Shown piece by piece: positions 1 through 64,000 of a stretch of DNA of 64,000 nt (within the stretch, counting starts at the first letter, position 1; each line of letters starts with the position of its first letter). The position numbers and the translations under genes were made by a program. Source of the DNA: Lachnospira multipara LB2003 (GTDB lineage: Bacteria > Bacillota > Clostridia > Lachnospirales > Lachnospiraceae); the NCBI RefSeq assembly GCF_000702205.1, contig NZ_JNKW01000001.1:186001-250000 (forward strand). The letters run 5' to 3'. Under the pieces are notes generated by a model. The model made no database searches. It saw only the letters and a program-made list of their open reading frames with translations, and was not told the origin of the DNA.

Positions 1-117
1 AATACTCAACGAATACTGTATACAAAGGGTTTTTTAGCAAATTAAACAAGTAAAATGGGAAATATTTGTTGTTTGTTGATGTATTTTTAGAATTGTGAAA
101 AATTAAACTACAGACAC

Positions 118-146
118 TTGAAATTTAGATTATATTTATGTAAAAT
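118..146 (+). promoter_or_regulatory. Promoter of gap
   Basis: A -35 box TTGAAA (118-123) lies exactly 17 bp before a -10 box TAAAAT (141-146), with a TG just upstream of the -10. This is a good housekeeping sigma-A promoter and leaves a leader of roughly 60 nt before the gap start. The first 117 bases are AT-rich and show no gene. Confidence 0.7.
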
Positions 147-212
147 AACTAATAGTTGATTTTTTAACAAACTAAAATTCAATTAAAAATCACTTTTAGG
201 AGGATTCAATTT

Positions 213-1247
213 ATGTCAGTAAAAGTAGCTATTAACGGATTTGGCCGTATCGGTAGACTTGCATTCAGACAGATGTTTGGTGCAGATGGATACGAAGTAG
301 TAGCAATCAATGATTTAACAACACCATCAATGCTCGCTCACCTTTTAAAGTATGATACTTCACAGGGTAGATATGTAGAGCTTGGTCATGAAGATGAAGT
401 AACAGCTGATGATGAAGCTGGTACAATTACAGTAAAGGGTAAGACAATTAAGATCTACAAGGAACCAGATGCTAACAACTGCCCATGGGGAGAAATCGGT
501 GTAGATGTAGTTCTTGAGTGTTCAGGTTTCTATACATCAAAGGCTAAGGCACAGGCTCATATCAATGCTGGTGCTAAGAAGGTTGTAATTTCAGCTCCAG
601 CTGGTAATGACCTTCCTACAATCGTTTACAATGTAAACCATGAAACATTAACAAAGGATGATAAGATTATTTCTGCAGCTTCTTGTACAACAAACTGCTT
701 AGCTCCTATGGCTAACGCTCTTAACAAGTTTGCTCCAATTCAGTCTGGTATCATGACAACAATTCATGCTTACACAGGTGATCAGATGATCCTTGATGGT
801 CCTCAGAGAAAGGGTGACTTAAGAAGATCTAGAGCAGGTGCTGCTAATATCGTTCCTAACTCAACAGGTGCTGCTAAGGCTATCGGTTTAGTTATTCCAG
901 AACTTAACGGTAAGTTAATCGGAGCTGCTCAGAGAGTTCCTACACCTACAGGTTCTACAACAATCCTTATCGCTGTAGTTAAGTCTGATAAGGAAGTAAC
1001 AGTTGATTCTATCAATGCTGCTATGAAGGCTGCTGCTACAGAATCATTCGGTTACAACACAGAATTAATCGTATCTAGCGATATCGTTGGTATGAGATTT
1101 GGTTCATTATTCGATGCTACACAGACAATGGTATCTAAGATTGATGATACAACATACCAGGTACAGGTTGTTTCTTGGTATGATAATGAAAATTCATACA
1201 CAAGCCAGATGGTAAGAACAATTAAGTACTTCGCTGAATTAGGCTAA
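213..1247 (+). CDS. gap: Glyceraldehyde-3-phosphate dehydrogenase, type I
   Basis: Catalyses the NAD-dependent oxidation and phosphorylation of glyceraldehyde 3-phosphate to 1,3-bisphosphoglycerate in cytoplasmic glycolysis. The 344 residues match the usual length. The N-terminal NAD-binding motif INGFGRIGR is at residues 7-15, the catalytic cysteine lies in [12 protein letters not shown], and the C-terminal WYDNENSYT motif is intact. An AGGAGG-type Shine-Dalgarno (SD) site precedes the ATG. It has its own promoter and a strong terminator downstream. Glycolytic genes pgk, tpiA and gpmI follow on the same strand, but hairpins separate them, so they are probably several transcripts rather than one. 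Function is secure. Confidence 0.98.
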
Positions 1248-1304
1248 TTCTAGGTGGTTGACTTAATAGTCAGTACTTATTAATTTCGCTTATGTGAGAT
1301 TTTA

Positions 1305-1346
1305 AACCGGAGAATACTTTAATTAGCGTTCTCCGGTTATTTTTAA
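1305..1346 (+). terminator. Rho-independent terminator after gap
   Basis: A perfect 10-bp stem AACCGGAGAA (1305-1314) / TTCTCCGGTT (1329-1338) is followed by a T-rich tract. It should end the gap transcript. Confidence 0.85.
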
Positions 1347-1361
1347 AAATAGTGACTGGGA

Positions 1362-1403
1362 TACAGACCATCAAGCATCATTTTAGGTGTTAATTGGTCT
1401 GTA
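1362..1403 (+). promoter_or_regulatory. Leader hairpin upstream of pgk
   Basis: TACAGACCA (1362-1370) pairs perfectly with TGGTCTGTA (1395-1403), with no T-tract after it. It sits about 30 nt before the pgk SD. It could be a 5'-UTR processing or stability stem, or a protein-binding palindrome; the role is unknown. Confidence 0.5.
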
Positions 1404-1443
1404 GCTCAATTACAGAATTTTTTCTAAAATGGAGGAAAATATT

Positions 1444-2637
1444 ATGCTTAATAAGAAGTCAGTTGATGATATCAACGTTAAGGGCAAGAGAGTATTAGTA
1501 AGATGTGATTTTAATGTACCATTAGATGGGGACAAGATTACTGATGAGACACGTCTTGTAGCTGCTCTTCCTACAATTAAGAAGTTAGTTTCAGATGGTG
1601 GAAAGATTATTCTTTGCTCACACTTAGGTAAGCCAAAGGGACCAGATGCTGCATTCTCATTAGCTCCAGTTGCTAAGAGATTATCAGAATTACTTGGCCA
1701 GGAAGTTAAGTTTGCTGCTGATGATACAGTAGTTGGCGATAATGCTAAGGCTGCTGTTGAAGCAATGAATGATGGTGATATCATTTTACTTGAAAATACA
1801 CGTTTTAGAGCTGAAGAAACAAAGAATGGTGAAGCTTTCTCTAAGGATTTAGCTTCAATTGCTGATGTATTTGTTAATGATGCTTTCGGTACTGCACATA
1901 GAGCTCACTGCTCAAATGTTGGTGTAACTCAGTTCGTAGATACAGCTGTAGTTGGTTACCTTATGCAGAAGGAAATTGATTTCCTTGGAAATGCTGTTAA
2001 TAATCCAGTTAGACCTTTCGTTGCTATCTTAGGTGGTTCTAAGGTTTCTTCAAAGATTCCTGTAATTAACAACTTACTTGATAAGGTTGATACACTTATT
2101 ATTGGTGGTGGTATGTCTTATACATTCCAGAAAGCTAAGGGCGGTAGCGTTGGTCAGTCATTAGTAGAAGATGATTATCTTGATTACGCTAAGGAAATGA
2201 TGGCTAAGGCTGAAGCTAAGGGTGTTAAGTTATTAATTCCTATCGATACAGTAACAACTAAGGAATTTAAGAACGATACTCCAAGCAAGATCGTTGAAGC
2301 TGGTCACCAGGAAGCTGATGATATGGGTATGGATATTGGACCAAAGACATGCGAATTATACAAGGATGCTCTTAAGGATGCTAAGACAGTTGTTTGGAAC
2401 GGACCTATGGGTGTATTCGAATTTGATAACTTTGCTAAGGGTACAGTAGCAGTTGCTGAAGCTTTAGCTAACTTAGAAGATGCTACAACAATTATCGGTG
2501 GTGGTGATTCAGCTGCTGCTGTTAATAATTTAGGATTTGGTGACAAGATGACTCACATCTCTACAGGTGGTGGAGCTTCTCTTGAATTCCTTGAAGGTAA
2601 GGAATTACCAGGTGTTGTTGCAGCTAACGATAAGTAA
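1444..2637 (+). CDS. pgk: Phosphoglycerate kinase
   Basis: Transfers phosphate from 1,3-bisphosphoglycerate to ADP, the first ATP-yielding step of glycolysis. It is 397 aa, the normal size for the family. The N-terminal substrate-binding stretch [13 protein letters not shown] and the C-terminal nucleotide-binding GGGDSAAAV are both present. An upstream in-frame ATG at 1429 would place the GGAGG ribosome site inside the gene; the ATG at 1444 has that GGAGG (1431-1435) at correct spacing and is preferred. It lies between gap and tpiA, with a branched structured terminator behind it. Confidence 0.97.
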
Positions 2638-2661
2638 TATTTTTACTGCATAAATATAATG

Positions 2662-2761
2662 ACCATAGTGGTCGCATAGTGTATACATAGCTCTAGGATT
2701 TCCTAGAGCTTGGTTACAGAATAATTGTTAAAAGTTATTCTAGGCAGCCACTATGGTTTTT
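2662..2761 (+). terminator. Branched three-stem RNA structure ending pgk transcript
   Basis: An outer stem ACCATAGTGG (2662-2671) / CCACTATGGT (2748-2757) encloses a hairpin AGCTCTAGG (2689-2697) / CCTAGAGCT (2702-2710) and a second hairpin AGAATAA (2718-2724) / TTATTCT (2735-2741). The outer stem is directly followed by a T-run, so the whole three-way junction can act as an intrinsic terminator. A plain hairpin would be enough for termination, so the two inner arms are unexplained. Confidence 0.6.
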
Positions 2762-3218
2762 GTTTACTTATACTTGTTAAAATTATCACAAAGAATGACA
2801 GTAAACTTGCAAAGTTAATCTTATAAATAACAAATATTGTGTATTAATAATATATTTTATTATTCTTAAAATCACGAGAAGTGAATAGAGCTACAGTTAA
2901 GAATAAAAAGAGACCTTACAAAAAGATTAACAGTGTTTTTATTGTTGTTATTGTTATTTTTTTTCAAGAACAATTAATTAAATGTGTAGGCGTTATGGGT
3001 GTGGGTGATTTCTATTTTTAAATGATTAATTTTTATTACCCCGAAATTAAAGTTTTTTGATATTTATTATCCATTAAGGATAAAAGCTTTTAAAAAGTAT
3101 GGAAAACACCTTCAAAGTATGATATAATTTTTATAATGTATTGTCAGTGCGGTGAATAAATAATAAATAATTAAATATTAACGGGGAAAGTAGCATTGAC
3201 GGAAAATGGAGGCATGAT
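2762..3218 (+). promoter_or_regulatory. Intergenic region with tpiA promoter
   Basis: No credible gene is present; the stretch is strongly AT-rich. Near its right end a -35-like TGGAAA (3100-3105) is 17 bp from an extended -10 TGATATAAT (3120-3128), a likely promoter for tpiA with a leader of about 80 nt. Confidence 0.5.
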
Positions 3219-3962
3219 ATGAGACGTAAGGTTATTGCGGGAAATTGGAAGATGAATATGACACCTTCTGAGGCTGTTAAATTAGCTAATGATTTAAAGG
3301 GAAATGTAGCTAATGACAATGTTGATGTAATTTTTTGTGTACCAGCAATTGATATTGTACCAGTAGTTGAGGCTGTTAAGGGTACTAATATTAAGATTGG
3401 TGCTGAGAACATGTATATTGAGGAAAAAGGTGCTTATACAGGTGAAATCAGTGCTAATATGTTAGTTGATGCTGGTGTTTCACATGTTATTATTGGACAT
3501 TCAGAAAGAAGACAGCTTTTTAATGAAAGTGATGAATTCCTTAATAAGAAGATTAAGAAGGCAATTGAACATAAATTAATTCCTATTGTTTGTTGTGGTG
3601 AAACTCTTGAACAGAGAGAAGAAGGAATCACTTTAACATTCATTAAGGATCAGATTAAGGCAGCATATGAAGGAATTTCATCTGAGGATGCACTTAATAC
3701 AATTATTGCTTATGAACCAATTTGGGCTATTGGTACAGGTAAGGTTGCTACTACTGAGCAGGCAGAAGAAGTTTGTGCTTCAATTAGAAAGAATCTTGAA
3801 GAAATTTACGATGCTAAGACAGCAGAAGAAATTAGAATTCTTTACGGTGGCAGTGTTAATGCAAGCAATGCAGCAGAACTTTTCGCTCAGAACAATATTG
3901 ATGGTGGTTTAGTAGGTGGAGCAAGCCTTAAGCCAGAATTCGCTAATATTGTAAATTACTAA
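3219..3962 (+). CDS. tpiA: Triosephosphate isomerase
   Basis: Interconverts dihydroxyacetone phosphate and glyceraldehyde 3-phosphate in the cytoplasm. It is 247 aa, standard for the family. Residues visible: GNWKMN at 7-12 (substrate lysine), HSERR (catalytic histidine), [12 protein letters not shown] (catalytic glutamate and loop 6), and YGGSV plus GGLVGGASL (phosphate binding) near the C-terminus. A GGAGG SD precedes the ATG. It also links glycolysis to the rhamnose operon in this window, whose aldolase yields dihydroxyacetone phosphate. Confidence 0.98.
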
Positions 3963-3969
3963 AATCAAT

Positions 3970-4007
3970 GTGTAGCTATTCAAAAATTGGATGGCTACAC
4001 TTTTTTT
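3970..4007 (+). terminator. Terminator after tpiA
   Basis: GTGTAGC (3970-3976) pairs with GCTACAC (3994-4000), with additional pairing inside the arm, followed by seven T residues. Confidence 0.85.
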
Positions 4008-4071
4008 GTCTTTTTTAGTATAATTTAGATGCTTGTAACAAGTAATTGTAACAATGGAGGGAATGTGAAAA

Positions 4072-5205
4072 ATGTTTTCGAAGTCAGATATAAATCGAAA
4101 TAAGTGTATGTTATTTAGTGGATTAGCTTTTAATGGTTATGATTGGTGGTGGCATAGTTTTACTGGCATCAATGAAAAGACAGGAGAAGAAAAAGGATTT
4201 TTTATTGAATATTATCTGGTAAATCCTGGATTTGGTAGAAAAGAACCGGTTCTTGGACAACTTTTGGATAATAAACGCAAAAATCTAAAACCGTCATATT
4301 TAATGGTCAAGGCAGGATGTTGGGGCGAGGATAGCCTTCAGCTTAATAAATTTTATGGTTGGGGTGAAATTGCTGTTTCAAGATCTGTTCCTTATTCCAT
4401 AAATTGTAAGGATTGTTTTGCTTCGGAAAATAGCATAACTGGCATGATTTCAATTAGCAAAGAAGATAATGATAAACATCCAGAATATATGTCTGATGCC
4501 GGAACAATGTATTGGAATCTTAAAGTATCTAAGAATAATCCTTTTAATGTGGGTTATGGCGCTAACAGACTTTTCAGAGATTTAGAGGCCTTTGAGATGT
4601 ATTGGCATGTTGAAGGCATGAGAACCTTATATGAAGGTGAAGTTATATGCAATGGCGTTAAATATAAGGTTTCGCCTAATAACTGTTATGGCTATGCTGA
4701 TAAAAATTGGGGCAGAAGCTTTACAAGCCCTTGGGTATGGTTGTCTTCTAATAATCTTACAAGTCGCATTACAGGTCGTAAGTTAAAGGGAAGCGCCTTT
4801 GATATAGGCGGTGGATGCCCTAAGGTTTATATGCTTCCTTTAAAGAGAAAGTTACTTGGAGCATTTTATTATAGAGGTGAGGAATATGAATATAATTTTT
4901 CAAAATTCTGGGATAAGGTACACACTAGATTTAGATTTTATGAAACAAAAGATGCAGTCTACTGGTATGTGGCACAGGAAAATCTAGATTCAGTAATGAT
5001 CACAAAGGTGAGATGCCTTAAAAAAGATATGATTTTTATAAATTATGAGTCGCCAGATGGTAAAAAAAGACATAATAAGTTATGGAATGGCGGTAATGGC
5101 GTTGGAAGAATTAAGCTCTATAAAAAAATGGGCGGCAAGTTAAAACTTATAGATGATATTACAGCTAAAAACGTAGGTTGTGAATATGGAGAATATGATA
5201 AATAA
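4072..5205 (+). CDS. Tocopherol cyclase-like / lipocalin-type protein
   Basis: The exact role is unknown. The protein (377 aa) has no signal peptide or membrane segment and is rich in aromatic residues. The stretch YGYADKNWG followed by SPWVWLSSN resembles the hallmark of the tocopherol cyclase / CrtC hydratase-like superfamily, a lipocalin-like double barrel that handles hydrophobic ligands. Firmicutes do not make tocopherol, so any substrate would be different. It lies between tpiA and gpmI with its own terminator-flanked unit and an AGGGA-type SD. A possible -10 TATAAT is at 4019-4024. Family assignment is tentative and rests on one motif region plus overall composition. Confidence 0.5.
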   Translation: MFSKSDINRNKCMLFSGLAFNGYDWWWHSFTGINEKTGEEKGFFIEYYLVNPGFGRKEPVLGQLLDNKRKNLKPSYLMVKAGCWGEDSLQLNKFYGWGEIAVSRSVPYSINCKDCFASENSITGMISISKEDNDKHPEYMSDAGTMYWNLKVSKNNPFNVGYGANRLFRDLEAFEMYWHVEGMRTLYEGEVICNGVKYKVSPNNCYGYADKNWGRSFTSPWVWLSSNNLTSRITGRKLKGSAFDIGGGCPKVYMLPLKRKLLGAFYYRGEEYEYNFSKFWDKVHTRFRFYETKDAVYWYVAQENLDSVMITKVRCLKKDMIFINYESPDGKKRHNKLWNGGNGVGRIKLYKKMGGKLKLIDDITAKNVGCEYGEYDK

Positions 5206-5274
5206 CAATAAAATAAAAAATATAGGATAAGTATAAAATATTAGTTAATTATTTATCAAAACGCGTGTTTACTA

Positions 5275-5303
5275 TTTTAATTTATCAGTAAATATGGTAT
5301 TAT
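5275..5303 (+). promoter_or_regulatory. Extended -10 promoter of gpmI
   Basis: TGGTATTAT (5295-5303) is an extended -10; a weak -35 (TTTTAA, 5275-5280) is 17 bp upstream. It lies 37 bp before the gpmI ATG. Confidence 0.5.
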
Positions 5304-5339
5304 CCTAGAGTATTGAAAAAATATTTGGAGGCAAATGAT

Positions 5340-6881
5340 ATGAGTAAAAAGCCAGTTTTATTAATGATTTTAGATGGATATGGTTTAAGTGATATTAAAG
5401 AAGGTAATGGTATTGCAGCAGCTAACACACCTGTTATGGATGGTTTAATGAAAAATTATCCTTTCGTTAAGGGTTATGCTTCAGGTCTTGCAGTAGGTCT
5501 TCCTGATGGACAGATGGGTAACTCAGAAGTTGGACATCTTAATATGGGTGCAGGTAGAGTTGTTTACCAGGAATTAACTAGAATTACAAAGTCAATTGAA
5601 GATGGTGATTTCTTTACAAATGAAGCTTTACTTGACGCTATTAAGAATTGTAAAGAGAATAATTCAGATTTACATTTATATGGTTTATTATCTGATGGTG
5701 GTGTTCATAGTCACATTACACATCTTTTTGCATTACTTGAACTTGCAAAGAAGAATGGTTTAACTAATGTATATGTTCATGGTTTCATGGATGGACGTGA
5801 TACACCTACAGATGGTGGTAAGGGCTATATTAAGGCTGTTTGCGATAAGATGGCAGAACTTGGTGTTGGTAAGTTCGCTACATTAAATGGTCGTTATTAT
5901 GTAATGGATAGAGATAATAGATGGGACAGAGTTGAAAGCTCTTATAAGGCATTAGTTAACGGTGAAGGCATTAAGGCTACAGATGTTAATGAAGCTATTG
6001 CTAAGTCTTATGCTGATGGTAAGACAGATGAATTTGTTGAACCAACTGTTATTGTTAAGGAAGATGGTAGTCCAGTTGCTACAATTAAGGACGGAGATTC
6101 AATTATCTGCTTCAACTTTAGACCAGATAGAGCAAGAGAAATTACAAGATGCTTCTGTGATGATGAATTCACAGGATTTGAAAGAGGAGCAAGAAAGAAT
6201 GTTAAATATGTTTGCTTCACAGATTATGATGTAACAATTCCTAACAAGGAAGTTGCATTTAAGAAGGAATCATATGCTAATACATTTGGTGAATTCTTAG
6301 CTAAGAATGGTAAGACACAGGCTAGAATCGCTGAAACAGAAAAGTATGCTCACGTAACATTCTTCTTTAATGGTGGTATTGAAGAACCAAACGAAGGTGA
6401 AGACAGAATTCTTGTTAAGTCACCTAAGGTTGCTACATATGATTTACAGCCAGAAATGAGTGCTCCAGAAGTATGCGAGAAGTTAGTTGCTGCTATTAAG
6501 TCTGATAAATATGATGTAATTATTGCTAACTTTGCTAACCCAGATATGGTTGGTCATACTGGTGTTATGGATGCAGTTGTAAAGGCAATTGAGACAGTAG
6601 ATAACTGCGTAGGACAGGTAATTGATGCTATTAAGGAAGTTGATGGCGTTGCATTTATTTGCGCTGATCACGGTAATGCTGAAAAGCTTATTGATGAAAA
6701 GGGTGAAGTATTTACAGCTCATACAACAAACCCAGTTCCATTTATCTTAGTTAACTATGATGAGAATTATACATTAGCTGAAAATGGTAAGCTTTCAGAT
6801 ATCATTCCTACACTTATTGAAATCATGGGAATGGAACAGCCTGCAGAAATGACAGGTCATTCATTACTTGTTAGAAAGTAA
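5340..6881 (+). CDS. gpmI: 2,3-bisphosphoglycerate-independent phosphoglycerate mutase
   Basis: Converts 3-phosphoglycerate to 2-phosphoglycerate using a metal-dependent phosphoserine mechanism of the alkaline phosphatase superfamily. Visible are LMILDGYG near the N-terminus (metal aspartate), GQMGNSEVGHLNMGAGR with the catalytic serine, GFMDGRDT, and the C-terminal metal ligands in DHGNAE and HTTNPVPF. A TTG at 5313 is in frame, but the ATG at 5340 has GGAGG (5327-5331) at proper distance and gives 513 aa, the family length. No enolase gene follows here. Confidence 0.97.
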   Translation: MSKKPVLLMILDGYGLSDIKEGNGIAAANTPVMDGLMKNYPFVKGYASGLAVGLPDGQMGNSEVGHLNMGAGRVVYQELTRITKSIEDGDFFTNEALLDAIKNCKENNSDLHLYGLLSDGGVHSHITHLFALLELAKKNGLTNVYVHGFMDGRDTPTDGGKGYIKAVCDKMAELGVGKFATLNGRYYVMDRDNRWDRVESSYKALVNGEGIKATDVNEAIAKSYADGKTDEFVEPTVIVKEDGSPVATIKDGDSIICFNFRPDRAREITRCFCDDEFTGFERGARKNVKYVCFTDYDVTIPNKEVAFKKESYANTFGEFLAKNGKTQARIAETEKYAHVTFFFNGGIEEPNEGEDRILVKSPKVATYDLQPEMSAPEVCEKLVAAIKSDKYDVIIANFANPDMVGHTGVMDAVVKAIETVDNCVGQVIDAIKEVDGVAFICADHGNAEKLIDEKGEVFTAHTTNPVPFILVNYDENYTLAENGKLSDIIPTLIEIMGMEQPAEMTGHSLLVRK

Positions 6882-6953
6882 TAATTAATTTTGGGCTGAT
6901 GATAAAAAAGCATTTAGAACTATAATATTATTAAGTTTTTATTAGAATTTATA

Positions 6954-6982
6954 TTGCACAAGGACTTTTTATATGGTATTAT
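6954..6982 (+). promoter_or_regulatory. Promoter of secG
   Basis: TTGCAC (6954-6959), a 17-bp spacer, then TATTAT (6977-6982) preceded by TGG to form an extended -10. The 6.9-kb gap before it shows no clear terminator for gpmI. Confidence 0.6.
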
Positions 6983-7020
6983 AATCTCGTTGCTGACTAA
7001 TCAGCTAGGAGGTGTTATAG

Positions 7021-7278
7021 ATGTTTGGTATGTCATGGGCTGATACAATTAGAATTTTCCTTATGGGTATCTTTATTTTAGTTGGAATTGCACTAACTAT
7101 TTTAGTACTTATGCAGGAAAGTAAGCACAGCGGTTTGTCAGGTACAATCAGCGGTGTAGCCGATACATATTGGGGTAAGAATAAGGGTCGTTCAATGGAA
7201 GGTAAGCTTGTTTTAATCACAAGAATCCTTGTTATTGCTTTTATTCTAATTGCAATTGTATTAAACATTAAATTTTAG
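7021..7278 (+). CDS. secG: Preprotein translocase subunit SecG
   Basis: A small inner-membrane partner of SecYE in protein export. The 85 aa contain two hydrophobic segments (about residues 8-28 and 64-82) separated by a polar loop with LMQESKHSGLSGTISG, the typical SecG loop. A strong AGGAGGTG SD precedes the ATG. It heads the secG-rnr-smpB-ssrA block, a gene order widely conserved in Firmicutes, which supports the call despite its small size. Confidence 0.93.
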   Translation: MFGMSWADTIRIFLMGIFILVGIALTILVLMQESKHSGLSGTISGVADTYWGKNKGRSMEGKLVLITRILVIAFILIAIVLNIKF

Positions 7279-7284
7279 ATTATT

Positions 7285-7317
7285 AGCACTCTTAAGTAAT
7301 ACTTAAGGGTGCTTTTT
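7285..7317 (+). terminator. Terminator after secG
   Basis: AGCACTCTTAAGT (7285-7297) pairs with ACTTAAGGGTGCT (7301-7313), one G-T wobble, followed by a short T-run. Partial readthrough into rnr is likely because no strong promoter is obvious between them. Confidence 0.75.
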
Positions 7318-7377
7318 ATCTATTGCAATAATTGCCCTAAAAGCGTTATAAATTGTGTTAATTATTATGAGGTATAT

Positions 7378-9528
7378 ATGAAAGACGAGATTTTTAAAGA
7401 ACGTAAGGACATGATTGAAGACTTAATTGTTAGAAATGAGTTTTATGTTCCTATGAAAACTAAAGAAATTGCTATTTTATTAAATGTTCCTAAGTCAGAA
7501 AGATCAGTTTTACAAGAGATTCTTGATTGCTTAGTTAGTGAAGGTAAGATTGGAATAACTAAGAAGGGTAAATATATAAAGGCTGAGAATGTGGCTTTAA
7601 TCGGAACTTTTACAATGACAAGCAAGGGCTTTGGTTTTGTCACAATCGAAGATAGAGAAGACGATATTTTTATAAAATCAAGCGATACATTAAATGCCTT
7701 TCATATGGATAGAGTCAAACTTGTTATAACTAAAGAGAAGAAGGCTGATAAACATGCCGAAGGAAAAATTGTAGGAATTGTGGAACATGGTATAACAAGT
7801 CTTGTAGGTACTTTCCAGAAAGGTAAAGGATTTGGTTTTGTTGTTCCAGATAATGGCAAAATTTCTGTAGATGTTTTTATTCCTAAAGAGTATTGTATGG
7901 GAGCTGTTGATGGCAGTAAGGTTGTATGTAAGATACATAATTACGGTAAGCCAGGAAAAAACCCAGAAGGTAGGATAACAGAAATAATAGGACATATTAA
8001 TGATCCAGGAACAGATATAATGTCAGTGATTAGAGGATATGATTTGCCTTTAGAATTTCCAGATGATGTTATTAAGGAATTAAGAAAGATTCCGGAAAAA
8101 GTGGATGAGAAAGACAAAGCTGGTAGGGTTGATTTAAGAAATCTTACTACAGTAACAATAGATGGTGAAGATGCTAAGGATTTAGATGATGCTATTACAT
8201 TGTCAAAGGAAGGCGATATCTATAAATTAGGTGTACATATAGCAGATGTAAGCCATTATGTTACAGAGAATAGCCCACTAGATAAGGAAGCTATAAAAAG
8301 AGGTACATCAGTTTATTTAGTGGATAGGGTGATTCCAATGCTACCTCATCAATTATCCAACGGAATATGTTCTTTAAATCAGGGAGAAGATAGACTGGCA
8401 CTTTCTTGTCTTATGGATATTGATTCTAAGGGAAATGTGGTGGACCACCGTATTTGTGAAACATTAATTAATGTTGATAGACGAATGAGCTATACATCAG
8501 TTAAAAAGATAATCATTGATAAAGATGAGGAAGAAAGCAAAAAATACGCAGATTTAGTAGATATGTTTTTCCTTATGGAGGAATGTGCGAATTTACTTAG
8601 AAATAAGAGATTTAGTCGAGGTTCAATAGATTTTGATTTCCCAGAATCAAAGATTGAATTAGATGATAAGGGACATCCTGTAAAAATTGCTCCATATGAA
8701 AGAACTACAGCTAATAAGATAATTGAAGATTTTATGCTTATTGCCAATGAAACTGTAGCAGAGGATTTCTTCTGGCAGGAATTGCCATTCCTTTATAGAA
8801 CTCATGAGAATCCTGATCCTGAAAGAATGATGAAATTATCTACTTTTATTAATAATTTTGGCTATTCAATTAGGCTAGGGGACGAAATTCATCCAAAGGA
8901 AATCCAGAAGTTATTATCTAAGATTGAAGGTTCGCAGGAAGAGATTTTAATAAGCAGATTAGCTCTTCGTTCAATGAAGAAGGCTAGATATACAACAGAA
9001 TGTATAGGACATTTTGGATTGGCGGCAAAATATTATTGCCATTTCACATCGCCAATTAGAAGATATCCGGATTTACAGATTCATAGAATTATTAAAGAAA
9101 ACCTACATGGTGGAATTAATAAGAAAAGAATTGATCACTACAATCAGATTTTACCAGAAATCGCACTTTCTACTTCTAATACAGAAAGAAGAGCTGATGA
9201 GGCAGAGAGAGATACAGATAAGATTAAGATGTGTGAATATATGGCTGAACATATTGGTGAAATATATGAAGGCGTTATATCTGGAGTAACATCTTGGGGA
9301 ATATATGTGGAGTTACCAAATACAATTGAGGGTATGGTTTCTGTTAATAACATGCATGGATATTATGAATTTGATGAAAACCATTACGAAATGGTAGAGC
9401 GTGTAACAAATAAGACATATAAGCTAGGTCAGAAGGTTGAAGTTGTGACAATTAGTACAGATAAGCTTCAAAAGACAATTGATTTTAAATTCCTCGAGGA
9501 TTGTTATGAGGATGAAATCAAAAGATAA
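7378..9528 (+). CDS. rnr: Ribonuclease R
   Basis: A processive 3'-5' exoribonuclease that degrades structured RNA and works with SmpB and tmRNA in clearing non-stop mRNA. The 716 aa show an N-terminal winged-helix region, cold-shock domains (GTFTMTSKGFGFVT and GTFQKGKGFGFVVP, about residues 70-160), the RNB catalytic domain with DGEDAKDLDDAITL (metal-binding aspartates, about residue 260) and a C-terminal S1 domain. An upstream ATG at 7309 falls within the secG terminator; the start at 7378 follows an ATGAGG SD and fits the family. Confidence 0.97.
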   Translation: MKDEIFKERKDMIEDLIVRNEFYVPMKTKEIAILLNVPKSERSVLQEILDCLVSEGKIGITKKGKYIKAENVALIGTFTMTSKGFGFVTIEDREDDIFIKSSDTLNAFHMDRVKLVITKEKKADKHAEGKIVGIVEHGITSLVGTFQKGKGFGFVVPDNGKISVDVFIPKEYCMGAVDGSKVVCKIHNYGKPGKNPEGRITEIIGHINDPGTDIMSVIRGYDLPLEFPDDVIKELRKIPEKVDEKDKAGRVDLRNLTTVTIDGEDAKDLDDAITLSKEGDIYKLGVHIADVSHYVTENSPLDKEAIKRGTSVYLVDRVIPMLPHQLSNGICSLNQGEDRLALSCLMDIDSKGNVVDHRICETLINVDRRMSYTSVKKIIIDKDEEESKKYADLVDMFFLMEECANLLRNKRFSRGSIDFDFPESKIELDDKGHPVKIAPYERTTANKIIEDFMLIANETVAEDFFWQELPFLYRTHENPDPERMMKLSTFINNFGYSIRLGDEIHPKEIQKLLSKIEGSQEEILISRLALRSMKKARYTTECIGHFGLAAKYYCHFTSPIRRYPDLQIHRIIKENLHGGINKKRIDHYNQILPEIALSTSNTERRADEAERDTDKIKMCEYMAEHIGEIYEGVISGVTSWGIYVELPNTIEGMVSVNNMHGYYEFDENHYEMVERVTNKTYKLGQKVEVVTISTDKLQKTIDFKFLEDCYEDEIKR

Positions 9529-9571
9529 TAGTAATTACAAGTAAATGATATTAGTGAAAGGGACAAAATAT

Positions 9572-10051
9572 ATGGGAAAGTCTAGTGAAAGCAGTAATAG
9601 ACTTGTGGCTAATAATAAAAAAGCATATTTTGACTATTTTATAGAAGAAAAAATTGAGGCTGGCCTTGTTCTTCATGGAACAGAGGTTAAGTCTCTTCGT
9701 CAGGGTAAATGTTCAATTAAGGAGTCTTATATTCAAATACAAAATGGCGAGGTTTTTGCCATAAATATGAATATTACACCTTATGAAAAAGGGAATATAT
9801 TTAATAAAGACCCTCTTAGACCAAAAAAATTATTATTACATAAGTCAGAAATTAATAAATTAGCAGGACAGCTTGCAACAAAAGGATATACATTAGTGCC
9901 ATTACAGGTTTATTTTAAACAGGGTAAGGTAAAAATAGAAATAGGTCTTGCTAAGGGTAAGAAAAACTATGATAAGAGAGAATCAATAGCAAAAAGAGAT
10001 CAGGAACGTCAGGCACAAAAGGAATTAAAGGATAGAAACCTAAGATTCTAG
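9572..10051 (+). CDS. smpB: SsrA-binding protein SmpB
   Basis: Binds tmRNA and takes the place of the codon-anticodon during trans-translation. The 159 aa contain NKKAYFDYFIEEKIEAGL, GTEVKSLRQGK and NRGKVKIE-like QGKVKIEIGLAKGKK, and end in the lysine/arginine-rich tail that enters the mRNA channel. The ATG at 9572 is chosen over an in-frame ATG at 9545 because an AAAGGGA SD lies between them at the right distance. It directly precedes its RNA partner ssrA. Confidence 0.97.
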   Translation: MGKSSESSNRLVANNKKAYFDYFIEEKIEAGLVLHGTEVKSLRQGKCSIKESYIQIQNGEVFAINMNITPYEKGNIFNKDPLRPKKLLLHKSEINKLAGQLATKGYTLVPLQVYFKQGKVKIEIGLAKGKKNYDKRESIAKRDQERQAQKELKDRNLRF

Positions 10052-10057
10052 CTAGTA

Positions 10058-10086
10058 TTGACAGTCGTTCATAATAATGCTAAAAT
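10058..10086 (+). promoter_or_regulatory. Strong promoter of ssrA
   Basis: Consensus TTGACA (10058-10063), 17-bp spacer, TAAAAT (10081-10086). Transcription would begin about ten bases before the mature tmRNA 5' end. Confidence 0.85.
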
Positions 10087-10103
10087 TTCTTTTGCTAGTT
10101 TAA

Positions 10104-10442
10104 GGGGCTGTAAAGGTTTCGACGGGGATCTTGAAGCCGGTGAAGCTATTCGCAGGGTGATGCGTTAAATTCCAAATTAAATATAAACGCTGAAGAAAAT
10201 TTAGCATACGCTGCTTAATAGCAGCAGTCTGACCTAGTGAACCTACGCATTAGGACCCAGGCTTCGAAACAGTAGGAAACGACCTATCCAAAGCTTTGAG
10301 GATGGTGGGCGTATTATGAAGCTACTAAGATATAGGGCGCGTTAACTTGCCATATATTGAGGGAATGAAAGTATAGTTAACTATAATAGTAGAAGAACGG
10401 TGAATGGGTTTTCGGACAGGGGTTCGACTCCCCTCAGTTCCA
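10104..10442 (+). ncRNA. ssrA: tmRNA (transfer-messenger RNA)
   Basis: Rescues stalled ribosomes. The 5' end GGGGCTG pairs with CAGTTCC at the 3' end to form the acceptor stem, and the T-arm GGTTCGACTCCCC is intact. The conserved GGTTTCGACGGGGA stretch follows the 5' end. The tag reading frame ends GCT GAA GAA AAT TTA GCA TAC GCT GCT TAA TAG (10189-10221), encoding ...AEENLAYAA; the resume codon is upstream, probably near 10174, but cannot be fixed by eye. CCA is not encoded after the discriminator A. Own promoter, own terminator, next to smpB. Confidence 0.96.
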
Positions 10443-10444
10443 TG

Positions 10445-10475
10445 CAGACGGTTAATATTAACCGTCTGTTTTTTT
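10445..10475 (+). terminator. Terminator of ssrA
   Basis: CAGACGGTTAA (10445-10455) pairs with TTAACCGTCTG (10458-10468), then a run of seven or more T. Confidence 0.9.
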
Positions 10476-10645
10476 ATTTAAAATTAAAATAGTATCCGCC
10501 AATATTCTAGTTAGAATTACACATTTTTAACACAAATATTTAGTAGAATAGAGTATGGTTAATCTTGTTAAAATAATTGCTATTCCTAATATATAATGAT
10601 AAAATGAAATTAGATTAAACGTGAAAGTATGCATTATTGTAATTT

Positions 10646-10770
10646 AACTCAGTCGGGGTACAAGCTCCGACTGAGTTGAACGCTTTGCGAGGATGCGCAC
10701 GGATTCGGGCAGGAATTTGTCTGCAGGCAAACCCGAATCCGGCGCGCAAGACTCGCGAGCGAGTCTTGAC
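10646..10770. repeat. GC-rich multi-palindrome intergenic element
   Basis: A sharply GC-rich island in AT-rich surroundings. It holds three stems in a row: AACTCAGTCGG (10646-10656) / CCGACTGAGTT (10667-10677); CGGATTCGGG / CCCGAATCCG flanked by GCGC on both sides and enclosing a near-palindrome around CTGCAG; and AAGACTCGC / GCGAGTCTT. No hairpin is followed by a T-run, so it is not a simple terminator. An open frame runs through it into the next gene but has no support. It may be a single copy of a dispersed genomic repeat; only a genome search can show that. Confidence 0.6.
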
Positions 10771-10795
10771 CAATTACAAGAAGGGGAATAGGCAT

Positions 10796-11485
10796 ATGGA
10801 AAGAGAGATTAATAAAGAGGATTCTGAATTAATGGAATCTAGAAAAAAGGCCAATGAGGACTTTTTAAAGGCTAAGGCAGCAAAGGAAAAATCCTATGTT
10901 GTTGGTGGATATAATTTTAAGACAAGTGCTGAAGCAGAGGCAGCAAAGGATGAAATGGCAGCAATTAAGTATTTGTCTCAAAAGACAGATTCTAAGGACC
11001 CAAAGCAGGTATTTGTGCTTTACAATAAAATAATTGATAGGCAGCTTTTTACAACAAGTATAGGAATTAACTATCTTAAGAATTTACAGCAATTTTTATA
11101 TAAGAGCCCTAACATTCCAAATGAAAGGATAAGACCAATTCCAATAAAAAGCGATACTCAGGCAGAAATAGATAGAAGAAGAGAACGTTCTATGCATAGA
11201 TCAGAGATGCATGAACTAACTATTCTTGTAGCTAAATATAGAAATAAGTATATAAAGTCATTAATCGTTATTGGATTTATGGTGGCTGCCTTAATAGCAA
11301 TGTTTGTTATTCTACAGACAGGTACTAATACTAATATAGTAAACTACGAAATAAGCATACAGGATAAGTATGCGGGCTGGTCCCAGGAGTTAGAATCTAA
11401 GGAAGAATATTTAAAGCAAAAAGAGTCAGATCTAAATAAATTAAAGTATGATTTAGAGAATGAGTCCATAAATCAGAAGGATTAG
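10796..11485 (+). CDS. Single-pass membrane protein of unknown function
   Basis: I do not recognise the family. The 229 aa have a charged, alanine/lysine-rich cytoplasmic N-terminal part (about residues 1-155), one hydrophobic segment SLIVIGFMVAALIAMFVIL (about 160-180), and a short coiled-coil-like outer tail rich in glutamate and lysine. An in-frame ATG at 10676 would read through the GC-rich palindromes; the ATG at 10796 has an AAGGGG SD at 10781-10786 and is preferred. It ends 10 bp before a response regulator gene, so it probably belongs to that signalling operon. Confidence 0.75.
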   Translation: MEREINKEDSELMESRKKANEDFLKAKAAKEKSYVVGGYNFKTSAEAEAAKDEMAAIKYLSQKTDSKDPKQVFVLYNKIIDRQLFTTSIGINYLKNLQQFLYKSPNIPNERIRPIPIKSDTQAEIDRRRERSMHRSEMHELTILVAKYRNKYIKSLIVIGFMVAALIAMFVILQTGTNTNIVNYEISIQDKYAGWSQELESKEEYLKQKESDLNKLKYDLENESINQKD

Positions 11486-11495
11486 GAGGAAATGT

Positions 11496-12170
11496 ATGGA
11501 TAAGATAAAGGTCTTAGTGGTAGATGATGAAAGCAGAATGCGTAAACTAGTTGGTGATTTTTTAACTAAGGCAGGATACGAGGTAATTGAAGCAGAGAAT
11601 GGAGAAGAGGCAGTAGATATTTTTTATGAAAAAAAAGACATTTCTCTAATAATCCTAGATGTAATGATGCCAAAGATGGATGGCTGGGAAACATGTAAAA
11701 TGATCCGAAAAAACTCAAAGGTTCCTATAATTATGCTTACAGCAAAGGGCGAGGAAAAGGATGAGTTGCAGGGCTTTGAAGTGGGGGTTGATGAATATAT
11801 AAGTAAGCCATTTAGCCCAAAGATACTAACAGCAAGAGTAGATGCCTTAATTAGAAGAGCCTATGGACTTGATACAAGCGATACAGTGGATATAGGTGGA
11901 ATAATAATAGATAAGGCAGCACATACAGTAAAAATCGATAATGAAGAAATTGAATTAAGTTTTAAGGAATTCGAGTTATTAACATATTTTGTAGAAAATA
12001 AAGGACTAGCACTTTCCAGGGAAAAAATTCTAAATAATGTGTGGAATTATGACTACTTTGGAGATGCTAGAACAATAGATACACATGTAAAGAAACTAAG
12101 AAAAAAACTAGGTGAAAAGGGTGATTATATAAAGACTATTTGGGGAATGGGATATAAATTCGATATTTAG
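11496..12170 (+). CDS. OmpR/PhoB-family response regulator
   Basis: A DNA-binding response regulator of 224 aa. The receiver domain (about 1-120) has the acidic pair DDE near residue 10, the phospho-acceptor aspartate in LIILDVMMPKMDGWE and the lysine in YISKPFSP. The C-terminal winged helix (about 130-224) carries FKEFELLTYFVENKG and RTIDTHVKKLRKKLG. AGGAGG precedes the ATG. It is 12 bp from a histidine kinase, evidently its partner. The signal sensed is unknown. Confidence 0.95.
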   Translation: MDKIKVLVVDDESRMRKLVGDFLTKAGYEVIEAENGEEAVDIFYEKKDISLIILDVMMPKMDGWETCKMIRKNSKVPIIMLTAKGEEKDELQGFEVGVDEYISKPFSPKILTARVDALIRRAYGLDTSDTVDIGGIIIDKAAHTVKIDNEEIELSFKEFELLTYFVENKGLALSREKILNNVWNYDYFGDARTIDTHVKKLRKKLGEKGDYIKTIWGMGYKFDI

Positions 12171-12182
12171 TAGGTGATAAAA

Positions 12183-13757
12183 ATGGGAATACATTCAATC
12201 AGATTTAAAATGACCTTTTTACTAGTTACAATAGTGGCAAGCTTAGTAGTTTTGTTGCTTGTAATAAATGTGGCATTTGCAGAAAAATTTTATATAAGTG
12301 GCAAAAGTAAAACAATGCATAATACCTATGATAAGGTAAATGAGATAATAGCAAAGTACGACAGTGGTGAAATAAATAAAACTACAATGATGACAGAATT
12401 AGATAGCTATGTATCAGCTAATGCAATGCAGGCACTTGTTGTAGATAGTGATTGGACAACGGTTTATGTAAGTAATATGTCAGGTGATAATAGATTATTA
12501 CAAAGATTAATGTTAAGCATATTACTTGGAGGAGCAGGAAAAGCAGAAGAAAATTCAGAAGAGACAGAGGAATTAAATCCAAAAGATTATAGAGTTGATT
12601 TTGATAAATTTGGACAAGAAACAGTTGACATACTATCAACAACAAGCAATTATACTATTCAGAAAGTATATGATAAGGCAGTGGATGATTCTTTTATGGA
12701 ATTGTGGGGAAGCCTAGATAATGGGGATTCAGTAATAATAAGACTTCCAATACAAAGCATAAAAGATAATATAGAAATCTCAAATACATTAATTAGGTAT
12801 GTGGGAATTAGTGTAATGTTTATAGGTCTTGTGGCAGTTTTTATATTCTCGGCATATATTACAAAGCCAATAAAGGAACTTTCAAAAATAGCAGAGAGAA
12901 TGTCAGAGCTTGATTTTGATGCAAAATATACAGGAAAAGATAAGGGAGAAGTTGGACTTCTAGGAAATAGCATGAATGATATGTCTAGTAAACTAGAAAA
13001 AAATATCTCAAAATTAAAGTCAGCCAATCTTGAATTAAAAAGAGATATAGATAAAAAAGAACAGATAGAACAAATGAGGACGGATTTTTTATCTAACGTA
13101 TCTCATGAATTAAAGACACCAATAGCCTTAATTCAAGGTTATGCAGAAGGCCTAAAGGATGGAATAGCAGATGATGTGGAGAGCAGAAACTACTATATAG
13201 ACGTAATTATTGATGAAGCAGCTAAGATGAATACAATGGTGAAGAGATTGCTTACACTAAACCAGCTAGAATTTGGTGATGATGAGCCTATAATGGAACG
13301 ATTTGATATAGCTGAATTAGTGCGCTCAGTGGTAAATGCCAATGAAATAAGAGCAAATCAAAAAAACTTAAAGATAATTACAGAAAATGCCGATAATACA
13401 TTATATGCCTGGGGAGATGAGATAAAAGTGGAAGAAGTAATTACAAATTACATTTCTAACGCAATTAATCATTGCAAGGGAGATAATCTTATAAAGGTAA
13501 CAATAGAGAATAAGGATGATGCCAATATAAGAGTTAAGGTATTTAACACAGGAGATGCAATTCCAGATGAAGATATAGATAGAATTTGGGAAAAATTCTA
13601 CAAGGTAGATAAAGCAAGGACAAGAGAATATGGCGGAAACGGAATAGGCTTATCTATTGTTAAGGCAATAATGACATCTATGGGAAAAGAGGCTGGAGTA
13701 AGAAATCTAGATAATGGAGTTGAATTCTGGTTTGATTTAGATTGTGACGTAAAATAA
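12183..13757 (+). CDS. Sensor histidine kinase (HAMP-HisKA-HATPase_c)
   Basis: Membrane sensor kinase of about 524 aa. Transmembrane segments lie near residues 10-32 and 197-217, bounding an extracytoplasmic sensor region. A HAMP linker follows (KPIKELSKIAERM), then the phospho-acceptor helix with SNVSHELKTPIALIQGYAEG, and an ATP-binding domain with NYISNAINHC (N box) and GGNGIGLSIVKAIM (G box). A GTG at 12174 is also possible, but the ATG at 12183 is well placed behind an AGGTGAT SD. It follows the response regulator and precedes a lipoprotein that may be its target or co-sensor. Confidence 0.94.
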   Translation: MGIHSIRFKMTFLLVTIVASLVVLLLVINVAFAEKFYISGKSKTMHNTYDKVNEIIAKYDSGEINKTTMMTELDSYVSANAMQALVVDSDWTTVYVSNMSGDNRLLQRLMLSILLGGAGKAEENSEETEELNPKDYRVDFDKFGQETVDILSTTSNYTIQKVYDKAVDDSFMELWGSLDNGDSVIIRLPIQSIKDNIEISNTLIRYVGISVMFIGLVAVFIFSAYITKPIKELSKIAERMSELDFDAKYTGKDKGEVGLLGNSMNDMSSKLEKNISKLKSANLELKRDIDKKEQIEQMRTDFLSNVSHELKTPIALIQGYAEGLKDGIADDVESRNYYIDVIIDEAAKMNTMVKRLLTLNQLEFGDDEPIMERFDIAELVRSVVNANEIRANQKNLKIITENADNTLYAWGDEIKVEEVITNYISNAINHCKGDNLIKVTIENKDDANIRVKVFNTGDAIPDEDIDRIWEKFYKVDKARTREYGGNGIGLSIVKAIMTSMGKEAGVRNLDNGVEFWFDLDCDVK

Positions 13758-13781
13758 ATCAGGTCAAGTAGGAGGGGCTAG

Positions 13782-14519
13782 ATGAGTAGAAAAAAGTTTC
13801 TTGTTATATTTTTTTTGATGTTTAGTTTGAGTTTATATGGATGTTCTGGTGATGTGGAAATTACAGATGAACAGGAAGAATTAATAGCCCAGTATGCAGC
13901 AGGAGTTTTGGTTAAATATTCATATGAGAATGAATGGAAATATACAAAACTTTATGATGCCTTATATGGATATCACACACCAACTACAGAATATGAAAGT
14001 GAAAGTGCTATGGGAAATCAAGGAGATCCCTCAACATTTGGCTCTGCTACAACAAATCAGGGCACAACAAAGCAGCCACAGACTCAGGCAAAGGATTTAT
14101 CTACAAGCCTTCCAAATGCTCTTTCTCTTACAGGATGCAGTATAACTTATAGTGGCTTTACAGTTGGAAATACTTATCCTGTAAATCCTACAGGAATATA
14201 TGTGCCAGCAGAAGAAGATAGAGTTGTGGTTGGTGTTGAATTTAATGTGGTAAATAACACACAAGCAGTAATAAACGCTAACACAAGCAGTGCTGGCGTA
14301 TTAATGAAATTAAATATATCAGGAAACAATTATATGAGTTATGCTACATTACTAAAAAACTCACTGTTAACTCTAAATAATGTAAGCTTAAATCCTGGAG
14401 AAAATTATACTGCAGTAGTGCTTTTCCAGATTCCAAAGGATTTGGAAACAAGTATTTCAGGAAAAACAGTCACTGCAGTACAAAATAGTCAAACACTAGG
14501 TAGTATAGAATTAAAGTAA
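13782..14519 (+). CDS. Lipoprotein with C-terminal Ig-like (DUF4352-type) domain
   Basis: The 245 aa start with a lipoprotein signal: basic MSRKK, a hydrophobic stretch and lipobox SLYGC, so the mature protein is anchored at residue 20. A threonine/glutamine-rich linker (about 80-115) leads to a beta-rich domain with a VVGVEFNVVNNTQ...AVVLFQIP pattern, resembling the telokin-like/DUF4352 group of surface lipoproteins. It lies 24 bp after the histidine kinase and is probably co-transcribed. Its specific job is unknown. Confidence 0.75.
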   Translation: MSRKKFLVIFFLMFSLSLYGCSGDVEITDEQEELIAQYAAGVLVKYSYENEWKYTKLYDALYGYHTPTTEYESESAMGNQGDPSTFGSATTNQGTTKQPQTQAKDLSTSLPNALSLTGCSITYSGFTVGNTYPVNPTGIYVPAEEDRVVVGVEFNVVNNTQAVINANTSSAGVLMKLNISGNNYMSYATLLKNSLLTLNNVSLNPGENYTAVVLFQIPKDLETSISGKTVTAVQNSQTLGSIELK

Positions 14520-14528
14520 ATATAAAAT

Positions 14529-15482
14529 TTATTTAAAATCAGGGCCAAGGACACGCTCCATAGAATATCTGCTGGCTTCCTCTTTAGTTAATATTTTAGA
14601 GAAGCTAGCACGCATAGATGGAGTAAATCCTGGTCCTTTTCCGTTGTATTCGTAGTAATTTACAGTTTCATGAGCCTCTGGCTTATTCCAATCAGAAAAA
14701 CCTTCAGGAATAACCTGATCAGAATAATAGCAATTTAAAAATACAGCCTTAGCATAGTTTCTCCAAGGTCTAGATAGAGAAACAGTAGCCTTAGGACAAT
14801 TACCAGTTAAGATACAGTTATCAAAAACATATCCAAACTCAGATTCTTCATAAGTAGATGGAGCAGTATAATAGCTGTTAATCTCCATTCCTCTATCAAG
14901 GGCAAATAAAGTACAGTTTTTAAAATAGCAAACAGCGCTACCAAAAATAAAGTCAACCTCACCCTCGATATAGCAATCTTCATAGAGTTGATGAACAATA
15001 CGTCTTTCGGCTTTTTCTGTAGGACCTCTAAAACCGCCAGTCTCTTTTTCAGCTTTTGGAAGGGGACCAGTGTAGAGAGTATCCTGATGACCGTACATGG
15101 CACAGTTTTTAAAGCTAAGCTTGTCTCCTTCAGCGTAAACTGCTATAGCCTGACCTACATTTTTACCAAAGCCTGATTCATTCTTAAAAGTAATATTGTA
15201 TGCGTGGAAATTATTGGCAACTACAAGGAAAGTATAAGATCTAAAAGTTCCCTTCTTATTGCCATCTTCATGCATTTCAAGAGCATACTGACTATCGGTA
15301 ATTATAACCCCATCCTTTGATTCACCAATAAGAGTTACATTATCTCTAAAAATCTCAACGCGCTCTTTATAGACACCATTTTTAATAAAAATTGTAACTT
15401 CGTCATTGCTATTCTTAATAGAATCGATAGCTTTATTTACAGATGTAAAATCGCCCTGATTGTTAATATCAACAGTAATCAT
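14529..15482 (-). CDS. Pectinesterase (carbohydrate esterase family 8), cytosolic type
   Basis: Hydrolyses methyl esters of galacturonate residues in pectin. The 317 aa carry family signatures in order: YNITFKNESG, GHQDTLYTG, YIEGEVDFIFGSA with the two catalytic aspartates (one in GHQDTL, one in VDFIFG), and LSRPWR with the substrate arginine. No signal peptide is present, so it probably acts in the cytoplasm on imported short oligogalacturonides. The start at 15482 has a GAGGAG SD. It is monocistronic and convergent with the lipoprotein gene. Together with the rhamnose operon it supports a pectin-using lifestyle. Confidence 0.93.
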   Translation of the reverse strand: MITVDINNQGDFTSVNKAIDSIKNSNDEVTIFIKNGVYKERVEIFRDNVTLIGESKDGVIITDSQYALEMHEDGNKKGTFRSYTFLVVANNFHAYNITFKNESGFGKNVGQAIAVYAEGDKLSFKNCAMYGHQDTLYTGPLPKAEKETGGFRGPTEKAERRIVHQLYEDCYIEGEVDFIFGSAVCYFKNCTLFALDRGMEINSYYTAPSTYEESEFGYVFDNCILTGNCPKATVSLSRPWRNYAKAVFLNCYYSDQVIPEGFSDWNKPEAHETVNYYEYNGKGPGFTPSMRASFSKILTKEEASRYSMERVLGPDFK

Positions 15483-15549
15483 AATTCTCCTCTTTTCTTT
15501 AAAAATATGAAATCCATAGTAAAGAATACGCTTAAATAGTGGATTTGTC

Positions 15550-15578
15550 TAGACATTAAAAATGAAAAGAAGTATACT
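15550..15578 (+). promoter_or_regulatory. Promoter of the GNAT gene
   Basis: TAGACA (15550-15555), 17-bp spacer, TATACT (15573-15578), located 37 bp before the start codon. Confidence 0.6.
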
Positions 15579-15615
15579 AAAAATCGTAAAGTTTTTTTAG
15601 ATATGGAGTAAGTGT

Positions 15616-16032
15616 ATGATTAGAATAGTGGAAGATTTTAAAGATGTGGATACATATCTTTATTTAAGAGACAAAGTAGGTTGGGTCAAACTAGATAAAA
15701 GCCAGGCAAGTTTAGCACTAAATAATTGCCAAAAGATTTTTACAGTTTTTGATGATGATAAGCCAATAGGAATGGGGCGAGTTGTAAGTGATCTAGCTGT
15801 AATAAGCTATATACAAGACTTAATAATAGTTCCGGAATATCAGGGAAAGCATATTGGAAGCATGCTAATAAATAAGCTAATAGAATATGTTGAGTCAGTA
15901 AGACTACCAAATACTAAGATGATGTTATGCTTAATGTGTGCTAAGGGAAGAGAAGAGTTTTATAAAAAACATGGTTTTATAGAACGACCAACATCGGATT
16001 TAGGACCAGGTATGATACAATATCTAGTTTAG
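15616..16032 (+). CDS. GNAT-family N-acetyltransferase
   Basis: A 138-aa single-domain acetyltransferase. The GNAT core is visible: IGMGRVVSDLAVISYIQDLIIVPEYQGKHIGSMLI-type pattern at about residues 52-86, where QGKHIG is the acetyl-CoA pyrophosphate loop, followed by a helix and the C-terminal FYKKHGF motif. The acceptor substrate cannot be told. It stands alone between its own promoter and terminator. Confidence 0.9.
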   Translation: MIRIVEDFKDVDTYLYLRDKVGWVKLDKSQASLALNNCQKIFTVFDDDKPIGMGRVVSDLAVISYIQDLIIVPEYQGKHIGSMLINKLIEYVESVRLPNTKMMLCLMCAKGREEFYKKHGFIERPTSDLGPGMIQYLV

Positions 16033-16066
16033 TAAAAAATACAATTATATATTAACAAAACTATTT

Positions 16067-16111
16067 GTCCTATAATTTCAAAATTTATTTTTAGAAATTA
16101 TAGGACTTTTT
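16067..16111 (+). terminator. Terminator after the GNAT gene
   Basis: GTCCTATAATTTC (16067-16079) pairs perfectly with GAAATTATAGGAC (16094-16106), then TTTTT. The next 200 bases up to the tetR gene show no gene; a TTAAGTGT direct repeat there could be an operator but is weak. Confidence 0.88.
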
Positions 16112-16314
16112 GTATATTTTTCACAAAAGAACCTATCTCATTATGACCTTTTTCTATAAATTACTACAAAGCATGTTGCATATTTGAAACTCATATGATA
16201 TTCTTTAAGTGTAAGGAAACTAAGAAACTTAATCAGGTTTCCCAAAAGTTTTCTTAAGTGTGACAAGCGTCGGGGTAGAAACTTATAGTCAGTAATACAA
16301 AGGGAGGTATAAAA

Positions 16315-16890
16315 ATGGACACAAGAGAAATGAAAGAATTAAAGCTTGCTATTATTGATGCTACCATTGAGGAATTCAATAATAAGGGAATGAAGTTCAC
16401 AATGGATGAACTAGCTAAGCGACTTCACATGAGTAAGAAAACAATTTATAAAATCGTAACTGATAAGAATGAACTTGTAATAGATGCTATAAATTATTGT
16501 TTCGACTTAGTAAAGAAAGAGGAAACTAAAATTATAAATGATCCTTCACTAGATATAGTGGAGAAATTACGCAGAACAATAATATGTATTCCTGATAGAT
16601 TTACTAATGTGGATTGGAGAAAGGTTTCAGCTGCGGTTGAAGGAAATTCTAAGATCTATGAAGAATTTAAGGCTAGAATTGACAATGATTGGGAACCTAC
16701 ATTTGGACTACTTGATGAGGCAATTAGACAAAAGAAGATAAGACCAGTAAATAAAGATTTGTTTAAAATAATGGTTGAAGCCGGTCTTGAGGGTGTTTTA
16801 ATGCTTTGCGATTCATCACAGGATGAGACTTACGAAGAAAGACTAGAAGAAATGATCAATATTGTTATGCAAGGTATTGAGATAAAATAG
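16315..16890 (+). CDS. TetR/AcrR-family transcriptional regulator
   Basis: The 191 aa start with a TetR helix-turn-helix: FTMDELAKRLHMSKKTIYKIV at about residues 25-45 contains the recognition helix. The remainder is a helical ligand-binding/dimerisation domain. GGGAGG is placed before the ATG. It leads a three-gene run with a GT-B-like protein and a GPH sugar carrier (gaps of 9 and about 24 bp), so it probably regulates that operon. The inducer is unknown. Confidence 0.93.
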   Translation: MDTREMKELKLAIIDATIEEFNNKGMKFTMDELAKRLHMSKKTIYKIVTDKNELVIDAINYCFDLVKKEETKIINDPSLDIVEKLRRTIICIPDRFTNVDWRKVSAAVEGNSKIYEEFKARIDNDWEPTFGLLDEAIRQKKIRPVNKDLFKIMVEAGLEGVLMLCDSSQDETYEERLEEMINIVMQGIEIK

Positions 16891-16899
16891 GAGGGGAAT

Positions 16900-18411
16900 A
16901 TGACAAAGTCAGAAAGTATTTTCGGAAACAAGATGTCTAAAAAGACCATAAGAAATTCTAATAATTCAAAGAAAAAATTCGTAAAGAAATTTGGCGATGA
17001 TTCTAATGTGGATTACAAGTTGGCATTAGAAGACAATAGATATATAGGAAAAACATTAGGTGTAAAAAACATTATTATTAGAAATGATGATATGTCACCA
17101 AGTGAAAATGGAGAAAATGCAATCAAAGCTGGATTAAATGAAGGCTTTGATAATGATAAAGGAATAATTGTTGGAAATATAAGAATGGGATTTGGACATT
17201 ATAGAATATCAATGGCCATAGCATCAGCTGCTAATGCCCTAGGATACACACCATATTGGATGGATCTTAATTCTTATAAGATGACAACAGGTGGAAAAGT
17301 TATAAATGCACAAAATGAGCTTTATTCACTAGGCTCAAGGATTTCCCAGAAATCCAAGCTTTTTAATGCAGTGGTTTGGGAGCCAATGAATTATGAAGGC
17401 TTTAAAAAGATAAGCTACAATTCTTCAGATCAGAAGAATGCAGAGTTAATGACTAGTGTATTTAAAAATATTCCAAAGGACATACCACTTGTGGGAACTC
17501 ATGTATGGCCAGCTCAGGCAGCAGTTCATGCAGGAATGAAATATGTAGTTAATGCAATTCCAGATAACTGGCCAATGGCATTACATTTAGCTGAAGGAAG
17601 TCTACATACAGTGCAGACACATTCAGCACTTCTTGGATATAGAAACTTAAATGGAATGAATGGAAAGAAAGTTCTAAATCCAATGTCTAAAAAGGATATT
17701 TGCTATACAGGTCATTATATTGATCATGAATTAGTAGCAAATATTGAAGAAGACTGTAGAAAGAGAATCGATAGAGCTAATAAGAAAAAACCAGTTAGAT
17801 TCCTATTAACTATAGGAGGTGCTGGAGCTCAAAGGGAGATTTTTGCAAGTATAATAAAGTATCTTCTAAAGCCAATTAAAGATGGAAAAGCCTGCTTATA
17901 TGTTAACGTAGGTGATTATAAAAATGTATGGGATGAGTTAATAAAGGAAATACCAGAAATGGAAAGTATTTCTAAGACACATTTTAATAATTGGGAAGAT
18001 ACAGAAAGTTTTGCTAATGGTGCACTTGATGAAAATGTAGAAATAACAGGAATTCACGGATTCTATCACGAGAATATTTTTGAAGCAGTATATTGCACCA
18101 ATATCTTAATGAGAAGTTGCGATATATTAGTAACAAAACCAAGTGAGTTATCATTTTATCCAGTTCCAAAACTATTTATTAAAAGAGTAGGTGGCCATGA
18201 AAAATGGGGCGCAATCCACTCAGCAGAAATAGGCGATGGAACTTATGAGTGTGAAGATATTCCACATACATTACAAATGATTAAGATGTTTATTAAGGAC
18301 AGAACTACAATCGTTGAAATGTGTGAGAATATAATAAATAATAAAAAAGCACATATTTACGATGGGGCGTATGAGGTCGTAAAAAAAGCTTTTGAATTAA
18401 AAAATAATTAG
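16900..18411 (+). CDS. GT-B-like protein of unknown function
   Basis: A soluble 503-aa protein. The segment GIIVGNIRMGFGHYRISMA (about residues 87-105) resembles the glycine-rich N-terminal loop of MurG/MGDG-synthase-like GT-B glycosyltransferases, and a second half starts with RFLLTIGGAGAQREI (about 297-311), the position of the nucleotide-sugar domain. SCDILVTKPSELSFYP matches the typical acceptor/donor loop region of that fold. I do not recognise the exact family and no activity is proven. It sits between the TetR regulator and a sugar transporter. Confidence 0.6.
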   Translation: MTKSESIFGNKMSKKTIRNSNNSKKKFVKKFGDDSNVDYKLALEDNRYIGKTLGVKNIIIRNDDMSPSENGENAIKAGLNEGFDNDKGIIVGNIRMGFGHYRISMAIASAANALGYTPYWMDLNSYKMTTGGKVINAQNELYSLGSRISQKSKLFNAVVWEPMNYEGFKKISYNSSDQKNAELMTSVFKNIPKDIPLVGTHVWPAQAAVHAGMKYVVNAIPDNWPMALHLAEGSLHTVQTHSALLGYRNLNGMNGKKVLNPMSKKDICYTGHYIDHELVANIEEDCRKRIDRANKKKPVRFLLTIGGAGAQREIFASIIKYLLKPIKDGKACLYVNVGDYKNVWDELIKEIPEMESISKTHFNNWEDTESFANGALDENVEITGIHGFYHENIFEAVYCTNILMRSCDILVTKPSELSFYPVPKLFIKRVGGHEKWGAIHSAEIGDGTYECEDIPHTLQMIKMFIKDRTTIVEMCENIINNKKAHIYDGAYEVVKKAFELKNN

Positions 18412-18435
18412 CAAAATTTTATGGGAGGTAGTTAT

Positions 18436-19824
18436 ATGCTTAGTTTAAAGGAAAAAATTGCCTACGGCTTAGGGGCAGTAGGTAAAGACATGGTTTACAT
18501 GTTATCTGCTAGTTATATTTTGTATTATTATCAGGATGTTTTAGGTGTTAGCGCAGTTGCAATGGGTATTATCTTACTTGTGGCAAGAATTTTTGATGCC
18601 TTTAATGATCCAATAATGGGGGTTATAGTTGCTAAGACAAAATCTAAGTTTGGTAAATTTAGATTATGGTTATTAATAGGAACAGTAACAAATGCAATAA
18701 TCTTGTATTTTATGTTTGCTTGTCCTCCAAGCCTAGATGGTGCTGGATTAACAGCTTATGCCGCAGTATTTTATATAATATGGGGCGTAACATATACAAT
18801 GATGGATATTCCATATTGGTCAATGATACCAGCCTTTACTAATGGAGGTAAGGAAAGAGAAGGACTAACAACTCTTGCAAGATCATGCGCAGGCGTAGGT
18901 TCAGCAATAATAACAATTTTTACAATGATGCTTGTTCACGCACTTGGCGGAAGCAATGAAAAGGTTGGTTTTAAGTATCTTGCCTTAATAGTTGCAATTC
19001 TTTTTGTAATTTTTATCTGTATAACAGTATTTACAATTAAGGAAAAATCTAGCGTTAATATGGAGACACCAACTGTTTCTACAATGTTTAAATCATTGAT
19101 TAACAATGATCAGGCAATGGCAGTTGTAATTGCAATAGTATTAATTAACTGTGCAGTTTATATCACATCAAACCTTGTAATCTATTTCTTTAAATACGAT
19201 TTTGGCGGTGGAAATTGGTATGAAAGCTATACATATTTTAATATGTTTGGTGGTGCAATTCAGATATTAGCAATGATGTTTATGTACACACTACTTAGAA
19301 AATTCTTTAGCAATATTCAGATTTTTTACATATGTCTATTATTTGCAATATTAGGATATGCATCATTACTAGGAATTGCCTTTACATCAATGAATAACGT
19401 TTTTGTGCTTTTCATACCTGGCTTCTTTATCTTTGCAGCCAATGGAATTCTACAGGTTTTAACAACAGTATTCCTTGCAAACACTGTTGATTATGGCCAG
19501 TTAAAGACAGGAAGAAGAGATGAGTCAGTAATCTTTTCAATGCAGACATTTGTTGTAAAGTTAGCATCAGGTATTGCAGCATTTGTAGCATCAGTATGCC
19601 TTTCACTTAATCACTTACAAAGTGGTACAGAAGTTAGTGAGACAGATGCTGTAATAGACTTTAGTAAGGGAGTTTCACAGGCTTCAAGAATAGGTTTAAG
19701 AACAACAATGACAATTATTCCAATAATTGGCTTGTTTATAGCAGTATTATGGTTTAAGAAAAAATACATACTTACAGATAAGAAAATAGAAGAAATCACA
19801 AAAGAAATACATAAAAATAATTAA
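18436..19824 (+). CDS. GPH-family (glycoside-pentoside-hexuronide) sugar:cation symporter
   Basis: A polytopic membrane carrier of about 462 aa with roughly twelve hydrophobic segments. The N-terminus EKIAYGLGAVGKDMVYMLSA and the loop FDAFNDPIMGVIVAKTKSKFGKFR are hallmarks of the MelB-like GPH group (cation-binding aspartates in the latter). The ATG at 18421 overlaps the ribosome site; GGGAGG at 18423-18428 supports the ATG at 18436. Upstream of an alpha-galactosidase and galactokinase, it may import galactosides, though a terminator lies between them and the substrate is inferred. Confidence 0.9.
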   Translation: MLSLKEKIAYGLGAVGKDMVYMLSASYILYYYQDVLGVSAVAMGIILLVARIFDAFNDPIMGVIVAKTKSKFGKFRLWLLIGTVTNAIILYFMFACPPSLDGAGLTAYAAVFYIIWGVTYTMMDIPYWSMIPAFTNGGKEREGLTTLARSCAGVGSAIITIFTMMLVHALGGSNEKVGFKYLALIVAILFVIFICITVFTIKEKSSVNMETPTVSTMFKSLINNDQAMAVVIAIVLINCAVYITSNLVIYFFKYDFGGGNWYESYTYFNMFGGAIQILAMMFMYTLLRKFFSNIQIFYICLLFAILGYASLLGIAFTSMNNVFVLFIPGFFIFAANGILQVLTTVFLANTVDYGQLKTGRRDESVIFSMQTFVVKLASGIAAFVASVCLSLNHLQSGTEVSETDAVIDFSKGVSQASRIGLRTTMTIIPIIGLFIAVLWFKKKYILTDKKIEEITKEIHKNN

Positions 19825-19832
19825 GTAAGTGG

Positions 19833-19870
19833 TATATTCTAGGGCATAAAAACCCTAGAATATATTTTAT
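19833..19870 (+). terminator. Terminator after the GPH transporter
   Basis: TATATTCTAGGG (19833-19844) pairs perfectly with CCCTAGAATATA (19853-19864), followed by TTTTAT. Confidence 0.85.
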
Positions 19871-19872
19871 AT

Positions 19873-20092
19873 CTTGAACCTTGCGATTATAGTGCCTTCG
19901 GCCACGCAAGGCTACATTGCAATTACAGAGTAATTGCAACAATACTTGAACCTTGCGATTATAGTGCCTTCGGCCACGCAAGGCTACATTGCAATTGCTT
20001 CGCAAATGCAACAAGACTAGAACCTCATGCATTTAAGTGCGCTTTGCGCTGGCATGAGGCTACATTGCAACTGCACAGCAGTTGCAACAATA
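19873..20092 (-). repeat. Family A structured repeats, three tandem units
   Basis: Units 19873-19944, 19945-20016 (72 bp each) and 20017-20092 (76 bp). Each has a GC-rich hairpin (CCTTGCG/CGCAAGG in units 1-2, CCTCATGC/GCATGAGG in unit 3) with a smaller hairpin inside, then GCTACA, then a second hairpin (TTGCAATTAC/GTAATTGCAA in unit 1, TTGCAACTGC/GCAGTTGCAA in unit 3). The stems change on both sides together, so the fold is conserved rather than the sequence. Orientation is opposite to the copies at 23.7 kb. No protein is likely; the reverse-frame ORF here follows the repeat. Confidence 0.85.
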
Positions 20093-20111
20093 AGGGATAG
20101 GAGGATGGCAC

Positions 20112-22511
20112 TTGATAGAGATTTTAGATAAAAATAGTGCTAAAAATACTAAAACTTTTCTTCTTAATACTAAAAACACAACATATGCTTTTACAGTATT
20201 AGAAAGTGGACATTTGGCACATCTTTTTTATGGAGCTAAGTGTGATTTTGGATTAGATGGCGTTAAGGCTACAGAAGGAATCAATAAATATTTAGCTGGA
20301 AATACAATTAGCTATTCTAGTGAATATAGCAATATTGGACTTGAGGATCTAGCCCTAGAAGTTTCAACAATAGGAAAGGGCGATATTAGGGAACCACAGA
20401 TATGTTTAACTAATATTGATGGATCCACATCTAACGATTTTATTTATCATGATTATGAATTAATTAAGGGTTATTCAAGCAATGGCTACAGACATTTAAC
20501 ATGCATGCCTGAGGCTTTTTCAGGGAATGAGCAGCTAATAATAATGCTAAAGGATAGCCAAAGAAATATTTATTTAGAGCTTGTTTATACAGTATTTGAA
20601 GATACAGATTGTATAACAAGACGAGTAAGAATAATTAATAAAGAAGAGACTTTTATTGATATAAACAGAGCGCTTTCTCTTTGCCTTGATTTACCAAGTA
20701 AGAATTTGTCCATGATGACCTTTACAGGGGCTTGGACAAGGGAAATGAATGTAAATGAACTAAAGGTTACACAGAATAAAATTGTAAACTCATCATTTAC
20801 AGGAACATCAAGCAATAGAAATAACCCTCTTGTAATTTTAAAAAGAAAAGAAACATCGGATTTTTATGGTGAGGCTTATGGCTTTAATATAATCTATAGC
20901 GGAAATCATTATTCATGCGCACAGGCTAATGGATATGGAAAAGCAAGATTTGTAATGGGCATAAACCCAGAAAACTTCGACTTTAGAATAGAACATGACG
21001 AGATTTTTGAAACCCCAGAAGTTGTAATGACTTTTGCAAAAAATGGACTTAATAACTTAAGTCAAAATTTTCATAAATTTATTAGAAATCATATAGTAAG
21101 AAGAACCTGGGCTAAGAAAGTAAGACCAGTTTTACTTAATAGTTGGGAGGCTTGCTACTTTAAATTTAACGAGACAAAGCTTCTTAATATGGCTAAAAAA
21201 GCCAAAGATTTAGGCGTTGAATTATTTGTAATGGATGATGGTTGGTTTGGTAACAGAGACAATGACACTTGTTCCCTTGGAGACTGGGATGTTAATTTAA
21301 GGAAATTACCAAATGGACTAAAGGGCTTGGCAGATAAGATAAATGAGCTTGGTCTTGAATTTGGTATATGGGTAGAACCTGAGATGGTAAATGTAGATTC
21401 TAACCTATATAGAGAGCATCCTGACTGGGCAATTCAGATTCCAGGAATAAATCATTCTGAGGGAAGAAACCAAAGAATCCTTAATTTAACCATGGAAGAA
21501 GTTAGAGATTATCTTGTGGCACGAATTTTTGATATGTTATCATCAGCCAATATAAAGTATGTAAAATGGGATATGAACCGTATTTTTACAGATTATTACG
21601 GCATTAATTTAACTAGACAAAAGGAAATGGCACACAGATACGTTCTAGGTCTTTATGATATTATGAGACGTATTGTGGAGGAGTTTCCAGATGTATTATT
21701 TGAAGGATGTGCATCAGGTGGAAATAGATTTGATTTAGGTATTCTTTCCTTTATGCCACAGATCTGGGCATCAGATAATACAGATGCCTGGTGTAGAGCT
21801 AAAATTCAGACAGGATATAGTTACGGATATCCAACATCAGTAATAGCAGCTCATATTTCAGCAAGTCCTAACCATCAGACTTTAAGAAATACATTGCAAG
21901 AATCAAGGTTTAATGTGGCAGCTTTTGGAATGCTAGGATTAGAGGTTAATCTTTCTGATTTAAATGATGATCAGATTCAACTTTTAAAGGAACAAATCGC
22001 AATTTATAAAAAATATCGTGATGTTATTTTTGATGGAGATTACTACAGATTAAGTAATGGCGAGGAAACAGAGTTTGGTAATTGCGTATATGAGTGGATT
22101 TGTGTATCAAAGGATAAGACCAAGGCTTTAGCTTTTACAATGCAGGATAAAGCAGTAGCTAACCAGCCAAATGCTTGGTTAAGAGTTACAGGTTTAGATG
22201 ACAATAAGAAATATCATTTCTTTAATATGTCTAATAAGTATGAAATAAAGCATTTTGGAGATTTAATAAATACAGTTTCACCAATTCATATAAAGCCAGA
22301 TTCTGCAATACATAGAGTGATTGGAAAACTTAAGAAAATGGATGGCGAAGTAGAAGATATGGTTGTATCAGGCAGTTTACTTAATAATTGCGGAATAAGA
22401 CTTCACCAGAATTATGCAGGAACAGGATATGACGGAGATGTCCGTTTTTATCAAGATTTTGCATCAAGATTATTCTTTATAGAAGAGGTAGTGGATAATG
22501 AAAATGACTAA
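20112..22511 (+). CDS. Alpha-galactosidase, glycoside hydrolase family 36
   Basis: Releases terminal alpha-1,6-linked galactose from raffinose-type sugars and galactomannan fragments. The predicted 799 aa lack a signal peptide and so act in the cytoplasm. Family signatures: LFVMDDGWFG, KYVKWDMNR (catalytic nucleophile aspartate) and EGCASGGNRFD followed by SDNTDAWCR (acid/base aspartate). No ATG is suitable; a TTG at 20112 lies 7 bp after AGGAGG (20099-20104) and gives the expected N-terminus. Its end overlaps galK by 14 bp, showing coupled expression. Confidence 0.94.
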   Translation: MIEILDKNSAKNTKTFLLNTKNTTYAFTVLESGHLAHLFYGAKCDFGLDGVKATEGINKYLAGNTISYSSEYSNIGLEDLALEVSTIGKGDIREPQICLTNIDGSTSNDFIYHDYELIKGYSSNGYRHLTCMPEAFSGNEQLIIMLKDSQRNIYLELVYTVFEDTDCITRRVRIINKEETFIDINRALSLCLDLPSKNLSMMTFTGAWTREMNVNELKVTQNKIVNSSFTGTSSNRNNPLVILKRKETSDFYGEAYGFNIIYSGNHYSCAQANGYGKARFVMGINPENFDFRIEHDEIFETPEVVMTFAKNGLNNLSQNFHKFIRNHIVRRTWAKKVRPVLLNSWEACYFKFNETKLLNMAKKAKDLGVELFVMDDGWFGNRDNDTCSLGDWDVNLRKLPNGLKGLADKINELGLEFGIWVEPEMVNVDSNLYREHPDWAIQIPGINHSEGRNQRILNLTMEEVRDYLVARIFDMLSSANIKYVKWDMNRIFTDYYGINLTRQKEMAHRYVLGLYDIMRRIVEEFPDVLFEGCASGGNRFDLGILSFMPQIWASDNTDAWCRAKIQTGYSYGYPTSVIAAHISASPNHQTLRNTLQESRFNVAAFGMLGLEVNLSDLNDDQIQLLKEQIAIYKKYRDVIFDGDYYRLSNGEETEFGNCVYEWICVSKDKTKALAFTMQDKAVANQPNAWLRVTGLDDNKKYHFFNMSNKYEIKHFGDLINTVSPIHIKPDSAIHRVIGKLKKMDGEVEDMVVSGSLLNNCGIRLHQNYAGTGYDGDVRFYQDFASRLFFIEEVVDNEND

Positions 22512-23682
22512 ACGCAAGATGATAGAAGAATTTGAAAAGGTTTTTGGGACTAGTGAAGGTGTAAGAGTCTTTTTTGCACCTGGAAGAGTAAACTTAATAG
22601 GAGAACATACAGATTACAATGGAGGACATGTTTTTCCATGCGCAATTCCCCTTGGAACATACGCAGCAATTAGAAAAAGAGAGGATTCAAAGATACGATT
22701 TTTCTCATTAAATTATGATCAAAATGGAATCATTGAAACAAGAATTAATAATTTGAAATTTAATAAGACTGATTGGTGGACAAATTACCCAAAGGGAGTA
22801 ATTGATCAAATTAAGAAAATGGGAATTGCCTTCTCATCAGGTTTTGAAATGCTTGTATATGGGGATTTACCAAGCTCGTCAGGTCTTTCATCCTCTGCTT
22901 CAATTGAGGTATTAACTTGCCTTTCAATGATTAGATTATATGGAATTAAATTGGGAAAAATTAAAACAGCTCTTCTTTGTCAGAAAGCTGAAAATGAGTT
23001 TTGTGGTGTAAATTGTGGTATTATGGATCAATTTGCAATTGCCATGGGAAAGAAAGACCATGCAATCTATTTAGACACAGCAACTCTTGATTACAAATAT
23101 GTGCCAATAAAACTTGATAAAATAAAGCTTGTAATCACATGTAGCAATAAGAAAAGAGGTCTTGGAAGCTCTAAATATAACGAAAGAAGGGCAGAGTGCG
23201 AAGATGCACTAAGAATGATAAAGGAAAGCGAAGAATGTGCTAATATTAAGACTTTAGGTGATTTAAGCATAGAGCAATTTGAAAGAAATAAGCATTATAT
23301 CACAGATGAAGTTAAGCTAAGACGTGCTAGACACGCTGTATATGAGAATATGAGAACTATCTGGGCAGTTGAAGCATTAACTAATAATGACATTGAAAAG
23401 TTTGGACAGTTAATGAATGAGTCCCATATTTCATTAAGAGATGATTATGAAGTAACTGGAGAAGAACTTGATGCTTTATATGATGCACAATCTAAGATGA
23501 AGGGTGTAATTGGTACTAGAATGACAGGCGCAGGTTTTGGTGGCTGCGCAGTATCTTTGGTAAAAGAAGAATACGTAGATGAATTCATTGAAAAAGTATC
23601 AAAGGAATACACAAAAAAGACAGGCCTAGTGGCAGACTTCTATCCATTAAGTGTAGGTGGAGGTCCACGTGAACTACGATAA
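22498..23682 (+). CDS. galK: Galactokinase
   Basis: Phosphorylates galactose to galactose 1-phosphate, the entry step of the Leloir pathway, in the cytoplasm. The 394 aa contain the galactokinase signature GRVNLIGEHTDYNGG near residue 29, the GHMP ATP-binding motif LPSSSGLSSSAS, and the C-terminal TGAGFGGCAV loop. The start overlaps the end of the alpha-galactosidase gene, so galactose release and phosphorylation are coupled. galT and galE are not in this window. Confidence 0.96.
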   Translation: MKMTKRKMIEEFEKVFGTSEGVRVFFAPGRVNLIGEHTDYNGGHVFPCAIPLGTYAAIRKREDSKIRFFSLNYDQNGIIETRINNLKFNKTDWWTNYPKGVIDQIKKMGIAFSSGFEMLVYGDLPSSSGLSSSASIEVLTCLSMIRLYGIKLGKIKTALLCQKAENEFCGVNCGIMDQFAIAMGKKDHAIYLDTATLDYKYVPIKLDKIKLVITCSNKKRGLGSSKYNERRAECEDALRMIKESEECANIKTLGDLSIEQFERNKHYITDEVKLRRARHAVYENMRTIWAVEALTNNDIEKFGQLMNESHISLRDDYEVTGEELDALYDAQSKMKGVIGTRMTGAGFGGCAVSLVKEEYVDEFIEKVSKEYTKKTGLVADFYPLSVGGGPRELR

Positions 23683-23700
23683 AGATTAATTCTTTATATA

Positions 23701-23925
23701 TTGTTGCAACTGCTATGCAGTTGCAATGTAGCCCCGAGCCCGCGCGGAGCGCACAAAATAAGAAGGCTTCAAGAACTGTTGCAACCGCAATGCAGTTGCA
23801 ATGTAGCCCCGAGCCCGCGCAGAGCGCACAAAATGCGAGGGGTTCAAGACCTGTTGCAACCGCAATGCGGTTGCAATGTAGCCCCGAGCCCGCGCGGTGC
23901 GCATAAAATGCGAGGGGTTCAAGAC
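23701..23925 (+). repeat. Family A structured repeats, three tandem 75-bp units
   Basis: The same repeat as at 19.9 kb but inverted and more GC-rich; equivalent stem positions recur at 23704, 23779 and 23854, an exact 75-bp period. Hairpin 1 is TTGCAACTGC/GCAGTTGCAA in unit 1 and TTGCAACCGC/GCGGTTGCAA in unit 3, a compensated change, with unit 2 an intermediate mismatch. TGTAGC then joins hairpin 2 (CCCC...GGGG with an inner GCGC/GCGC arm), ending GGTTC. Reading frames across it on both strands are repeat artefacts. Confidence 0.88.
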
Positions 23926-23928
23926 CTG

Positions 23929-24000
23929 TTACGCTGGTTTTACTGCATCTACTGGCGTAAGTTTCCTGTATTTGTTGTAGCTGCAATGCAGTTGCAACAA
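23929..24000 (+). repeat. Partial family A remnant
   Basis: After the third unit comes TTACGC (23929-23934) pairing with GCGTAA, and then a final arm at about 23971-24000 in which CTGC and GCAG pair around AAT with outer TTGTTG/CAACAA. It looks like decayed hairpin-1 copies without hairpin 2. Confidence 0.5.
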
Positions 24001-24035
24001 AAAAAGAGAGTTGTTTTTATGCAACTCTCTTTTTA
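23998..24035. terminator. Bidirectional terminator between galK and rpiB-like gene
   Basis: AGAGAGTTG (24005-24013) pairs with CAACTCTCT (24022-24030), with A-run before and T-run after, so it can end both convergent transcripts. Confidence 0.85.
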
Positions 24036-24059
24036 TTTAAATTATTAAAAATGATCTAA

Positions 24060-24701
24060 TTATGCTCTAAGTGTCTTAACATATTCGATAATCTTCTCAT
24101 CTTTAGCATTTGCAAAGAAAAGATCAGCAAATTTATCACCAGCAACAGCACCCTTAACTAAGTCGCTATCAAGCTGCTTTAAAACTTCTACTAAATCCTG
24201 CTTTAAAGTTACAGCTCTAACGCCGTCTAAAATCTTCTTATTTCTCTGTTCTGGAACAACTCTTTCCTTAGGGTATCCACCACCTGGTTCACCTTCAAAT
24301 AATTTCTCAAAGATGTAAGTGAGGTTAAGTTCAGCACCCCAACCAAAGCCCTTTGCGAAAGGAAGAGCAATAGCGTTACCATCATTAATCTGCATAAACA
24401 TATAAGCGTCTGAAGGATCAACTACATGACCACAAAGAACGCCTGGGAATGAGTTAAGTGCAAGCATAGCACCTTCACCTGTACCACAACCTGTAACAAC
24501 GAAATCACAAGCTCCTGAATTAAGTAAGATTGCTGCTAAGATACCATTCTGAACGTATGTTAACTGAGCATCATCTTCTGCTGAATACATACCATAGTTA
24601 TCAACTGTATGTCCTTTTGCGCTAGCTACTTTATTTAAAGCATCATAAATCATGCTATTCTTAGCAGCCTGGCTGTTTTCATTAATAAGAGCGATTCTCA
24701 T
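24060..24701 (-). CDS. RpiB/LacA/LacB-family sugar-phosphate isomerase
   Basis: The 213 aa start MRIALINENSQ and contain GCGTGEGAMLALNSFPGV, the glycine-rich phosphate-binding and catalytic region of ribose-5-phosphate isomerase B / galactose-6-phosphate isomerase. It has a longer C-terminus than RpiB (about 150 aa), so it belongs to an extended subgroup whose substrate is uncertain. The start at 24701 follows GGAGG; a longer in-frame start at 24749 runs into the leader hairpin and is rejected. It is monocistronic and convergent with galK. Confidence 0.85.
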   Translation of the reverse strand: MRIALINENSQAAKNSMIYDALNKVASAKGHTVDNYGMYSAEDDAQLTYVQNGILAAILLNSGACDFVVTGCGTGEGAMLALNSFPGVLCGHVVDPSDAYMFMQINDGNAIALPFAKGFGWGAELNLTYIFEKLFEGEPGGGYPKERVVPEQRNKKILDGVRAVTLKQDLVEVLKQLDSDLVKGAVAGDKFADLFFANAKDEKIIEYVKTLRA

Positions 24702-24740
24702 AAAAATTCCTCCATAATTTTTTTTAAAAATCTTAGCTAG

Positions 24741-24774
24741 GTCAGCCATTAAAAGTGTAATTTTAATGGCTGAC
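24741..24774 (-). promoter_or_regulatory. 14-bp palindromic hairpin in leader of the rpiB-like gene
   Basis: GTCAGCCATTAAAA (24741-24754) pairs perfectly with TTTTAATGGCTGAC (24761-24774), about 40 nt before the start codon on the minus strand. It could be an operator or an attenuating leader stem. No clear T-run follows on the minus strand. Confidence 0.55.
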
Positions 24775-24906
24775 TTAGACTGTTACAAACAGTTTAATAT
24801 TAAAGAAACTATGGGTATTTGTCAAATTTGACAAAGAATTAACATAACTATCAGGTTAGCCTTTCTTAATGTGATAATTTCTAATCTATTTATTTATAGA
24901 AGATCT

Positions 24907-25323
24907 GGATTACGGTAAAATAGAGCTTTTAATGAGAGATTTATGTAATGTTAGTCAAAATGAAAAGTTATAGAATTTTAACCTTACGGTAAATATCAAG
25001 AATTAGAGAAAATTTCTGTAAATGCAACTTGCTAAATCATATCTGAAATTTTACTACTACGGTAAAAGTGTGGTTTTATAAGAATTTATCCGTAGGCGTA
25101 AATTATAATTTCTTAAATTAGATTTTATACCTTACAGAAAAGTGATTAATTATAGCTTTTTTTCTGTAAAATTGAATTTCTTATTAAATTTCCCTTTTTG
25201 TGATTTACAGAAATAATGTATAAAATACACGTTTTTACCGTAAGGTTAAAATTCTTGTATTTTTACAAATGATATATTTACGGTAAAATCCTCATTTATA
25301 TGTCATTTTACCGTAAGCAATCC
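24907..25323. repeat. Nested inverted-repeat element with TTACGGTAAA motifs (MITE-like)
   Basis: No gene. TTACGGTAAAAT at 24910-24921 and ATTTTACCGTAA at 25305-25316 form matching ends, with GGATT / AATCC just outside. Inside, a perfect 22-bp inverted pair lies at 24972-24993 and 25234-25255; within that, TTTCTGTAAAT (25013-25023) pairs with ATTTACAGAAA (25203-25213), and TTACAGAAAA (25132-25141) with TTTTCTGTAA (25160-25169). A further copy TTACGGTAAAAT (25278-25289) pairs locally with the right end. The motif TACGGTAAAA or its variant recurs in both orientations. It may be a small non-autonomous mobile element or a large regulatory structure. Confidence 0.65.
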
Positions 25324-25511
25324 TAATTATTATCTTATTCCTAGTTAAATCGCTCTAAGATAACAACTCAAATAAATCATCAATCTAATTTCAAGGGTAT
25401 TGACTTAATTTGGTATAATAAAAGGTGCCCTAAACAACATAAAATGGCATATATTTTTTGAGGAGGTTTAGGGAATAATTGTTTTATGAACATATACATA
25501 ATGGAGGAAAT

Positions 25512-26468
25512 ATGGCAGATAATAATCAGGCTAATTTTATGGAAAACCTTAATAGCTTAAAGGAATATGCTAAGGTAAATGGTAATATTATTACACAAGA
25601 AGATATAAATAGCTATTTTAAAGATATGGATTTAGATGATGCTAAGATGGGCATGATAACAGGTTATTTAATGGCTCATGAAATTAAGGTAAGTGGTCAG
25701 GAAGATAACGAATTTACAGAAATGTTTAAGGATAAAGAACAAGAAAGTGATAGTACAGAAGAAGTTGAGGTAGAGGGCATTGATATGTTTGATGCCAAAC
25801 CAGAAGCTTCTGATAAGGATAAGAATGTAGCTAGAGAAATTGCTAATAATCTTAATTATGAAGAAGACGAAAAATATCTTAAACTATATTTAGATGATTT
25901 AGCAAGAATCGAGACATTATCTGATACATCAAAGGCATTTTTACTTATGAATATCGTTGAAGATAATGATAATGAGTCATTAGAGCTTTTATCTGAGTCA
26001 TTTCTTGAAATGATAGTTGACTGGATAGCTCCATATAGAAATAAGGGTGTTTATGCATCAGACTTAATTCAGGAAGCAAACCTAGCAATGATGTCATATA
26101 TTAATGAAAAAAGATGGCTTAATAACTATGAATGGAAGGATAAGATAAAAGAAGGCGGCACAGAAGATCTTTTATTTGTTCTCGGAGAAATAATTAAGGC
26201 TGTACGTGACGAGGTTGAGGGAAGCTTAAAGATGCTAATTGACGAAGAGGGAAATGCCAACCTAGTAACAGGAAAAATCTTAAATAAGGTCAACGAAGTT
26301 AATGATTTTGCTAAAAATTTAATGGAAGAATTAGGACATAAGCCAACAGTGGCAGAAGTAGCAAAAGAGATGAAAGTTTCAGAAGATGTGATTAATGAGG
26401 CAATTAGTTTGTCAGCTGAGAATATTGAAAATATAGACTATCCAAAAACCATTAAAAAGGATAATTAA
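25512..26468 (+). CDS. Degenerate sigma-70-like protein
   Basis: The 318-aa product resembles parts of a primary sigma factor. An acidic N-terminus recalls sigma region 1.1 (EDINSYFKDMDLDDAKMG), the middle has YLKLYLDDLARIETLS and ASDLIQEANLAMMSYI (core-binding region 2-like), and the C-terminus has MEELGHKPTVAEVAKEMKVS (region 3-like). The DNA-reading segment of region 2.4 and all of region 4 are missing, so it is unlikely to be a normal promoter-recognising sigma. The ATG at 25512 with GGAGG is preferred to a TTG at 25479. Confidence 0.7.
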   Translation: MADNNQANFMENLNSLKEYAKVNGNIITQEDINSYFKDMDLDDAKMGMITGYLMAHEIKVSGQEDNEFTEMFKDKEQESDSTEEVEVEGIDMFDAKPEASDKDKNVAREIANNLNYEEDEKYLKLYLDDLARIETLSDTSKAFLLMNIVEDNDNESLELLSESFLEMIVDWIAPYRNKGVYASDLIQEANLAMMSYINEKRWLNNYEWKDKIKEGGTEDLLFVLGEIIKAVRDEVEGSLKMLIDEEGNANLVTGKILNKVNEVNDFAKNLMEELGHKPTVAEVAKEMKVSEDVINEAISLSAENIENIDYPKTIKKDN

Positions 26469-26519
26469 TTAATCTAATACTTTTAAATGTTAACTAGTCC
26501 TTTTGTACTATGATAATAG

Positions 26520-26548
26520 TTGACAAATAGGGCTTTTAGTGGCATAAT
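26520..26548 (+). promoter_or_regulatory. Strong promoter of a structured ncRNA
   Basis: Perfect TTGACA (26520-26525), 17-bp spacer, CATAAT (26543-26548). It drives the non-coding region that follows. Confidence 0.8.
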
Positions 26549-26555
26549 TAACTTA

Positions 26556-26823
26556 AGTTAAGAGAGCGAAAATCTCAAAGAAACATCGGAATTTATTAAT
26601 ATTCCTGGGGCGTTCGCAAACCTACTTATTTTGATCCTACATTTATTCGACGGGATTCCTATATCGCTATGCTGATGTCGAGCCTCCATAGAGTGGATGG
26701 CAGATGTATAGTTGCGGTTACCCACCTGGCTTTGCTAGGAGTCGAAACCGTAGGCGGACGGCGTTCTGGGAGGTTGTTTAAGAATTCAAAGACCTTCATA
26801 CGAAAGTATGAGGGTCTTTTTTT
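26556..26823 (+). ncRNA. Free-standing structured ncRNA, class not assigned
   Basis: About 265 nt between a consensus promoter and a strong terminator with no credible protein. Long-range pairings stack co-linearly: AACCT with AGGTT, CCTAC with GTAGG, TTCGAC with GTCGAA; inside them are a CTATA/TATAG arm containing GCCTCCA/TGGATGGC, and a CCTGGC/GCTAGG arm. The 5' part has its own GCGAA/TTCGC stem. It is more GC-rich than its flanks, as stable RNAs are. The elongated fold suggests 6S RNA or another housekeeping RNA (for example the raiA class), but the branched tip does not fit 6S well. A 61-codon frame inside is rejected. Confidence 0.65.
26789..26823 (+). terminator. Terminator of the ncRNA
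   Basis: AAGACCTTCATAC (26789-26801), GAAA loop, GTATGAGGGTCTT (26806-26818), then a T-run. Confidence 0.92.
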
Positions 26824-27018
26824 GCGCCTTATTTTTGTGCTTTTTTGTGCCTAATTTTTTGCTTTTTTGTTCCTTTTATCTTTGTGTCTTTTATTCTTCC
26901 TTTTTCTTTTTTTCATAAAAATAAAGAATATAAAATCCCCCTAAATGAGTGATTATAATAGTATAGCTATATGTTAAAATATAATATGCAGGAGAAATAG
27001 ATAATGCAAATATGTATA

Positions 27019-27068
27019 AATAAGACATTTATGCATATGAAAAAATAAGACATTCATGCATATGAAAA
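27019..27068 (+). repeat. Two tandem 25-bp repeats before the DUF4230 genes
   Basis: Two adjacent copies (27019-27043 and 27044-27068) of a unit containing AAGACATTTATGCATATG differ at one base. They lie in an AT-rich, otherwise gene-free 270-bp gap. A tiny frame of 14 codons starts at 27003 behind an AGGAG and ends within the repeats; it could be a leader peptide but nothing else supports it. Confidence 0.55.
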
Positions 27069-27095
27069 AATGAAAAAAATAAGATGAGGTGTTAA

Positions 27096-27725
27096 ATGAT
27101 GGATTTAATTGGAGAATTATTTAAAGGACTATTAAAAATTGTAGTAATTATCTTTGTAATAGTGCTTATCTTAAGCTTGTTAAAGCTTAAATTTCCTGGG
27201 CTCCCAGGTTTTAAAATGGATATTTTAAAGAATAAAGAAGGGGAGGTAACAACGGTTACGGAAAGCTCTATAAGAGAGGTTTTTGAAATTAGTGAGCTTC
27301 AAACCGCTAGCTTTATATATAATTCCATAGTTCAGGTAAACACAGACGATGACAAAAAGGTTAAATACTACGTTTCCTACAAGGGAACAGTTGTGGCAGG
27401 AATAGATTTTAATGCAATTGGAATAGATGTAAATGACGAAGAAAAAAAGATAACTATTACATTGCCGGATGTAACAATTCAGGATACCTTGGTGGATTCA
27501 ACATCTCTTGAGTACATTTTTGGCGATAAAAAATACAATAATGAAACAGTGGTTGCAGAAAGTTATACAAAGTGTCAGGAAGATTTAAAGCAAAAAGCAG
27601 AAAATGAAAGCGAGATAAAGAGGCTTGCAAAAGATAATGCAAAAAATATAGTTGAAGGTTTAATGACCCCTTGGAGCAACCATATGAACGGGGATTATAC
27701 AGTAGAAATCATTCAGGGAGAATAA
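27096..27725 (+). CDS. DUF4230 membrane-anchored protein
   Basis: The 209 aa have one N-terminal transmembrane segment (about residues 8-29, LLKIVVIIFVIVLILSLL) followed by an external domain of the DUF4230 type: an ESSIREVFEISELQTASFIYNSIV beginning, alternating beta strands, and a helical C-terminus. The function of the family is not established. It lies 2 bp before a second gene of the same type, so the two are a paralogous operon pair. Confidence 0.75.
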   Translation: MMDLIGELFKGLLKIVVIIFVIVLILSLLKLKFPGLPGFKMDILKNKEGEVTTVTESSIREVFEISELQTASFIYNSIVQVNTDDDKKVKYYVSYKGTVVAGIDFNAIGIDVNDEEKKITITLPDVTIQDTLVDSTSLEYIFGDKKYNNETVVAESYTKCQEDLKQKAENESEIKRLAKDNAKNIVEGLMTPWSNHMNGDYTVEIIQGE

Positions 27726-27727
27726 TT

Positions 27728-28372
27728 ATGAAGAAAATAAATTTTAGAAAAATATGTATCGTTGCTCTTTCCATGATTATGCTTTGTATGACAGCTTGTG
27801 GAGAGAAGAAAGAAGACAAAAAAGAAACAGTAAAACCAGATATTATGCAAGTTAGATCTCTTAGTAATCTGGCAACACTTGAATGTTATTATCATAATGT
27901 CTCAAAATCTGTGAAGTCCGCAGGTTTTGGTCCAGCCCATATTGGGGAAGCAGATAGAAAATTTTGGTTTGAATATTCAGGAAAAGTAAAATTAGGTATT
28001 GATATGTCTTTGGTGACAATGGATTTTAGTGAAGAAGACAAAAAGGTAGTGGTTCATATGCCTAAGGCAAAAATTATAAGTATTGATCCTGTTTTTGATG
28101 AGTCCACAAATGTTATTGTAAGTAGCGATAACGCCTTGCCAATTATTGGAATAGTTGATAAAAGTGCCGGAGTTAATGATATTAAAAGTGAAGATGTGGC
28201 AAAGGCATTTAATAATTCTGAAGCAAGCATTAGGAAACAAATTGAAAATGATAGTTCATTGCTTTTAAGTGCCGAGGAACGTGCAGAGAAGCTAATAAAG
28301 AATTATTTTGATCAGCTAGGAAACATAAATGGTGAGACATATGATATAGTTTTTGAAACAATAGAAGAATAA
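27728..28372 (+). CDS. DUF4230 lipoprotein
   Basis: The 214-aa product has a lipoprotein signal with lipobox MTAC (cysteine at about residue 25). The mature part resembles its upstream neighbour: SLSNLATLECYYHNV, the GKVKLGID strand and a helical tail with AEKLIKNYFDQLG, consistent with DUF4230. A longer in-frame start at 27671 lies inside the previous gene and would bury the signal peptide, so 27728 is chosen. One paralogue is membrane-anchored by a helix and one by lipid, suggesting they act together at the cell surface. Confidence 0.75.
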   Translation: MKKINFRKICIVALSMIMLCMTACGEKKEDKKETVKPDIMQVRSLSNLATLECYYHNVSKSVKSAGFGPAHIGEADRKFWFEYSGKVKLGIDMSLVTMDFSEEDKKVVVHMPKAKIISIDPVFDESTNVIVSSDNALPIIGIVDKSAGVNDIKSEDVAKAFNNSEASIRKQIENDSSLLLSAEERAEKLIKNYFDQLGNINGETYDIVFETIEE

Positions 28373-28405
28373 CTTTTTTTAGAAAAAATTGGAAAGGATG
28401 CACAT

Positions 28406-28822
28406 ATGAAAATAGCAGTTAGTGCCTGCCTTCTTGGACAAAATTGTAAATACAATGGTGGTAATAATTACAACAAAAAAGTTATGGATTTTATTTACGG
28501 CCATGAATGTATTCCTGTTTGTCCAGAGGTAATGGGTGGACTTTCTACTCCAAGAAATCCTTCTGAGATTGTCAACGGAGTAGTTACACAGAATAACGGA
28601 AATATCGTAGATAGAGAATTTAGAGAAGGAGCAAGAATAGCTCTAGAACTAGTCTTAAAAGAAAAAGTTGATATGGTAATCTTACAATCAAGAAGCCCTT
28701 CTTGTGGCGTGAAGAATATATACGATGGAACATTTAGCAAAACTCTTATTAATGGACAAGGGATTTTTGCAAGTCTATTGAAAGAACATGGAATTAAGAT
28801 GGTAGATGTGGAAGATTTGTAA
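28406..28822 (+). CDS. DUF523 (TudS-like) protein
   Basis: The 138 aa match the DUF523 family: VSACLLGQNCKYNGG at the N-terminus, IPVCPEVMGGLSTPR in the middle and SRSPSCGVKNIYDG near residue 95. Characterised members (TudS) are [4Fe-4S]-dependent thiouracil desulfidases with three cysteine ligands, and cysteines in these three motifs are present here. The substrate in this organism is inferred only. It stands between the DUF4230 pair and an AraC gene, with an AAAGGA SD. Confidence 0.85.
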   Translation: MKIAVSACLLGQNCKYNGGNNYNKKVMDFIYGHECIPVCPEVMGGLSTPRNPSEIVNGVVTQNNGNIVDREFREGARIALELVLKEKVDMVILQSRSPSCGVKNIYDGTFSKTLINGQGIFASLLKEHGIKMVDVEDL

Positions 28823-28891
28823 TTATTGAAGAAAATACGTGATGTATAACTAAATGTAATATAAGCAATTTCTAGTTTGGGGGCTTGAAAA

Positions 28892-29815
28892 ATGAAGGAA
28901 ATTACAGTAGATAACAAGATTACATTTTTTGGGAAAGTTGATGGAGTTTCAGTAGAGCAACTTATTAGATATCAAAAGTTTGATATGAAGGTTAAACATT
29001 TTCATAGTCAATATGAGTTCTTCTACATAATTGAAGGCAAACGTCAATTTTTCTTTAATAATAAATCCTATAATGCATACGCAGGAGATCTAGCAATAAT
29101 CGATACTAATCTTGTGCATACTACAAGAACAGTGGATGAAGATGACAAAGGCTATAATAGAGTGATTCTTTATATTGATTATGAGCAAATGTGTGAATTT
29201 GATAAGCTTTATCCAGGTCTAAATTTAGTCGACTTTTTTCATAAAAATTATGGCATATATCATTTTAATGATGAACAAAAAGCTAACTTTTTGAATTTGT
29301 ATAGAGATTTGCGCCATGAGTTTACTAAGAAGAAAAAAGGCTATAAAGATAGAATCTATATATATCTGTTATCCTGGCTTGCAAGATTTTCTCAAAGCTA
29401 TGGTAATAATGAAAATATAGCAGCCCCAAGAGATGATCAAAGAGCCCAGACAGTATCTAAGATTTCAAGCTATCTAGAGAAAAACTATACTAAGCAGATT
29501 TTATTAGAAGAAATATCAGATAAGCTCTATCTTAGCAAGTATTATCTTTGTAGAATTTTTAAAGAATATACAGGATTTACCATAACAGAATATGTTAATA
29601 TTTTAAGAATAAAAAAGGCAACAGATTTATTAGAAAATTCAGATAAAAGTATCTTAGAAATAGCGGACCTATTAGGCTTTGAAAGCATGACTTATTTCGA
29701 AAGAGTCTTTAAGAAATTTATGAACGTAACACCATTGAAGTATAAGAAAAGTCATCATAGTGTGATATATGGACAGAAAGAGTTAAATACTATAGATGAT
29801 TCGGATTATATATAA
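28892..29815 (+). CDS. AraC-family transcriptional regulator
   Basis: The 307 aa have an N-terminal cupin sensor (HFHSQYEFFYIIEGKRQFFF, about residues 30-50) and a C-terminal double helix-turn-helix: LEEISDKLYLSKYYLCRIFK and ILEIADLLGFESMTYFERVF with the AraC-type VTPLKYKK ending. It is the regulator nearest to the rhamnose/TRAP operon starting at 30453, whose promoter carries a 12-bp direct repeat fit for such a protein. Control of that operon is therefore likely but inferred; the inducer may be rhamnose or a pectin-derived sugar. Confidence 0.93.
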   Translation: MKEITVDNKITFFGKVDGVSVEQLIRYQKFDMKVKHFHSQYEFFYIIEGKRQFFFNNKSYNAYAGDLAIIDTNLVHTTRTVDEDDKGYNRVILYIDYEQMCEFDKLYPGLNLVDFFHKNYGIYHFNDEQKANFLNLYRDLRHEFTKKKKGYKDRIYIYLLSWLARFSQSYGNNENIAAPRDDQRAQTVSKISSYLEKNYTKQILLEEISDKLYLSKYYLCRIFKEYTGFTITEYVNILRIKKATDLLENSDKSILEIADLLGFESMTYFERVFKKFMNVTPLKYKKSHHSVIYGQKELNTIDDSDYI

Positions 29816-29954
29816 TTATATTTTAAATCAATAGAAAATTATAAAATTAATAGGTGAACTTATAGACAAAAAATAAGAAATAAAATATGAAACAATAGAA
29901 TAAAAAATAAATCCCATTTTTGTATAAAGCAAAGATGGGATATTTTTTATCTAA

Positions 29955-30075
29955 CCAAAGAGCAAGTTCTCCCTCCCCAGTAGGCAAATAGCGAAGCGCA
30001 TTTGCCGAACTTCCCTCCCCGTCAAAGAGCAAGTCCATCCTCCCTGTAGACAAACAGCGAAGCGCATTTGTCGTA
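29955..30075 (-). repeat. Family B repeats, two copies
   Basis: Two units share AAAGAGCAAGT, a C-rich frame and a hairpin. In copy 1 GGCAAAT (29983-29989) pairs with ATTTGCC (30000-30006); in copy 2 GACAAA (30049-30054) pairs with TTTGTC (30067-30072), a compensated G-C to A-T change. Both enclose AGCGAAGCGC. On the minus strand they match the three copies at 38.7 kb. A 153-codon minus-strand frame across this gap is a composition artefact. Confidence 0.8.
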
Positions 30076-30279
30076 CACTCACCCCCAAACCTCCCAACCC
30101 TCCCAGGTTGCGCGGCTTTGGGGAGTGATGAAGTGGAGGGGGGAGTTAGGAGTGACCTTAAGAAAAAAATTGTGCAGCCGTCAGTGCTTGCAATCCTAAG
30201 GCAAAGCCGTAAGGATTGCTTAGCAGCTGCTACGAGCTGCACTAAAGCGGGAGCGTGTTTTTCGTAGGTCACTCCTAAC
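30076..30279. repeat. Large palindromic structure with 14-bp outer stem
   Basis: GTTAGGAGTGACCT (30145-30158) pairs perfectly with AGGTCACTCCTAAC (30266-30279). Inside, GCAATCCT (30190-30197) pairs with AGGATTGC (30212-30219) around an inner GGC/GCC arm, and GTGCAGC with GCTGCAC. Just upstream, a pairing of CCCCCAAA with TTTGGGG encloses AACCT/AGGTT. It is GC-rich, gene-free, and lies between araC and the rhamnose operon. It may be a dispersed structured element or small non-autonomous mobile unit. Confidence 0.65.
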
Positions 30280-30312
30280 ATCTTATCCTTCCCTTCACCC
30301 TCCCCCAACAGT

Positions 30313-30384
30313 GCAATATAGTTTGAATTTCTTCTTCATCCCGCAATATAGTTTAAGAAAAGTTAAAAACATTAATGATATAAT
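30313..30384 (+). promoter_or_regulatory. Candidate AraC operator and promoter of the rhamnose operon
   Basis: GCAATATAGTTT occurs at 30313-30324 and again at 30343-30354, 30 bp apart, about three helical turns, on the same face of the DNA. The second copy abuts the expected -35 region, which lacks a good box, while an extended -10 TGATATAAT lies at 30376-30384. A weak -35 with adjacent direct repeats is typical of AraC-type activation. The operon starts 69 bp downstream. Confidence 0.65.
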
Positions 30385-30452
30385 GTGACCAACAGATAGC
30401 TATATGTTAAATGTAATAGGGTTAAGCAAAGAATACATAAGGGAGGTATTTC

Positions 30453-31475
30453 ATGAAGTTTAAAAAGAAATATTTGGGGTTTTTATGCATAATATTATGT
30501 TTGATAATTGTAGGTCGAACATTTATTAGCGTAAAAGGAATTGAAAATTCAGACAAATTAGTCATTCAGTTAGCACATAATCAAGCGGCTGGTTCAGAAA
30601 TAGCTGATACAATCGCTAAGTTTTCTGAGTTTACTAAGGAAGAATCAAACGACACTATTAACGTAAAGATTTTTGCAAGTGGTGTACTTGGAACTGAAAG
30701 TTCTGAAGTAGAAATGGTTCAAGCAGGCATTCTTGATATGGCAAAGGTAAGTTCTAATACACTTGGTCAGTTTGATAGTAGATACGCAATCTTTTCTGTA
30801 CCATATCTTTTCCAAAGTCAGGAACATTACTATACAGCAATGAAGGAAAGTACAGAAATCAAGAATTTATTCACAGACACTAGAGAGTACGGTTTTATTG
30901 CAATTGGTTATTACGCTAATGGCGCTAGAAACTTTTACTTAAAGGAAGAAAGGGCGGTAACAGATCCTAGTGTTCTTGCAGGACTTAAGATTCGTTCAAT
31001 GGCAAGTACAACATCTATGGATACTATTGAGAAGATGGGTGGTACACCAGTACCAATGGCAAGTTCAGAAACTTATGCATCTCTTCAGCAGGGAGTTGTA
31101 GACGGAGCTGAAAATACAGAGCTTGCTTTAACAGTTGATGGACATGAAGACTTAGTAAAGTCTTATACATATACAGAACATCAATTTTCTCCTGACATTT
31201 TCATTATTAGCACAAAGACATGGGATAAGATGACAGAAGAACAGAGACAATGCTTAATAACAGCACTTGAAGAAACTAATGATAATTTTGTTAGTGTATA
31301 TAACGACATGATGGCAGAAGCTATTGAGGAAGCAGAGTCAAAGGGAGTTCATGTTTATAGAGATATTGATAAGTCAGCATTTATTGAAGCTGTTCAACCA
31401 ATTCACGAAGAATTTTGTGCAAGAGGTGAAGAATATAAGGCACTTTATGATGATATTCAAAGCTACGCTAATTAA
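30453..31475 (+). CDS. dctP: TRAP transporter solute-binding protein (DctP type)
   Basis: Extracytoplasmic receptor of a tripartite ATP-independent periplasmic transporter. The 340 aa have an N-terminal hydrophobic segment (about 8-24) without a lipobox, so it may be membrane-anchored or cleaved. The conserved GLKIRSMAS carries the arginine that binds the carboxylate of the ligand, followed by MGGTPVPMASSETYASLQQGVVDGAEN. GGGAGG precedes the ATG. As first gene of an operon with GH105 and rhamnose genes, its ligand is probably a uronate-containing rhamnogalacturonan fragment. Confidence 0.93.
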   Translation: MKFKKKYLGFLCIILCLIIVGRTFISVKGIENSDKLVIQLAHNQAAGSEIADTIAKFSEFTKEESNDTINVKIFASGVLGTESSEVEMVQAGILDMAKVSSNTLGQFDSRYAIFSVPYLFQSQEHYYTAMKESTEIKNLFTDTREYGFIAIGYYANGARNFYLKEERAVTDPSVLAGLKIRSMASTTSMDTIEKMGGTPVPMASSETYASLQQGVVDGAENTELALTVDGHEDLVKSYTYTEHQFSPDIFIISTKTWDKMTEEQRQCLITALEETNDNFVSVYNDMMAEAIEEAESKGVHVYRDIDKSAFIEAVQPIHEEFCARGEEYKALYDDIQSYAN

Positions 31476-31494
31476 GTAGAGATGGGAGAGAGTT

Positions 31495-32016
31495 ATGAAA
31501 TATTTGAACAAACTAGTAGAAATCGTATTAGAAATTCTAGTGTGTGGAATGGTACTTGGCTGTGTTTGGCAAGTATTTACTAGATTCATTTTACATGACC
31601 CAAGTAAATATACAGAAGAGTTACTACGATATATGTTGATTTGGGTAACATTTATGGGCGTTCCTTACGCTTATGGTCAAGATAGACATTTATCAATAAA
31701 TATATTTATGAATAAAAATACTAAGAAAAATGATGCTTTAGTTAAGTTATTCGTTGATGCTTTTGTAGTTGCATTATGCGTTCTTGTAATGATTGTTGGT
31801 GGTGTTATGGTTACAGGAAATGCCGCAGGTCAGTTATCAGCAGCTATGCAGCTCCCAATGGAAGTCTATTATGTTTGTGTACCAATTAGTGGTGTATTAA
31901 TGGTAATTTATGGCATTGATAAAATTGTAAAACACATTAATGACTACAGACTTGAATCTAAGAAAGATAAGGATTCAGAAGTAAAGGTAAAGCCAGAATT
32001 TAAAAAGGCAGTTTAA
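31495..32016 (+). CDS. dctQ: TRAP transporter small permease subunit (DctQ type)
   Basis: The 173 aa contain four hydrophobic segments, the DctQ pattern, with the conserved TEELLRYMLIWVTFMGVPYA region at about residues 38-57 and a charged lysine-rich C-terminal tail in the cytoplasm. It lies 19 bp after the binding-protein gene and 14 bp before the large permease. It forms the membrane complex with DctM. Confidence 0.93.
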   Translation: MKYLNKLVEIVLEILVCGMVLGCVWQVFTRFILHDPSKYTEELLRYMLIWVTFMGVPYAYGQDRHLSINIFMNKNTKKNDALVKLFVDAFVVALCVLVMIVGGVMVTGNAAGQLSAAMQLPMEVYYVCVPISGVLMVIYGIDKIVKHINDYRLESKKDKDSEVKVKPEFKKAV

Positions 32017-32030
32017 ATAGGGGGGATTTT

Positions 32031-33338
32031 ATGGAAATTCAAGCAGCAATTGTATTGGTAATTACATTCTTTTTGTTACTGGCTTTGTCGGTTCCAGTTT
32101 CATTTAGCATTATTTCATCGGCACTACTTACATTAACAATGTTCTTAACTCCTAAGTTTGGAGTATTTATATCAGCTCAGAAAATGGTAACAGGTATCGA
32201 TAGTTTCACATTACTTGCAGTTCCTTTCTTCTTACTTGCAGGCTTACTTATGAGTAACGGCGGTATTGCGAAACGTTTGATAAACTTAGCAATGCTTGTG
32301 TTGGGAAAGGTTCCTGGTTCCCTTGCTATGACAAATATTGCAGGTAATGCAATGTTTGGTTCAATTTCAGGATCAGGTATTGCAGCAGCTACAGCTATTG
32401 GTGGCGTTATGCATCCTCTTGAAGAGGAACAGGGTTACAACAAGGCTTTTTCAGCAGCAGTAAATATTGCTTCAGCTCCTGTAGGTCAGTTAATTCCTCC
32501 AACAGCTTCATTTATTGTTTATTCAGCAGCAAGTGGCGGTGTATCAGTTGCAGCTCTTCTTATGGCAGGTTGGATTCCTGGTTTACTTTGGGCACTATTT
32601 TGCATGATCGTGGCATATTTTTACAGCAAGAAACATGGATATGTTATTAAGAGAGATAAGTTAACTAAAAAAATCGTACTTAAGACAATTTGGGATGCAA
32701 TTCCAAGCTTATTCCTTATTGTAATCATCATTGGTGGTATTCTTTCAGGTTACTTTACACCTACTGAAGCTAGTGGTGTTGCAGTAGTTTACGCTTTTAT
32801 CTTAGCTTGCTTTGTATATAAGAGTATTAAATTTAAGGATATTCCTGGTATTTTAAAGGAAACTGCAGTTATGACAGCTATTGTAATGTTAATTATTGGT
32901 GCTTCATCAGTACTTTCTTTCGTACTTTCCTTTACAGGCCTTCCACAGGCAATTTCAGCAGCCTTACTTAGCTTATCATCAAATAAGATTGTACTATTAC
33001 TTATTATCAATCTTATTTTACTTATTGTTGGTACATTCATGGATATGGCTCCAGCTTTACTTATCTTTACACCAATTTTCTTACCAATCATTAAGACACT
33101 TGGTATGGACCCAATCCAGTTTGGTGTAATGATGGTTATGAACCTTTCAATTGGAACAATTACACCACCGGTTGGTAGCGTATTATTCGTAGGTTGTAGC
33201 GTTTCAAAACTAAAAGTAGAAGAGGTTATAAAGAAGCTATTACCATACTTTGGCGTAATAGTTGCAGCACTTTTACTTATCACATTCGTACCAGCCTTTA
33301 GTATGTGGCTACCTGGAATCTTAGGTTTACTAGGCTAG
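32031..33338 (+). CDS. dctM: TRAP transporter large permease subunit (DctM type)
   Basis: A polytopic protein of 435 aa, about twelve membrane segments, that uses an ion gradient for uptake. Conserved features include PFFLLAGLLMSNGGIAKRL, the glycine/serine-rich NAMFGSISGSGIAAATAIG and LIPPTASFIVY in the first half, mirrored by APALLIFTPIFLPI and SIGTITPPVGSVLFVG in the second half, showing the inverted-repeat architecture. GGGGGG precedes the ATG. Confidence 0.95.
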   Translation: MEIQAAIVLVITFFLLLALSVPVSFSIISSALLTLTMFLTPKFGVFISAQKMVTGIDSFTLLAVPFFLLAGLLMSNGGIAKRLINLAMLVLGKVPGSLAMTNIAGNAMFGSISGSGIAAATAIGGVMHPLEEEQGYNKAFSAAVNIASAPVGQLIPPTASFIVYSAASGGVSVAALLMAGWIPGLLWALFCMIVAYFYSKKHGYVIKRDKLTKKIVLKTIWDAIPSLFLIVIIIGGILSGYFTPTEASGVAVVYAFILACFVYKSIKFKDIPGILKETAVMTAIVMLIIGASSVLSFVLSFTGLPQAISAALLSLSSNKIVLLLIINLILLIVGTFMDMAPALLIFTPIFLPIIKTLGMDPIQFGVMMVMNLSIGTITPPVGSVLFVGCSVSKLKVEEVIKKLLPYFGVIVAALLLITFVPAFSMWLPGILGLLG

Positions 33339-33370
33339 ATAAAAAATTATTAGGATGAGAAGGAAATTTT

Positions 33371-34501
33371 ATGGGTATTAAAAATAACGACAGAAATGAA
33401 ATAGAAGAAAAGTTAGAGCTTGTAATTAATAAGTTAATGAACTTAGGTTGCGAGACAAAGGATGATGAAGAACTTGCAAAAAAAGGCGAGGCAGTAGGAT
33501 TTTTTAAGAGAGATTTTGGAATTAAAGAGTGGGATTGGCCACAGGGTGTAGGCTTACTTGGACTACTTAAGATAATGAAATACCAAAACAATGATAACTA
33601 CAAGGAGTTTTTATATAACTGGTTTAAGGAGAATATAAAAAATGGCCTTCCATCTAGAAATATAAACACTACAACACCCCTTCTTACTTTAGTGGAACTA
33701 AATGAGTGTTATAAGGATCCTGAATTTGAAGAGCTTTGTCTTAGTTGGGCAGATTGGCTTATGAATTGTCTACCAAGAACTAAAGAGAGAGGCTTTCAGC
33801 ATGTAACAAGTGCTAACGGGGATAGACAAGGGGTTCGTCTTAATGAAAACGAAATGTGGATCGACACCATTTTCATGACAGTACTATTCCTTAATAAGAT
33901 GGGCCAAAAATATCATCGTCAGGATTGGATTGATGAGTCAATTCATCAGGTGCTTATGCATATTAAATATCTTTATGATAAAAATAGTGGCCTATTCTAT
34001 CATGGCTGGACCTTTAATAAGATGAATAATTTCGGCGGAATCTTCTGGTGTAGAGGTAATAGCTGGTTTACTCTTGGCATTCTTGATTATATTGATATGT
34101 TTAAGGGCACAATGAATGCAGGGGTTAAGGAATTTATTCTTGATACTTATAAGGCACAGGCGGCTGCTCTTAAGAAATTACAGGCAAAATCTGGACTTTG
34201 GCATACAGTACTTGATGATAAATCAAGTTATGAAGAAGTTTCAGGTTCAGCAGCAATTACAGCAGGTATTTTAAAAGGTATTAGACTAGGAATCTTAGAT
34301 GATTCTTATCTTTGCGTAGCTGATAAGGCAATAAAAGCTATTTTGAAAAATATAGATGAAGACGGAACAGTACTTAATGTATCCGGCGGAACAGGCATGG
34401 GCTATGATGCTAATCACTATAAAAACATTTTAATTGCACCAATGGCCTATGGACAGTCACTAACAATTTTGGCTTTAGCGGAGGCTTTATTACATGATTA
34501 G
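33371..34501 (+). CDS. Unsaturated rhamnogalacturonyl hydrolase, GH105
   Basis: Removes the unsaturated galacturonyl residue from rhamnogalacturonan-lyase products, releasing rhamnose. The 376 aa have the (alpha/alpha)6 pattern with MWIDTIFM (catalytic aspartate) near residue 157 and FWCRGNSWF near residue 225, both typical of YteR-like enzymes. No signal peptide is present, so it acts in the cytoplasm on imported di- or oligosaccharides. Its end overlaps rhaM by 8 bp, tying it directly to rhamnose catabolism. Confidence 0.92.
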   Translation: MGIKNNDRNEIEEKLELVINKLMNLGCETKDDEELAKKGEAVGFFKRDFGIKEWDWPQGVGLLGLLKIMKYQNNDNYKEFLYNWFKENIKNGLPSRNINTTTPLLTLVELNECYKDPEFEELCLSWADWLMNCLPRTKERGFQHVTSANGDRQGVRLNENEMWIDTIFMTVLFLNKMGQKYHRQDWIDESIHQVLMHIKYLYDKNSGLFYHGWTFNKMNNFGGIFWCRGNSWFTLGILDYIDMFKGTMNAGVKEFILDTYKAQAAALKKLQAKSGLWHTVLDDKSSYEEVSGSAAITAGILKGIRLGILDDSYLCVADKAIKAILKNIDEDGTVLNVSGGTGMGYDANHYKNILIAPMAYGQSLTILALAEALLHD

Positions 34502-34808
34502 AAAAGCATTTAAAATGTACCTAAATCCTAGGTGCGCAAAAACATACGAAGAGAGACATCAAAAACTTTGGCCGGAAATGAAGGAAGTAATTAGAAGTCA
34601 TGGAGGTCATAATTATTCAATTTTCCTTGATGAAGAAACCAACGTTTTATATGGCTATGTAGAGGTTGAAAGCGAGGAAAGATGGGAGGAAATTGCAAAT
34701 ACGCCTATTAATAAAAAATGGTGGGATTATATGGCACCTTTAATGAAAGTTAATGCTGATAATAGCCCAGTTCAAGATGATTTAAAAAATGTATTTTATC
34801 TTAGCTAA
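34494..34808 (+). CDS. rhaM: L-rhamnose mutarotase
   Basis: Interconverts alpha- and beta-L-rhamnose. The 104 aa match the small RhaM (DUF718) family: an early YEERHQKLWPEM with the catalytic histidine, NYSIFLDEETNVLYGYVEVE in the middle and KKWWDYMAPLM near the end. It overlaps the GH105 gene and precedes rhaB, so expression is probably translationally coupled. Confidence 0.95.
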   Translation: MIRKAFKMYLNPRCAKTYEERHQKLWPEMKEVIRSHGGHNYSIFLDEETNVLYGYVEVESEERWEEIANTPINKKWWDYMAPLMKVNADNSPVQDDLKNVFYLS

Positions 34809-34843
34809 TCTTTAAGAAATGCAAAATACAGGGAGGGGCAATG

Positions 34844-36313
34844 ATGAAAGGATATTATTTAGCCATTGATATTGGCGCCTCAAGCGGTCGACATATTTTA
34901 GGCCATTTAGATAATGGTAAATTAATTTTAGAAGAAATTTACCGCTTTAAAAATGAAATGAAGGATAAAGAAGGTTCAAAGATATGGGATGTTAATTATC
35001 TTTTCCGGCAGATAAAGATAGGTTTAAAGCTTTGTAATGTGTTAGGTAAAAAACCAGAGTACATCTCTATTGATACCTGGGCTGTAGACTATTGCTTACT
35101 AGATGAGAAGGATGAGCTAATAGGGGAGACTTATGCTTATAGAAATGATAGAACAAAGGGTATGGATCTTGAAGTGGAAAAGATTATAGATAGCAAGACT
35201 CTTTACAGACGAATTGGCATACAAAAGCAGCCTTTTAATACAATTTATCAGCTTATGGCAATGAAACTATTAGAAGAAGAAAGTCTAAAAAAAGCAAAAA
35301 CATTTTTAATGTTACCAGATTATTTCATTTTTAAATTAACTGGTATTAAGACAAATGAATACACTAACGCAAGCTCAACAGGTCTAGTAGATCCAGATAC
35401 TAAAAACTGGGATTACGACCTTATAAGAATGCTTGGTTTAAAAGAAGATATCTTTTTAAAACTTAGAAAACCAGGAGTAATTCTTTCAGATTTTACAGAG
35501 GAAATGACTAAAGAAATTGGCTATAGAGCAAAGGTTTGTTTATGTGCTAGCCATGATACAGCATCAGCTATTCTGGCCCTTCCAAGTTTAAAGCCTGACG
35601 TACTCTATATTAGTTCTGGCACTTGGTCTTTGTTTGGTTGTGAAAATTCAAGTCCTTGTTTAACAGAAGAAGCAAGAAAATGTAACTTTACAAATGAGGG
35701 TGGCTTTAACTATCGCTTCAGATTCTTAAAAAATATTATGGGACTTTGGATGATACAGGAGCTTAAAAGAGAGTTTGGGGATGAGTATACATTTTCACAA
35801 ATATGCCAATTAGCTAGGGAAAATATTGAGTTCCCATCAGTAGTTGATGTTAACTCTAATGAATTCTTAGCACCAAAATCCATGTCAGAAGCTATAAAAA
35901 ATTATTGTAAAAAAACGAATCAGCAGCTTCCAGAAAGCCTAGGTCAACTTGCAGCAGTGGTATATAAATCTCTAGCAAAAAGTTATGCTAAGGCAAAACT
36001 TGAAATAGAGAAGCTACTAGGAAAAGAGTTTCAGGAACTTTTTATTATTGGCGGTGGTTCCAATGCTGATTTACTAAATGAATTGACAGCTAAAGAAACA
36101 GGACTAATTACCTATGCAGGACCTGTGGAGGCTACAGCTATTGGTAACATTTTAGCCAGTATGATAGCTACAGGAGAGCTTCTTAGTTTACAAGAGGCAA
36201 GAGAATTAGTTCGAAAATCTTTTGAAATAAAGAGATATGATATGAAGAATGACTATATGAAAAATATTAACTTAATAAATGTTCCTGTTATGAAAATTAG
36301 GACGGTAAGTTAG
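34844..36313 (+). CDS. rhaB: Rhamnulokinase
   Basis: Phosphorylates L-rhamnulose at C1. This FGGY-family kinase of about 489 aa has AIDIGASSGRH at the N-terminus, DTWAVDYCLLD, the catalytic CASHDTASAI (aspartate) near residue 235, YISSGTWSLFG and a C-terminal FIIGGGSNADLLN nucleotide loop. Two ATGs are adjacent; the second (34844) is 7 bp from GGGAGG and is preferred. It sits between rhaM and rhaA. Confidence 0.96.
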   Translation: MKGYYLAIDIGASSGRHILGHLDNGKLILEEIYRFKNEMKDKEGSKIWDVNYLFRQIKIGLKLCNVLGKKPEYISIDTWAVDYCLLDEKDELIGETYAYRNDRTKGMDLEVEKIIDSKTLYRRIGIQKQPFNTIYQLMAMKLLEEESLKKAKTFLMLPDYFIFKLTGIKTNEYTNASSTGLVDPDTKNWDYDLIRMLGLKEDIFLKLRKPGVILSDFTEEMTKEIGYRAKVCLCASHDTASAILALPSLKPDVLYISSGTWSLFGCENSSPCLTEEARKCNFTNEGGFNYRFRFLKNIMGLWMIQELKREFGDEYTFSQICQLARENIEFPSVVDVNSNEFLAPKSMSEAIKNYCKKTNQQLPESLGQLAAVVYKSLAKSYAKAKLEIEKLLGKEFQELFIIGGGSNADLLNELTAKETGLITYAGPVEATAIGNILASMIATGELLSLQEARELVRKSFEIKRYDMKNDYMKNINLINVPVMKIRTVS

Positions 36314-36346
36314 CTAAAAAATGTATTAAAAACATTCGGAGGGATT

Positions 36347-37609
36347 ATGGACGTAGTAAAAAGATATGAAGAGGCCAGAAAAATTTACAAAAGCCTTGAT
36401 GTAGATACAGAGGCCGCACTTGATAAATTAAAGGATGTGGCCATTTCAATTCACTGCTGGCAGGGAGATGACGTTGTAGGCTTTGATTCTAAGGAAGCTT
36501 TATCTGGTGGCATTCAAACAACAGGAAATTACATGGGTCGTGCAAGAAACCCAAAGGAATTAATGGAGGATATTGCTAAGGTTATTTCTTTAGTTCCTGG
36601 GGCAAAAAAGCTAAATCTTCATGCAAGCTATGCAATTATTGATGAGGGAGAAATGATTAATGGTAAGAAAGTGGATAGAGATAGCATTTTGCCAAAGCAC
36701 TTTAAAGCATGGGTGGATTTCGCTAAGGAGCATAATTTAGGACTTGATTTTAATCCTACATTTTTCTCACATCCAATGGTAAAGGATGGACTTACTCTAT
36801 CTTCACCGGATGAAGAGGTAAGAAAGTTTTGGGTAGAGCATGGTAAAAGATGTATTGAAATTTCAGAATATTTTGCAAAAGAAACTGGCAAGCCTTGTCT
36901 TATGAATATCTGGATTCCTGATGGATATAAGGATATTCCTGCAGATAGATTAGGTCCTAGAGCTAGATTTAAAAAGTCCTTAGATGAAATTTTATCTATT
37001 CCTTATGATAAATCCAAGGTTTTTATTTGCCTTGAATCTAAGGTTTTTGGAATTGGTGTTGAGTCTTACACAGTGGGTTCTGCAGAATTTTGCATGAACT
37101 ATGTTGCTAATAAAGGCATCACCCCTCTTATGGATAACGGTCACTATCACCCAACGGAGCTTGTGTCTGACAAGATTAGCTCAATGCTTCTTTTTAATGA
37201 GCGCTTAGCCCTCCATATTACTAGACCTGTTCGTTGGGACAGTGACCATGTAGTTTTGTTTGATGATGAAACTAAGGAAATTTGCAAGGAGATCGTAAGA
37301 GCTAATGCACTTGATAGAGTCTTTATTGCTACAGATTACTTTGATGCTTCTATCAATCGTATTTCTGCTTGGGCTACAGGTCTTAGAAATCTTGAAAAGG
37401 CCTTACTTTATGCCTTACTTGAACCAAAGTCTTTAAAAGAATTACAGAATAATTTTGACTTTACAAAGCTTATGGTTATGCATGAGAAGTTAAAGGAAAT
37501 GCCATTTGGCGATGTATGGCAGGAGTATCTTAGACGAGAAGGCGTGGTGGATGACTATTATAGCGAGGTTAAGAAATACGAAGAGGAAGTTCTAGTTAAG
37601 AGAAGCTAG
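36347..37609 (+). CDS. rhaA: L-rhamnose isomerase
   Basis: Converts L-rhamnose to L-rhamnulose with a divalent metal. The 420 aa are the normal size. Visible are SIHCWQGDDVVGF near the N-terminus, KLNLHASYAI, GLDFNPTFFSHP, the metal region LESKVFGIG and LMDNGHYHPTE with histidine/aspartate ligands, and RPVRWDSDHV. A GGAGG SD precedes the ATG. It lies in the rhamnose operon. Confidence 0.96.
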   Translation: MDVVKRYEEARKIYKSLDVDTEAALDKLKDVAISIHCWQGDDVVGFDSKEALSGGIQTTGNYMGRARNPKELMEDIAKVISLVPGAKKLNLHASYAIIDEGEMINGKKVDRDSILPKHFKAWVDFAKEHNLGLDFNPTFFSHPMVKDGLTLSSPDEEVRKFWVEHGKRCIEISEYFAKETGKPCLMNIWIPDGYKDIPADRLGPRARFKKSLDEILSIPYDKSKVFICLESKVFGIGVESYTVGSAEFCMNYVANKGITPLMDNGHYHPTELVSDKISSMLLFNERLALHITRPVRWDSDHVVLFDDETKEICKEIVRANALDRVFIATDYFDASINRISAWATGLRNLEKALLYALLEPKSLKELQNNFDFTKLMVMHEKLKEMPFGDVWQEYLRREGVVDDYYSEVKKYEEEVLVKRS

Positions 37610-37626
37610 TTATTTGGGAGGAAAAA

Positions 37627-38490
37627 ATGGACATTTTAGATGCTAAATTTGTAAAGGAAATGTGCGACACAACAGCTAATATGTATAGACTTGGCTGGGA
37701 TGAAAGAAATGGCGGTAATATTAGTTATTTGCTTGAGGAAGAGGAAGTAGCTAAATATCTAGATTTATCAAAAATTTCTAGATTTATTGATATGGGGTTT
37801 AAGGCAGATCCTCTAATTGGAAAGATTTTTATTGTTACAGGTACAGGTAAATATTTTAAAAATGTTTCAAAAGAACCACAGAATAATCTGGGAATTATAA
37901 GGATTGCTAAAGATGGTCATAGTGCAGAGCTTCTTTGGGGCTTTGAAGATGGCTCTAAATTTACAAGTGAACTTCCGGCTCACTTAATGAGTCACATGGC
38001 AAGATTATCTGTGGACCCTGAAAATAGAGTAATTATCCATTCTCATCCAACTAACACTCTTGCTATGAACTATATTCATGAGTTAGATGAGAAGAAATTT
38101 ACTCATACTTTATGGGAAATGTGCACTGAATGTATAGTGGTTTTCCCAGATGGGGTTGGTGTCCTTCCTTGGATGCTTTGTGGCACTAATGAAATTGGTG
38201 AAGCCACAGCCAAGAAAATGAAGGAGTTTAGACTTGTAGTTTGGGCTCTTCATGGAATTTATGGTGCTGGCAAAAATCTTGATGAGACCTTTGGACTTAT
38301 TGAGACAGTTGAAAAGGCAGCCCAGATTTATATGTTAACAGAGGCTACAGGCAAGGAGAAAATTAACACTATAAAGGATGAGGATATGGTTAAGCTTGCT
38401 GAGCACTTTGGTGTGAATTACAGACGAGACTTCTTGGAATTGCAGGAGGAGTCAAGGCAGGGGGTGACGGACATTGCATCTGGCTATTAA
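37627..38490 (+). CDS. rhaD: Rhamnulose-1-phosphate aldolase
   Basis: Cleaves L-rhamnulose 1-phosphate to dihydroxyacetone phosphate and L-lactaldehyde. This class II aldolase of 287 aa has NGGNISYLL near residue 27, metal-binding IIHSHPTNTLAM and WALHGIYGAG with the third histidine, and a glutamate in WEMCTECI. It is the last gene of the operon. Its final codons form the 5' arm of the long hairpin structure behind the gene, so coding sequence and terminator structure overlap. Confidence 0.96.
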   Translation: MDILDAKFVKEMCDTTANMYRLGWDERNGGNISYLLEEEEVAKYLDLSKISRFIDMGFKADPLIGKIFIVTGTGKYFKNVSKEPQNNLGIIRIAKDGHSAELLWGFEDGSKFTSELPAHLMSHMARLSVDPENRVIIHSHPTNTLAMNYIHELDEKKFTHTLWEMCTECIVVFPDGVGVLPWMLCGTNEIGEATAKKMKEFRLVVWALHGIYGAGKNLDETFGLIETVEKAAQIYMLTEATGKEKINTIKDEDMVKLAEHFGVNYRRDFLELQEESRQGVTDIASGY

Positions 38491-38623
38491 CTCCTTATAG
38501 GACACGCTTTCGCTAAGCTAGCAGCCTAGTGGATACTAAAAAAAGGAGGGTCTAGTTTTACTAGCCCCTCCTTTTTAAGTACCAAGGCTGCTAGAATTGT
38601 CCTATAAAAAGTTATAGCCAGAT
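38478..38623 (+). terminator. Very long nested hairpin terminator of the rhamnose operon
   Basis: Four stems are nested: ATCTGGCTAT (38478-38487, inside rhaD) with ATAGCCAGAT (38614-38623); TTATAGGACA (38495-38504) with TGTCCTATAA (38598-38607); CTAGCAGCCT (38518-38527) with AGGCTGCTAG (38585-38594); and at the core AAAAAGGAGGG...CTAG with CTAG...CCCTCCTTTTT (about 38540-38575), an ordinary bidirectional terminator. The outer layers are not needed for termination. Confidence 0.85.
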
Positions 38624-38654
38624 TTCATTCATGTTACACCTCCTGGACTTTAGC

Positions 38655-38815
38655 TCCTGGGAGGGTGGGATACGGCAAATACGCTTCGCTGTTTGCCTAC
38701 CGGAAGGGGAACGAGGCCGGAGGGTGGGATACGGCAAAAGCGCCTGCGGCTGTTTGCCTACCGGGAGGGGAGTAAGAGACGGACGGCAAAAACGCCTTCG
38801 GCTGTTTGCCTGGTG
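38655..38815 (+). repeat. Family B repeats, three copies
   Basis: Copies centre on GGCAAA/TTTGCC pairs at 38674-38679/38692-38697, 38733-38738/38753-38758 and 38785-38790/38805-38810, each inside a G-rich frame (GGAGGGTGGGATAC before, CTACCGGGAGGG after). The inner arm changes from CGCTTCGC to GCGCCTGCGGC to CGCCTTCGGC, keeping pairing. They match, inverted, the pair at 30.0 kb. The 76-codon frame across them is rejected. Confidence 0.82.
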
Positions 38816-38849
38816 TGGGTCCGGGAGTGTGGCGTTTGCTAGGTTGGTG

Positions 38850-39097
38850 AAATTGCCCTAATGCTTAGTTTTTCTTTGTTTTGGGCAATTTTTCTTGAAT
38901 TAGAATTTATCGTTTTTTTAGGTGTTTGCCCTAAACAGGAAATTTTTTTCCGTTAGGGCAATAAATTTGCTGTTTTACAGACTTATTTTTTTACTAAATT
39001 GCCCTAATTGAAGAAATTATCAAGAAAAAGATTAAGAATAGATATGGGAAAAGCGGATTTGTTGCCTTAAATTGATTTTTTTCTTCATTTTGGGCAA
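38850..39097. repeat. Three consecutive hairpins sharing a TTGCCC/GGGCAA base
   Basis: Gene-free and AT-rich. Hairpin 1: AAATTGCCC (38850-38858) with GGGCAATTT (38883-38891). Hairpin 2: TTGCCCTAA (38926-38934) with TTAGGGCAA (38953-38961), extended by GGAAA/TTTCC. Hairpin 3: TTGCCCTAATTGAAGAAA (38999-39016) with TTTCTTCA (39080-39087) and GGGCAA (39092-39097). The repeated boundary motif and serial layout are unexplained. Downstream to 39328 only a -10-like TGCTATAAT (39245-39253) for the phoH-type gene is seen. Confidence 0.65.
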
Positions 39098-39328
39098 AAA
39101 ATCGAAAAAACAAAGTAAAACCAAGCGGGTATCTTCTAAACTTCCCGCCGCCCCCAGAAGCTAAATTCCCCAGAAGCTAAAAAGCTTCTTGTCATTTTTT
39201 TCCATAATCCTTATATACTTTTTATTTATAATAAATCTAACATATGCTATAATTTACATATAAATAAAGTTAGATATCTTCTTGGAGGGTGAAGAATCAA
39301 ACTATAAATCGTGATTGGAGAATTGAAT

Positions 39329-40732
39329 ATGGCTAAGAAAAAGTGTGTTACAAAGACCTACGTATTAGACACCAATATCTTAATTCAACAGCCAAATTCC
39401 ATTTATGGCTTTGATGATAATAATGTGGTGATTACGTCAACAACTTTACAGGAGCTTGATAGGAAGAAAAGTGCACCGGGTGAAGTTGGTTATCATGCAA
39501 GAGAAGCAATAAGAATCATTGATTCATTAAAAAATGATGGAGATTATCTAAAAGGTATACCACTTCCTCGTGGTGGTAAATTTATTATTGATCCAGACGG
39601 AATTAATAAGGATAATTTGCCACAGGGGTATAGTATTGAAAAGCCGGATAATAGAATTATAAGTTCAGTAATTACAAGGGCTAAGAGTTGTGATGATCCG
39701 GTTATTTTAATTACAAATGATGTATCTATGCGAATTAATGCTATTTGTTGTGGCGTTGAAACACAGGGTTATCATAATGAGGAAATTGATAATGAGGAAG
39801 ACATTTACACAGGAAGATGCGAGGCTTATGTTGATGGAAAATCATTTAATGAGTTGATTACTGGAGGCAGTGTAGGGGTCCTTGATGGATTCAAGTTTTA
39901 TGATGATGACCAAAGAGAAGTAAAAGTGGAAGAAAATGAATTTTGTCTTGTAAGAAATGCAGAAAGTCCAGCAGATAAGACAGCTCTTGCAATTTGTAGA
40001 GCTAATGTTTTATATAGAATTAAAGATAATTTGCATCCATTTGGTATTACAGGAAAAAATGTGGCACAAAAATTCGCACTTTATGCCTTAATGGCGCCAC
40101 CTGAAGAGATTCCCCTTGTGATTTTAAGAGGGCCTGCAGGATGTGCAAAGACGTTCCTTTCACTGGCAGCAGGTCTTGATGAAAGTTATTCTCAGGGCGG
40201 CAGAGGGGATGTAAGATATCAGAAAGTCATGATTACAAGAAATAATGTCTTATCTGATGCTGATATTGGATATTTGCCAGGAACTCTTGAAGAAAAAATG
40301 GGACCACTTGTGGCACCTTTTATTGATAACCTTGAGGTTTTGCTTAAGGCTAATGAAAAAAATGAGTCTATGGATATGATCCATACTCAGATTGATGACT
40401 TGTTAGAGGATGGAATCCTTGAAATTTGTTCAATGGCATATATGCGAGGCCGCTCAATTACAGGTTCTTATCTAATTATTGATGAAGCACAAAATGCAAC
40501 AGTTGGACAAATCCTTGAAATAATTTCAAGAGCTGGTATGGGAACAAAGGTAATCGTAGCCGGAGATCCTGATCAGATTGATAATCCAAAGCTTGATAAA
40601 ATAAACAATGGCTTAGTCTTTGCGGCTGAAAAAATGCGTGGAAGCACCCTTTGTGCACAGCTAACATTTGATAGAAATGAATCAGTTCGAAGTCCACTAG
40701 CCATGGAAGCAGCAAAAAGATTGACTCTTTAA
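39329..40732 (+). CDS. PhoH-family ATPase with N-terminal PIN domain
   Basis: A 467-aa two-domain protein. The N-terminal PIN nuclease domain (about 1-150) begins TYVLDTNILIQQP with the first metal aspartate and has TTLQELDRKK. The C-terminal PhoH-like RNA helicase/ATPase domain (about 240-467) has Walker A RGPAGCAKTFLSLA and Walker B YLIIDEAQNAT. PhoH2-type proteins couple ATP-driven RNA unwinding to RNA cleavage, so a role in RNA turnover is likely. The ATG at 39329 follows GGAG; a GTG at 39311 contains that site and is rejected. Monocistronic. Confidence 0.92.
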   Translation: MAKKKCVTKTYVLDTNILIQQPNSIYGFDDNNVVITSTTLQELDRKKSAPGEVGYHAREAIRIIDSLKNDGDYLKGIPLPRGGKFIIDPDGINKDNLPQGYSIEKPDNRIISSVITRAKSCDDPVILITNDVSMRINAICCGVETQGYHNEEIDNEEDIYTGRCEAYVDGKSFNELITGGSVGVLDGFKFYDDDQREVKVEENEFCLVRNAESPADKTALAICRANVLYRIKDNLHPFGITGKNVAQKFALYALMAPPEEIPLVILRGPAGCAKTFLSLAAGLDESYSQGGRGDVRYQKVMITRNNVLSDADIGYLPGTLEEKMGPLVAPFIDNLEVLLKANEKNESMDMIHTQIDDLLEDGILEICSMAYMRGRSITGSYLIIDEAQNATVGQILEIISRAGMGTKVIVAGDPDQIDNPKLDKINNGLVFAAEKMRGSTLCAQLTFDRNESVRSPLAMEAAKRLTL

Positions 40733-40770
40733 TAGCTGATAGCTGCTTTAGTAGTTTTGATAGTTTGTAA

Positions 40771-40805
40771 AAAAAGGACCGGGAAGATACCCTCTTGGTC
40801 CTTTT
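40771..40805. terminator. Bidirectional terminator between phoH-type and yihY-type genes
   Basis: AAAAGGACC (40772-40780) pairs with GGTCCTTTT (40797-40805), with an A-run before and T-run after. Confidence 0.85.
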
Positions 40806-40834
40806 AAAGTTTTATGAAAAAATTACAGCAGATT

Positions 40835-41707
40835 TTAACCTTTTTTCTTATACACATGCCTTCTAAGAAACATATTAATTTCTGCTCCAATAAATATTAT
40901 AATCATGCAGAAATAACACCACATTAAGGCAATAATTAGGGTTGATAGTCCAGCATACATAGTGGAGAAACTAGGGGATTTGTCTACCCATAATGAGAAG
41001 AAGTAGGATAGGAAAAACCAACCTAAGGAGCTAAATAAACCTCCTGGTAACTCCTTTATGAAGTTTGTATTCTTTCTTGAAATAAATGTGTAAACCCCTG
41101 TAAAAATAATAGTTAAAACAACAGGAACAGTAACATTTTTACTGTATATAAGGGTTCCAAACACAGTTGAAAGAATTGGCACGTGGCTTAAGTATTTTAG
41201 GATGAATCTAAAAATGTAATTACCAAAAACCATAATACATAAGCTTGCAGCAACAATTATTACAAAAAGAATTGCAAATAAACTAGCAAGAATTCTTAAG
41301 ATTAACCAATTTGAAAATTTTTCAATTTCATAAATTTGGTGCAATCCCTTTAGAATAGCAAAAAATCCCTTTCCCGCAGCCCATATTAAAGTTATAGCTG
41401 TAACAATAGTAATAGTGGTGTGGGAATTATAAATTCCAGTTAGAATCTGCTGTGATAGGCCATGCAGAGAGGTTGGAATTATGGGTTTTATGTATTCAAA
41501 TAAATAATCTTTATCAAAGGGCAAAAATCTAATAATGCTCAAAAGTGCCATTAAGAAAGGAATTATACTAAGTATAATAAAGTAGCTAGCACTTGCAGCG
41601 TAATCAGAAACTCTGTCTTTTGAAAGCTTTGCTATGCAATCTGTAAAAATGGTGTAAAAGGGCTTCTTTTTTATCTCTTCTCTAGCATTATATATTCTTT
41701 TTTTCAT
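40835..41707 (-). CDS. YihY/virulence factor BrkB family membrane protein
   Basis: The 290 aa have about six hydrophobic segments after a basic N-terminus. YAASASYFIILSIIPFLMALLS (about residues 36-57) and the glycine-rich LPGGLFSSLGWFFLSYFFS are typical of the UPF0761/YihY family, formerly annotated as ribonuclease BN. The biological role is not established; the RNase BN label is known to be wrong for this family. It is monocistronic and convergent with the phoH-type gene. Confidence 0.92.
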   Translation of the reverse strand: MKKRIYNAREEIKKKPFYTIFTDCIAKLSKDRVSDYAASASYFIILSIIPFLMALLSIIRFLPFDKDYLFEYIKPIIPTSLHGLSQQILTGIYNSHTTITIVTAITLIWAAGKGFFAILKGLHQIYEIEKFSNWLILRILASLFAILFVIIVAASLCIMVFGNYIFRFILKYLSHVPILSTVFGTLIYSKNVTVPVVLTIIFTGVYTFISRKNTNFIKELPGGLFSSLGWFFLSYFFSLWVDKSPSFSTMYAGLSTLIIALMWCYFCMIIIFIGAEINMFLRRHVYKKKG

Positions 41708-41808
41708 TCATATCTCCCCATTTTATTTGTGCAAATCTTTTTTGATTTTATTTTTTATAAATAACATAAATATAATTATATTATTCATTATAGCGAAATT
41801 TCTTAATC

Positions 41809-41837
41809 TTGCAATAATTGGCTATTTTCGTTAAAAT
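41809..41837 (+). promoter_or_regulatory. Promoter of scpA-scpB
   Basis: TTGCAA (41809-41814), 17-bp spacer, TAAAAT (41832-41837). It lies 71 bp before the scpA start. Confidence 0.65.
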
Positions 41838-41870
41838 AAAAGGGTTGTGTAGAAGCGATATTAATTGTGA

Positions 41871-41908
41871 AAGGATGGAAGTGATACAATCACTTTTTTG
41901 TTAGAATT
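41871..41908 (+). promoter_or_regulatory. Hairpin between ribosome site and start of scpA
   Basis: AAGGATGG (41871-41878) is the only good ribosome-binding sequence, but it is 30 bases before the ATG. Between them AAGTGAT (41879-41885) pairs with ATCACTT (41889-41895), followed by four more T. Folding would bring the SD to a workable distance; alternatively the T-run makes it a weak terminator. Confidence 0.45.
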
Positions 41909-42685
41909 ATGAGTATAAGAGTAAAATTACAGGTGTTTGAAGGACCACTTGACCTTTTACTTCACTTAATAGATAAGAATAAAGTTAATATTTATGATAT
42001 TCCGATTTCTATGATTACTGAGCAGTACATGGAGTATGTGGATGCTCTAAAGGACGAGGACTTAGACGTGGTTTCGGAATTCCTTGTTATGGCTGCTACC
42101 CTTCTTGATATTAAGGCTAAGATGCTTCTTCCACGTGAAGTTAATGAAGAGGGAGAGGAAGAAGATCCAAGAAAAGAATTGGTTGAAAAACTGCTTGAAT
42201 ACAAGCTATATAAGGCTATGGCAATGGAGCTAAAGGATAGACAACTTGATGCTAATAGACTTTATTACAGAAAGGAAAATATTCCTAAAGAAGTTAAAGA
42301 ATATACACCACCAATTAATTTGGATGAGGTTGTAAAAGACTTGGATTTAACTAAGTTAAATGCTATTTTTAATGATGTGCTTCGTCGTAAAGAGGACAAG
42401 ATTGATCCTGTTAGAAGTAAGTTTGGAAAAATCGAAAAAGAAGAGGTTTCAATGAGTGAAAAACTTGTTGATATAAAAGCCTATATGAAAAATTATAGTG
42501 AGTTTAGCTTTAGAGAATTACTAGATGCTAATTCGTCAAAAGTTGCTGTAATTGTTACTTTTTTAGTTATTCTTGAACTTATAAAGACAGGTTTTGTGAC
42601 TGTAACTCAGGCAAGTGCACAAGATGATATTTTTATAAAAGTAATTAATGATCCTGATTTAATCGAGGATATAGAGGAGGACTAA
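41909..42685 (+). CDS. scpA: Segregation and condensation protein A
   Basis: Kleisin subunit that joins SMC heads and, with ScpB, forms the bacterial condensin needed for chromosome segregation. The 258 aa start with VKLQVFEGPLDLLLHLIDKNK, the hallmark of ScpA, have the acidic VSEFLVMAATLLDIKAKMLLP helix and a C-terminal winged helix (VIVTFLVILELIKTG). The start has no SD at the usual distance (see the preceding hairpin). It is followed after 4 bp by scpB. Confidence 0.96.
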   Translation: MSIRVKLQVFEGPLDLLLHLIDKNKVNIYDIPISMITEQYMEYVDALKDEDLDVVSEFLVMAATLLDIKAKMLLPREVNEEGEEEDPRKELVEKLLEYKLYKAMAMELKDRQLDANRLYYRKENIPKEVKEYTPPINLDEVVKDLDLTKLNAIFNDVLRRKEDKIDPVRSKFGKIEKEEVSMSEKLVDIKAYMKNYSEFSFRELLDANSSKVAVIVTFLVILELIKTGFVTVTQASAQDDIFIKVINDPDLIEDIEED

Positions 42686-42689
42686 ATTG

Positions 42690-43301
42690 ATGACGATAGA
42701 ACAGTCAGAAGCTGTTATTGAAGCGGTTTTGTTTACTATGGGTGATTCAGTGTCAGCAGATTCATTAGCACTTGCCATTGAACATGATGTAGAAACAACA
42801 ATTAAGCTTATTCATAATATGATGGACAAGTACGAAGCCGAGGATAGAGGAATTCGTATTATTGAGCTTGATGGAAAATTTCAGCTTTGCACAAAGCAGG
42901 AATATTATGACAACTTAATTAAGGTTTGCTCACAGCCTCGTAAGTACACTCTTACAGATGCGGCCCTTGAGACATTGTCAATTGTTGCTTATAAACAACC
43001 AATTACTAAGATAGAAATAGAAAAAATCAGAGGAGTTAACTCAGACCACAGTGTTAGTAAGCTTGTAGAGCTTAATTTAATTAAAGAAGTAGGTAGACTT
43101 GATGCACCAGGTCGTCCAATGCTTTTTGGTACAACTGAGGACTTCTTAAGAAGCTTTGGTGTTTCTTCAATTGAGGAACTTCCAGCTATTTCAGAGGATA
43201 TGGTGGAACAGTATAAAGAAGAGGCAGAGCTTGAAATTGCCAATGAAGATTTTGCTAATGAAATTGATTCAGGTGATGAACAATTAACTTTGAATATTTA
43301 A
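42690..43301 (+). CDS. scpB: Segregation and condensation protein B
   Basis: Dimeric winged-helix partner of ScpA in the condensin complex. The 203 aa contain EAVIEAVLFTMGDSVS at the N-terminus and the diagnostic LETLSIVAYKQPITKIEIEKIRGVNSD stretch mid-protein, then GRLDAPGRPMLFGTT. A TTG immediately precedes the ATG; the ATG at 42690 has GAGGAGG at 9 bp. The C-terminus is acidic and low-complexity, as in many ScpB. Confidence 0.96.
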   Translation: MTIEQSEAVIEAVLFTMGDSVSADSLALAIEHDVETTIKLIHNMMDKYEAEDRGIRIIELDGKFQLCTKQEYYDNLIKVCSQPRKYTLTDAALETLSIVAYKQPITKIEIEKIRGVNSDHSVSKLVELNLIKEVGRLDAPGRPMLFGTTEDFLRSFGVSSIEELPAISEDMVEQYKEEAELEIANEDFANEIDSGDEQLTLNI

Positions 43302-43333
43302 TTTACATACACAATGTATGGTTAGGAGTGTTT

Positions 43334-44071
43334 ATGCTAGAAATTAAGAATCTTACATACCAGGTTGAAGATGAAAAAGACGCAACTAAAGAGATTATAA
43401 ATGGCCTGGATTTAACAGTTGAAGATGGAAAATTTATTGTAATTACTGGACCTAATGGCGGTGGTAAGTCTACACTTGCTAAGCTTATTATGGGTGTTAA
43501 TAAGGCAACATCTGGTCAGATCTTATTAGATGGAGAAGATTTAGTAGGCCTTAATATTACAGAAAGAGCAAAGCGTGGCGTTAGTTTTGCCTTCCAGGCA
43601 CCAGTGCATTTTAAGGGAATTAGAGTTGTGGATTTACTTAGACTTGCTGCAGGTAAAAAAATTACAACAATAGAGGCTTGCGAGTACCTATCAAAGGTTG
43701 GCTTATGTGCTAAGGATTATATTAATCGTGAAGTTAATTCATCACTTTCAGGTGGAGAATTAAAGAGAATTGAAATTGCAACAGTACTTGCAAGGGGTAC
43801 AAAGCTTTCTATTTTTGATGAACCAGAAGCTGGAATTGATTTATGGAGCTTCCAAAACCTTATAAAGGTTTTTGAAAATATGAGACAGGAAATAAAGGGT
43901 ACAATTATTGTTATTTCCCATCAGGAACGTATTTTAAACATAGCTGATGAGATTGTTGTTATTGAAGATGGTAAGGTTAAGAAAAAGGGTCCTAAGGAAG
44001 AAATTTTACCAGAACTTCTTGGAACAGGTGCAGCTAGTATTGCTTGTAATAAATTAGGAGGTAACAACTAA
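43334..44071 (+). CDS. sufC: Fe-S cluster assembly ATPase SufC
   Basis: ABC-type ATPase that powers the SufB scaffold for iron-sulfur cluster assembly in the cytoplasm. The 245 aa have Walker A GPNGGGKST near residue 37, signature SSLSGGELKRIEIA, Walker B SIFDEPEAGID and the H-loop VISHQ. The GTG at 43328 is part of the SD AGGAG; the ATG at 43334 fits better. Its stop codon overlaps the start of the SufB-like gene (TAATG), so the two are translationally coupled. Confidence 0.95.
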   Translation: MLEIKNLTYQVEDEKDATKEIINGLDLTVEDGKFIVITGPNGGGKSTLAKLIMGVNKATSGQILLDGEDLVGLNITERAKRGVSFAFQAPVHFKGIRVVDLLRLAAGKKITTIEACEYLSKVGLCAKDYINREVNSSLSGGELKRIEIATVLARGTKLSIFDEPEAGIDLWSFQNLIKVFENMRQEIKGTIIVISHQERILNIADEIVVIEDGKVKKKGPKEEILPELLGTGAASIACNKLGGNN

Positions 44072-44994
44072 TGGAGATTAATGCTATTCAGAAAAATATT
44101 TTACATGAGGTTGCCAATTTAGATAGTATTCCTCAGGGTGCTTATAATATTCGTGCTAATGGAAAAAGTGCTGCAAGAAACACTACAGCTAATATTGATA
44201 TTGTAACTAAAGAAGACAAGCCAGGAATTGATATTATTATTAAGCCAGGCACTAAGGGAGAAAGCGTTCATATTCCTGTAGTTTTAACAGAGAGTGGCTT
44301 AAAGGATATGGTTTATAATGATTTTTATGTTGGAGAGGGCGCAGATGTAACTATTGTTGCTGGTTGCGGTATTTCTAACTGTGGTGATCAGGATTCACAG
44401 CATGATGGAATTCATACATTCCATGTAGAGAAAAATGCTAGAGTTAAGTATGTTGAAAAACATTATGGCGAAGGCGATGGCAAGGGTGAACGTATTCTTA
44501 ATCCTGTAACAACTGTTTATCAGGAAGAGGGAAGTTACGTTGAAATGGAAATGGTTCAGGTAAAGGGTGTTGACTCAACAGTTCGTACTAATTATGCTGA
44601 ACTTAAAAGTGGTGCTACACTTATTGTTCATGAAGCTTTAATGACTCATGGAAATCAGAAAGCAACATCAGATTACAAGGTAATTCTTAATGGAGAAGGC
44701 GCATCTACTGATGTTATTTCACGTACTGTAGCTAAGGATGATTCGGAACAGATTTTTGAAGTCACAATTGAGGGAAATTGCGCATGTCATGGTCATGCTG
44801 CTTGTGATTCAATTATAATGGGTAATGCACATGTACTTGCAATTCCAAAGCTTGATGCTAAGAATGTAGATGCTGCATTGGTTCATGAAGCTGCTATTGG
44901 AAAAATTGCAGGAGATCAGCTTACAAAGCTTATGACACTAGGCCTTACAGAGGAAGAGGCTGAAGAACAGATTGTTGCTGGTTTCTTAAGATAG
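44071..44994 (+). CDS. sufB: SufB/SufD-family Fe-S scaffold protein, short form
   Basis: Partner of SufC. At 307 aa it is much shorter than classical SufB (about 470 aa) and consists mainly of the right-handed beta-helix core: VYNDFYVGEGADVTIVAGCGI, HDGIHTFHVEKNARVKYVEKH and the C-terminal LVHEAAIGKIAGDQLTKLMTLGL-type segment. No sufD, sufS or sufU gene adjoins it, matching the two-gene minimal SUF (SMS) arrangement known from archaea and clostridia. Several cysteines (CGISNCGD, CACHGHAAC) are possible cluster ligands. Confidence 0.92.
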   Translation: MEINAIQKNILHEVANLDSIPQGAYNIRANGKSAARNTTANIDIVTKEDKPGIDIIIKPGTKGESVHIPVVLTESGLKDMVYNDFYVGEGADVTIVAGCGISNCGDQDSQHDGIHTFHVEKNARVKYVEKHYGEGDGKGERILNPVTTVYQEEGSYVEMEMVQVKGVDSTVRTNYAELKSGATLIVHEALMTHGNQKATSDYKVILNGEGASTDVISRTVAKDDSEQIFEVTIEGNCACHGHAACDSIIMGNAHVLAIPKLDAKNVDAALVHEAAIGKIAGDQLTKLMTLGLTEEEAEEQIVAGFLR

Positions 44995-45010
44995 AAAGTT
45001 AATAGAGGTG

Positions 45011-45032
45011 CCCACAGCCAGCGGGTTGTGGG
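45011..45032 (+). other. Isolated GC-rich hairpin between suf and amidase genes
   Basis: CCCACA (45011-45016) pairs with TGTGGG (45027-45032) with extra CC/GG pairing inside. No T-run follows directly, so termination is uncertain. Confidence 0.45.
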
Positions 45033-45097
45033 AATAACATCATTTCTTTACCGCTATTATTTTTGTAAAAATAAGACATGGGGGGGAGACTTATTTT

Positions 45098-46009
45098 ATG
45101 AGTAGGGGAATTAAGTTAGGAATTAAGTTAGTATGGTTACTTTTGCTATGCGTTTTAGTTTTTTCGGGTTGTGGTAAAATTTTTACAAAAAAATCCGATA
45201 AGAAAGCTAACACACAAGTAAAAGCGGTGGAAGAAACTGTAGAGGCAGATGAAACTGTAGTATCAGATGAAACTGTAGAAGCAGATGAAACTGTAGAAGC
45301 AGATGAAATTGAGTATGCAGAAAAAACTGTAGAGACAGATGAAACTGATGAGGCAAGCCTTACACAGACAAGTAAAGATAACTCTTATCTTGTGGTAATT
45401 GATGCAGGACATCAAACCCAGGGGGATTCTAGTCAAGAGCCAGTAGGTCCAGGAGCTGGCACTACAAAAGCTAAGGTTACTGGCGGAACTAGGGGAGTTT
45501 ATACAGGCCTTTATGAATATGAACTTAATCTATCAGTGGCGCTAAAGCTTCAAGCCGAGCTAGAATCTAGGGGCTATAAGGTTATAATGGTTAGAACGAC
45601 TAATGAGGTGAATATTAGTAATAGTGAGCGTGCAGCTATAGCAAATGAAGCGAATGCCGATGCTTTTATTAGAATTCATGCAAATGGTTCTTCTGATTCT
45701 AGCGTAAGTGGTGCTATGACAATTTGCCAGACAAGTTCTAATCCATATAATGCTTATCTTTATTCCCAAAGCAAGTCACTTTCAACAAATGTGTTAGAGG
45801 AATTGGTTGCTGCTACTGGATGTAGAAAAGAATATGTTTGGGAAACAGATACCATGAGCGGAATAAACTGGTGTCAAGTTCCTGTAACTATAGTTGAGAT
45901 GGGCTATATGACTAATCAGGCAGAGGATAGTTTAATGTCCACAGACAGTTATCAGAATAAAATAGTGGATGGTATCGCAAATGGAATAGATGCTTATTTT
46001 GGAATGTAA
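45098..46009 (+). CDS. N-acetylmuramoyl-L-alanine amidase, lipoprotein
   Basis: Cell-wall hydrolase that cleaves the amide bond between MurNAc and the peptide. The 303 aa have a lipoprotein signal with lipobox FSGC (cysteine about residue 25), an acidic spacer of seven hexapeptide repeats (ETVEAD type, about residues 46-87), and a C-terminal zinc Amidase_3 domain (about 100-303) with [27 protein letters not shown] and IVEMGYMTN supplying the metal ligands and catalytic glutamate. The spacer probably spans the wall from the membrane anchor. Confidence 0.93.
45233..45358 (+). repeat. 18-bp tandem repeats within the amidase gene
   Basis: Seven consecutive 18-bp units starting at 45233, consensus GAAACTGTAGAAGCAGAT, the third and fourth identical and the last three diverged. 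They keep the frame, so slippage would lengthen or shorten the spacer by six residues at a time. Confidence 0.85.
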
Positions 46010-46038
46010 AATAATTTATGAAAAAAGGAGATATAATT

Positions 46039-46365
46039 ATGAGTGGGGCGGTTTTTGGATTTAGCATTTGGATAATAATAGGTTTTGGAATTGTGTTGTT
46101 AGGAATAATAGATATATTTTCAAAAAAACCGGCAGCTTTTTGGGCTAACTCAAAGCCTTTTGAGGTTAAGGATGTAAAAGGCTATAATAGAGCCACAGGA
46201 TTATTATTTATAGCTTACGGTTTGGTATTTAATTTACTTGGCATTCCACTTTTAATGGGACAGAATAATCCCTTTATAATACTGTCCATGGTTGGAGTTA
46301 TGTTTGAAACCATTGTGATGATGGCAGTATATAGTATTGTGATTACGAAGAAATATAAGAAGTGA
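46039..46365 (+). CDS. Small membrane protein of unknown function
   Basis: About 108 aa with three hydrophobic segments (near residues 4-24, 52-70 and 80-100) and a conserved-looking loop SKKPAAFWANSKPFEVKDVKGYNRA between the first two. I do not recognise a named family. The ATG at 46018 contains the ribosome site of the ATG at 46039 (AAGGAG), so the shorter form is preferred. It lies 29 bp after the amidase and may share its transcript. Confidence 0.65.
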   Translation: MSGAVFGFSIWIIIGFGIVLLGIIDIFSKKPAAFWANSKPFEVKDVKGYNRATGLLFIAYGLVFNLLGIPLLMGQNNPFIILSMVGVMFETIVMMAVYSIVITKKYKK

Positions 46366-46395
46366 TAAAAAAACGAAAAAAATATAATTTAGGGC

Positions 46396-46423
46396 TAAAG
46401 TTTTTATTAAAGCCTGTCGATAT
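46396..46423 (+). promoter_or_regulatory. Candidate sigma-D (sigma-28, flagellar) promoter
   Basis: TAAAGTTT (46396-46403) and GTCGATAT (46416-46423) match the flagellar sigma consensus (TAAA, 15-16 bp, GCCGATAT) with one main mismatch. No better sigma-A boxes were found upstream of the next gene. Confidence 0.55.
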
Positions 46424-46424
46424 A

Positions 46425-46466
46425 GTTTCTAGATTAGTCTTATTAGGCTTTTCTAGAAACTTTTTT
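46425..46466 (+). terminator. Terminator overlapping the sigma-D-like start region
   Basis: GTTTCTAG (46425-46432) pairs with CTAGAAAC (46453-46460), followed by TTTTTT. It can end transcription from the amidase side while beginning at about the transcription start of the sigma-D-like promoter. Confidence 0.75.
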
Positions 46467-46469
46467 ATT

Positions 46470-46509
46470 GGGTAAATGGATTTACCCTGGTTTACGGAAA
46501 GGAGTCCGT
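46470..46509 (+). promoter_or_regulatory. Hairpins at the ribosome-binding site of the next gene
   Basis: GGGTAAA (46470-46476) pairs with TTTACCC (46481-46487), then ACGGA (46494-46498) pairs with TCCGT (46505-46509), placing AAGGAG in the six-base loop two bases before the ATG at 46511. This may control ribosome access. Confidence 0.5.
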
Positions 46510-46510
46510 T

Positions 46511-47713
46511 ATGAAGGTTGAAACAAGTAATATTTCCTTTGCTACAACACATGAAGAAAGTTCCTATAAGTTTAAGGAATCTGTGAGTATGGATGTTGCA
46601 GCATCTAAAGGAGCAGTAATTGCTATTCTTGACTTATCAAAAGAATCTAAGGGCATGACCATGAAGGAAGCCATGCTAAGTTACCAAAAACAAGAAAAAG
46701 AGAATCAAAAGAAACAGCGTGAGGAAAATGAAGCAAGAAACCTTATGGATTTGTCTAGAATTTATAAGGCTAACAAAAATTCTAATCAGTATCAGATTAG
46801 CGATGAGCTAGATATTAAGATTAAGATGATTAAGGAGATTTTAGCAGCCCTTGCGGGTAAAAAAGTAAGTGGGAATATTATGCGTAATCTTGAAAATGTT
46901 AGAAAGGAAGGAACTTCCATGGGAAATTCTAATGAAAATGTGACAGCAGCTTTTTCCCTAAGTTCTAGTAATTTTAACGAATCTTCTTTAGCTACAAGTT
47001 TAGTTTCTAGTCCTTCCTCTAATATAGGGCTAAGTAATGGCACTGCCTGGCAGAAAATCACAGCTAGTACAGGTTTTGTATCAGAACATGAAGCTAGCAG
47101 TTTTGCTAGTGTTGGAAAAGTTGTGACAGCAGATGGAAGAAGTATTGATTTTAATCTTGAGGTTAGCATGTCTAGAGCTTTTATGGCAGAGACTAATATG
47201 CTAGAGGTTAAGGACTATATAAAGATGGACCCTCTTGTAATTAACTTAGATAGCAATATTACTAGCGTTTCTGACCAGAAGTTTTTCTTTGATCTTGATA
47301 TGGATGGTAAGGAGGAAAATATATCTTTTGCAGGAAAAGGCTCTGGCTTTTTAGCTTTTGATAAAAACAATGATGGAGTTATTAATGATGGTTCTGAGCT
47401 TTTTGGAACTAAATCCGGGGATGGTTTTAAGGATTTAGCAGCCTATGATGAAGATGGCAATGGCTGGATTGATGAGAATGATTCTATATTTAATAAGCTA
47501 AAGGTCTGGACAAAGGATGATGAAGGAAATGACCAGCTTATTGATTTAAAATCTGCAGATGTTGGAGCAATTTATCTAGATAGTGCTAATTTTCAGTTTA
47601 GTTTAAAGGATGCAACTAACAATCTAAATGCAGAAATTAAGAAAACTGGTGTCTATTTAAAGGAAAGTACGGGGGCTGCCGGCACAATTAGTCATGTAGA
47701 TTTGGTTTTATGA
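46511..47713 (+). CDS. Calcium-binding-loop protein of unknown function
   Basis: The 400 aa have no signal peptide or membrane segment. The N-terminal 150 residues are lysine/glutamate-rich and helical. The C-terminal part (about 245-360) has several D-x-D/N-x-D-G loops: FDLDMDGKEEN, FDKNNDGVINDGSELFG and YDEDGNGWIDENDSIF, resembling EF-hand or dockerin-like calcium sites. I do not recognise the family. A flagellar-type promoter and leader hairpins precede it, hinting at a link to motility or surface structures. Confidence 0.65.
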   Translation: MKVETSNISFATTHEESSYKFKESVSMDVAASKGAVIAILDLSKESKGMTMKEAMLSYQKQEKENQKKQREENEARNLMDLSRIYKANKNSNQYQISDELDIKIKMIKEILAALAGKKVSGNIMRNLENVRKEGTSMGNSNENVTAAFSLSSSNFNESSLATSLVSSPSSNIGLSNGTAWQKITASTGFVSEHEASSFASVGKVVTADGRSIDFNLEVSMSRAFMAETNMLEVKDYIKMDPLVINLDSNITSVSDQKFFFDLDMDGKEENISFAGKGSGFLAFDKNNDGVINDGSELFGTKSGDGFKDLAAYDEDGNGWIDENDSIFNKLKVWTKDDEGNDQLIDLKSADVGAIYLDSANFQFSLKDATNNLNAEIKKTGVYLKESTGAAGTISHVDLVL

Positions 47714-47919
47714 TAGGTTTTTGATGAAAATTTTTCATAAATTAAGAGAAATTTAATGCGGACGAACTTTACAATAATCAATCCTGATAGTAAACTTGTT
47801 AATGTCATGATTTTAAAATGACTATTGTTTCTAATATGTTTTAATACTTTAAATTAGAAACGTTTCAAAACACATTTTAAACTCGCAAGGGTTTGTACTT
47901 TTACAGGAGGAAATTGATT

Positions 47920-49305
47920 ATGGAAAGAGCTAACGCTTGGAAAACTTATGATGAGAAGACTAAGACAGCTGTTTTTGATTTTGCAGAAGATTACAGACAG
48001 TTTATTAGTAAAGCTAAGACTGAAAGAGAATGCGTAGAAGAATCTGTTAAGCTTGCTAAGGCTGCAGGTTATGAAGATTTAAATGAAGTTATTAAGGCTG
48101 GCAAGACACTTAAGGCTGGCGATAAGGTATACGCTGTTAATATGAAGAAGGCTATCGTTCTTTTTAATATTGGTGAAGAGCCAATTGAGAATGGTATGAA
48201 TATTTTAGGTGCTCATATTGATTCACCTAGACTTGATATTAAGCAGAATCCATTATATGAAGATACAGATTTAGTATTACTTGATACACACTACTATGGT
48301 GGTGTTAAGAAGTATCAGTGGGTTGCTACACCTCTTGCACTTCACGGTGTAGTTGCATTAAAGGATGGTTCAGTTGTTGATGTAACATTTGGTGAAGACC
48401 CAACAGACCCTGTACTTGGTGTATCTGACTTACTTATTCATTTAGCTGCTGAGCAGATGGAGAAGAAGGGTAGCAAGGTTGTAGAAGGTGAAGCCCTTGA
48501 TGTCTTAGTTGGTAGCATGCCAGCTGAGGGTAAGGATGATGAGAAGGAATTAGTTAAGAAGAATATCCTTGCAATCCTTAAGGAAAAGTACGGCATTGAA
48601 GAAGAGGACTTCCTTTCAGCTGAACTTACAATGGTTCCTGCAGGTCCTGCTAGAGACTACGGCTTTGATAAGTCAATGATTATGGGTTATGGTCATGATG
48701 ATAAGTCTTGCTCTTACCCATCACTTATTGCACTTCTTAATTCTAAGAAGTTAAAGAAGACTGGTGTTTGTATCTTAGTTGATAAGGAAGAAATCGGTTC
48801 TGTTGGTGCAACAGGTATGCAGTCTAAGTTCTTTGAAAATATGGTTGCAGAACTTATGGATAGATGCGGTGATTATTCAGATCTTAAGCTTAGAAGAGCA
48901 CTTGCTAACTCATTTATGTTAAGCTCAGATGTATCAGCTGCATTTGATCCAAACTATGCATCAGTATTTGATAAGAAAAATTCAGCATTCTTTGGACGTG
49001 GTGTTGTATTTAATAAATACACAGGTGCTCGTGGTAAGTCAGGTTCTAACGATGCTTCAGCAGAGTATGTTGCTAAGGTAAGAAAAATCTGTGATGATAA
49101 CAAGGTTAACTTCCAGACAGCAGAACTTGGTAAGGTAGATGCAGGTGGCGGCGGAACAATCGCTTACATCTTAGCTAACCTTGATATGAATGTAATTGAT
49201 AGTGGTATTGCAGTTCTTAATATGCATGCTCCTCATGAAATTATTTCTAAGGCTGACCTTTGGGAAGCACTTAAGTGCTACGAAGCATTCTTAAAGGATG
49301 CCTAA
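47920..49305 (+). CDS. M18-family aminopeptidase
   Basis: Zinc-dependent aminopeptidase acting in the cytoplasm on N-terminal residues of peptides. The 461 aa show the M18 order: GAHIDSPRLDIKQNPLYED (metal histidine/aspartate), GHDDKSCSYPS, DKEEIGSVGATG (catalytic glutamates), SSDVSAAFDPNY and the C-terminal MHAPHEIISKADLWE histidine. The ATG at 47920 follows GGAGG; a non-ATG extension to 47893 is rejected. It is monocistronic with its own terminator. Confidence 0.95.
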   Translation: MERANAWKTYDEKTKTAVFDFAEDYRQFISKAKTERECVEESVKLAKAAGYEDLNEVIKAGKTLKAGDKVYAVNMKKAIVLFNIGEEPIENGMNILGAHIDSPRLDIKQNPLYEDTDLVLLDTHYYGGVKKYQWVATPLALHGVVALKDGSVVDVTFGEDPTDPVLGVSDLLIHLAAEQMEKKGSKVVEGEALDVLVGSMPAEGKDDEKELVKKNILAILKEKYGIEEEDFLSAELTMVPAGPARDYGFDKSMIMGYGHDDKSCSYPSLIALLNSKKLKKTGVCILVDKEEIGSVGATGMQSKFFENMVAELMDRCGDYSDLKLRRALANSFMLSSDVSAAFDPNYASVFDKKNSAFFGRGVVFNKYTGARGKSGSNDASAEYVAKVRKICDDNKVNFQTAELGKVDAGGGGTIAYILANLDMNVIDSGIAVLNMHAPHEIISKADLWEALKCYEAFLKDA

Positions 49306-49357
49306 AATTACTTGATATAACTACACTTTTAGGTTAAAATTAGATAGCTTAATTACA

Positions 49358-49394
49358 ACAAGCCCTGATTTAGAATAATTAGGGCTTGTTATTT
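49358..49394 (+). terminator. Terminator after the M18 peptidase gene
   Basis: ACAAGCCCT (49358-49366) pairs perfectly with AGGGCTTGT (49381-49389), then TATTTT. Confidence 0.85.
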
Positions 49395-49464
49395 TGTGTA
49401 GATAGTAAAAAATTAGTTTTAAATCACATATAGGTAAAATTTAAAAATAAAAAGGAGATACGCT

Positions 49465-50424
49465 ATGAAGTGGAATAAATATTCAATAAAGACTACAACT
49501 GAGGCAGTTGATTTAATTAGTGCTTCGTTATCAGAACTTGGCATTGAAGGAATCGAAATCTGTGACAATGTTCAATTAACACAGGAAGAGGCTAAATCAA
49601 TGTTTGTTGATTTTATTCCAGATTTGCCAGAGGACGATGGAAGCGCTGTTGTTAATTTTTATTTAGATTCAGATGAAGATGACCATACAATTCTTGATAA
49701 GGTTAAGGAAGAAATTGAAGGTCTTAGAATTTTTTGTAATATTGGTGAAGGTACAATTACAGAATCTGAAACAGAGGATAAGGACTGGATTAACAACTGG
49801 AAGCAGTACTGGCATACATTTAACATAGGTGATCTTTATATTAAACCAACATGGGAAGAAGTAACTGAGGAAATGAAGGGCCATCCAATCCTTTCAATTG
49901 ATCCAGGAACTGCCTTTGGTACAGGTTCCCATGAAACAACTCGTCTTGTTATTAGACAGCTTCAAAAGTATGTTAAGCCAGGAGATGAGGTTCTTGATGT
50001 AGGTTGTGGTAGTGGTATTTTATCAGTGGTTGCTCTAAAGTATGGCGCTGGTCATGCATTTGGTACAGACCTTGATCCTAATGCTATTATTGCAAGTCAT
50101 GAGAATGCTGATCAGAATGATATTTCCCATGAACAGTTAGAAGTAATTGAGGGTAATATTATTGATGATAAGGCTATTAAGGACGCTTGCGGATATGAAA
50201 AATACGACATTGTCTGCGCTAACATATTAGCTGATGTTCTTGAACCTCTTTCAACATGTATTCATGAACATATGAAAGTTGGGGCTTATTTTATTACATC
50301 AGGTATTATTGATATGAAGGAAGAAGAGGTTGTTACTGCATTTAAGGCTAATCCTCATCTTGAAATTGTAGAAGTAAACCATGATGGTGAATGGGTTAAT
50401 GTTACAGCTAGAAGAGCTAATTAA
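49465..50424 (+). CDS. prmA: Ribosomal protein L11 methyltransferase
   Basis: SAM-dependent methylation of ribosomal protein L11. The 319 aa contain the PrmA-specific SIDPGTAFGTGSHETTRL, then the Rossmann motif VLDVGCGSGILSVVALKYGA and the catalytic CANILADVLEPL. The N-terminal 100 residues are the L11-recognition domain. It begins a translation/RNA-modification run prmA-rsmE-cysteine desulfurase-thiI with short gaps. Confidence 0.95.
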   Translation: MKWNKYSIKTTTEAVDLISASLSELGIEGIEICDNVQLTQEEAKSMFVDFIPDLPEDDGSAVVNFYLDSDEDDHTILDKVKEEIEGLRIFCNIGEGTITESETEDKDWINNWKQYWHTFNIGDLYIKPTWEEVTEEMKGHPILSIDPGTAFGTGSHETTRLVIRQLQKYVKPGDEVLDVGCGSGILSVVALKYGAGHAFGTDLDPNAIIASHENADQNDISHEQLEVIEGNIIDDKAIKDACGYEKYDIVCANILADVLEPLSTCIHEHMKVGAYFITSGIIDMKEEEVVTAFKANPHLEIVEVNHDGEWVNVTARRAN

Positions 50425-50440
50425 GGAATAGGTGTAGATT

Positions 50441-51184
50441 ATGTATCATTTTTTTGCAGAACATGAGAATACTTTTGAAGAAGAAGGCTATATTAATATA
50501 GTTGGTGGCGATGTTAATCATATTAAGAACGTTCTTCGTTTAAAAATAGGTGACGAAGTATTAATTAGCACAGGCGATAATATTGATTATAGCTGCCTTA
50601 TAGATAGTTTATCAGATGATCTTGTAAGAGTAAGCATTAAAGAGAAAAAAGAAAAAACTAACGAATTACCTATAGAGGTTTATCTATTTCAAGGCCTACC
50701 TAAGCAAGATAAGATGGAACTTATTATTCAAAAATGTGTTGAACTTGGTATGAAGGGTTTTTACCCTGTAGCCATGAAAAGATGTATTGTTAAGCTTGAC
50801 AAAAAGAAGGCAGACAATAAAATTAAACGTTGGAATGATATCTCTCTTAGTGCGGCTAAACAAAGTAAGAGAAGTATTATACCAGAGGTTTATAACGTTC
50901 TTGACTTTAAGGATGCATTAAAGGAAGCTGGTAAACTTGATAAGCTAATTTTGCCATATGAGTGTGCAGATGGCATGACCCATACAAAAGATGTGGTAAA
51001 TTCAATTAAGCCAGGAGATAAGGTTGGTATTTTTATCGGGCCGGAAGGTGGCTTTGATAGAGATGAGCTAGATATGGCTATGGAAGCTGGTTGTGAAATA
51101 GTTACTCTTGGTAAGAGAATTCTAAGAACTGAAACAGCTGGTTTAATGTTAATGAGCGTTTTAATGTATAATTTTGAAGAATAA
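50441..51184 (+). CDS. rsmE: 16S rRNA (uracil-1498-N3)-methyltransferase
   Basis: SPOUT-class methyltransferase acting on 16S rRNA U1498. The 247 aa have an N-terminal PUA-like domain (HIKNVLRLKIGDEV) and the knotted SPOUT domain with KMELIIQKCVELGMKGFYPV, IGPEGGFDRDELDMA and LGKRILRTETA. It is 16 bp from prmA; the prmA-rsmE pair is a very common order in Firmicutes. Confidence 0.95.
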   Translation: MYHFFAEHENTFEEEGYINIVGGDVNHIKNVLRLKIGDEVLISTGDNIDYSCLIDSLSDDLVRVSIKEKKEKTNELPIEVYLFQGLPKQDKMELIIQKCVELGMKGFYPVAMKRCIVKLDKKKADNKIKRWNDISLSAAKQSKRSIIPEVYNVLDFKDALKEAGKLDKLILPYECADGMTHTKDVVNSIKPGDKVGIFIGPEGGFDRDELDMAMEAGCEIVTLGKRILRTETAGLMLMSVLMYNFEE

Positions 51185-51214
51185 TAGTTTGGTAGTTAGT
51201 TTGGAGTGTGAAAA

Positions 51215-52372
51215 ATGGAATGCTACTTAGATAATTCAGCAACTACACGTACTGCTGATGAAGTTGTTAAGATTATGATTGAAGCCATGCAGGTGAATTT
51301 CGGTAATCCTTCATCTAAGCATATGAAAGGTGTAGATGGTGAAAAATATGTTAAAGAGGCAGCAAGCATTATTGCTAAAAGCCTTAAGGTATTAGATAAA
51401 GAGATTCTTTTTACATCAGGAGGTACAGAATCTAATAATACAGCAATTATAGGAACTGCTATGGCTAATAAGCGTAAGGGCAATCATGTAATTGTATCAT
51501 CTGTAGAACATGCCTCAGTAAAGGAGCCTTTTAATTTCCTTGAAAGAGAAGGCTTTAGGGTAACTTATCTTCCTGTTAATTCAGAGGGTATTGTAGAGTT
51601 AGAGGCCTTAAAGGATGCTCTAGATGATGAGACAATTCTAGTTAGCTGCATGCATGTTAACAATGAAATTGGAGCTGTTGAACCAATTGAAGAAATCGGA
51701 CGTATTGTTAAGGAATATAATCCTGATATTATTTATCATGTAGATGCAATTCAGTCCTATGGTAAATATAAAATTTATCCAAAAAAACTTGGAATCGACC
51801 TTTTATCCGTAAGTGGACATAAAATTCATGGACCTAAGGGATCAGGATTTTTATTTATAAAGGATAAGACAAGAATTAAGCCGATTATTTATGGCGGTGG
51901 ACAGCAAAAGGGAATGCGTTCAGGCACAGAAAATGTTCCAGCAATTGCAGGCCTTGGTAAGGCTGTAGAGCTTATTTATAACGAGTATTTTGATGAAAAA
52001 ATTAATCATCTTTATGAAATTAAGGATTATTTAATAGATGGCTTAACTAAGATTGAAGATGTTAAGATAAATAGCAAAAAAGGCGATTTATCAGCTCCTC
52101 AAATAGTTTCTGCAAGCTTTAAAAATGTTAGAGCCGAAGTGCTTCTTCATGCCCTAGAAGAAAAGGAAATCTATGTTTCTTCAGGTTCTGCTTGTTCATC
52201 TAATAAGCCAGGACTTAGCAATACTTTAGTTGCTATTGGCCTTCCAAATGACTTATTAGATTCAACAATAAGATTTAGCTTTAACTATGGAACTAGCAAA
52301 GAAGAAATAGATTATACACTTGAGGTATTAAATACATTAGTTCCTCAATTAAGAAGATTTATTCGTAGATAA
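51215..52372 (+). CDS. Cysteine desulfurase (NifS/IscS family)
   Basis: PLP enzyme that takes sulfur from cysteine for thiolation and Fe-S clusters. The 385 aa have the internal-aldimine lysine in SVSGHKIHGPKG, the PLP-stacking region HVDAIQSYGK, and the persulfide cysteine in VSSGSACSSNKPG. It is 44 bp before thiI, so it most likely supplies sulfur for s4U in tRNA. It may also serve the SufC-SufB pair at 43-45 kb, which has no desulfurase of its own here. Confidence 0.95.
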   Translation: MECYLDNSATTRTADEVVKIMIEAMQVNFGNPSSKHMKGVDGEKYVKEAASIIAKSLKVLDKEILFTSGGTESNNTAIIGTAMANKRKGNHVIVSSVEHASVKEPFNFLEREGFRVTYLPVNSEGIVELEALKDALDDETILVSCMHVNNEIGAVEPIEEIGRIVKEYNPDIIYHVDAIQSYGKYKIYPKKLGIDLLSVSGHKIHGPKGSGFLFIKDKTRIKPIIYGGGQQKGMRSGTENVPAIAGLGKAVELIYNEYFDEKINHLYEIKDYLIDGLTKIEDVKINSKKGDLSAPQIVSASFKNVRAEVLLHALEEKEIYVSSGSACSSNKPGLSNTLVAIGLPNDLLDSTIRFSFNYGTSKEEIDYTLEVLNTLVPQLRRFIRR

Positions 52373-52416
52373 TTGTTAGAAGTGTTTGCAAAGATACAGT
52401 AAAGAAAGGAAATAAT

Positions 52417-53598
52417 ATGTACAAGGCTTTTTTAATTAAGTATGGTGAAATTGGCGTTAAGGGTAAGAATAGATACCTTTTTGAAGACGCTTTAGTTAGA
52501 CAGATTAAGCACGCCCTAAAGAATGTAGAGGGTGAATTTGATGTTATTAAAAGACAGGGTAGAGTTTATGCTAAGGTCTTATCTGAAAACTACGATTATG
52601 ATGAGACAATTGAAGCATTAAAGAGAGTATTTGGTATTCATGGAATCTGCCCAGTAGTTCAAATTGAGGATAATGGATTTGAAGATTTAGCTGCTCACGT
52701 AGTTGAATATATTGATAAGGCATATGCAGATAAGAATTTTACATTTAAGGTAGAAGCTCGTCGTGCAAGAAAGAATTATCCTAAGAATTCAATGGAAATC
52801 AACATGGATTTAGGCGAGGCTATTCTTAATGCATTCCCTGAAACAAAGGTAGATGTACACAATCCAGAGGTTTTAGTTCAGGTTGAAATTAGAGAAATTA
52901 TTAATATTTACTCAATTGAAATCCCAGGACCTGGTGGTATGCCAATTGGTACAGCTGGTAAGGCAATGGTTCTTTTATCAGGTGGTATTGATAGCCCTGT
53001 AGCTGCATATATGGTAGCTAAGCGTGGTGTTGAAATTGAAGCAACATATTTCCATGCACCTCCATATACATCAGAACGTGCTAAGCAAAAGGTTGTTGAT
53101 CTTGCTAAAATCGTTTCTAAGTATGCAGGTCCTATTACACTTAATGTAGTAGACTTTACAGAAATTCAGTTAGCTATTTATGAAAAATGTCCACATGATG
53201 AATTAACAATTATTATGAGACGTTTAATGATGAGAATTTCAGAAGACTTAGCAAAGCAGAGTGGTTGTAACGGCTTAGTAACTGGTGAATCAATTGGTCA
53301 GGTTGCTTCTCAGACAATGGCCAGCCTTACATGTACTAACGAAGTATGTACATTACCAGTATTCCGCCCAGTTATTGCCTTTGATAAGCAGGATATTATA
53401 GATATTTCTGAAAAAATCGGAACTTATGAAACATCAATTTTACCTTTTGAAGATTGCTGTACAATTTTCGTTGCAAAACATCCAGTTACAAAACCAAATT
53501 TAAGTGTAATTAAGAAGCACGAACACAATCTTGATGAAGTAATTGATGAAATGTATGAAAGAGCAATGAGCACAGTAGAGCGCATTGTATGTGAATAA
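52417..53598 (+). CDS. thiI: tRNA 4-thiouridine synthase ThiI
   Basis: Adenylates tRNA uridine-8 and transfers sulfur to it; also linked to thiazole synthesis in some bacteria. The 393 aa have a ferredoxin-like/THUMP N-terminus (KYGEIGVKGKNR), the PP-loop ATP site VLLSGGIDSPVAAYMV near residue 187, and a C-terminal EDCCTIFVAKHPVTKPN. The rhodanese domain of the E. coli enzyme is absent, as in Bacillus-type ThiI, which relies on a neighbouring desulfurase. GC-rich repeats follow. Confidence 0.95.
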   Translation: MYKAFLIKYGEIGVKGKNRYLFEDALVRQIKHALKNVEGEFDVIKRQGRVYAKVLSENYDYDETIEALKRVFGIHGICPVVQIEDNGFEDLAAHVVEYIDKAYADKNFTFKVEARRARKNYPKNSMEINMDLGEAILNAFPETKVDVHNPEVLVQVEIREIINIYSIEIPGPGGMPIGTAGKAMVLLSGGIDSPVAAYMVAKRGVEIEATYFHAPPYTSERAKQKVVDLAKIVSKYAGPITLNVVDFTEIQLAIYEKCPHDELTIIMRRLMMRISEDLAKQSGCNGLVTGESIGQVASQTMASLTCTNEVCTLPVFRPVIAFDKQDIIDISEKIGTYETSILPFEDCCTIFVAKHPVTKPNLSVIKKHEHNLDEVIDEMYERAMSTVERIVCE

Positions 53599-53600
53599 TG

Positions 53601-53830
53601 TAATAACTAGCGAAGCTAGTTATTATGTAGCGTCAGCCCTTCGCGAAGCGAATCTAATGGCTGATGTTCCCTCTGTCGTAACTTACAAAGTAAGTTACGA
53701 CCTAGCGTCATTTGTCGTAAGCACGAAGTGGTTGCGACTTTGTGCGAAGCACATCTAATGGCTGATGTTCCCCCACTTGTAATAACTAGCGAAACTAGTT
53801 ATTATGTAGCGTCGCGCTGCGCGATGTTAA
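53601..53830 (+). repeat. Family A-type structured repeats, three to four units, variant stems
   Basis: Same architecture as at 19.9 and 23.7 kb with different stem sequences. Unit 1: TAATAACTAGC/GCTAGTTATTA (53601-53625), TGTAGC, then TCAGCC/GGCTGA (53633-53638/53659-53664) with inner TTCGC/GCGAA, TCTAAT and GTTCC. Unit 2: GTCGTAACTTAC/GTAAGTTACGAC (53675-53701); a further GTCGTAA/TTGCGAC arm; TGTGC/GCACA then TCTAAT and GGCTGATGTTCC again. The last unit repeats the first stem, TGTAGC and a GC-rich arm. It separates thiI from the HPr-like gene. Confidence 0.82.
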
Positions 53831-53831
53831 T

Positions 53832-53870
53832 AAAAAAAGCCCCTGCCTTTTTAAGGGCTGGGGCTTTAAT
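53832..53870 (-). terminator. Terminator of the HPr-like gene
   Basis: On the minus strand AAAGCCCC and GGGGCTTT (53860-53867 / 53836-53843) pair and are followed by a T-run. Confidence 0.8.
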
Positions 53871-53876
53871 AAATTA

Positions 53877-54110
53877 TTATTCAACGATATATGGCTTTAA
53901 AACTGAAAGAATTGTTTCGATGTCATTCTCAGCATGGATGTTTAAATCAATTGGCTTAGAAAGGTCAAGTGAGAAAATACCCATGATTGACTTAGCATCT
54001 ATAACATATCTTCCTGATACAAGATCAAAGTCCACGTCAAATTTTGTTATATCATTAACAAATGACTTTACTTTATCGATTGAATTTAATGAAATCTGTA
54101 CTGTTTTCAA
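53877..54110 (-). CDS. HPr-like protein lacking the active-site histidine
   Basis: The 77 aa align with the phosphocarrier HPr: the segment RYVIDAKSIMGIFSLDLSKPIDL matches the HPr region around serine 46, including that serine. The normal N-terminal GLHARPA motif is missing, so there is no histidine 15 and no phosphorelay function. It recalls Crh of Bacillus, which keeps only the regulatory serine. The start is TTG at 54110, 8 bp after AGGAGG; no ATG fits. A regulatory role in carbon control is inferred. Confidence 0.75.
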   Translation of the reverse strand: MKTVQISLNSIDKVKSFVNDITKFDVDFDLVSGRYVIDAKSIMGIFSLDLSKPIDLNIHAENDIETILSVLKPYIVE

Positions 54111-54217
54111 TGGACTACCTCCTACAATATTTTTTATATATTTATTCTAGCCATTTAAAAAGTCACTGTCAACAGTATTATAAAAAATGAAATGTTAGTA
54201 TAAGAAAGAGGTTTATT

Positions 54218-55636
54218 GTGAAGAAAGTTGCATTACATAGCCTTGGATGTAAGGTTAACTCATATGAGACAGAATCAATGGAGCAATTATTTATAAAAGC
54301 TGGTTATGAGATTGTCCCTTTTAAGGATGATGTGATGGCTGACGTTTACGTAATTAATACATGTTCTGTAACTAATATTGCAGATAGAAAATCAAGACAG
54401 ATGCTTCATAAAGCAAAGAAGATGAATAAGGACGCAGTAGTAATTGCCTGCGGATGTTATGTTGAATCTGATAGTGCTGGTGTAATAGCAGATGAATGTG
54501 TTGATATTGTAATTGGCAATAATAGAAAATTTAGCGTTGTAGAGGCACTTGAAGCTTACTATAATGACAGCTCATGTAATGTTTTTATGGGCGAAATTAA
54601 TAAGGATCAAAATTACGAAAATTTATCAATAGATACAGTATCTGAGCATACTAGAGCCTATATTAAGGTTCAGGATGGTTGTAATCAATTTTGTTCTTAT
54701 TGCATAATTCCTTATGTTAGAGGAAGAATAAGAAGTAGAGAAATTTCAGATATAGTTGAAGAAGTAAAGAAATTAGCAGCAAAGGGCTTTAAAGAAATCG
54801 TACTTACAGGTATTCATATAACATCCTATGGTTTGGATTTTGTGAAAAAAAACGACCAAGGATTAAAGAGTGATGACTATCTTGAAGGAGACAATAATAA
54901 AAAACATATAGGACTAATTGACGTAATTAAGGCGATTCATGAAATTGATGGCATTGAAAGAATTAGACTTAGTTCTCTTGAGCCAAGAGTAATCACAGAT
55001 GAATTTGCAAGTGAATTACAGAAATTACCTAAGCTTTGCCCACATTTCCATTTATCATTACAAAGTGGATGTGATAAGACTCTTAAGGCAATGAATAGGA
55101 AATATACAACTAAGGAATTTATGGATGGGGTACAAAGACTTAGAAAATACCTTGATAATCCAGCTCTTACAACAGATGTTATTGTTGGTTTCCCTGGAGA
55201 AACAGATGAGGATTTTTACGAGTCTTATGAATTCCTAAAAAAAGTTAATTTCTATGAAATGCATGTATTTAAGTATTCTAGACGTAAGGGCACAGTTGCA
55301 GATAAAATGCCAAACCAGATTAACGGCAAGGACAAGAATAAGAGAAGTAATTCACTTCTTCTTATGACTAAGGTTAATTCTATAAACTATCGCAAAGATT
55401 TTGTAAAAAATACAGAGTTAAGTGATATACTAATTGAGGAATTAGTAGAAATTGATGGCAAAGAATATTATACAGGACTTACTAAGAATTATATTCGTGT
55501 AGCTATTGAAAAAGATGAATTTAAGGATTATTCTATAATAAATGGAATGAATTCGCTTATAAATACTATTGTAAATTTTAGACCTGTGGAATTATTATCT
55601 GATAATGAAACAGTTCTTGGAAAGTTAGTAAAATAG
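54218..55636 (+). CDS. mtaB: tRNA N6-threonylcarbamoyladenosine 2-methylthiotransferase
   Basis: Radical-SAM enzyme that adds a methylthio group to t6A37 of tRNA. The 472 aa have an N-terminal UPF0004 domain with three cysteines (HSLGCKVNSYETE, INTCSVTN, ACGCYVES) for one Fe-S cluster, the radical SAM CNQFCSYCIIPYVRGRIRSR near residue 155, and a C-terminal TRAM-like domain. The start is a GTG at 54218 after AAAGAGG. It opens a run continuing into coaX and coaBC. Confidence 0.94.
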   Translation: MKKVALHSLGCKVNSYETESMEQLFIKAGYEIVPFKDDVMADVYVINTCSVTNIADRKSRQMLHKAKKMNKDAVVIACGCYVESDSAGVIADECVDIVIGNNRKFSVVEALEAYYNDSSCNVFMGEINKDQNYENLSIDTVSEHTRAYIKVQDGCNQFCSYCIIPYVRGRIRSREISDIVEEVKKLAAKGFKEIVLTGIHITSYGLDFVKKNDQGLKSDDYLEGDNNKKHIGLIDVIKAIHEIDGIERIRLSSLEPRVITDEFASELQKLPKLCPHFHLSLQSGCDKTLKAMNRKYTTKEFMDGVQRLRKYLDNPALTTDVIVGFPGETDEDFYESYEFLKKVNFYEMHVFKYSRRKGTVADKMPNQINGKDKNKRSNSLLLMTKVNSINYRKDFVKNTELSDILIEELVEIDGKEYYTGLTKNYIRVAIEKDEFKDYSIINGMNSLINTIVNFRPVELLSDNETVLGKLVK

Positions 55637-55650
55637 TAATAGGAGAAGTT

Positions 55651-56463
55651 ATGAAAACTAGAAAAAATGAGGCAGGAATGATTCTTGCTATTGATATGGG
55701 TAACACTAATATTGTAATTGGATGCGTTGATAAGGAAAGAGTTATTTTTGAAGAAAGAGTTTCAACAGACCTTTCAAAGACTGAGCTTGAATATGCAATT
55801 AGTTTTAAGACAGTACTTGAATTGTATAAAATCGACCCAACTAGTATTAAGGGATCAATTATTTCATCAGTTGTTCCATCCCTTGTAAATATTATAAAGG
55901 AAGCTGTAATTAAGACAGTAGGCGTTGTTCCAATGATAGTAGGACCTGGAATTAAGACAGGTCTTAATATACTTATGGATCAGCCAAGACAGGTGGGAAG
56001 CGATTTAATAGTTGATGCAGTTGGCGCAATTCATGAATATGGCGCACCAGCAATTATTATTGATCTTGGAACTGCAACAACAATTAGTGTAGTTGATGAA
56101 AAATCTAATTATATCGGTGGAGCAATTTTACCAGGAATTAGAGTGTCTCATGATTCTTTAGTTTCACGTACAGCCCAGCTTCCAAAGATTTCTCTAGATG
56201 CACCGGAAAAAGCTATTGGAAAAAACACAGTAGATTGTATGAAGAGTGGCTTGGTTTATGGTAATGCAGCTTGCATAGATGGAATGGTAAAAAGAATTGT
56301 TAAAGAAGCTGGTTTTGGACAGAATGGTAAGCCTAGGGCTAAGGTTATTGCCACTGGTGGTCTTGCTAAGGTAGTAATTCCACATTGCGAAGAAAAGATT
56401 TTAGAGGATCCTGAACTATTAATTAAGGGACTTAAAGTTATTTATGATAAAAATGTAGATTAG
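55651..56463 (+). CDS. coaX: Type III pantothenate kinase
   Basis: First step of coenzyme A synthesis. The 270 aa have the ASKHA-type MILAIDMGNTNIVIG loop, GPGIKTGLNILMDQPRQVGSD, IDLGTATTISVVD and GGAILPGIRVSHDSL, all typical of CoaX. The ATG at 55651 follows AGGAGA; the ATG at 55678 is an alternative that removes nine residues. It is 18 bp before coaBC, making a CoA operon. Confidence 0.95.
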   Translation: MKTRKNEAGMILAIDMGNTNIVIGCVDKERVIFEERVSTDLSKTELEYAISFKTVLELYKIDPTSIKGSIISSVVPSLVNIIKEAVIKTVGVVPMIVGPGIKTGLNILMDQPRQVGSDLIVDAVGAIHEYGAPAIIIDLGTATTISVVDEKSNYIGGAILPGIRVSHDSLVSRTAQLPKISLDAPEKAIGKNTVDCMKSGLVYGNAACIDGMVKRIVKEAGFGQNGKPRAKVIATGGLAKVVIPHCEEKILEDPELLIKGLKVIYDKNVD

Positions 56464-56481
56464 GATTTAAGGAGAATAGAT

Positions 56482-57678
56482 ATGCTTAAAGGAAAAAATG
56501 TTGTACTTGGAGTAACAGGGAGTATAGCAGCTTATAAAATTGCAAATTTAGCAAGTATGCTTGTTAAACAGCATGCTAATGTTGATGTTATTATGACAAA
56601 GAATGCAACAAATTTTATTAATCCAATAACATTTGAAACATTAACAGGCAATAAGTGTATTGTAGATACTTTTGATAGAAATTTTCAGTTTAATGTTGAG
56701 CATGTATCATTAGCTAAGAAAGCTGATATTTTTATGGTTGCGCCAGCATCTGCTAACGTAATTGGTAAATATGCTAATGGAATTGCAGATGATATGCTTA
56801 CAACAACCCTTCTTGCTTGCAGATGTCCTATTTATTTTTCTCCAGCAATGAATACTAACATGTATTTAAATTCAATTGTTCAGGAGAACATGGAAAAATT
56901 AAAGAGACATGGAGTTAAATTTATAACACCAGCAACAGGAAGACTTGCATGTGATGATGTGGGAATTGGTAAACTCCCATCAGAAGAGATTTTACTTAAT
57001 GCAATTTTATATGAAATAGCTAAAGAAAAGGATTTAAAGGGCTTGAAAGTGGTTGTTAGTGCAGGTCCTACAAGGGAGAAAATCGATCCTGTAAGATACA
57101 TAAGCAACAATTCTACAGGCAAGATGGGATATGCAATAGCAGAGGTTGCATCTATGAGAGGAGCAGATGTTACTTTAGTTTCAGGAAAAGTTAATTTGAA
57201 AAAATTGGACTATGTTGATACTATAGATGTAGTTAGTGCTAAGGATATGTATGATGCAATAATGGATAGTGCTAAGGATGCAGACATTGTTATAAAGGCT
57301 GCAGCTGTTGCAGATTACAGACCAAGCATGGTTTCTGATAACAAGATAAAGAAAAGTGATAATGATATGTCAATTGCACTTGAACGTACAGATGACATTA
57401 TTGGAACTCTTGGAAAGAATAAGAGAGATGGCCTATTTTTATGTGGTTTTTCAATGGAGACAGAGAATTTATTAGAAAATTCTAGGAAAAAATTAGATAA
57501 GAAAAATCTAGATATGATAGTATGTAATAATCTAAAGGTTTCTGGGGCTGGCTTTGGAACAGATACTAATGTTGTAACTTTTATTACTAAGGATGATGTG
57601 GAAGAACTTCCAATCCTAAGTAAAACAGAGGTTGCAGACAGAATTCTAGATAAAATATTAGAGGTTAGAAATAGATAG
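56482..57678 (+). CDS. coaBC: Bifunctional phosphopantothenoylcysteine synthetase/decarboxylase
   Basis: Steps 2 and 3 of CoA synthesis. The 398 aa comprise an N-terminal flavin-binding CoaC domain (GVTGSIAAYKIANLASMLV, PAMNTNMYLN, and GRLACDDVGIGKLP with the catalytic cysteine) and a C-terminal CoaB domain (VSAGPTREKIDPVRYISNNS, KAAAVADYRP). It lies directly after coaX with a GGAGAA SD. Confidence 0.96.
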   Translation: MLKGKNVVLGVTGSIAAYKIANLASMLVKQHANVDVIMTKNATNFINPITFETLTGNKCIVDTFDRNFQFNVEHVSLAKKADIFMVAPASANVIGKYANGIADDMLTTTLLACRCPIYFSPAMNTNMYLNSIVQENMEKLKRHGVKFITPATGRLACDDVGIGKLPSEEILLNAILYEIAKEKDLKGLKVVVSAGPTREKIDPVRYISNNSTGKMGYAIAEVASMRGADVTLVSGKVNLKKLDYVDTIDVVSAKDMYDAIMDSAKDADIVIKAAAVADYRPSMVSDNKIKKSDNDMSIALERTDDIIGTLGKNKRDGLFLCGFSMETENLLENSRKKLDKKNLDMIVCNNLKVSGAGFGTDTNVVTFITKDDVEELPILSKTEVADRILDKILEVRNR

Positions 57679-57699
57679 CAAATAAAGGTGGATGGCTAA

Positions 57700-59124
57700 A
57701 TGGCTAAAAATAAAAAGGTAATCAAATATAGACGTGGACATGAAAGGTTAATTACATGCGCTACATTTATTGTGATTTTAGTTTACATCGTCTGTTTTGT
57801 TTTTTTGTATAATACAAAAAGCGCAGTTAAGACCTATGAAACGACTTTAGGTAGTTTATATGATAGTGAAACTTTTACAGCACTAGCTATTAGAGATGAG
57901 AAGATTTATAATTCAGATTATTCTGGATATATAAACTATTACCAAAGAGAAGGAACTAAGGTGGCAAGTGGCGATATTATTTGCTCTGTTGATGAAACAG
58001 GAAGGGTTGCAGACCTTTTAGCTAATTATAAGACTGATATAAGCAATGCCTTAAATAGTGACGAACTTGCGGTTTTAAAGGAAACACTTAATAAGTATAA
58101 GGTAAATTTTAGCTCAGATTCTTTTAATGAAATTTATAATTTAAAGACTGATTTAAATGCCTCTATATTAACATCAATTAATGAGAATATTATGGCAAAC
58201 CTTGATTCTTTAATTGAAAGTACAGGGGATTCAAACTTTTTTAACTGTATAAATTCACCAGCATCAGGTGTTGTTATTTATAACACAGATGGATATGAGA
58301 ATTTTAATGAGGATGGTTTATCTAAGGTTAGTTTTGATAAAAGTAAGTATCAAAAAAATACATTAAAGAATGTAACTTCAAATTCAATGGTTTCATCAGG
58401 AGATAATGCTTTTAAGTTAATTGAAAGTGAAAATTGGAATCTTTATGTAGAATTAAGTAAAAATCAGATTAAGAAACTTAATTTAGATGGAACTAATAGA
58501 GTAACACTAAATTTTAAATCTGATGGAATTTCTACCGATTGTGATTTTGAAATAATTGAAGTTAACGGAAAATACTATGGAAAAATGTCGCTTTCAAAAT
58601 ATATGATTAGATATGCTACACAGAGATTTATTGATGTTGAAATTGTAGTTGATAGTTCATTAGGAATTAAAGTTCCTGCTTCATCAATTACAAGAAAGGA
58701 TTTTTATTATCTACCAAAGTCTTATTTAACAAATAGTGGCTCTGATGTGGGCTTTTTAATTAGATATTATGATAAGAATAATTTAGTTGAAACTTTTGTT
58801 AGTACTGATATTTATTATACAGATACAGCTGCTACGGAGGATACGGGAGATGATTATGTTTATGTTGATCCTAATGTTTTCCCAAGCACGAACTTTACGC
58901 TTTTAAAGACAAATAGTACGGAAAGTTATAGTGATATAAAAATGTCTGAATTACCAGGTGTTTACTGCGTAAATTCCGGCTTTACAGTATTTAAAGTCGC
59001 AATAGTTCTTAAACAAAATGATGAATATTTTGTACTAAAGAACAATGTATCAAAGGGTGTTGAACTTTATGATAGAATTGTTTTGGATGCTTCAAAATAT
59101 AGTGAAGGTCAGCTGATTTATTAG
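57700..59124 (+). CDS. HlyD-like membrane-anchored protein near sepF
   Basis: The 474 aa have one N-terminal transmembrane helix (about residues 18-39) and a large outer part. GYINYYQREGTKVASGDIICSVDETG (about 85-110) is a lipoyl/biotinyl-like HlyD half-motif, and a helical coiled section follows before a second barrel-like part, so it resembles membrane-fusion adaptors. No ABC transporter adjoins it. Its position before yggS-sepF suggests a cell-envelope or division role in Clostridia, but the function is unknown. Confidence 0.65.
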   Translation: MAKNKKVIKYRRGHERLITCATFIVILVYIVCFVFLYNTKSAVKTYETTLGSLYDSETFTALAIRDEKIYNSDYSGYINYYQREGTKVASGDIICSVDETGRVADLLANYKTDISNALNSDELAVLKETLNKYKVNFSSDSFNEIYNLKTDLNASILTSINENIMANLDSLIESTGDSNFFNCINSPASGVVIYNTDGYENFNEDGLSKVSFDKSKYQKNTLKNVTSNSMVSSGDNAFKLIESENWNLYVELSKNQIKKLNLDGTNRVTLNFKSDGISTDCDFEIIEVNGKYYGKMSLSKYMIRYATQRFIDVEIVVDSSLGIKVPASSITRKDFYYLPKSYLTNSGSDVGFLIRYYDKNNLVETFVSTDIYYTDTAATEDTGDDYVYVDPNVFPSTNFTLLKTNSTESYSDIKMSELPGVYCVNSGFTVFKVAIVLKQNDEYFVLKNNVSKGVELYDRIVLDASKYSEGQLIY

Positions 59125-59186
59125 GCGATAATTAATAAATAAAAACATTTATGATGTTTTTAAAATACATATAGGAAGGGCTTAAT

Positions 59187-59879
59187 ATGTTATTAACTAA
59201 TTACAAAGAAGTAGAAGAGAGGGTGAGAAAGGCAGCATCTAGGGTTAATAGAGATCCAAGTGAAGTAACACTTATTGCTGTTAGTAAGACTAAACCAAAT
59301 GAAATGATTCAGACTTTGTATGATAATGGAGTAAGAGAATTTGGGGAAAATTATGTCCAGGAACTTCATACAAAAATGGAAGAATTACCAGAGGATATTA
59401 ATTGGCATATGATTGGCCATCTACAAAGAAATAAAGTTAAATATGTAGTTGGCAAAGTTTCCATGATACATTCCGTTGATTCTATTAGACTTGCTAAGGC
59501 TATTAGTGATGAAGCAGTAAAGAAAAATGTTATTGTAGAAATTTTACTTGAGGTTAATGTTGGCTTAGAGGAAAACAAATTTGGTTTTAAAGTAGAAGAG
59601 GTAGAAGACGCGGTTTGTGAGATCGCTACTTTTCCTAATATTGTAATAAAAGGACTTATGACAAGTGCACCTTATGTAATGAATTCTGAAGAAAATAGAC
59701 CTATTTTTAAAAAACTAAAAGAATTATTAGTTGACATCAATGGTAAAAACATACATAATGTTAGTATGAGTGTGTTATCAATGGGTATGACCAACGATTT
59801 TGAGATTGCCATTGAAGAAGGTGCAACTCACGTTAGAGTCGGTACAGCAATATTTGGAGAAAGAAACTATAATCGATAA
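59187..59879 (+). CDS. YggS-family PLP-homeostasis protein
   Basis: A 230-aa single-domain PLP-binding barrel related to alanine racemase without racemase activity, involved in vitamin B6 balance. The PLP lysine is in VTLIAVSKTKP near residue 33; GENYVQEL, WHMIGHLQRNKVKYV and LSMGMTNDFEIAIEEGATHVRVGTAIFG are the family signatures. It sits just before sepF as in most Firmicutes (ylmE position). Confidence 0.95.
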   Translation: MLLTNYKEVEERVRKAASRVNRDPSEVTLIAVSKTKPNEMIQTLYDNGVREFGENYVQELHTKMEELPEDINWHMIGHLQRNKVKYVVGKVSMIHSVDSIRLAKAISDEAVKKNVIVEILLEVNVGLEENKFGFKVEEVEDAVCEIATFPNIVIKGLMTSAPYVMNSEENRPIFKKLKELLVDINGKNIHNVSMSVLSMGMTNDFEIAIEEGATHVRVGTAIFGERNYNR

Positions 59880-59937
59880 TTTATTCTTAAATTTATCAAG
59901 GTTATGGTAAACGATTTGGATTATAAGGAGAAGAAAA

Positions 59938-60495
59938 ATGGGAGCATTAGATAAGATTTCAAATATGTTCAAATTCTCAGAAGATGATGATTTTGAAGAT
60001 TACGATGATTACGAAGAAGAAGAAATTGAAGATTTTGAGCCAGGATATGAAGAAGATGAGGAAAGTTCTAAGACAAGAAATTCTTTATTTAAGAATAAAA
60101 AAGAAGATGATGTTTCTTTTGATTTAGATAAGAAGAGTAAGTCAAATTCACGAAATAAGATCGTTCCTATTAAGACTCAGATTCCTAAGGAATTAGAGGT
60201 TGTTGTGATTAAACCACAGTCAATGGAAGATGCTAAGGAAATTACAGATACATTACTTTATGGTAAAGCTGTTGTACTTAATTTAGAAGGCATTCATGTG
60301 GAAATTGCTCAAAGAATTATTGATTATTCTGCTGGTTCAACATATGCTATTAGAGGTAATTTACAGAAGATTACTAATTTTATCTTCCTTGTAACACCTC
60401 CTAACGTAGATATTTCAGGTGATATTCCTGAATTAGTTGGTGGCGGAATCGATTTAACTGGTGTTAAATCTAAGACTGAAATTGGTCAAATTTAA
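59938..60495 (+). CDS. sepF: Cell division protein SepF
   Basis: Binds FtsZ and bundles or bends filaments at the septum. The 185 aa have an N-terminal amphipathic membrane-binding stretch (MGALDKISNMFKF), a long acidic low-complexity linker (about 15-75), and the C-terminal SepF domain with VVIKPQSMEDAKEI, YGKAVVLNLEGI and IDYSAGSTYAIRGNLQKIT. AAGGAGAAG precedes the ATG. Confidence 0.95.
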   Translation: MGALDKISNMFKFSEDDDFEDYDDYEEEEIEDFEPGYEEDEESSKTRNSLFKNKKEDDVSFDLDKKSKSNSRNKIVPIKTQIPKELEVVVIKPQSMEDAKEITDTLLYGKAVVLNLEGIHVEIAQRIIDYSAGSTYAIRGNLQKITNFIFLVTPPNVDISGDIPELVGGGIDLTGVKSKTEIGQI

Positions 60496-60505
60496 TAGTA
60501 TTTTT

Positions 60506-60541
60506 GCCATCTAAGCATAAGTTTGTTTAGATGGCTTTTTT
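60506..60541 (+). terminator. Terminator after sepF
   Basis: GCCATCTAA (60506-60514) pairs with TTAGATGGC (60527-60535), then seven T. Confidence 0.85.
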
Positions 60542-60566
60542 AGTAAATGTGTTTTGTGGAGGAAGT

Positions 60567-61661
60567 ATGAGTAAGTGTGTTAATGTAAGATATGAGGGAA
60601 AGCCTTGTTATGATATTGTTATTGAAAAGGATTTTTCTAAGTTAAAGGATGAATTTAATAAGCTTGGTAAGACAGGAAGAAAAATCTGTATTGTAACTGA
60701 TAGTAACGTAGGTAAAATTTATTCACAGCAGGTTAAGGAAGAATTGGAAAAAACAGGAAATAGTTGTTTTGTTTATACATTTCCTGCTGGAGAAAAATAT
60801 AAAGAATTAAATACGGTACAGGATATTTATGAATTTCTTATCAAGAATTCCTTTGATAGAAATGACGTGCTTGCTGCCCTTGGTGGTGGCGTTGTAGGTG
60901 ACCTTACTGGTTATACAGCAGCAACATATTTAAGAGGTATTGATTTTATTCAGATTCCTACATCACTTTTAGCTCAGGTTGATTCAAGTATTGGCGGAAA
61001 GACTGGAGTGGATTTTAGAGGATATAAGAATATGGTTGGGGCTTTTTATATGCCTAAATTAGTTTATATGAATATAGCTTGCCTAAAGACCTTATCTAAG
61101 AGATTATTTAATTCTGGCTTTGGTGAAATTATTAAGCATGGCCTAATTAAAGATAAGGACTACTATGAATGGCTTAAAGAATCCTACCAGAAAATCAATG
61201 AATTAGATGATGATGCCCTAGAGCAGATGATTTATACTAGCTGCAATATTAAAAGGGATGTTGTTGAAAAAGATCCTAAGGAAAAGGGAGACAGAGCTCT
61301 ACTAAATTATGGACATACATTAGGTCATGCTATTGAAAAACTACTTGACTTTAAGTGCTACCATGGAGAATGTGTAGTTTTTGGTATGATTGCAGCCCTT
61401 AAAATTGACCTAAATAGAGGAAATATAACGGTTAAGGAATACGAAGATGCCCTTAATGTCTTTAAGTCTTATGGCTTTAATTTAACTGTTGAAAATCCTA
61501 GCTTTTCAATAGATGACGTTATTCGTGTATCTAAATCTGATAAGAAGGCTGATGCTGGTAAAATTAAATTTATCCGCTTAAATAGTATTGGTGATGCAAC
61601 AATAGATAAAACTGTATCAGAAGAGGAAATGAAAGCAGCATTAAAGACTGTTTTAATTTAG
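60567..61661 (+). CDS. aroB: 3-dehydroquinate synthase
   Basis: Second step of the shikimate pathway to aromatic amino acids. The 364 aa contain ALGGGVVGDLTGYTAATYLRG, PTSLLAQVDSSIGGKTGVD and NMVGAFYMP, and the zinc ligands in GFGEIIKHGLI, LLNYGHTLGHAIE and HGECV. An in-frame start at 60531 overlaps the sepF terminator; the ATG at 60567 follows GGAGG. No other shikimate gene is nearby, so it stands apart from its pathway. Confidence 0.94.
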   Translation: MSKCVNVRYEGKPCYDIVIEKDFSKLKDEFNKLGKTGRKICIVTDSNVGKIYSQQVKEELEKTGNSCFVYTFPAGEKYKELNTVQDIYEFLIKNSFDRNDVLAALGGGVVGDLTGYTAATYLRGIDFIQIPTSLLAQVDSSIGGKTGVDFRGYKNMVGAFYMPKLVYMNIACLKTLSKRLFNSGFGEIIKHGLIKDKDYYEWLKESYQKINELDDDALEQMIYTSCNIKRDVVEKDPKEKGDRALLNYGHTLGHAIEKLLDFKCYHGECVVFGMIAALKIDLNRGNITVKEYEDALNVFKSYGFNLTVENPSFSIDDVIRVSKSDKKADAGKIKFIRLNSIGDATIDKTVSEEEMKAALKTVLI

Positions 61662-61684
61662 TGCTTGCTTGGAGGAATGAAAAA

Positions 61685-62185
61685 ATGAAAAAGAGAAGAA
61701 TTATATATTATATTTTGGCATGTGTTATTTTAACTCAAATTGATCAGATTACTAAGGTAATTACAGAAGCTAAATTAAGCTACGAAGGTTTAAGCATTAT
61801 CCCTGGAGTTTTTAAGCTTTATTGCATTAGAAATCAGGGTGCTGCTTGGGGAGTTTTAAGCGGTAAGATTAGTTTGTTTGTTGTTATAACATGTCTAATT
61901 ATTGCAATTGTAACTTATGTAATAATTAGACTCCCAGAAGATAAAAAATATAATTTATTGTTTTGGACATTAACTGTCTTAGTAAGCGGTGCTATTGGTA
62001 ATTTTATCGATAGAATCAGATTTGGCTATGTTAGGGATTTTCTTTATTTTGAATTGATTGATTTCCCAGTATTTAATGTGGCTGATATATTTGTTACATG
62101 TTCAGTAATTGTCCTAATTATTCTTATATTTTTTGTATATAAGGATGAGGATTTTGAATTTTTAAATCTAAAGAAGAAGAACTAA
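61685..62185 (+). CDS. lspA: Lipoprotein signal peptidase II
   Basis: Membrane aspartyl protease that removes signal peptides from prolipoproteins such as those at 13.8, 27.7 and 45.1 kb. About 166 aa with four transmembrane segments; the catalytic aspartates are in GNFIDRIRFGYVRDF and FNVADIFV. RNQGAAWGVL is also typical. The GTG at 61661 lies within the aroB stop region; the ATG at 61685 is 9 bp after GGAGG and gives a proper N-terminus. Confidence 0.94.
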   Translation: MKKRRIIYYILACVILTQIDQITKVITEAKLSYEGLSIIPGVFKLYCIRNQGAAWGVLSGKISLFVVITCLIIAIVTYVIIRLPEDKKYNLLFWTLTVLVSGAIGNFIDRIRFGYVRDFLYFELIDFPVFNVADIFVTCSVIVLIILIFFVYKDEDFEFLNLKKKN

Positions 62186-62199
62186 ATAGTGAGGTTTTA

Positions 62200-63144
62200 A
62201 TGTTACAAGAAGGAAAGAAAGCAAATATTGTTCTTGAAGTGGATATTGAAGATAAGGGAATTAGAATTGATAAATACATTTCTGAGGAATTAGAAGATTA
62301 TTCCCGTTCAAGGGTTCAAAAAGAAATAGATAATGGGAATGTGTTAGTGGATGGTAAAGTGGTTAAGGCTAATTATAAGTTAACTGGAAAGGAAACAATT
62401 AATGTGACTATTCCAGAACTTATTGTACCTGAGATTTTACCTAAAGATATTCCTCTTGATATTGTTTATGAGGATGATGACGTTATCTTAATAAATAAGC
62501 CAAAGGGAATGGTTGTACATCCAGCCCCTGGACATATTGATGATACATTAGTTAATGCTTTAATGTATCACTGTAGGGACAATTTATCAGGTATTAACGG
62601 TGTTATGCGCCCAGGTATTGTTCATAGAATTGACAGAGATACAACAGGTGTAATTATTGCTTGTAAAAATGATGTGGCCCATAATTTTATAGCAGAGCAG
62701 TTAGCCGTTCATTCTATTACAAGAAAGTATTATGCTATTTGTTATAATCAGTTTAAGGAAGAAGAGGGGGTTGTTGATGCTCCAATTGGCAGAAATCCTA
62801 ACGATAGAAAGAAGATGGCTATAGATAAAAAGAATGGTAAAAGGGCTGTAACCCATTATAAAGTCCTTGAAAACTTAGGAAAATACGCCTTTATTGAGTG
62901 CCAGCTAGAAACAGGTAGAACACATCAGATTAGAGTTCATATGGCAAGTATTGGACATCCTCTTCTTGGGGATGAAGTTTATTGTAAGGCAAAATCAAAC
63001 TTTAATTTAACAGGTCAAACATTACATGCAGGAGTTTTTGGATTTATTCATCCAAGGACTAAAGAATATATGGAATTTAGCGCTGAATTGCCAGAATATT
63101 TTAAAAATCTTTTGGAAATTTTAAGAAGTAAAAAAGACAAATAA
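62200..63144 (+). CDS. RluA/RluD-family RNA pseudouridine synthase
   Basis: Isomerises uridines in 23S rRNA. The 314 aa have an N-terminal S4 RNA-binding domain (IRIDKYISEELEDYSRSRVQ) and a catalytic domain with GIVHRIDRDTTGVIIACKN (catalytic aspartate), RKYYAICY and ETGRTHQIRVHMASIGHPLLGD. The lspA-rluD order is standard in Firmicutes. The exact uridine target cannot be read from sequence. Confidence 0.95.
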   Translation: MLQEGKKANIVLEVDIEDKGIRIDKYISEELEDYSRSRVQKEIDNGNVLVDGKVVKANYKLTGKETINVTIPELIVPEILPKDIPLDIVYEDDDVILINKPKGMVVHPAPGHIDDTLVNALMYHCRDNLSGINGVMRPGIVHRIDRDTTGVIIACKNDVAHNFIAEQLAVHSITRKYYAICYNQFKEEEGVVDAPIGRNPNDRKKMAIDKKNGKRAVTHYKVLENLGKYAFIECQLETGRTHQIRVHMASIGHPLLGDEVYCKAKSNFNLTGQTLHAGVFGFIHPRTKEYMEFSAELPEYFKNLLEILRSKKDK

Positions 63145-63170
63145 TTCTTTTTTATTCTAGAGGAGATAGT

Positions 63171-63698
63171 ATGAGACGTAGAGATTATATTGATTTGATT
63201 TTAAATAGTATTTCAGATAGCTTTGATATTTATCATAACTATCATTTTAAGGATCGTAAATTTGTAGTTTATGCCTATAATAACAAATCAAATGAAAAAT
63301 TTGAGAGTGCTAATATGGCTAAATTATGGGAATCTAACGCATTTGAACACTTATTTTTTATAAATTGTGATCGCCTTGATGCAGATAAATTTAACGAACT
63401 TTACAAATGGACAATTGATAATATTGAGCCCCATTTTGTAAGGGGAGACAAGAGATTCCCTGCTAAAAACCACATGTGTTCTTATATTTCATTTATCATA
63501 ATTACAAAGGAACCTATAACTTATGAGGTAGAATCCCTTATTAAGAAGAGCAACTATCATAAGAATTATTTATTTGGAGCTAGAGGCTTTGTGGATATTA
63601 GAATTGCTGTTATAACTCCAAGTACTGGGGAACTTACAGTTAATAAAAATGGAGCAAAAATTGGAAATTTTCTTAGGGAGTTGTTGCCTATCTCTTAG
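63171..63698 (+). CDS. Conserved-looking protein of unknown function
   Basis: A soluble 175-aa protein without signal peptide, membrane segment or recognised motif. It is rich in aromatic and charged residues, with MRRRDYIDLILNSISDSFDIY at the N-terminus and a strand-rich second half (SYISFIIITKEPITYEVESL, GFVDIRIAVITPSTGEL). Codon use is like its neighbours and an AGAGGAGA SD is present, so it is a real gene. It lies 26 bp after the pseudouridine synthase gene. Confidence 0.75.
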   Translation: MRRRDYIDLILNSISDSFDIYHNYHFKDRKFVVYAYNNKSNEKFESANMAKLWESNAFEHLFFINCDRLDADKFNELYKWTIDNIEPHFVRGDKRFPAKNHMCSYISFIIITKEPITYEVESLIKKSNYHKNYLFGARGFVDIRIAVITPSTGELTVNKNGAKIGNFLRELLPIS

Positions 63699-63713
63699 GT
63701 AAAATGCTATAAT
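63684..63713 (+). promoter_or_regulatory. Promoter of the cytidylate-kinase-like gene
   Basis: TTGCCT (63684-63689), 18-bp spacer, extended -10 TGCTATAAT (63705-63713), overlapping the end of the preceding gene. Confidence 0.55.
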
Positions 63714-63749
63714 TATTATATTAAATGAATAATAAAGGGGGTAATTAGA

Positions 63750-64000
63750 ATGAATGAGAAGACTGTTATTACAATAGGTCGTGAATTTGGTAGCGGCGGA
63801 CACGAAGTGGGTGTTAGACTAGCAAAAAAACTTGGTATAAAGTGTTATGATAAGGAACTTCTAGCAGAAGCTGCTAAAGAAAGTGGAATCGCTGAGGATT
63901 TATTCTCATCTCAGGATGAAAAACCTACAAGCTCATTTTTATATTCTTTAGTTATGGACACATATTCTTTAGGTTATTCTAATGCCTATATGGATATGCC
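63750..64000 (+). CDS. Cytidylate kinase-like family protein, 5' part
   Basis: The gene runs off the right edge; about 84 codons are visible. The start MNEKTVITIGREFGSGGHEVG contains an unusual P-loop (GREFGSGGHEVG) typical of the AAA_26 cytidylate-kinase-like family rather than of true Cmk. It continues LAKKLGIKCYDKELL. A strong AAAGGGGG SD precedes the ATG. The nucleotide substrate is not known for this group. Confidence 0.85.
   Translation, partial: MNEKTVITIGREFGSGGHEVGVRLAKKLGIKCYDKELLAEAAKESGIAEDLFSSQDEKPTSSFLYSLVMDTYSLGYSNAYMDM

Follow-up and report, generated by a model that had tools for sequence, protein, structure and literature searches.

The DNA at positions 19873-20092 of the window, by which we mean the whole 64,000-nucleotide stretch of the Lachnospira multipara LB2003 genome analysed here, raises the question of whether the hairpins repeated there are kept by selection on a fold, and in which nucleic acid. 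The original prediction described three adjacent double-hairpin units whose stems change on both arms together, and read this as selection at the level of RNA or of a cruciform. The three units are present, head to tail on the minus strand (19873-20089), and the quoted stems match letter for letter; on that strand each unit reads TGT, hairpin A, TGTAG, hairpin B, TTC and a few further bases. Units 1 and 2 are copies of one another at 90% identity, which leaves unit 3 as the only source of an independent stem; hairpin A in unit 2 has a single mismatch. The proposed relation to repeats at 23.7 and 53.6 kb holds as well (Table 1): there are three units at 23702-23923, and the array at 53599-53832 keeps the layout of 19873-20089 in unrelated stem letters, with three matches, of which one is damaged and one truncated, and an additional hairpin A. 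In general form the unit spans 65-80 bases and runs TGT, hairpin A (a palindrome of about 10 bp), (T)GTAG, hairpin B, TTC. When the three units are folded as DNA, their z values are, in order, -5.4, -3.1 and -4.0, and 0, 1 and 0 of 200 dinucleotide shuffles, respectively, fold equally well.

The array at 19873-20089 sits between two ORFs that resemble, by eye, a GPH-type sugar transporter and an alpha-galactosidase. Neither L. multipara ATCC 19207 nor L. pectinoschiza has a unit ahead of the alpha-galactosidase ORF; in both, this gap (L111:3893-4000 and its counterpart in L113) holds another hairpin-like stretch, TAGAAAATG...CATTTTCTA. Elsewhere in the window, positions 10104-10445 and 26599-26776 match the Rfam models of tmRNA and 6S RNA, and an 18-base tandem repeat at 45233-45347 (6.4 copies, with a 54-base higher order) is possibly coding. 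A descriptor scan of the window for hairpin, GTAG, hairpin proved too loose, returning the known units amid many chance matches.

Table 1. Two-hairpin units and partial units in the window (A and B, hairpin arms given 5'/3').
Feature	Position	Strand	Evidence
Two-hairpin unit 1; A: TTGCAATTAC/GTAATTGCAA; TGTAG; B: CCTTGCG/CGCAAGG	19873..19941	-	sequence and model match
Two-hairpin unit 2; 90% identity to unit 1, hairpin A with one mismatch	19945..20013	-	sequence and model match
Two-hairpin unit 3; A: TTGCAACTGC/GCAGTTGCAA; B: CCTCATGC/GCATGAGG	20017..20089	-	sequence and model match
Unit, 3' arm of hairpin B damaged	23702..23773	+	sequence and model match
Unit, tandem G.A/A.G mismatch in hairpin B	23777..23848	+	mismatch seen in sequence
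Unit, tandem G.A/A.G mismatch in hairpin B	23852..23923	+	mismatch seen in sequence
Solo hairpin A (TTGT...ACAA)	23972..24000	.	seen in sequence; weak model match, E 0.04
Differently spelled unit; A: TAATAACTAGC/GCTAGTTATTA; B: CGTCAGCC/GGCTGATG; directly 3' of a TAA stop codon	53599..53672	+	sequence and model match
Hairpin A, CCTAG linker and first bases of a truncated hairpin B	53674..53709	+	seen in sequence
Damaged unit	53713..53773	+	model match
Truncated unit, short hairpin B	53778..53832	+	model match

To follow the units beyond the window, we used three covariance models, the first of them (R1) built from 22 copies; the TATCAATTTAAT copies were excluded from the seed because the first MAFFT alignment misplaced them. 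R1 finds 49 matches in the window's genome with E no higher than 2e-5, rising to 55 when values up to 0.1 are allowed. With the second model, R2, matches at E up to 0.01 occur in 4 of 22 genomes of the genus Lachnospira (55, 36, 25 and 1), with 36 in L. multipara ATCC 19207 and 25 in L. pectinoschiza M83; for the window's genome the models indicate about 50 copies. Within the family, taken from the genus to be Lachnospiraceae, the third model, R3, finds matches in 17 of 397 genomes (16 genera) when E is 0.01 or below, and in 14 of 397 at 0.001 or below. Four of these genomes (G555, G574, G601, G614) have 10-12 matches each, with 12 candidates scored per genome; the matches in G100, G635 and G650 are weak (E 0.001-0.003), and that in G650 is, by eye, a plain long palindrome. 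Among relatives, R1 matches at least 3 of 98 genomes, and in the order R2 matches at least 4 of 392, whereas a class-wide draw of 391 genomes, searched with R3 under strict filters and with few candidates scored, gave a match in the window's genome alone. The family, order, class and relative counts are all lower bounds, since the filters were strict above 40 genomes and few candidates were scored.

The copies are mostly intergenic, with 75 of 83 arrays outside any called ORF. At the Rfam gathering score nothing matches over a unit, either in the window or at 11 loci of other genera, and under a lax threshold the sole hits are to two microRNA models (E 3.9 and 4.8). The plasmid and phage collections, queried with the window array, gave no match, and among the matches listed in a search of the open-access literature there were no descriptions of REP-like repeats for Lachnospiraceae.

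We then compared stem changes across copies in two alignments: A6, of 100 distinct rows, and A7, of 30 distinct rows from 22 loci in 16 genomes (15 of other genera, one Lachnospira). In A6, 92.9% of 2144 cells are paired and 581 two-sided changes stand against 17 one-sided ones, compared with an average of 140.6 two-sided cells in shuffles. Sliding one arm by 1-3 columns drops pairing from 92.9% to 26-43%. In A7, which includes the G650 match (two rows) and shares loci L213 and L214 with the alignment of R3, 96.7% of cells are paired, with 215 two-sided and 6 one-sided changes and 56.7 two-sided cells in shuffles. Both alignments were fitted to the covariance model, which favours structure, and the rows in each are related, so that the shuffles overstate significance. 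The GTAG tag is exact in 73/100 rows of A6 and 14/30 of A7, and TTC is present in 96/100 rows of A6. Judged from these many aligned copies, upkeep of the fold is strongly supported, and the original reading is supported in part.

Part of what looked compensatory, in contrast, is block replacement. Over most of the stretches compared, the genomes of L. multipara ATCC 19207 and L. pectinoschiza share 96-98% identity, with lower values in some, and at their orthologous sites we found hairpin A swapped at L222/L200, a whole unit swapped at L225/L206, a solo hairpin A facing A-B-A (L195/L269, L199/L273, L234/L266), and different unit numbers within an array (L221/L201, L227/L207, L231/L203). Since whole hairpins or units differ between such sites, the cells in our covariation counts are not independent events; together with duplication, these swaps mean that part of the covariation is the copying of whole hairpins. 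Neighbouring hairpin A arms are identical in 15 of 33 cases within arrays and in 3.5% between arrays, which fits array growth by duplication, and neighbours within 200 bp share orientation in all 36 cases (0 opposite).

Units also differ in presence between the sister genomes, and near-identical ones recur at unrelated loci. A single unit is present in one sister genome and absent from the other at L224/L205, L231/L264 and L202/L275, while the unit at L199:13535 is nearly unchanged in L274. Among 107 of 118 matches compared, 17 pairs of units are at least 92% identical between unlike flanks (seven clusters by eye); two of these join orthologous arrays (L222/L200, L212:7239/L218) and the others lie at unrelated loci. 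Outside the paired units identity drops quickly, by about four bases upstream of TGT and immediately downstream of TTC. The compared sites show no exact scar-free junction of the IS200/IS605 type, but 5-6-base fillers or a lost TAG instead, and because empty sites retain such short fillers, some absences are probably deletion scars. The orthologous sites of L220 and L193 were not located, and alignments at L194, L196, L197, L208, L215, L217, L218, L223, L229, L232 and L235 were too diverged to place a junction.

Two further repeats came to light alongside the units. A larger composite palindromic element, running from about CAAGACTCGC to TTTAACTCAGTCGG with a two-hairpin unit at its centre, is itself dispersed (L228 at about 5953-6138, and L193, L196, L208, L216, L226, L229 and L252); at L228/L209 it is flanked on both sides by AGTTTGT. 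Another repeated hairpin, CTCAGTCGG...CCGACTGAG, with TTTAA / TTAAA outside, occurs by eye in several intergenic regions, near units at L211, L215, L228, L237 and L252.

If the fold is kept, is it kept in RNA or in DNA? Folded RNAs tolerate G-U steps, and a DNA hairpin does so less. Among standard pairs, G-U makes up 35/1991 in A6 (1.8%), 16 of the 35 at a single position of hairpin B, and 12/614 in A7. For comparison, 15 tRNAs, kept from 21 structures at the analysed loci and many of them from other Firmicutes, have 22/313 (7.0%), about four times more than the units; Fisher P is 1.6e-6 for A6 and 2.8e-4 for A7, with cells that are not independent.

We also asked where the arrays lie relative to genes, using 74 of the 83 (omitting 8 that fall within a called ORF and 1 that lacks a downstream gene), with mechanical ORF calls and with two sister genomes that share loci. 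The upstream gene is in sense for 44 of 74 arrays, and 21 of these 44 start within -7..6 nt of its stop codon, where 3.6 are expected if starts were even; the three genomes contribute 8/18, 6/11 and 7/15. The 3' end lies beside an antisense stop codon in 6/31 (1.8 expected), and array ends near start codons number 1/30 and 0/43. At the A7 loci the same stop-codon test gives 5/13 against 3.26 expected, which is not significant (L290 and the overlapping L294 were dropped). The 5' flank has a weak preference of about T-W-A-H, with A or T at -3: among 67 first-unit flanks, T is at -4 in 37, A at -2 in 39 and G at -3 in none, once composite-element copies, repeated flanks and units not starting with TGT had been removed. 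TAA stop codons can supply this preferred flank.

The clustering of sense arrays after stop codons could also mean an RNA role. Protection of the mRNA end, ribosome stalling and read-through attenuation have been proposed for enterobacterial REPs, and Liang and co-workers are said to have found that such REPs near stop codons affect translation. The units could likewise be structured elements of 3' untranslated regions, transcribed directly downstream of the stop codon, that shield the end of the mRNA, hold up ribosomes as they terminate or dampen read-through; the strong covariation fits such a role, as do the 21 starts at stop codons and the arrays that lie, by eye, between a stop codon and a terminator-like hairpin (e.g., L231:6001, L198). 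We nevertheless judge it unlikely: besides the scarcity of G-U pairs and the turnover between sister genomes, 7 arrays outside ORFs are flanked by divergent genes, and 26 of the 65 that lie between co-directional genes run antisense, too weak a departure from even odds (P 0.14) to show a sense bias. The choice between RNA and cruciform had been left open; scarce G-U pairs, both orientations to genes and the copying of units favour a DNA hairpin, most likely a single-stranded one.

A DNA hairpin might be kept without any selection. In quasipalindrome correction, template switching at the fork would copy one arm onto the other and so produce paired changes neutrally. Hairpin A, nearly perfect and with 58 different 10-base arms among 116 copies, is what such copying would leave, and L195 vs L269 could be read, by eye, as one instance of it. 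Hairpin B, however, carries imperfections that the process would erase: a tandem G.A/A.G mismatch that sits at the same position in 32/100 rows of A6, where the other rows are nearly always Watson-Crick, and, by eye, bulges and a lopsided inner loop. Moreover, the order of A then B with a GTAG-like linker recurs in other genera, and the process leaves dispersal unexplained. We therefore regard neutral upkeep as improbable, more so than the RNA role.

By analogy with integron attC sites, the units might instead be recombinase sites read as folded single strands, with the arrays as cassette-like chains. A fold kept with free letters, chains of units and block exchange at one site would all suit this, but the units are too short to hold a gene and a search with PF01797 linked no recombinase to them, and we give the idea very little weight. 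As the copies number about fifty, dispersed and mostly single, we also set aside type III toxin-antitoxin and CRISPR-like repeats.

Minimal IS200/IS605-derived elements such as the PATE-like MITEs have two hairpins and a short 5' flank preference. The units have two hairpins and a weak T-W-A-H flank; the compared sites hold fillers rather than an exact empty site, and no parent IS with like ends was found. By eye, two IS605-type elements of L. multipara bear no likeness to the units at their upstream ends.

The nearest described kind, judged from the text of Di Nocera et al. 2013 (PMC3733652), is the GTAG-tagged REP repeat, which has in common with the units GTAG at the foot of a stem-loop, an imperfect palindrome, many intergenic copies and their position. 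In that text, figures and supplements aside, there is no mention of Firmicutes, Clostridi, Lachnospira, Eubacterium or Roseburia. Unlike these REPs, the units add a second, near-perfect palindrome, form no inverted pairs (BIME/REPIN) among neighbours within 200 bp, rarely contain the G-T pairs that the paper calls 'often observed', and were not found flanking a RAYT/Y1 gene. Because the units do not share the dimers, the frequent G-T pairs or the transposase, and carry a second palindrome, we do not file them as REPs, though in our reading they act in a REP-like way. With the REPtron, as the excerpted parts of PMC8266576 and PMC6006769 describe it, they share a hairpin with a tag at its foot and, with the REPs of E. 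coli, stem irregularity. The MRSC-65-2 motif (PMC11109978, in excerpt) is likewise repeated, covarying and possibly DNA-acting, but consists of a single long stem with UYCCGG.

A search for Y1/HUH transposases (PF01797) gave no match in the window's genome or in L. pectinoschiza (G007), and three matches in L. multipara ATCC 19207. Of 16 carriers checked (G100, G635 and G650 left out), 7 have a match and 9 do not. Carriers are no richer in Y1 than their relatives, of which 58 of 98 have it (Fisher P 0.28; five carriers among the 98), and 38 Y1 loci with about 1.5 kb of flank, 11 of them from carriers, contain no unit. Absence of Y1 is not proof, because draft assemblies can lose transposase genes. 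According to PMC3733652, REPs of the CGTC type have no dedicated transposase.

We therefore favour, with moderate confidence, reading the repeats as a REP-like family of mobile DNA, non-autonomous and recognised as single-stranded hairpins; this reading goes beyond the original prediction, which did not propose mobility. The strand carrying GTAG would be recognised while single-stranded, for example on the lagging-strand template, and by its shape: two hairpins, with hairpin B bearing a tag of the GTAG type at its foot and, in many copies, a mismatch or bulge at a set place in its stem. We infer this mode of recognition because work on TnpAREP, in the excerpted text of PMC8266576, shows that the tag and, in E. 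coli, an irregularity of the stem matter. The mover would be a single-strand-specific enzyme, perhaps a trans-acting HUH/Y1 transposase or an as yet unrecognised recombinase, and arrays would gain and lose units when hairpin A repeats recombine or slip. The hairpins would matter as DNA and not as RNA.

More tentatively, and at somewhat less than even chances in our estimation, the units may represent a Lachnospiraceae-wide class of two-hairpin mobile repeats, recognised as single strands and without a Y1 of their own, which a so far unknown recombinase or borrowed machinery moves and for which stop codons are landing sites. If the reading as mobile DNA holds, REP-like elements can spread without a resident RAYT, here in a large gut family, which bears on how REPs move, including those of the CGTC type. 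Stems spelled freely within a fixed fold would then amount to a mutagenesis experiment, done by nature, on the code by which single-stranded DNA is recognised. The repeats are also variable markers of strains, often placed at the ends of genes.
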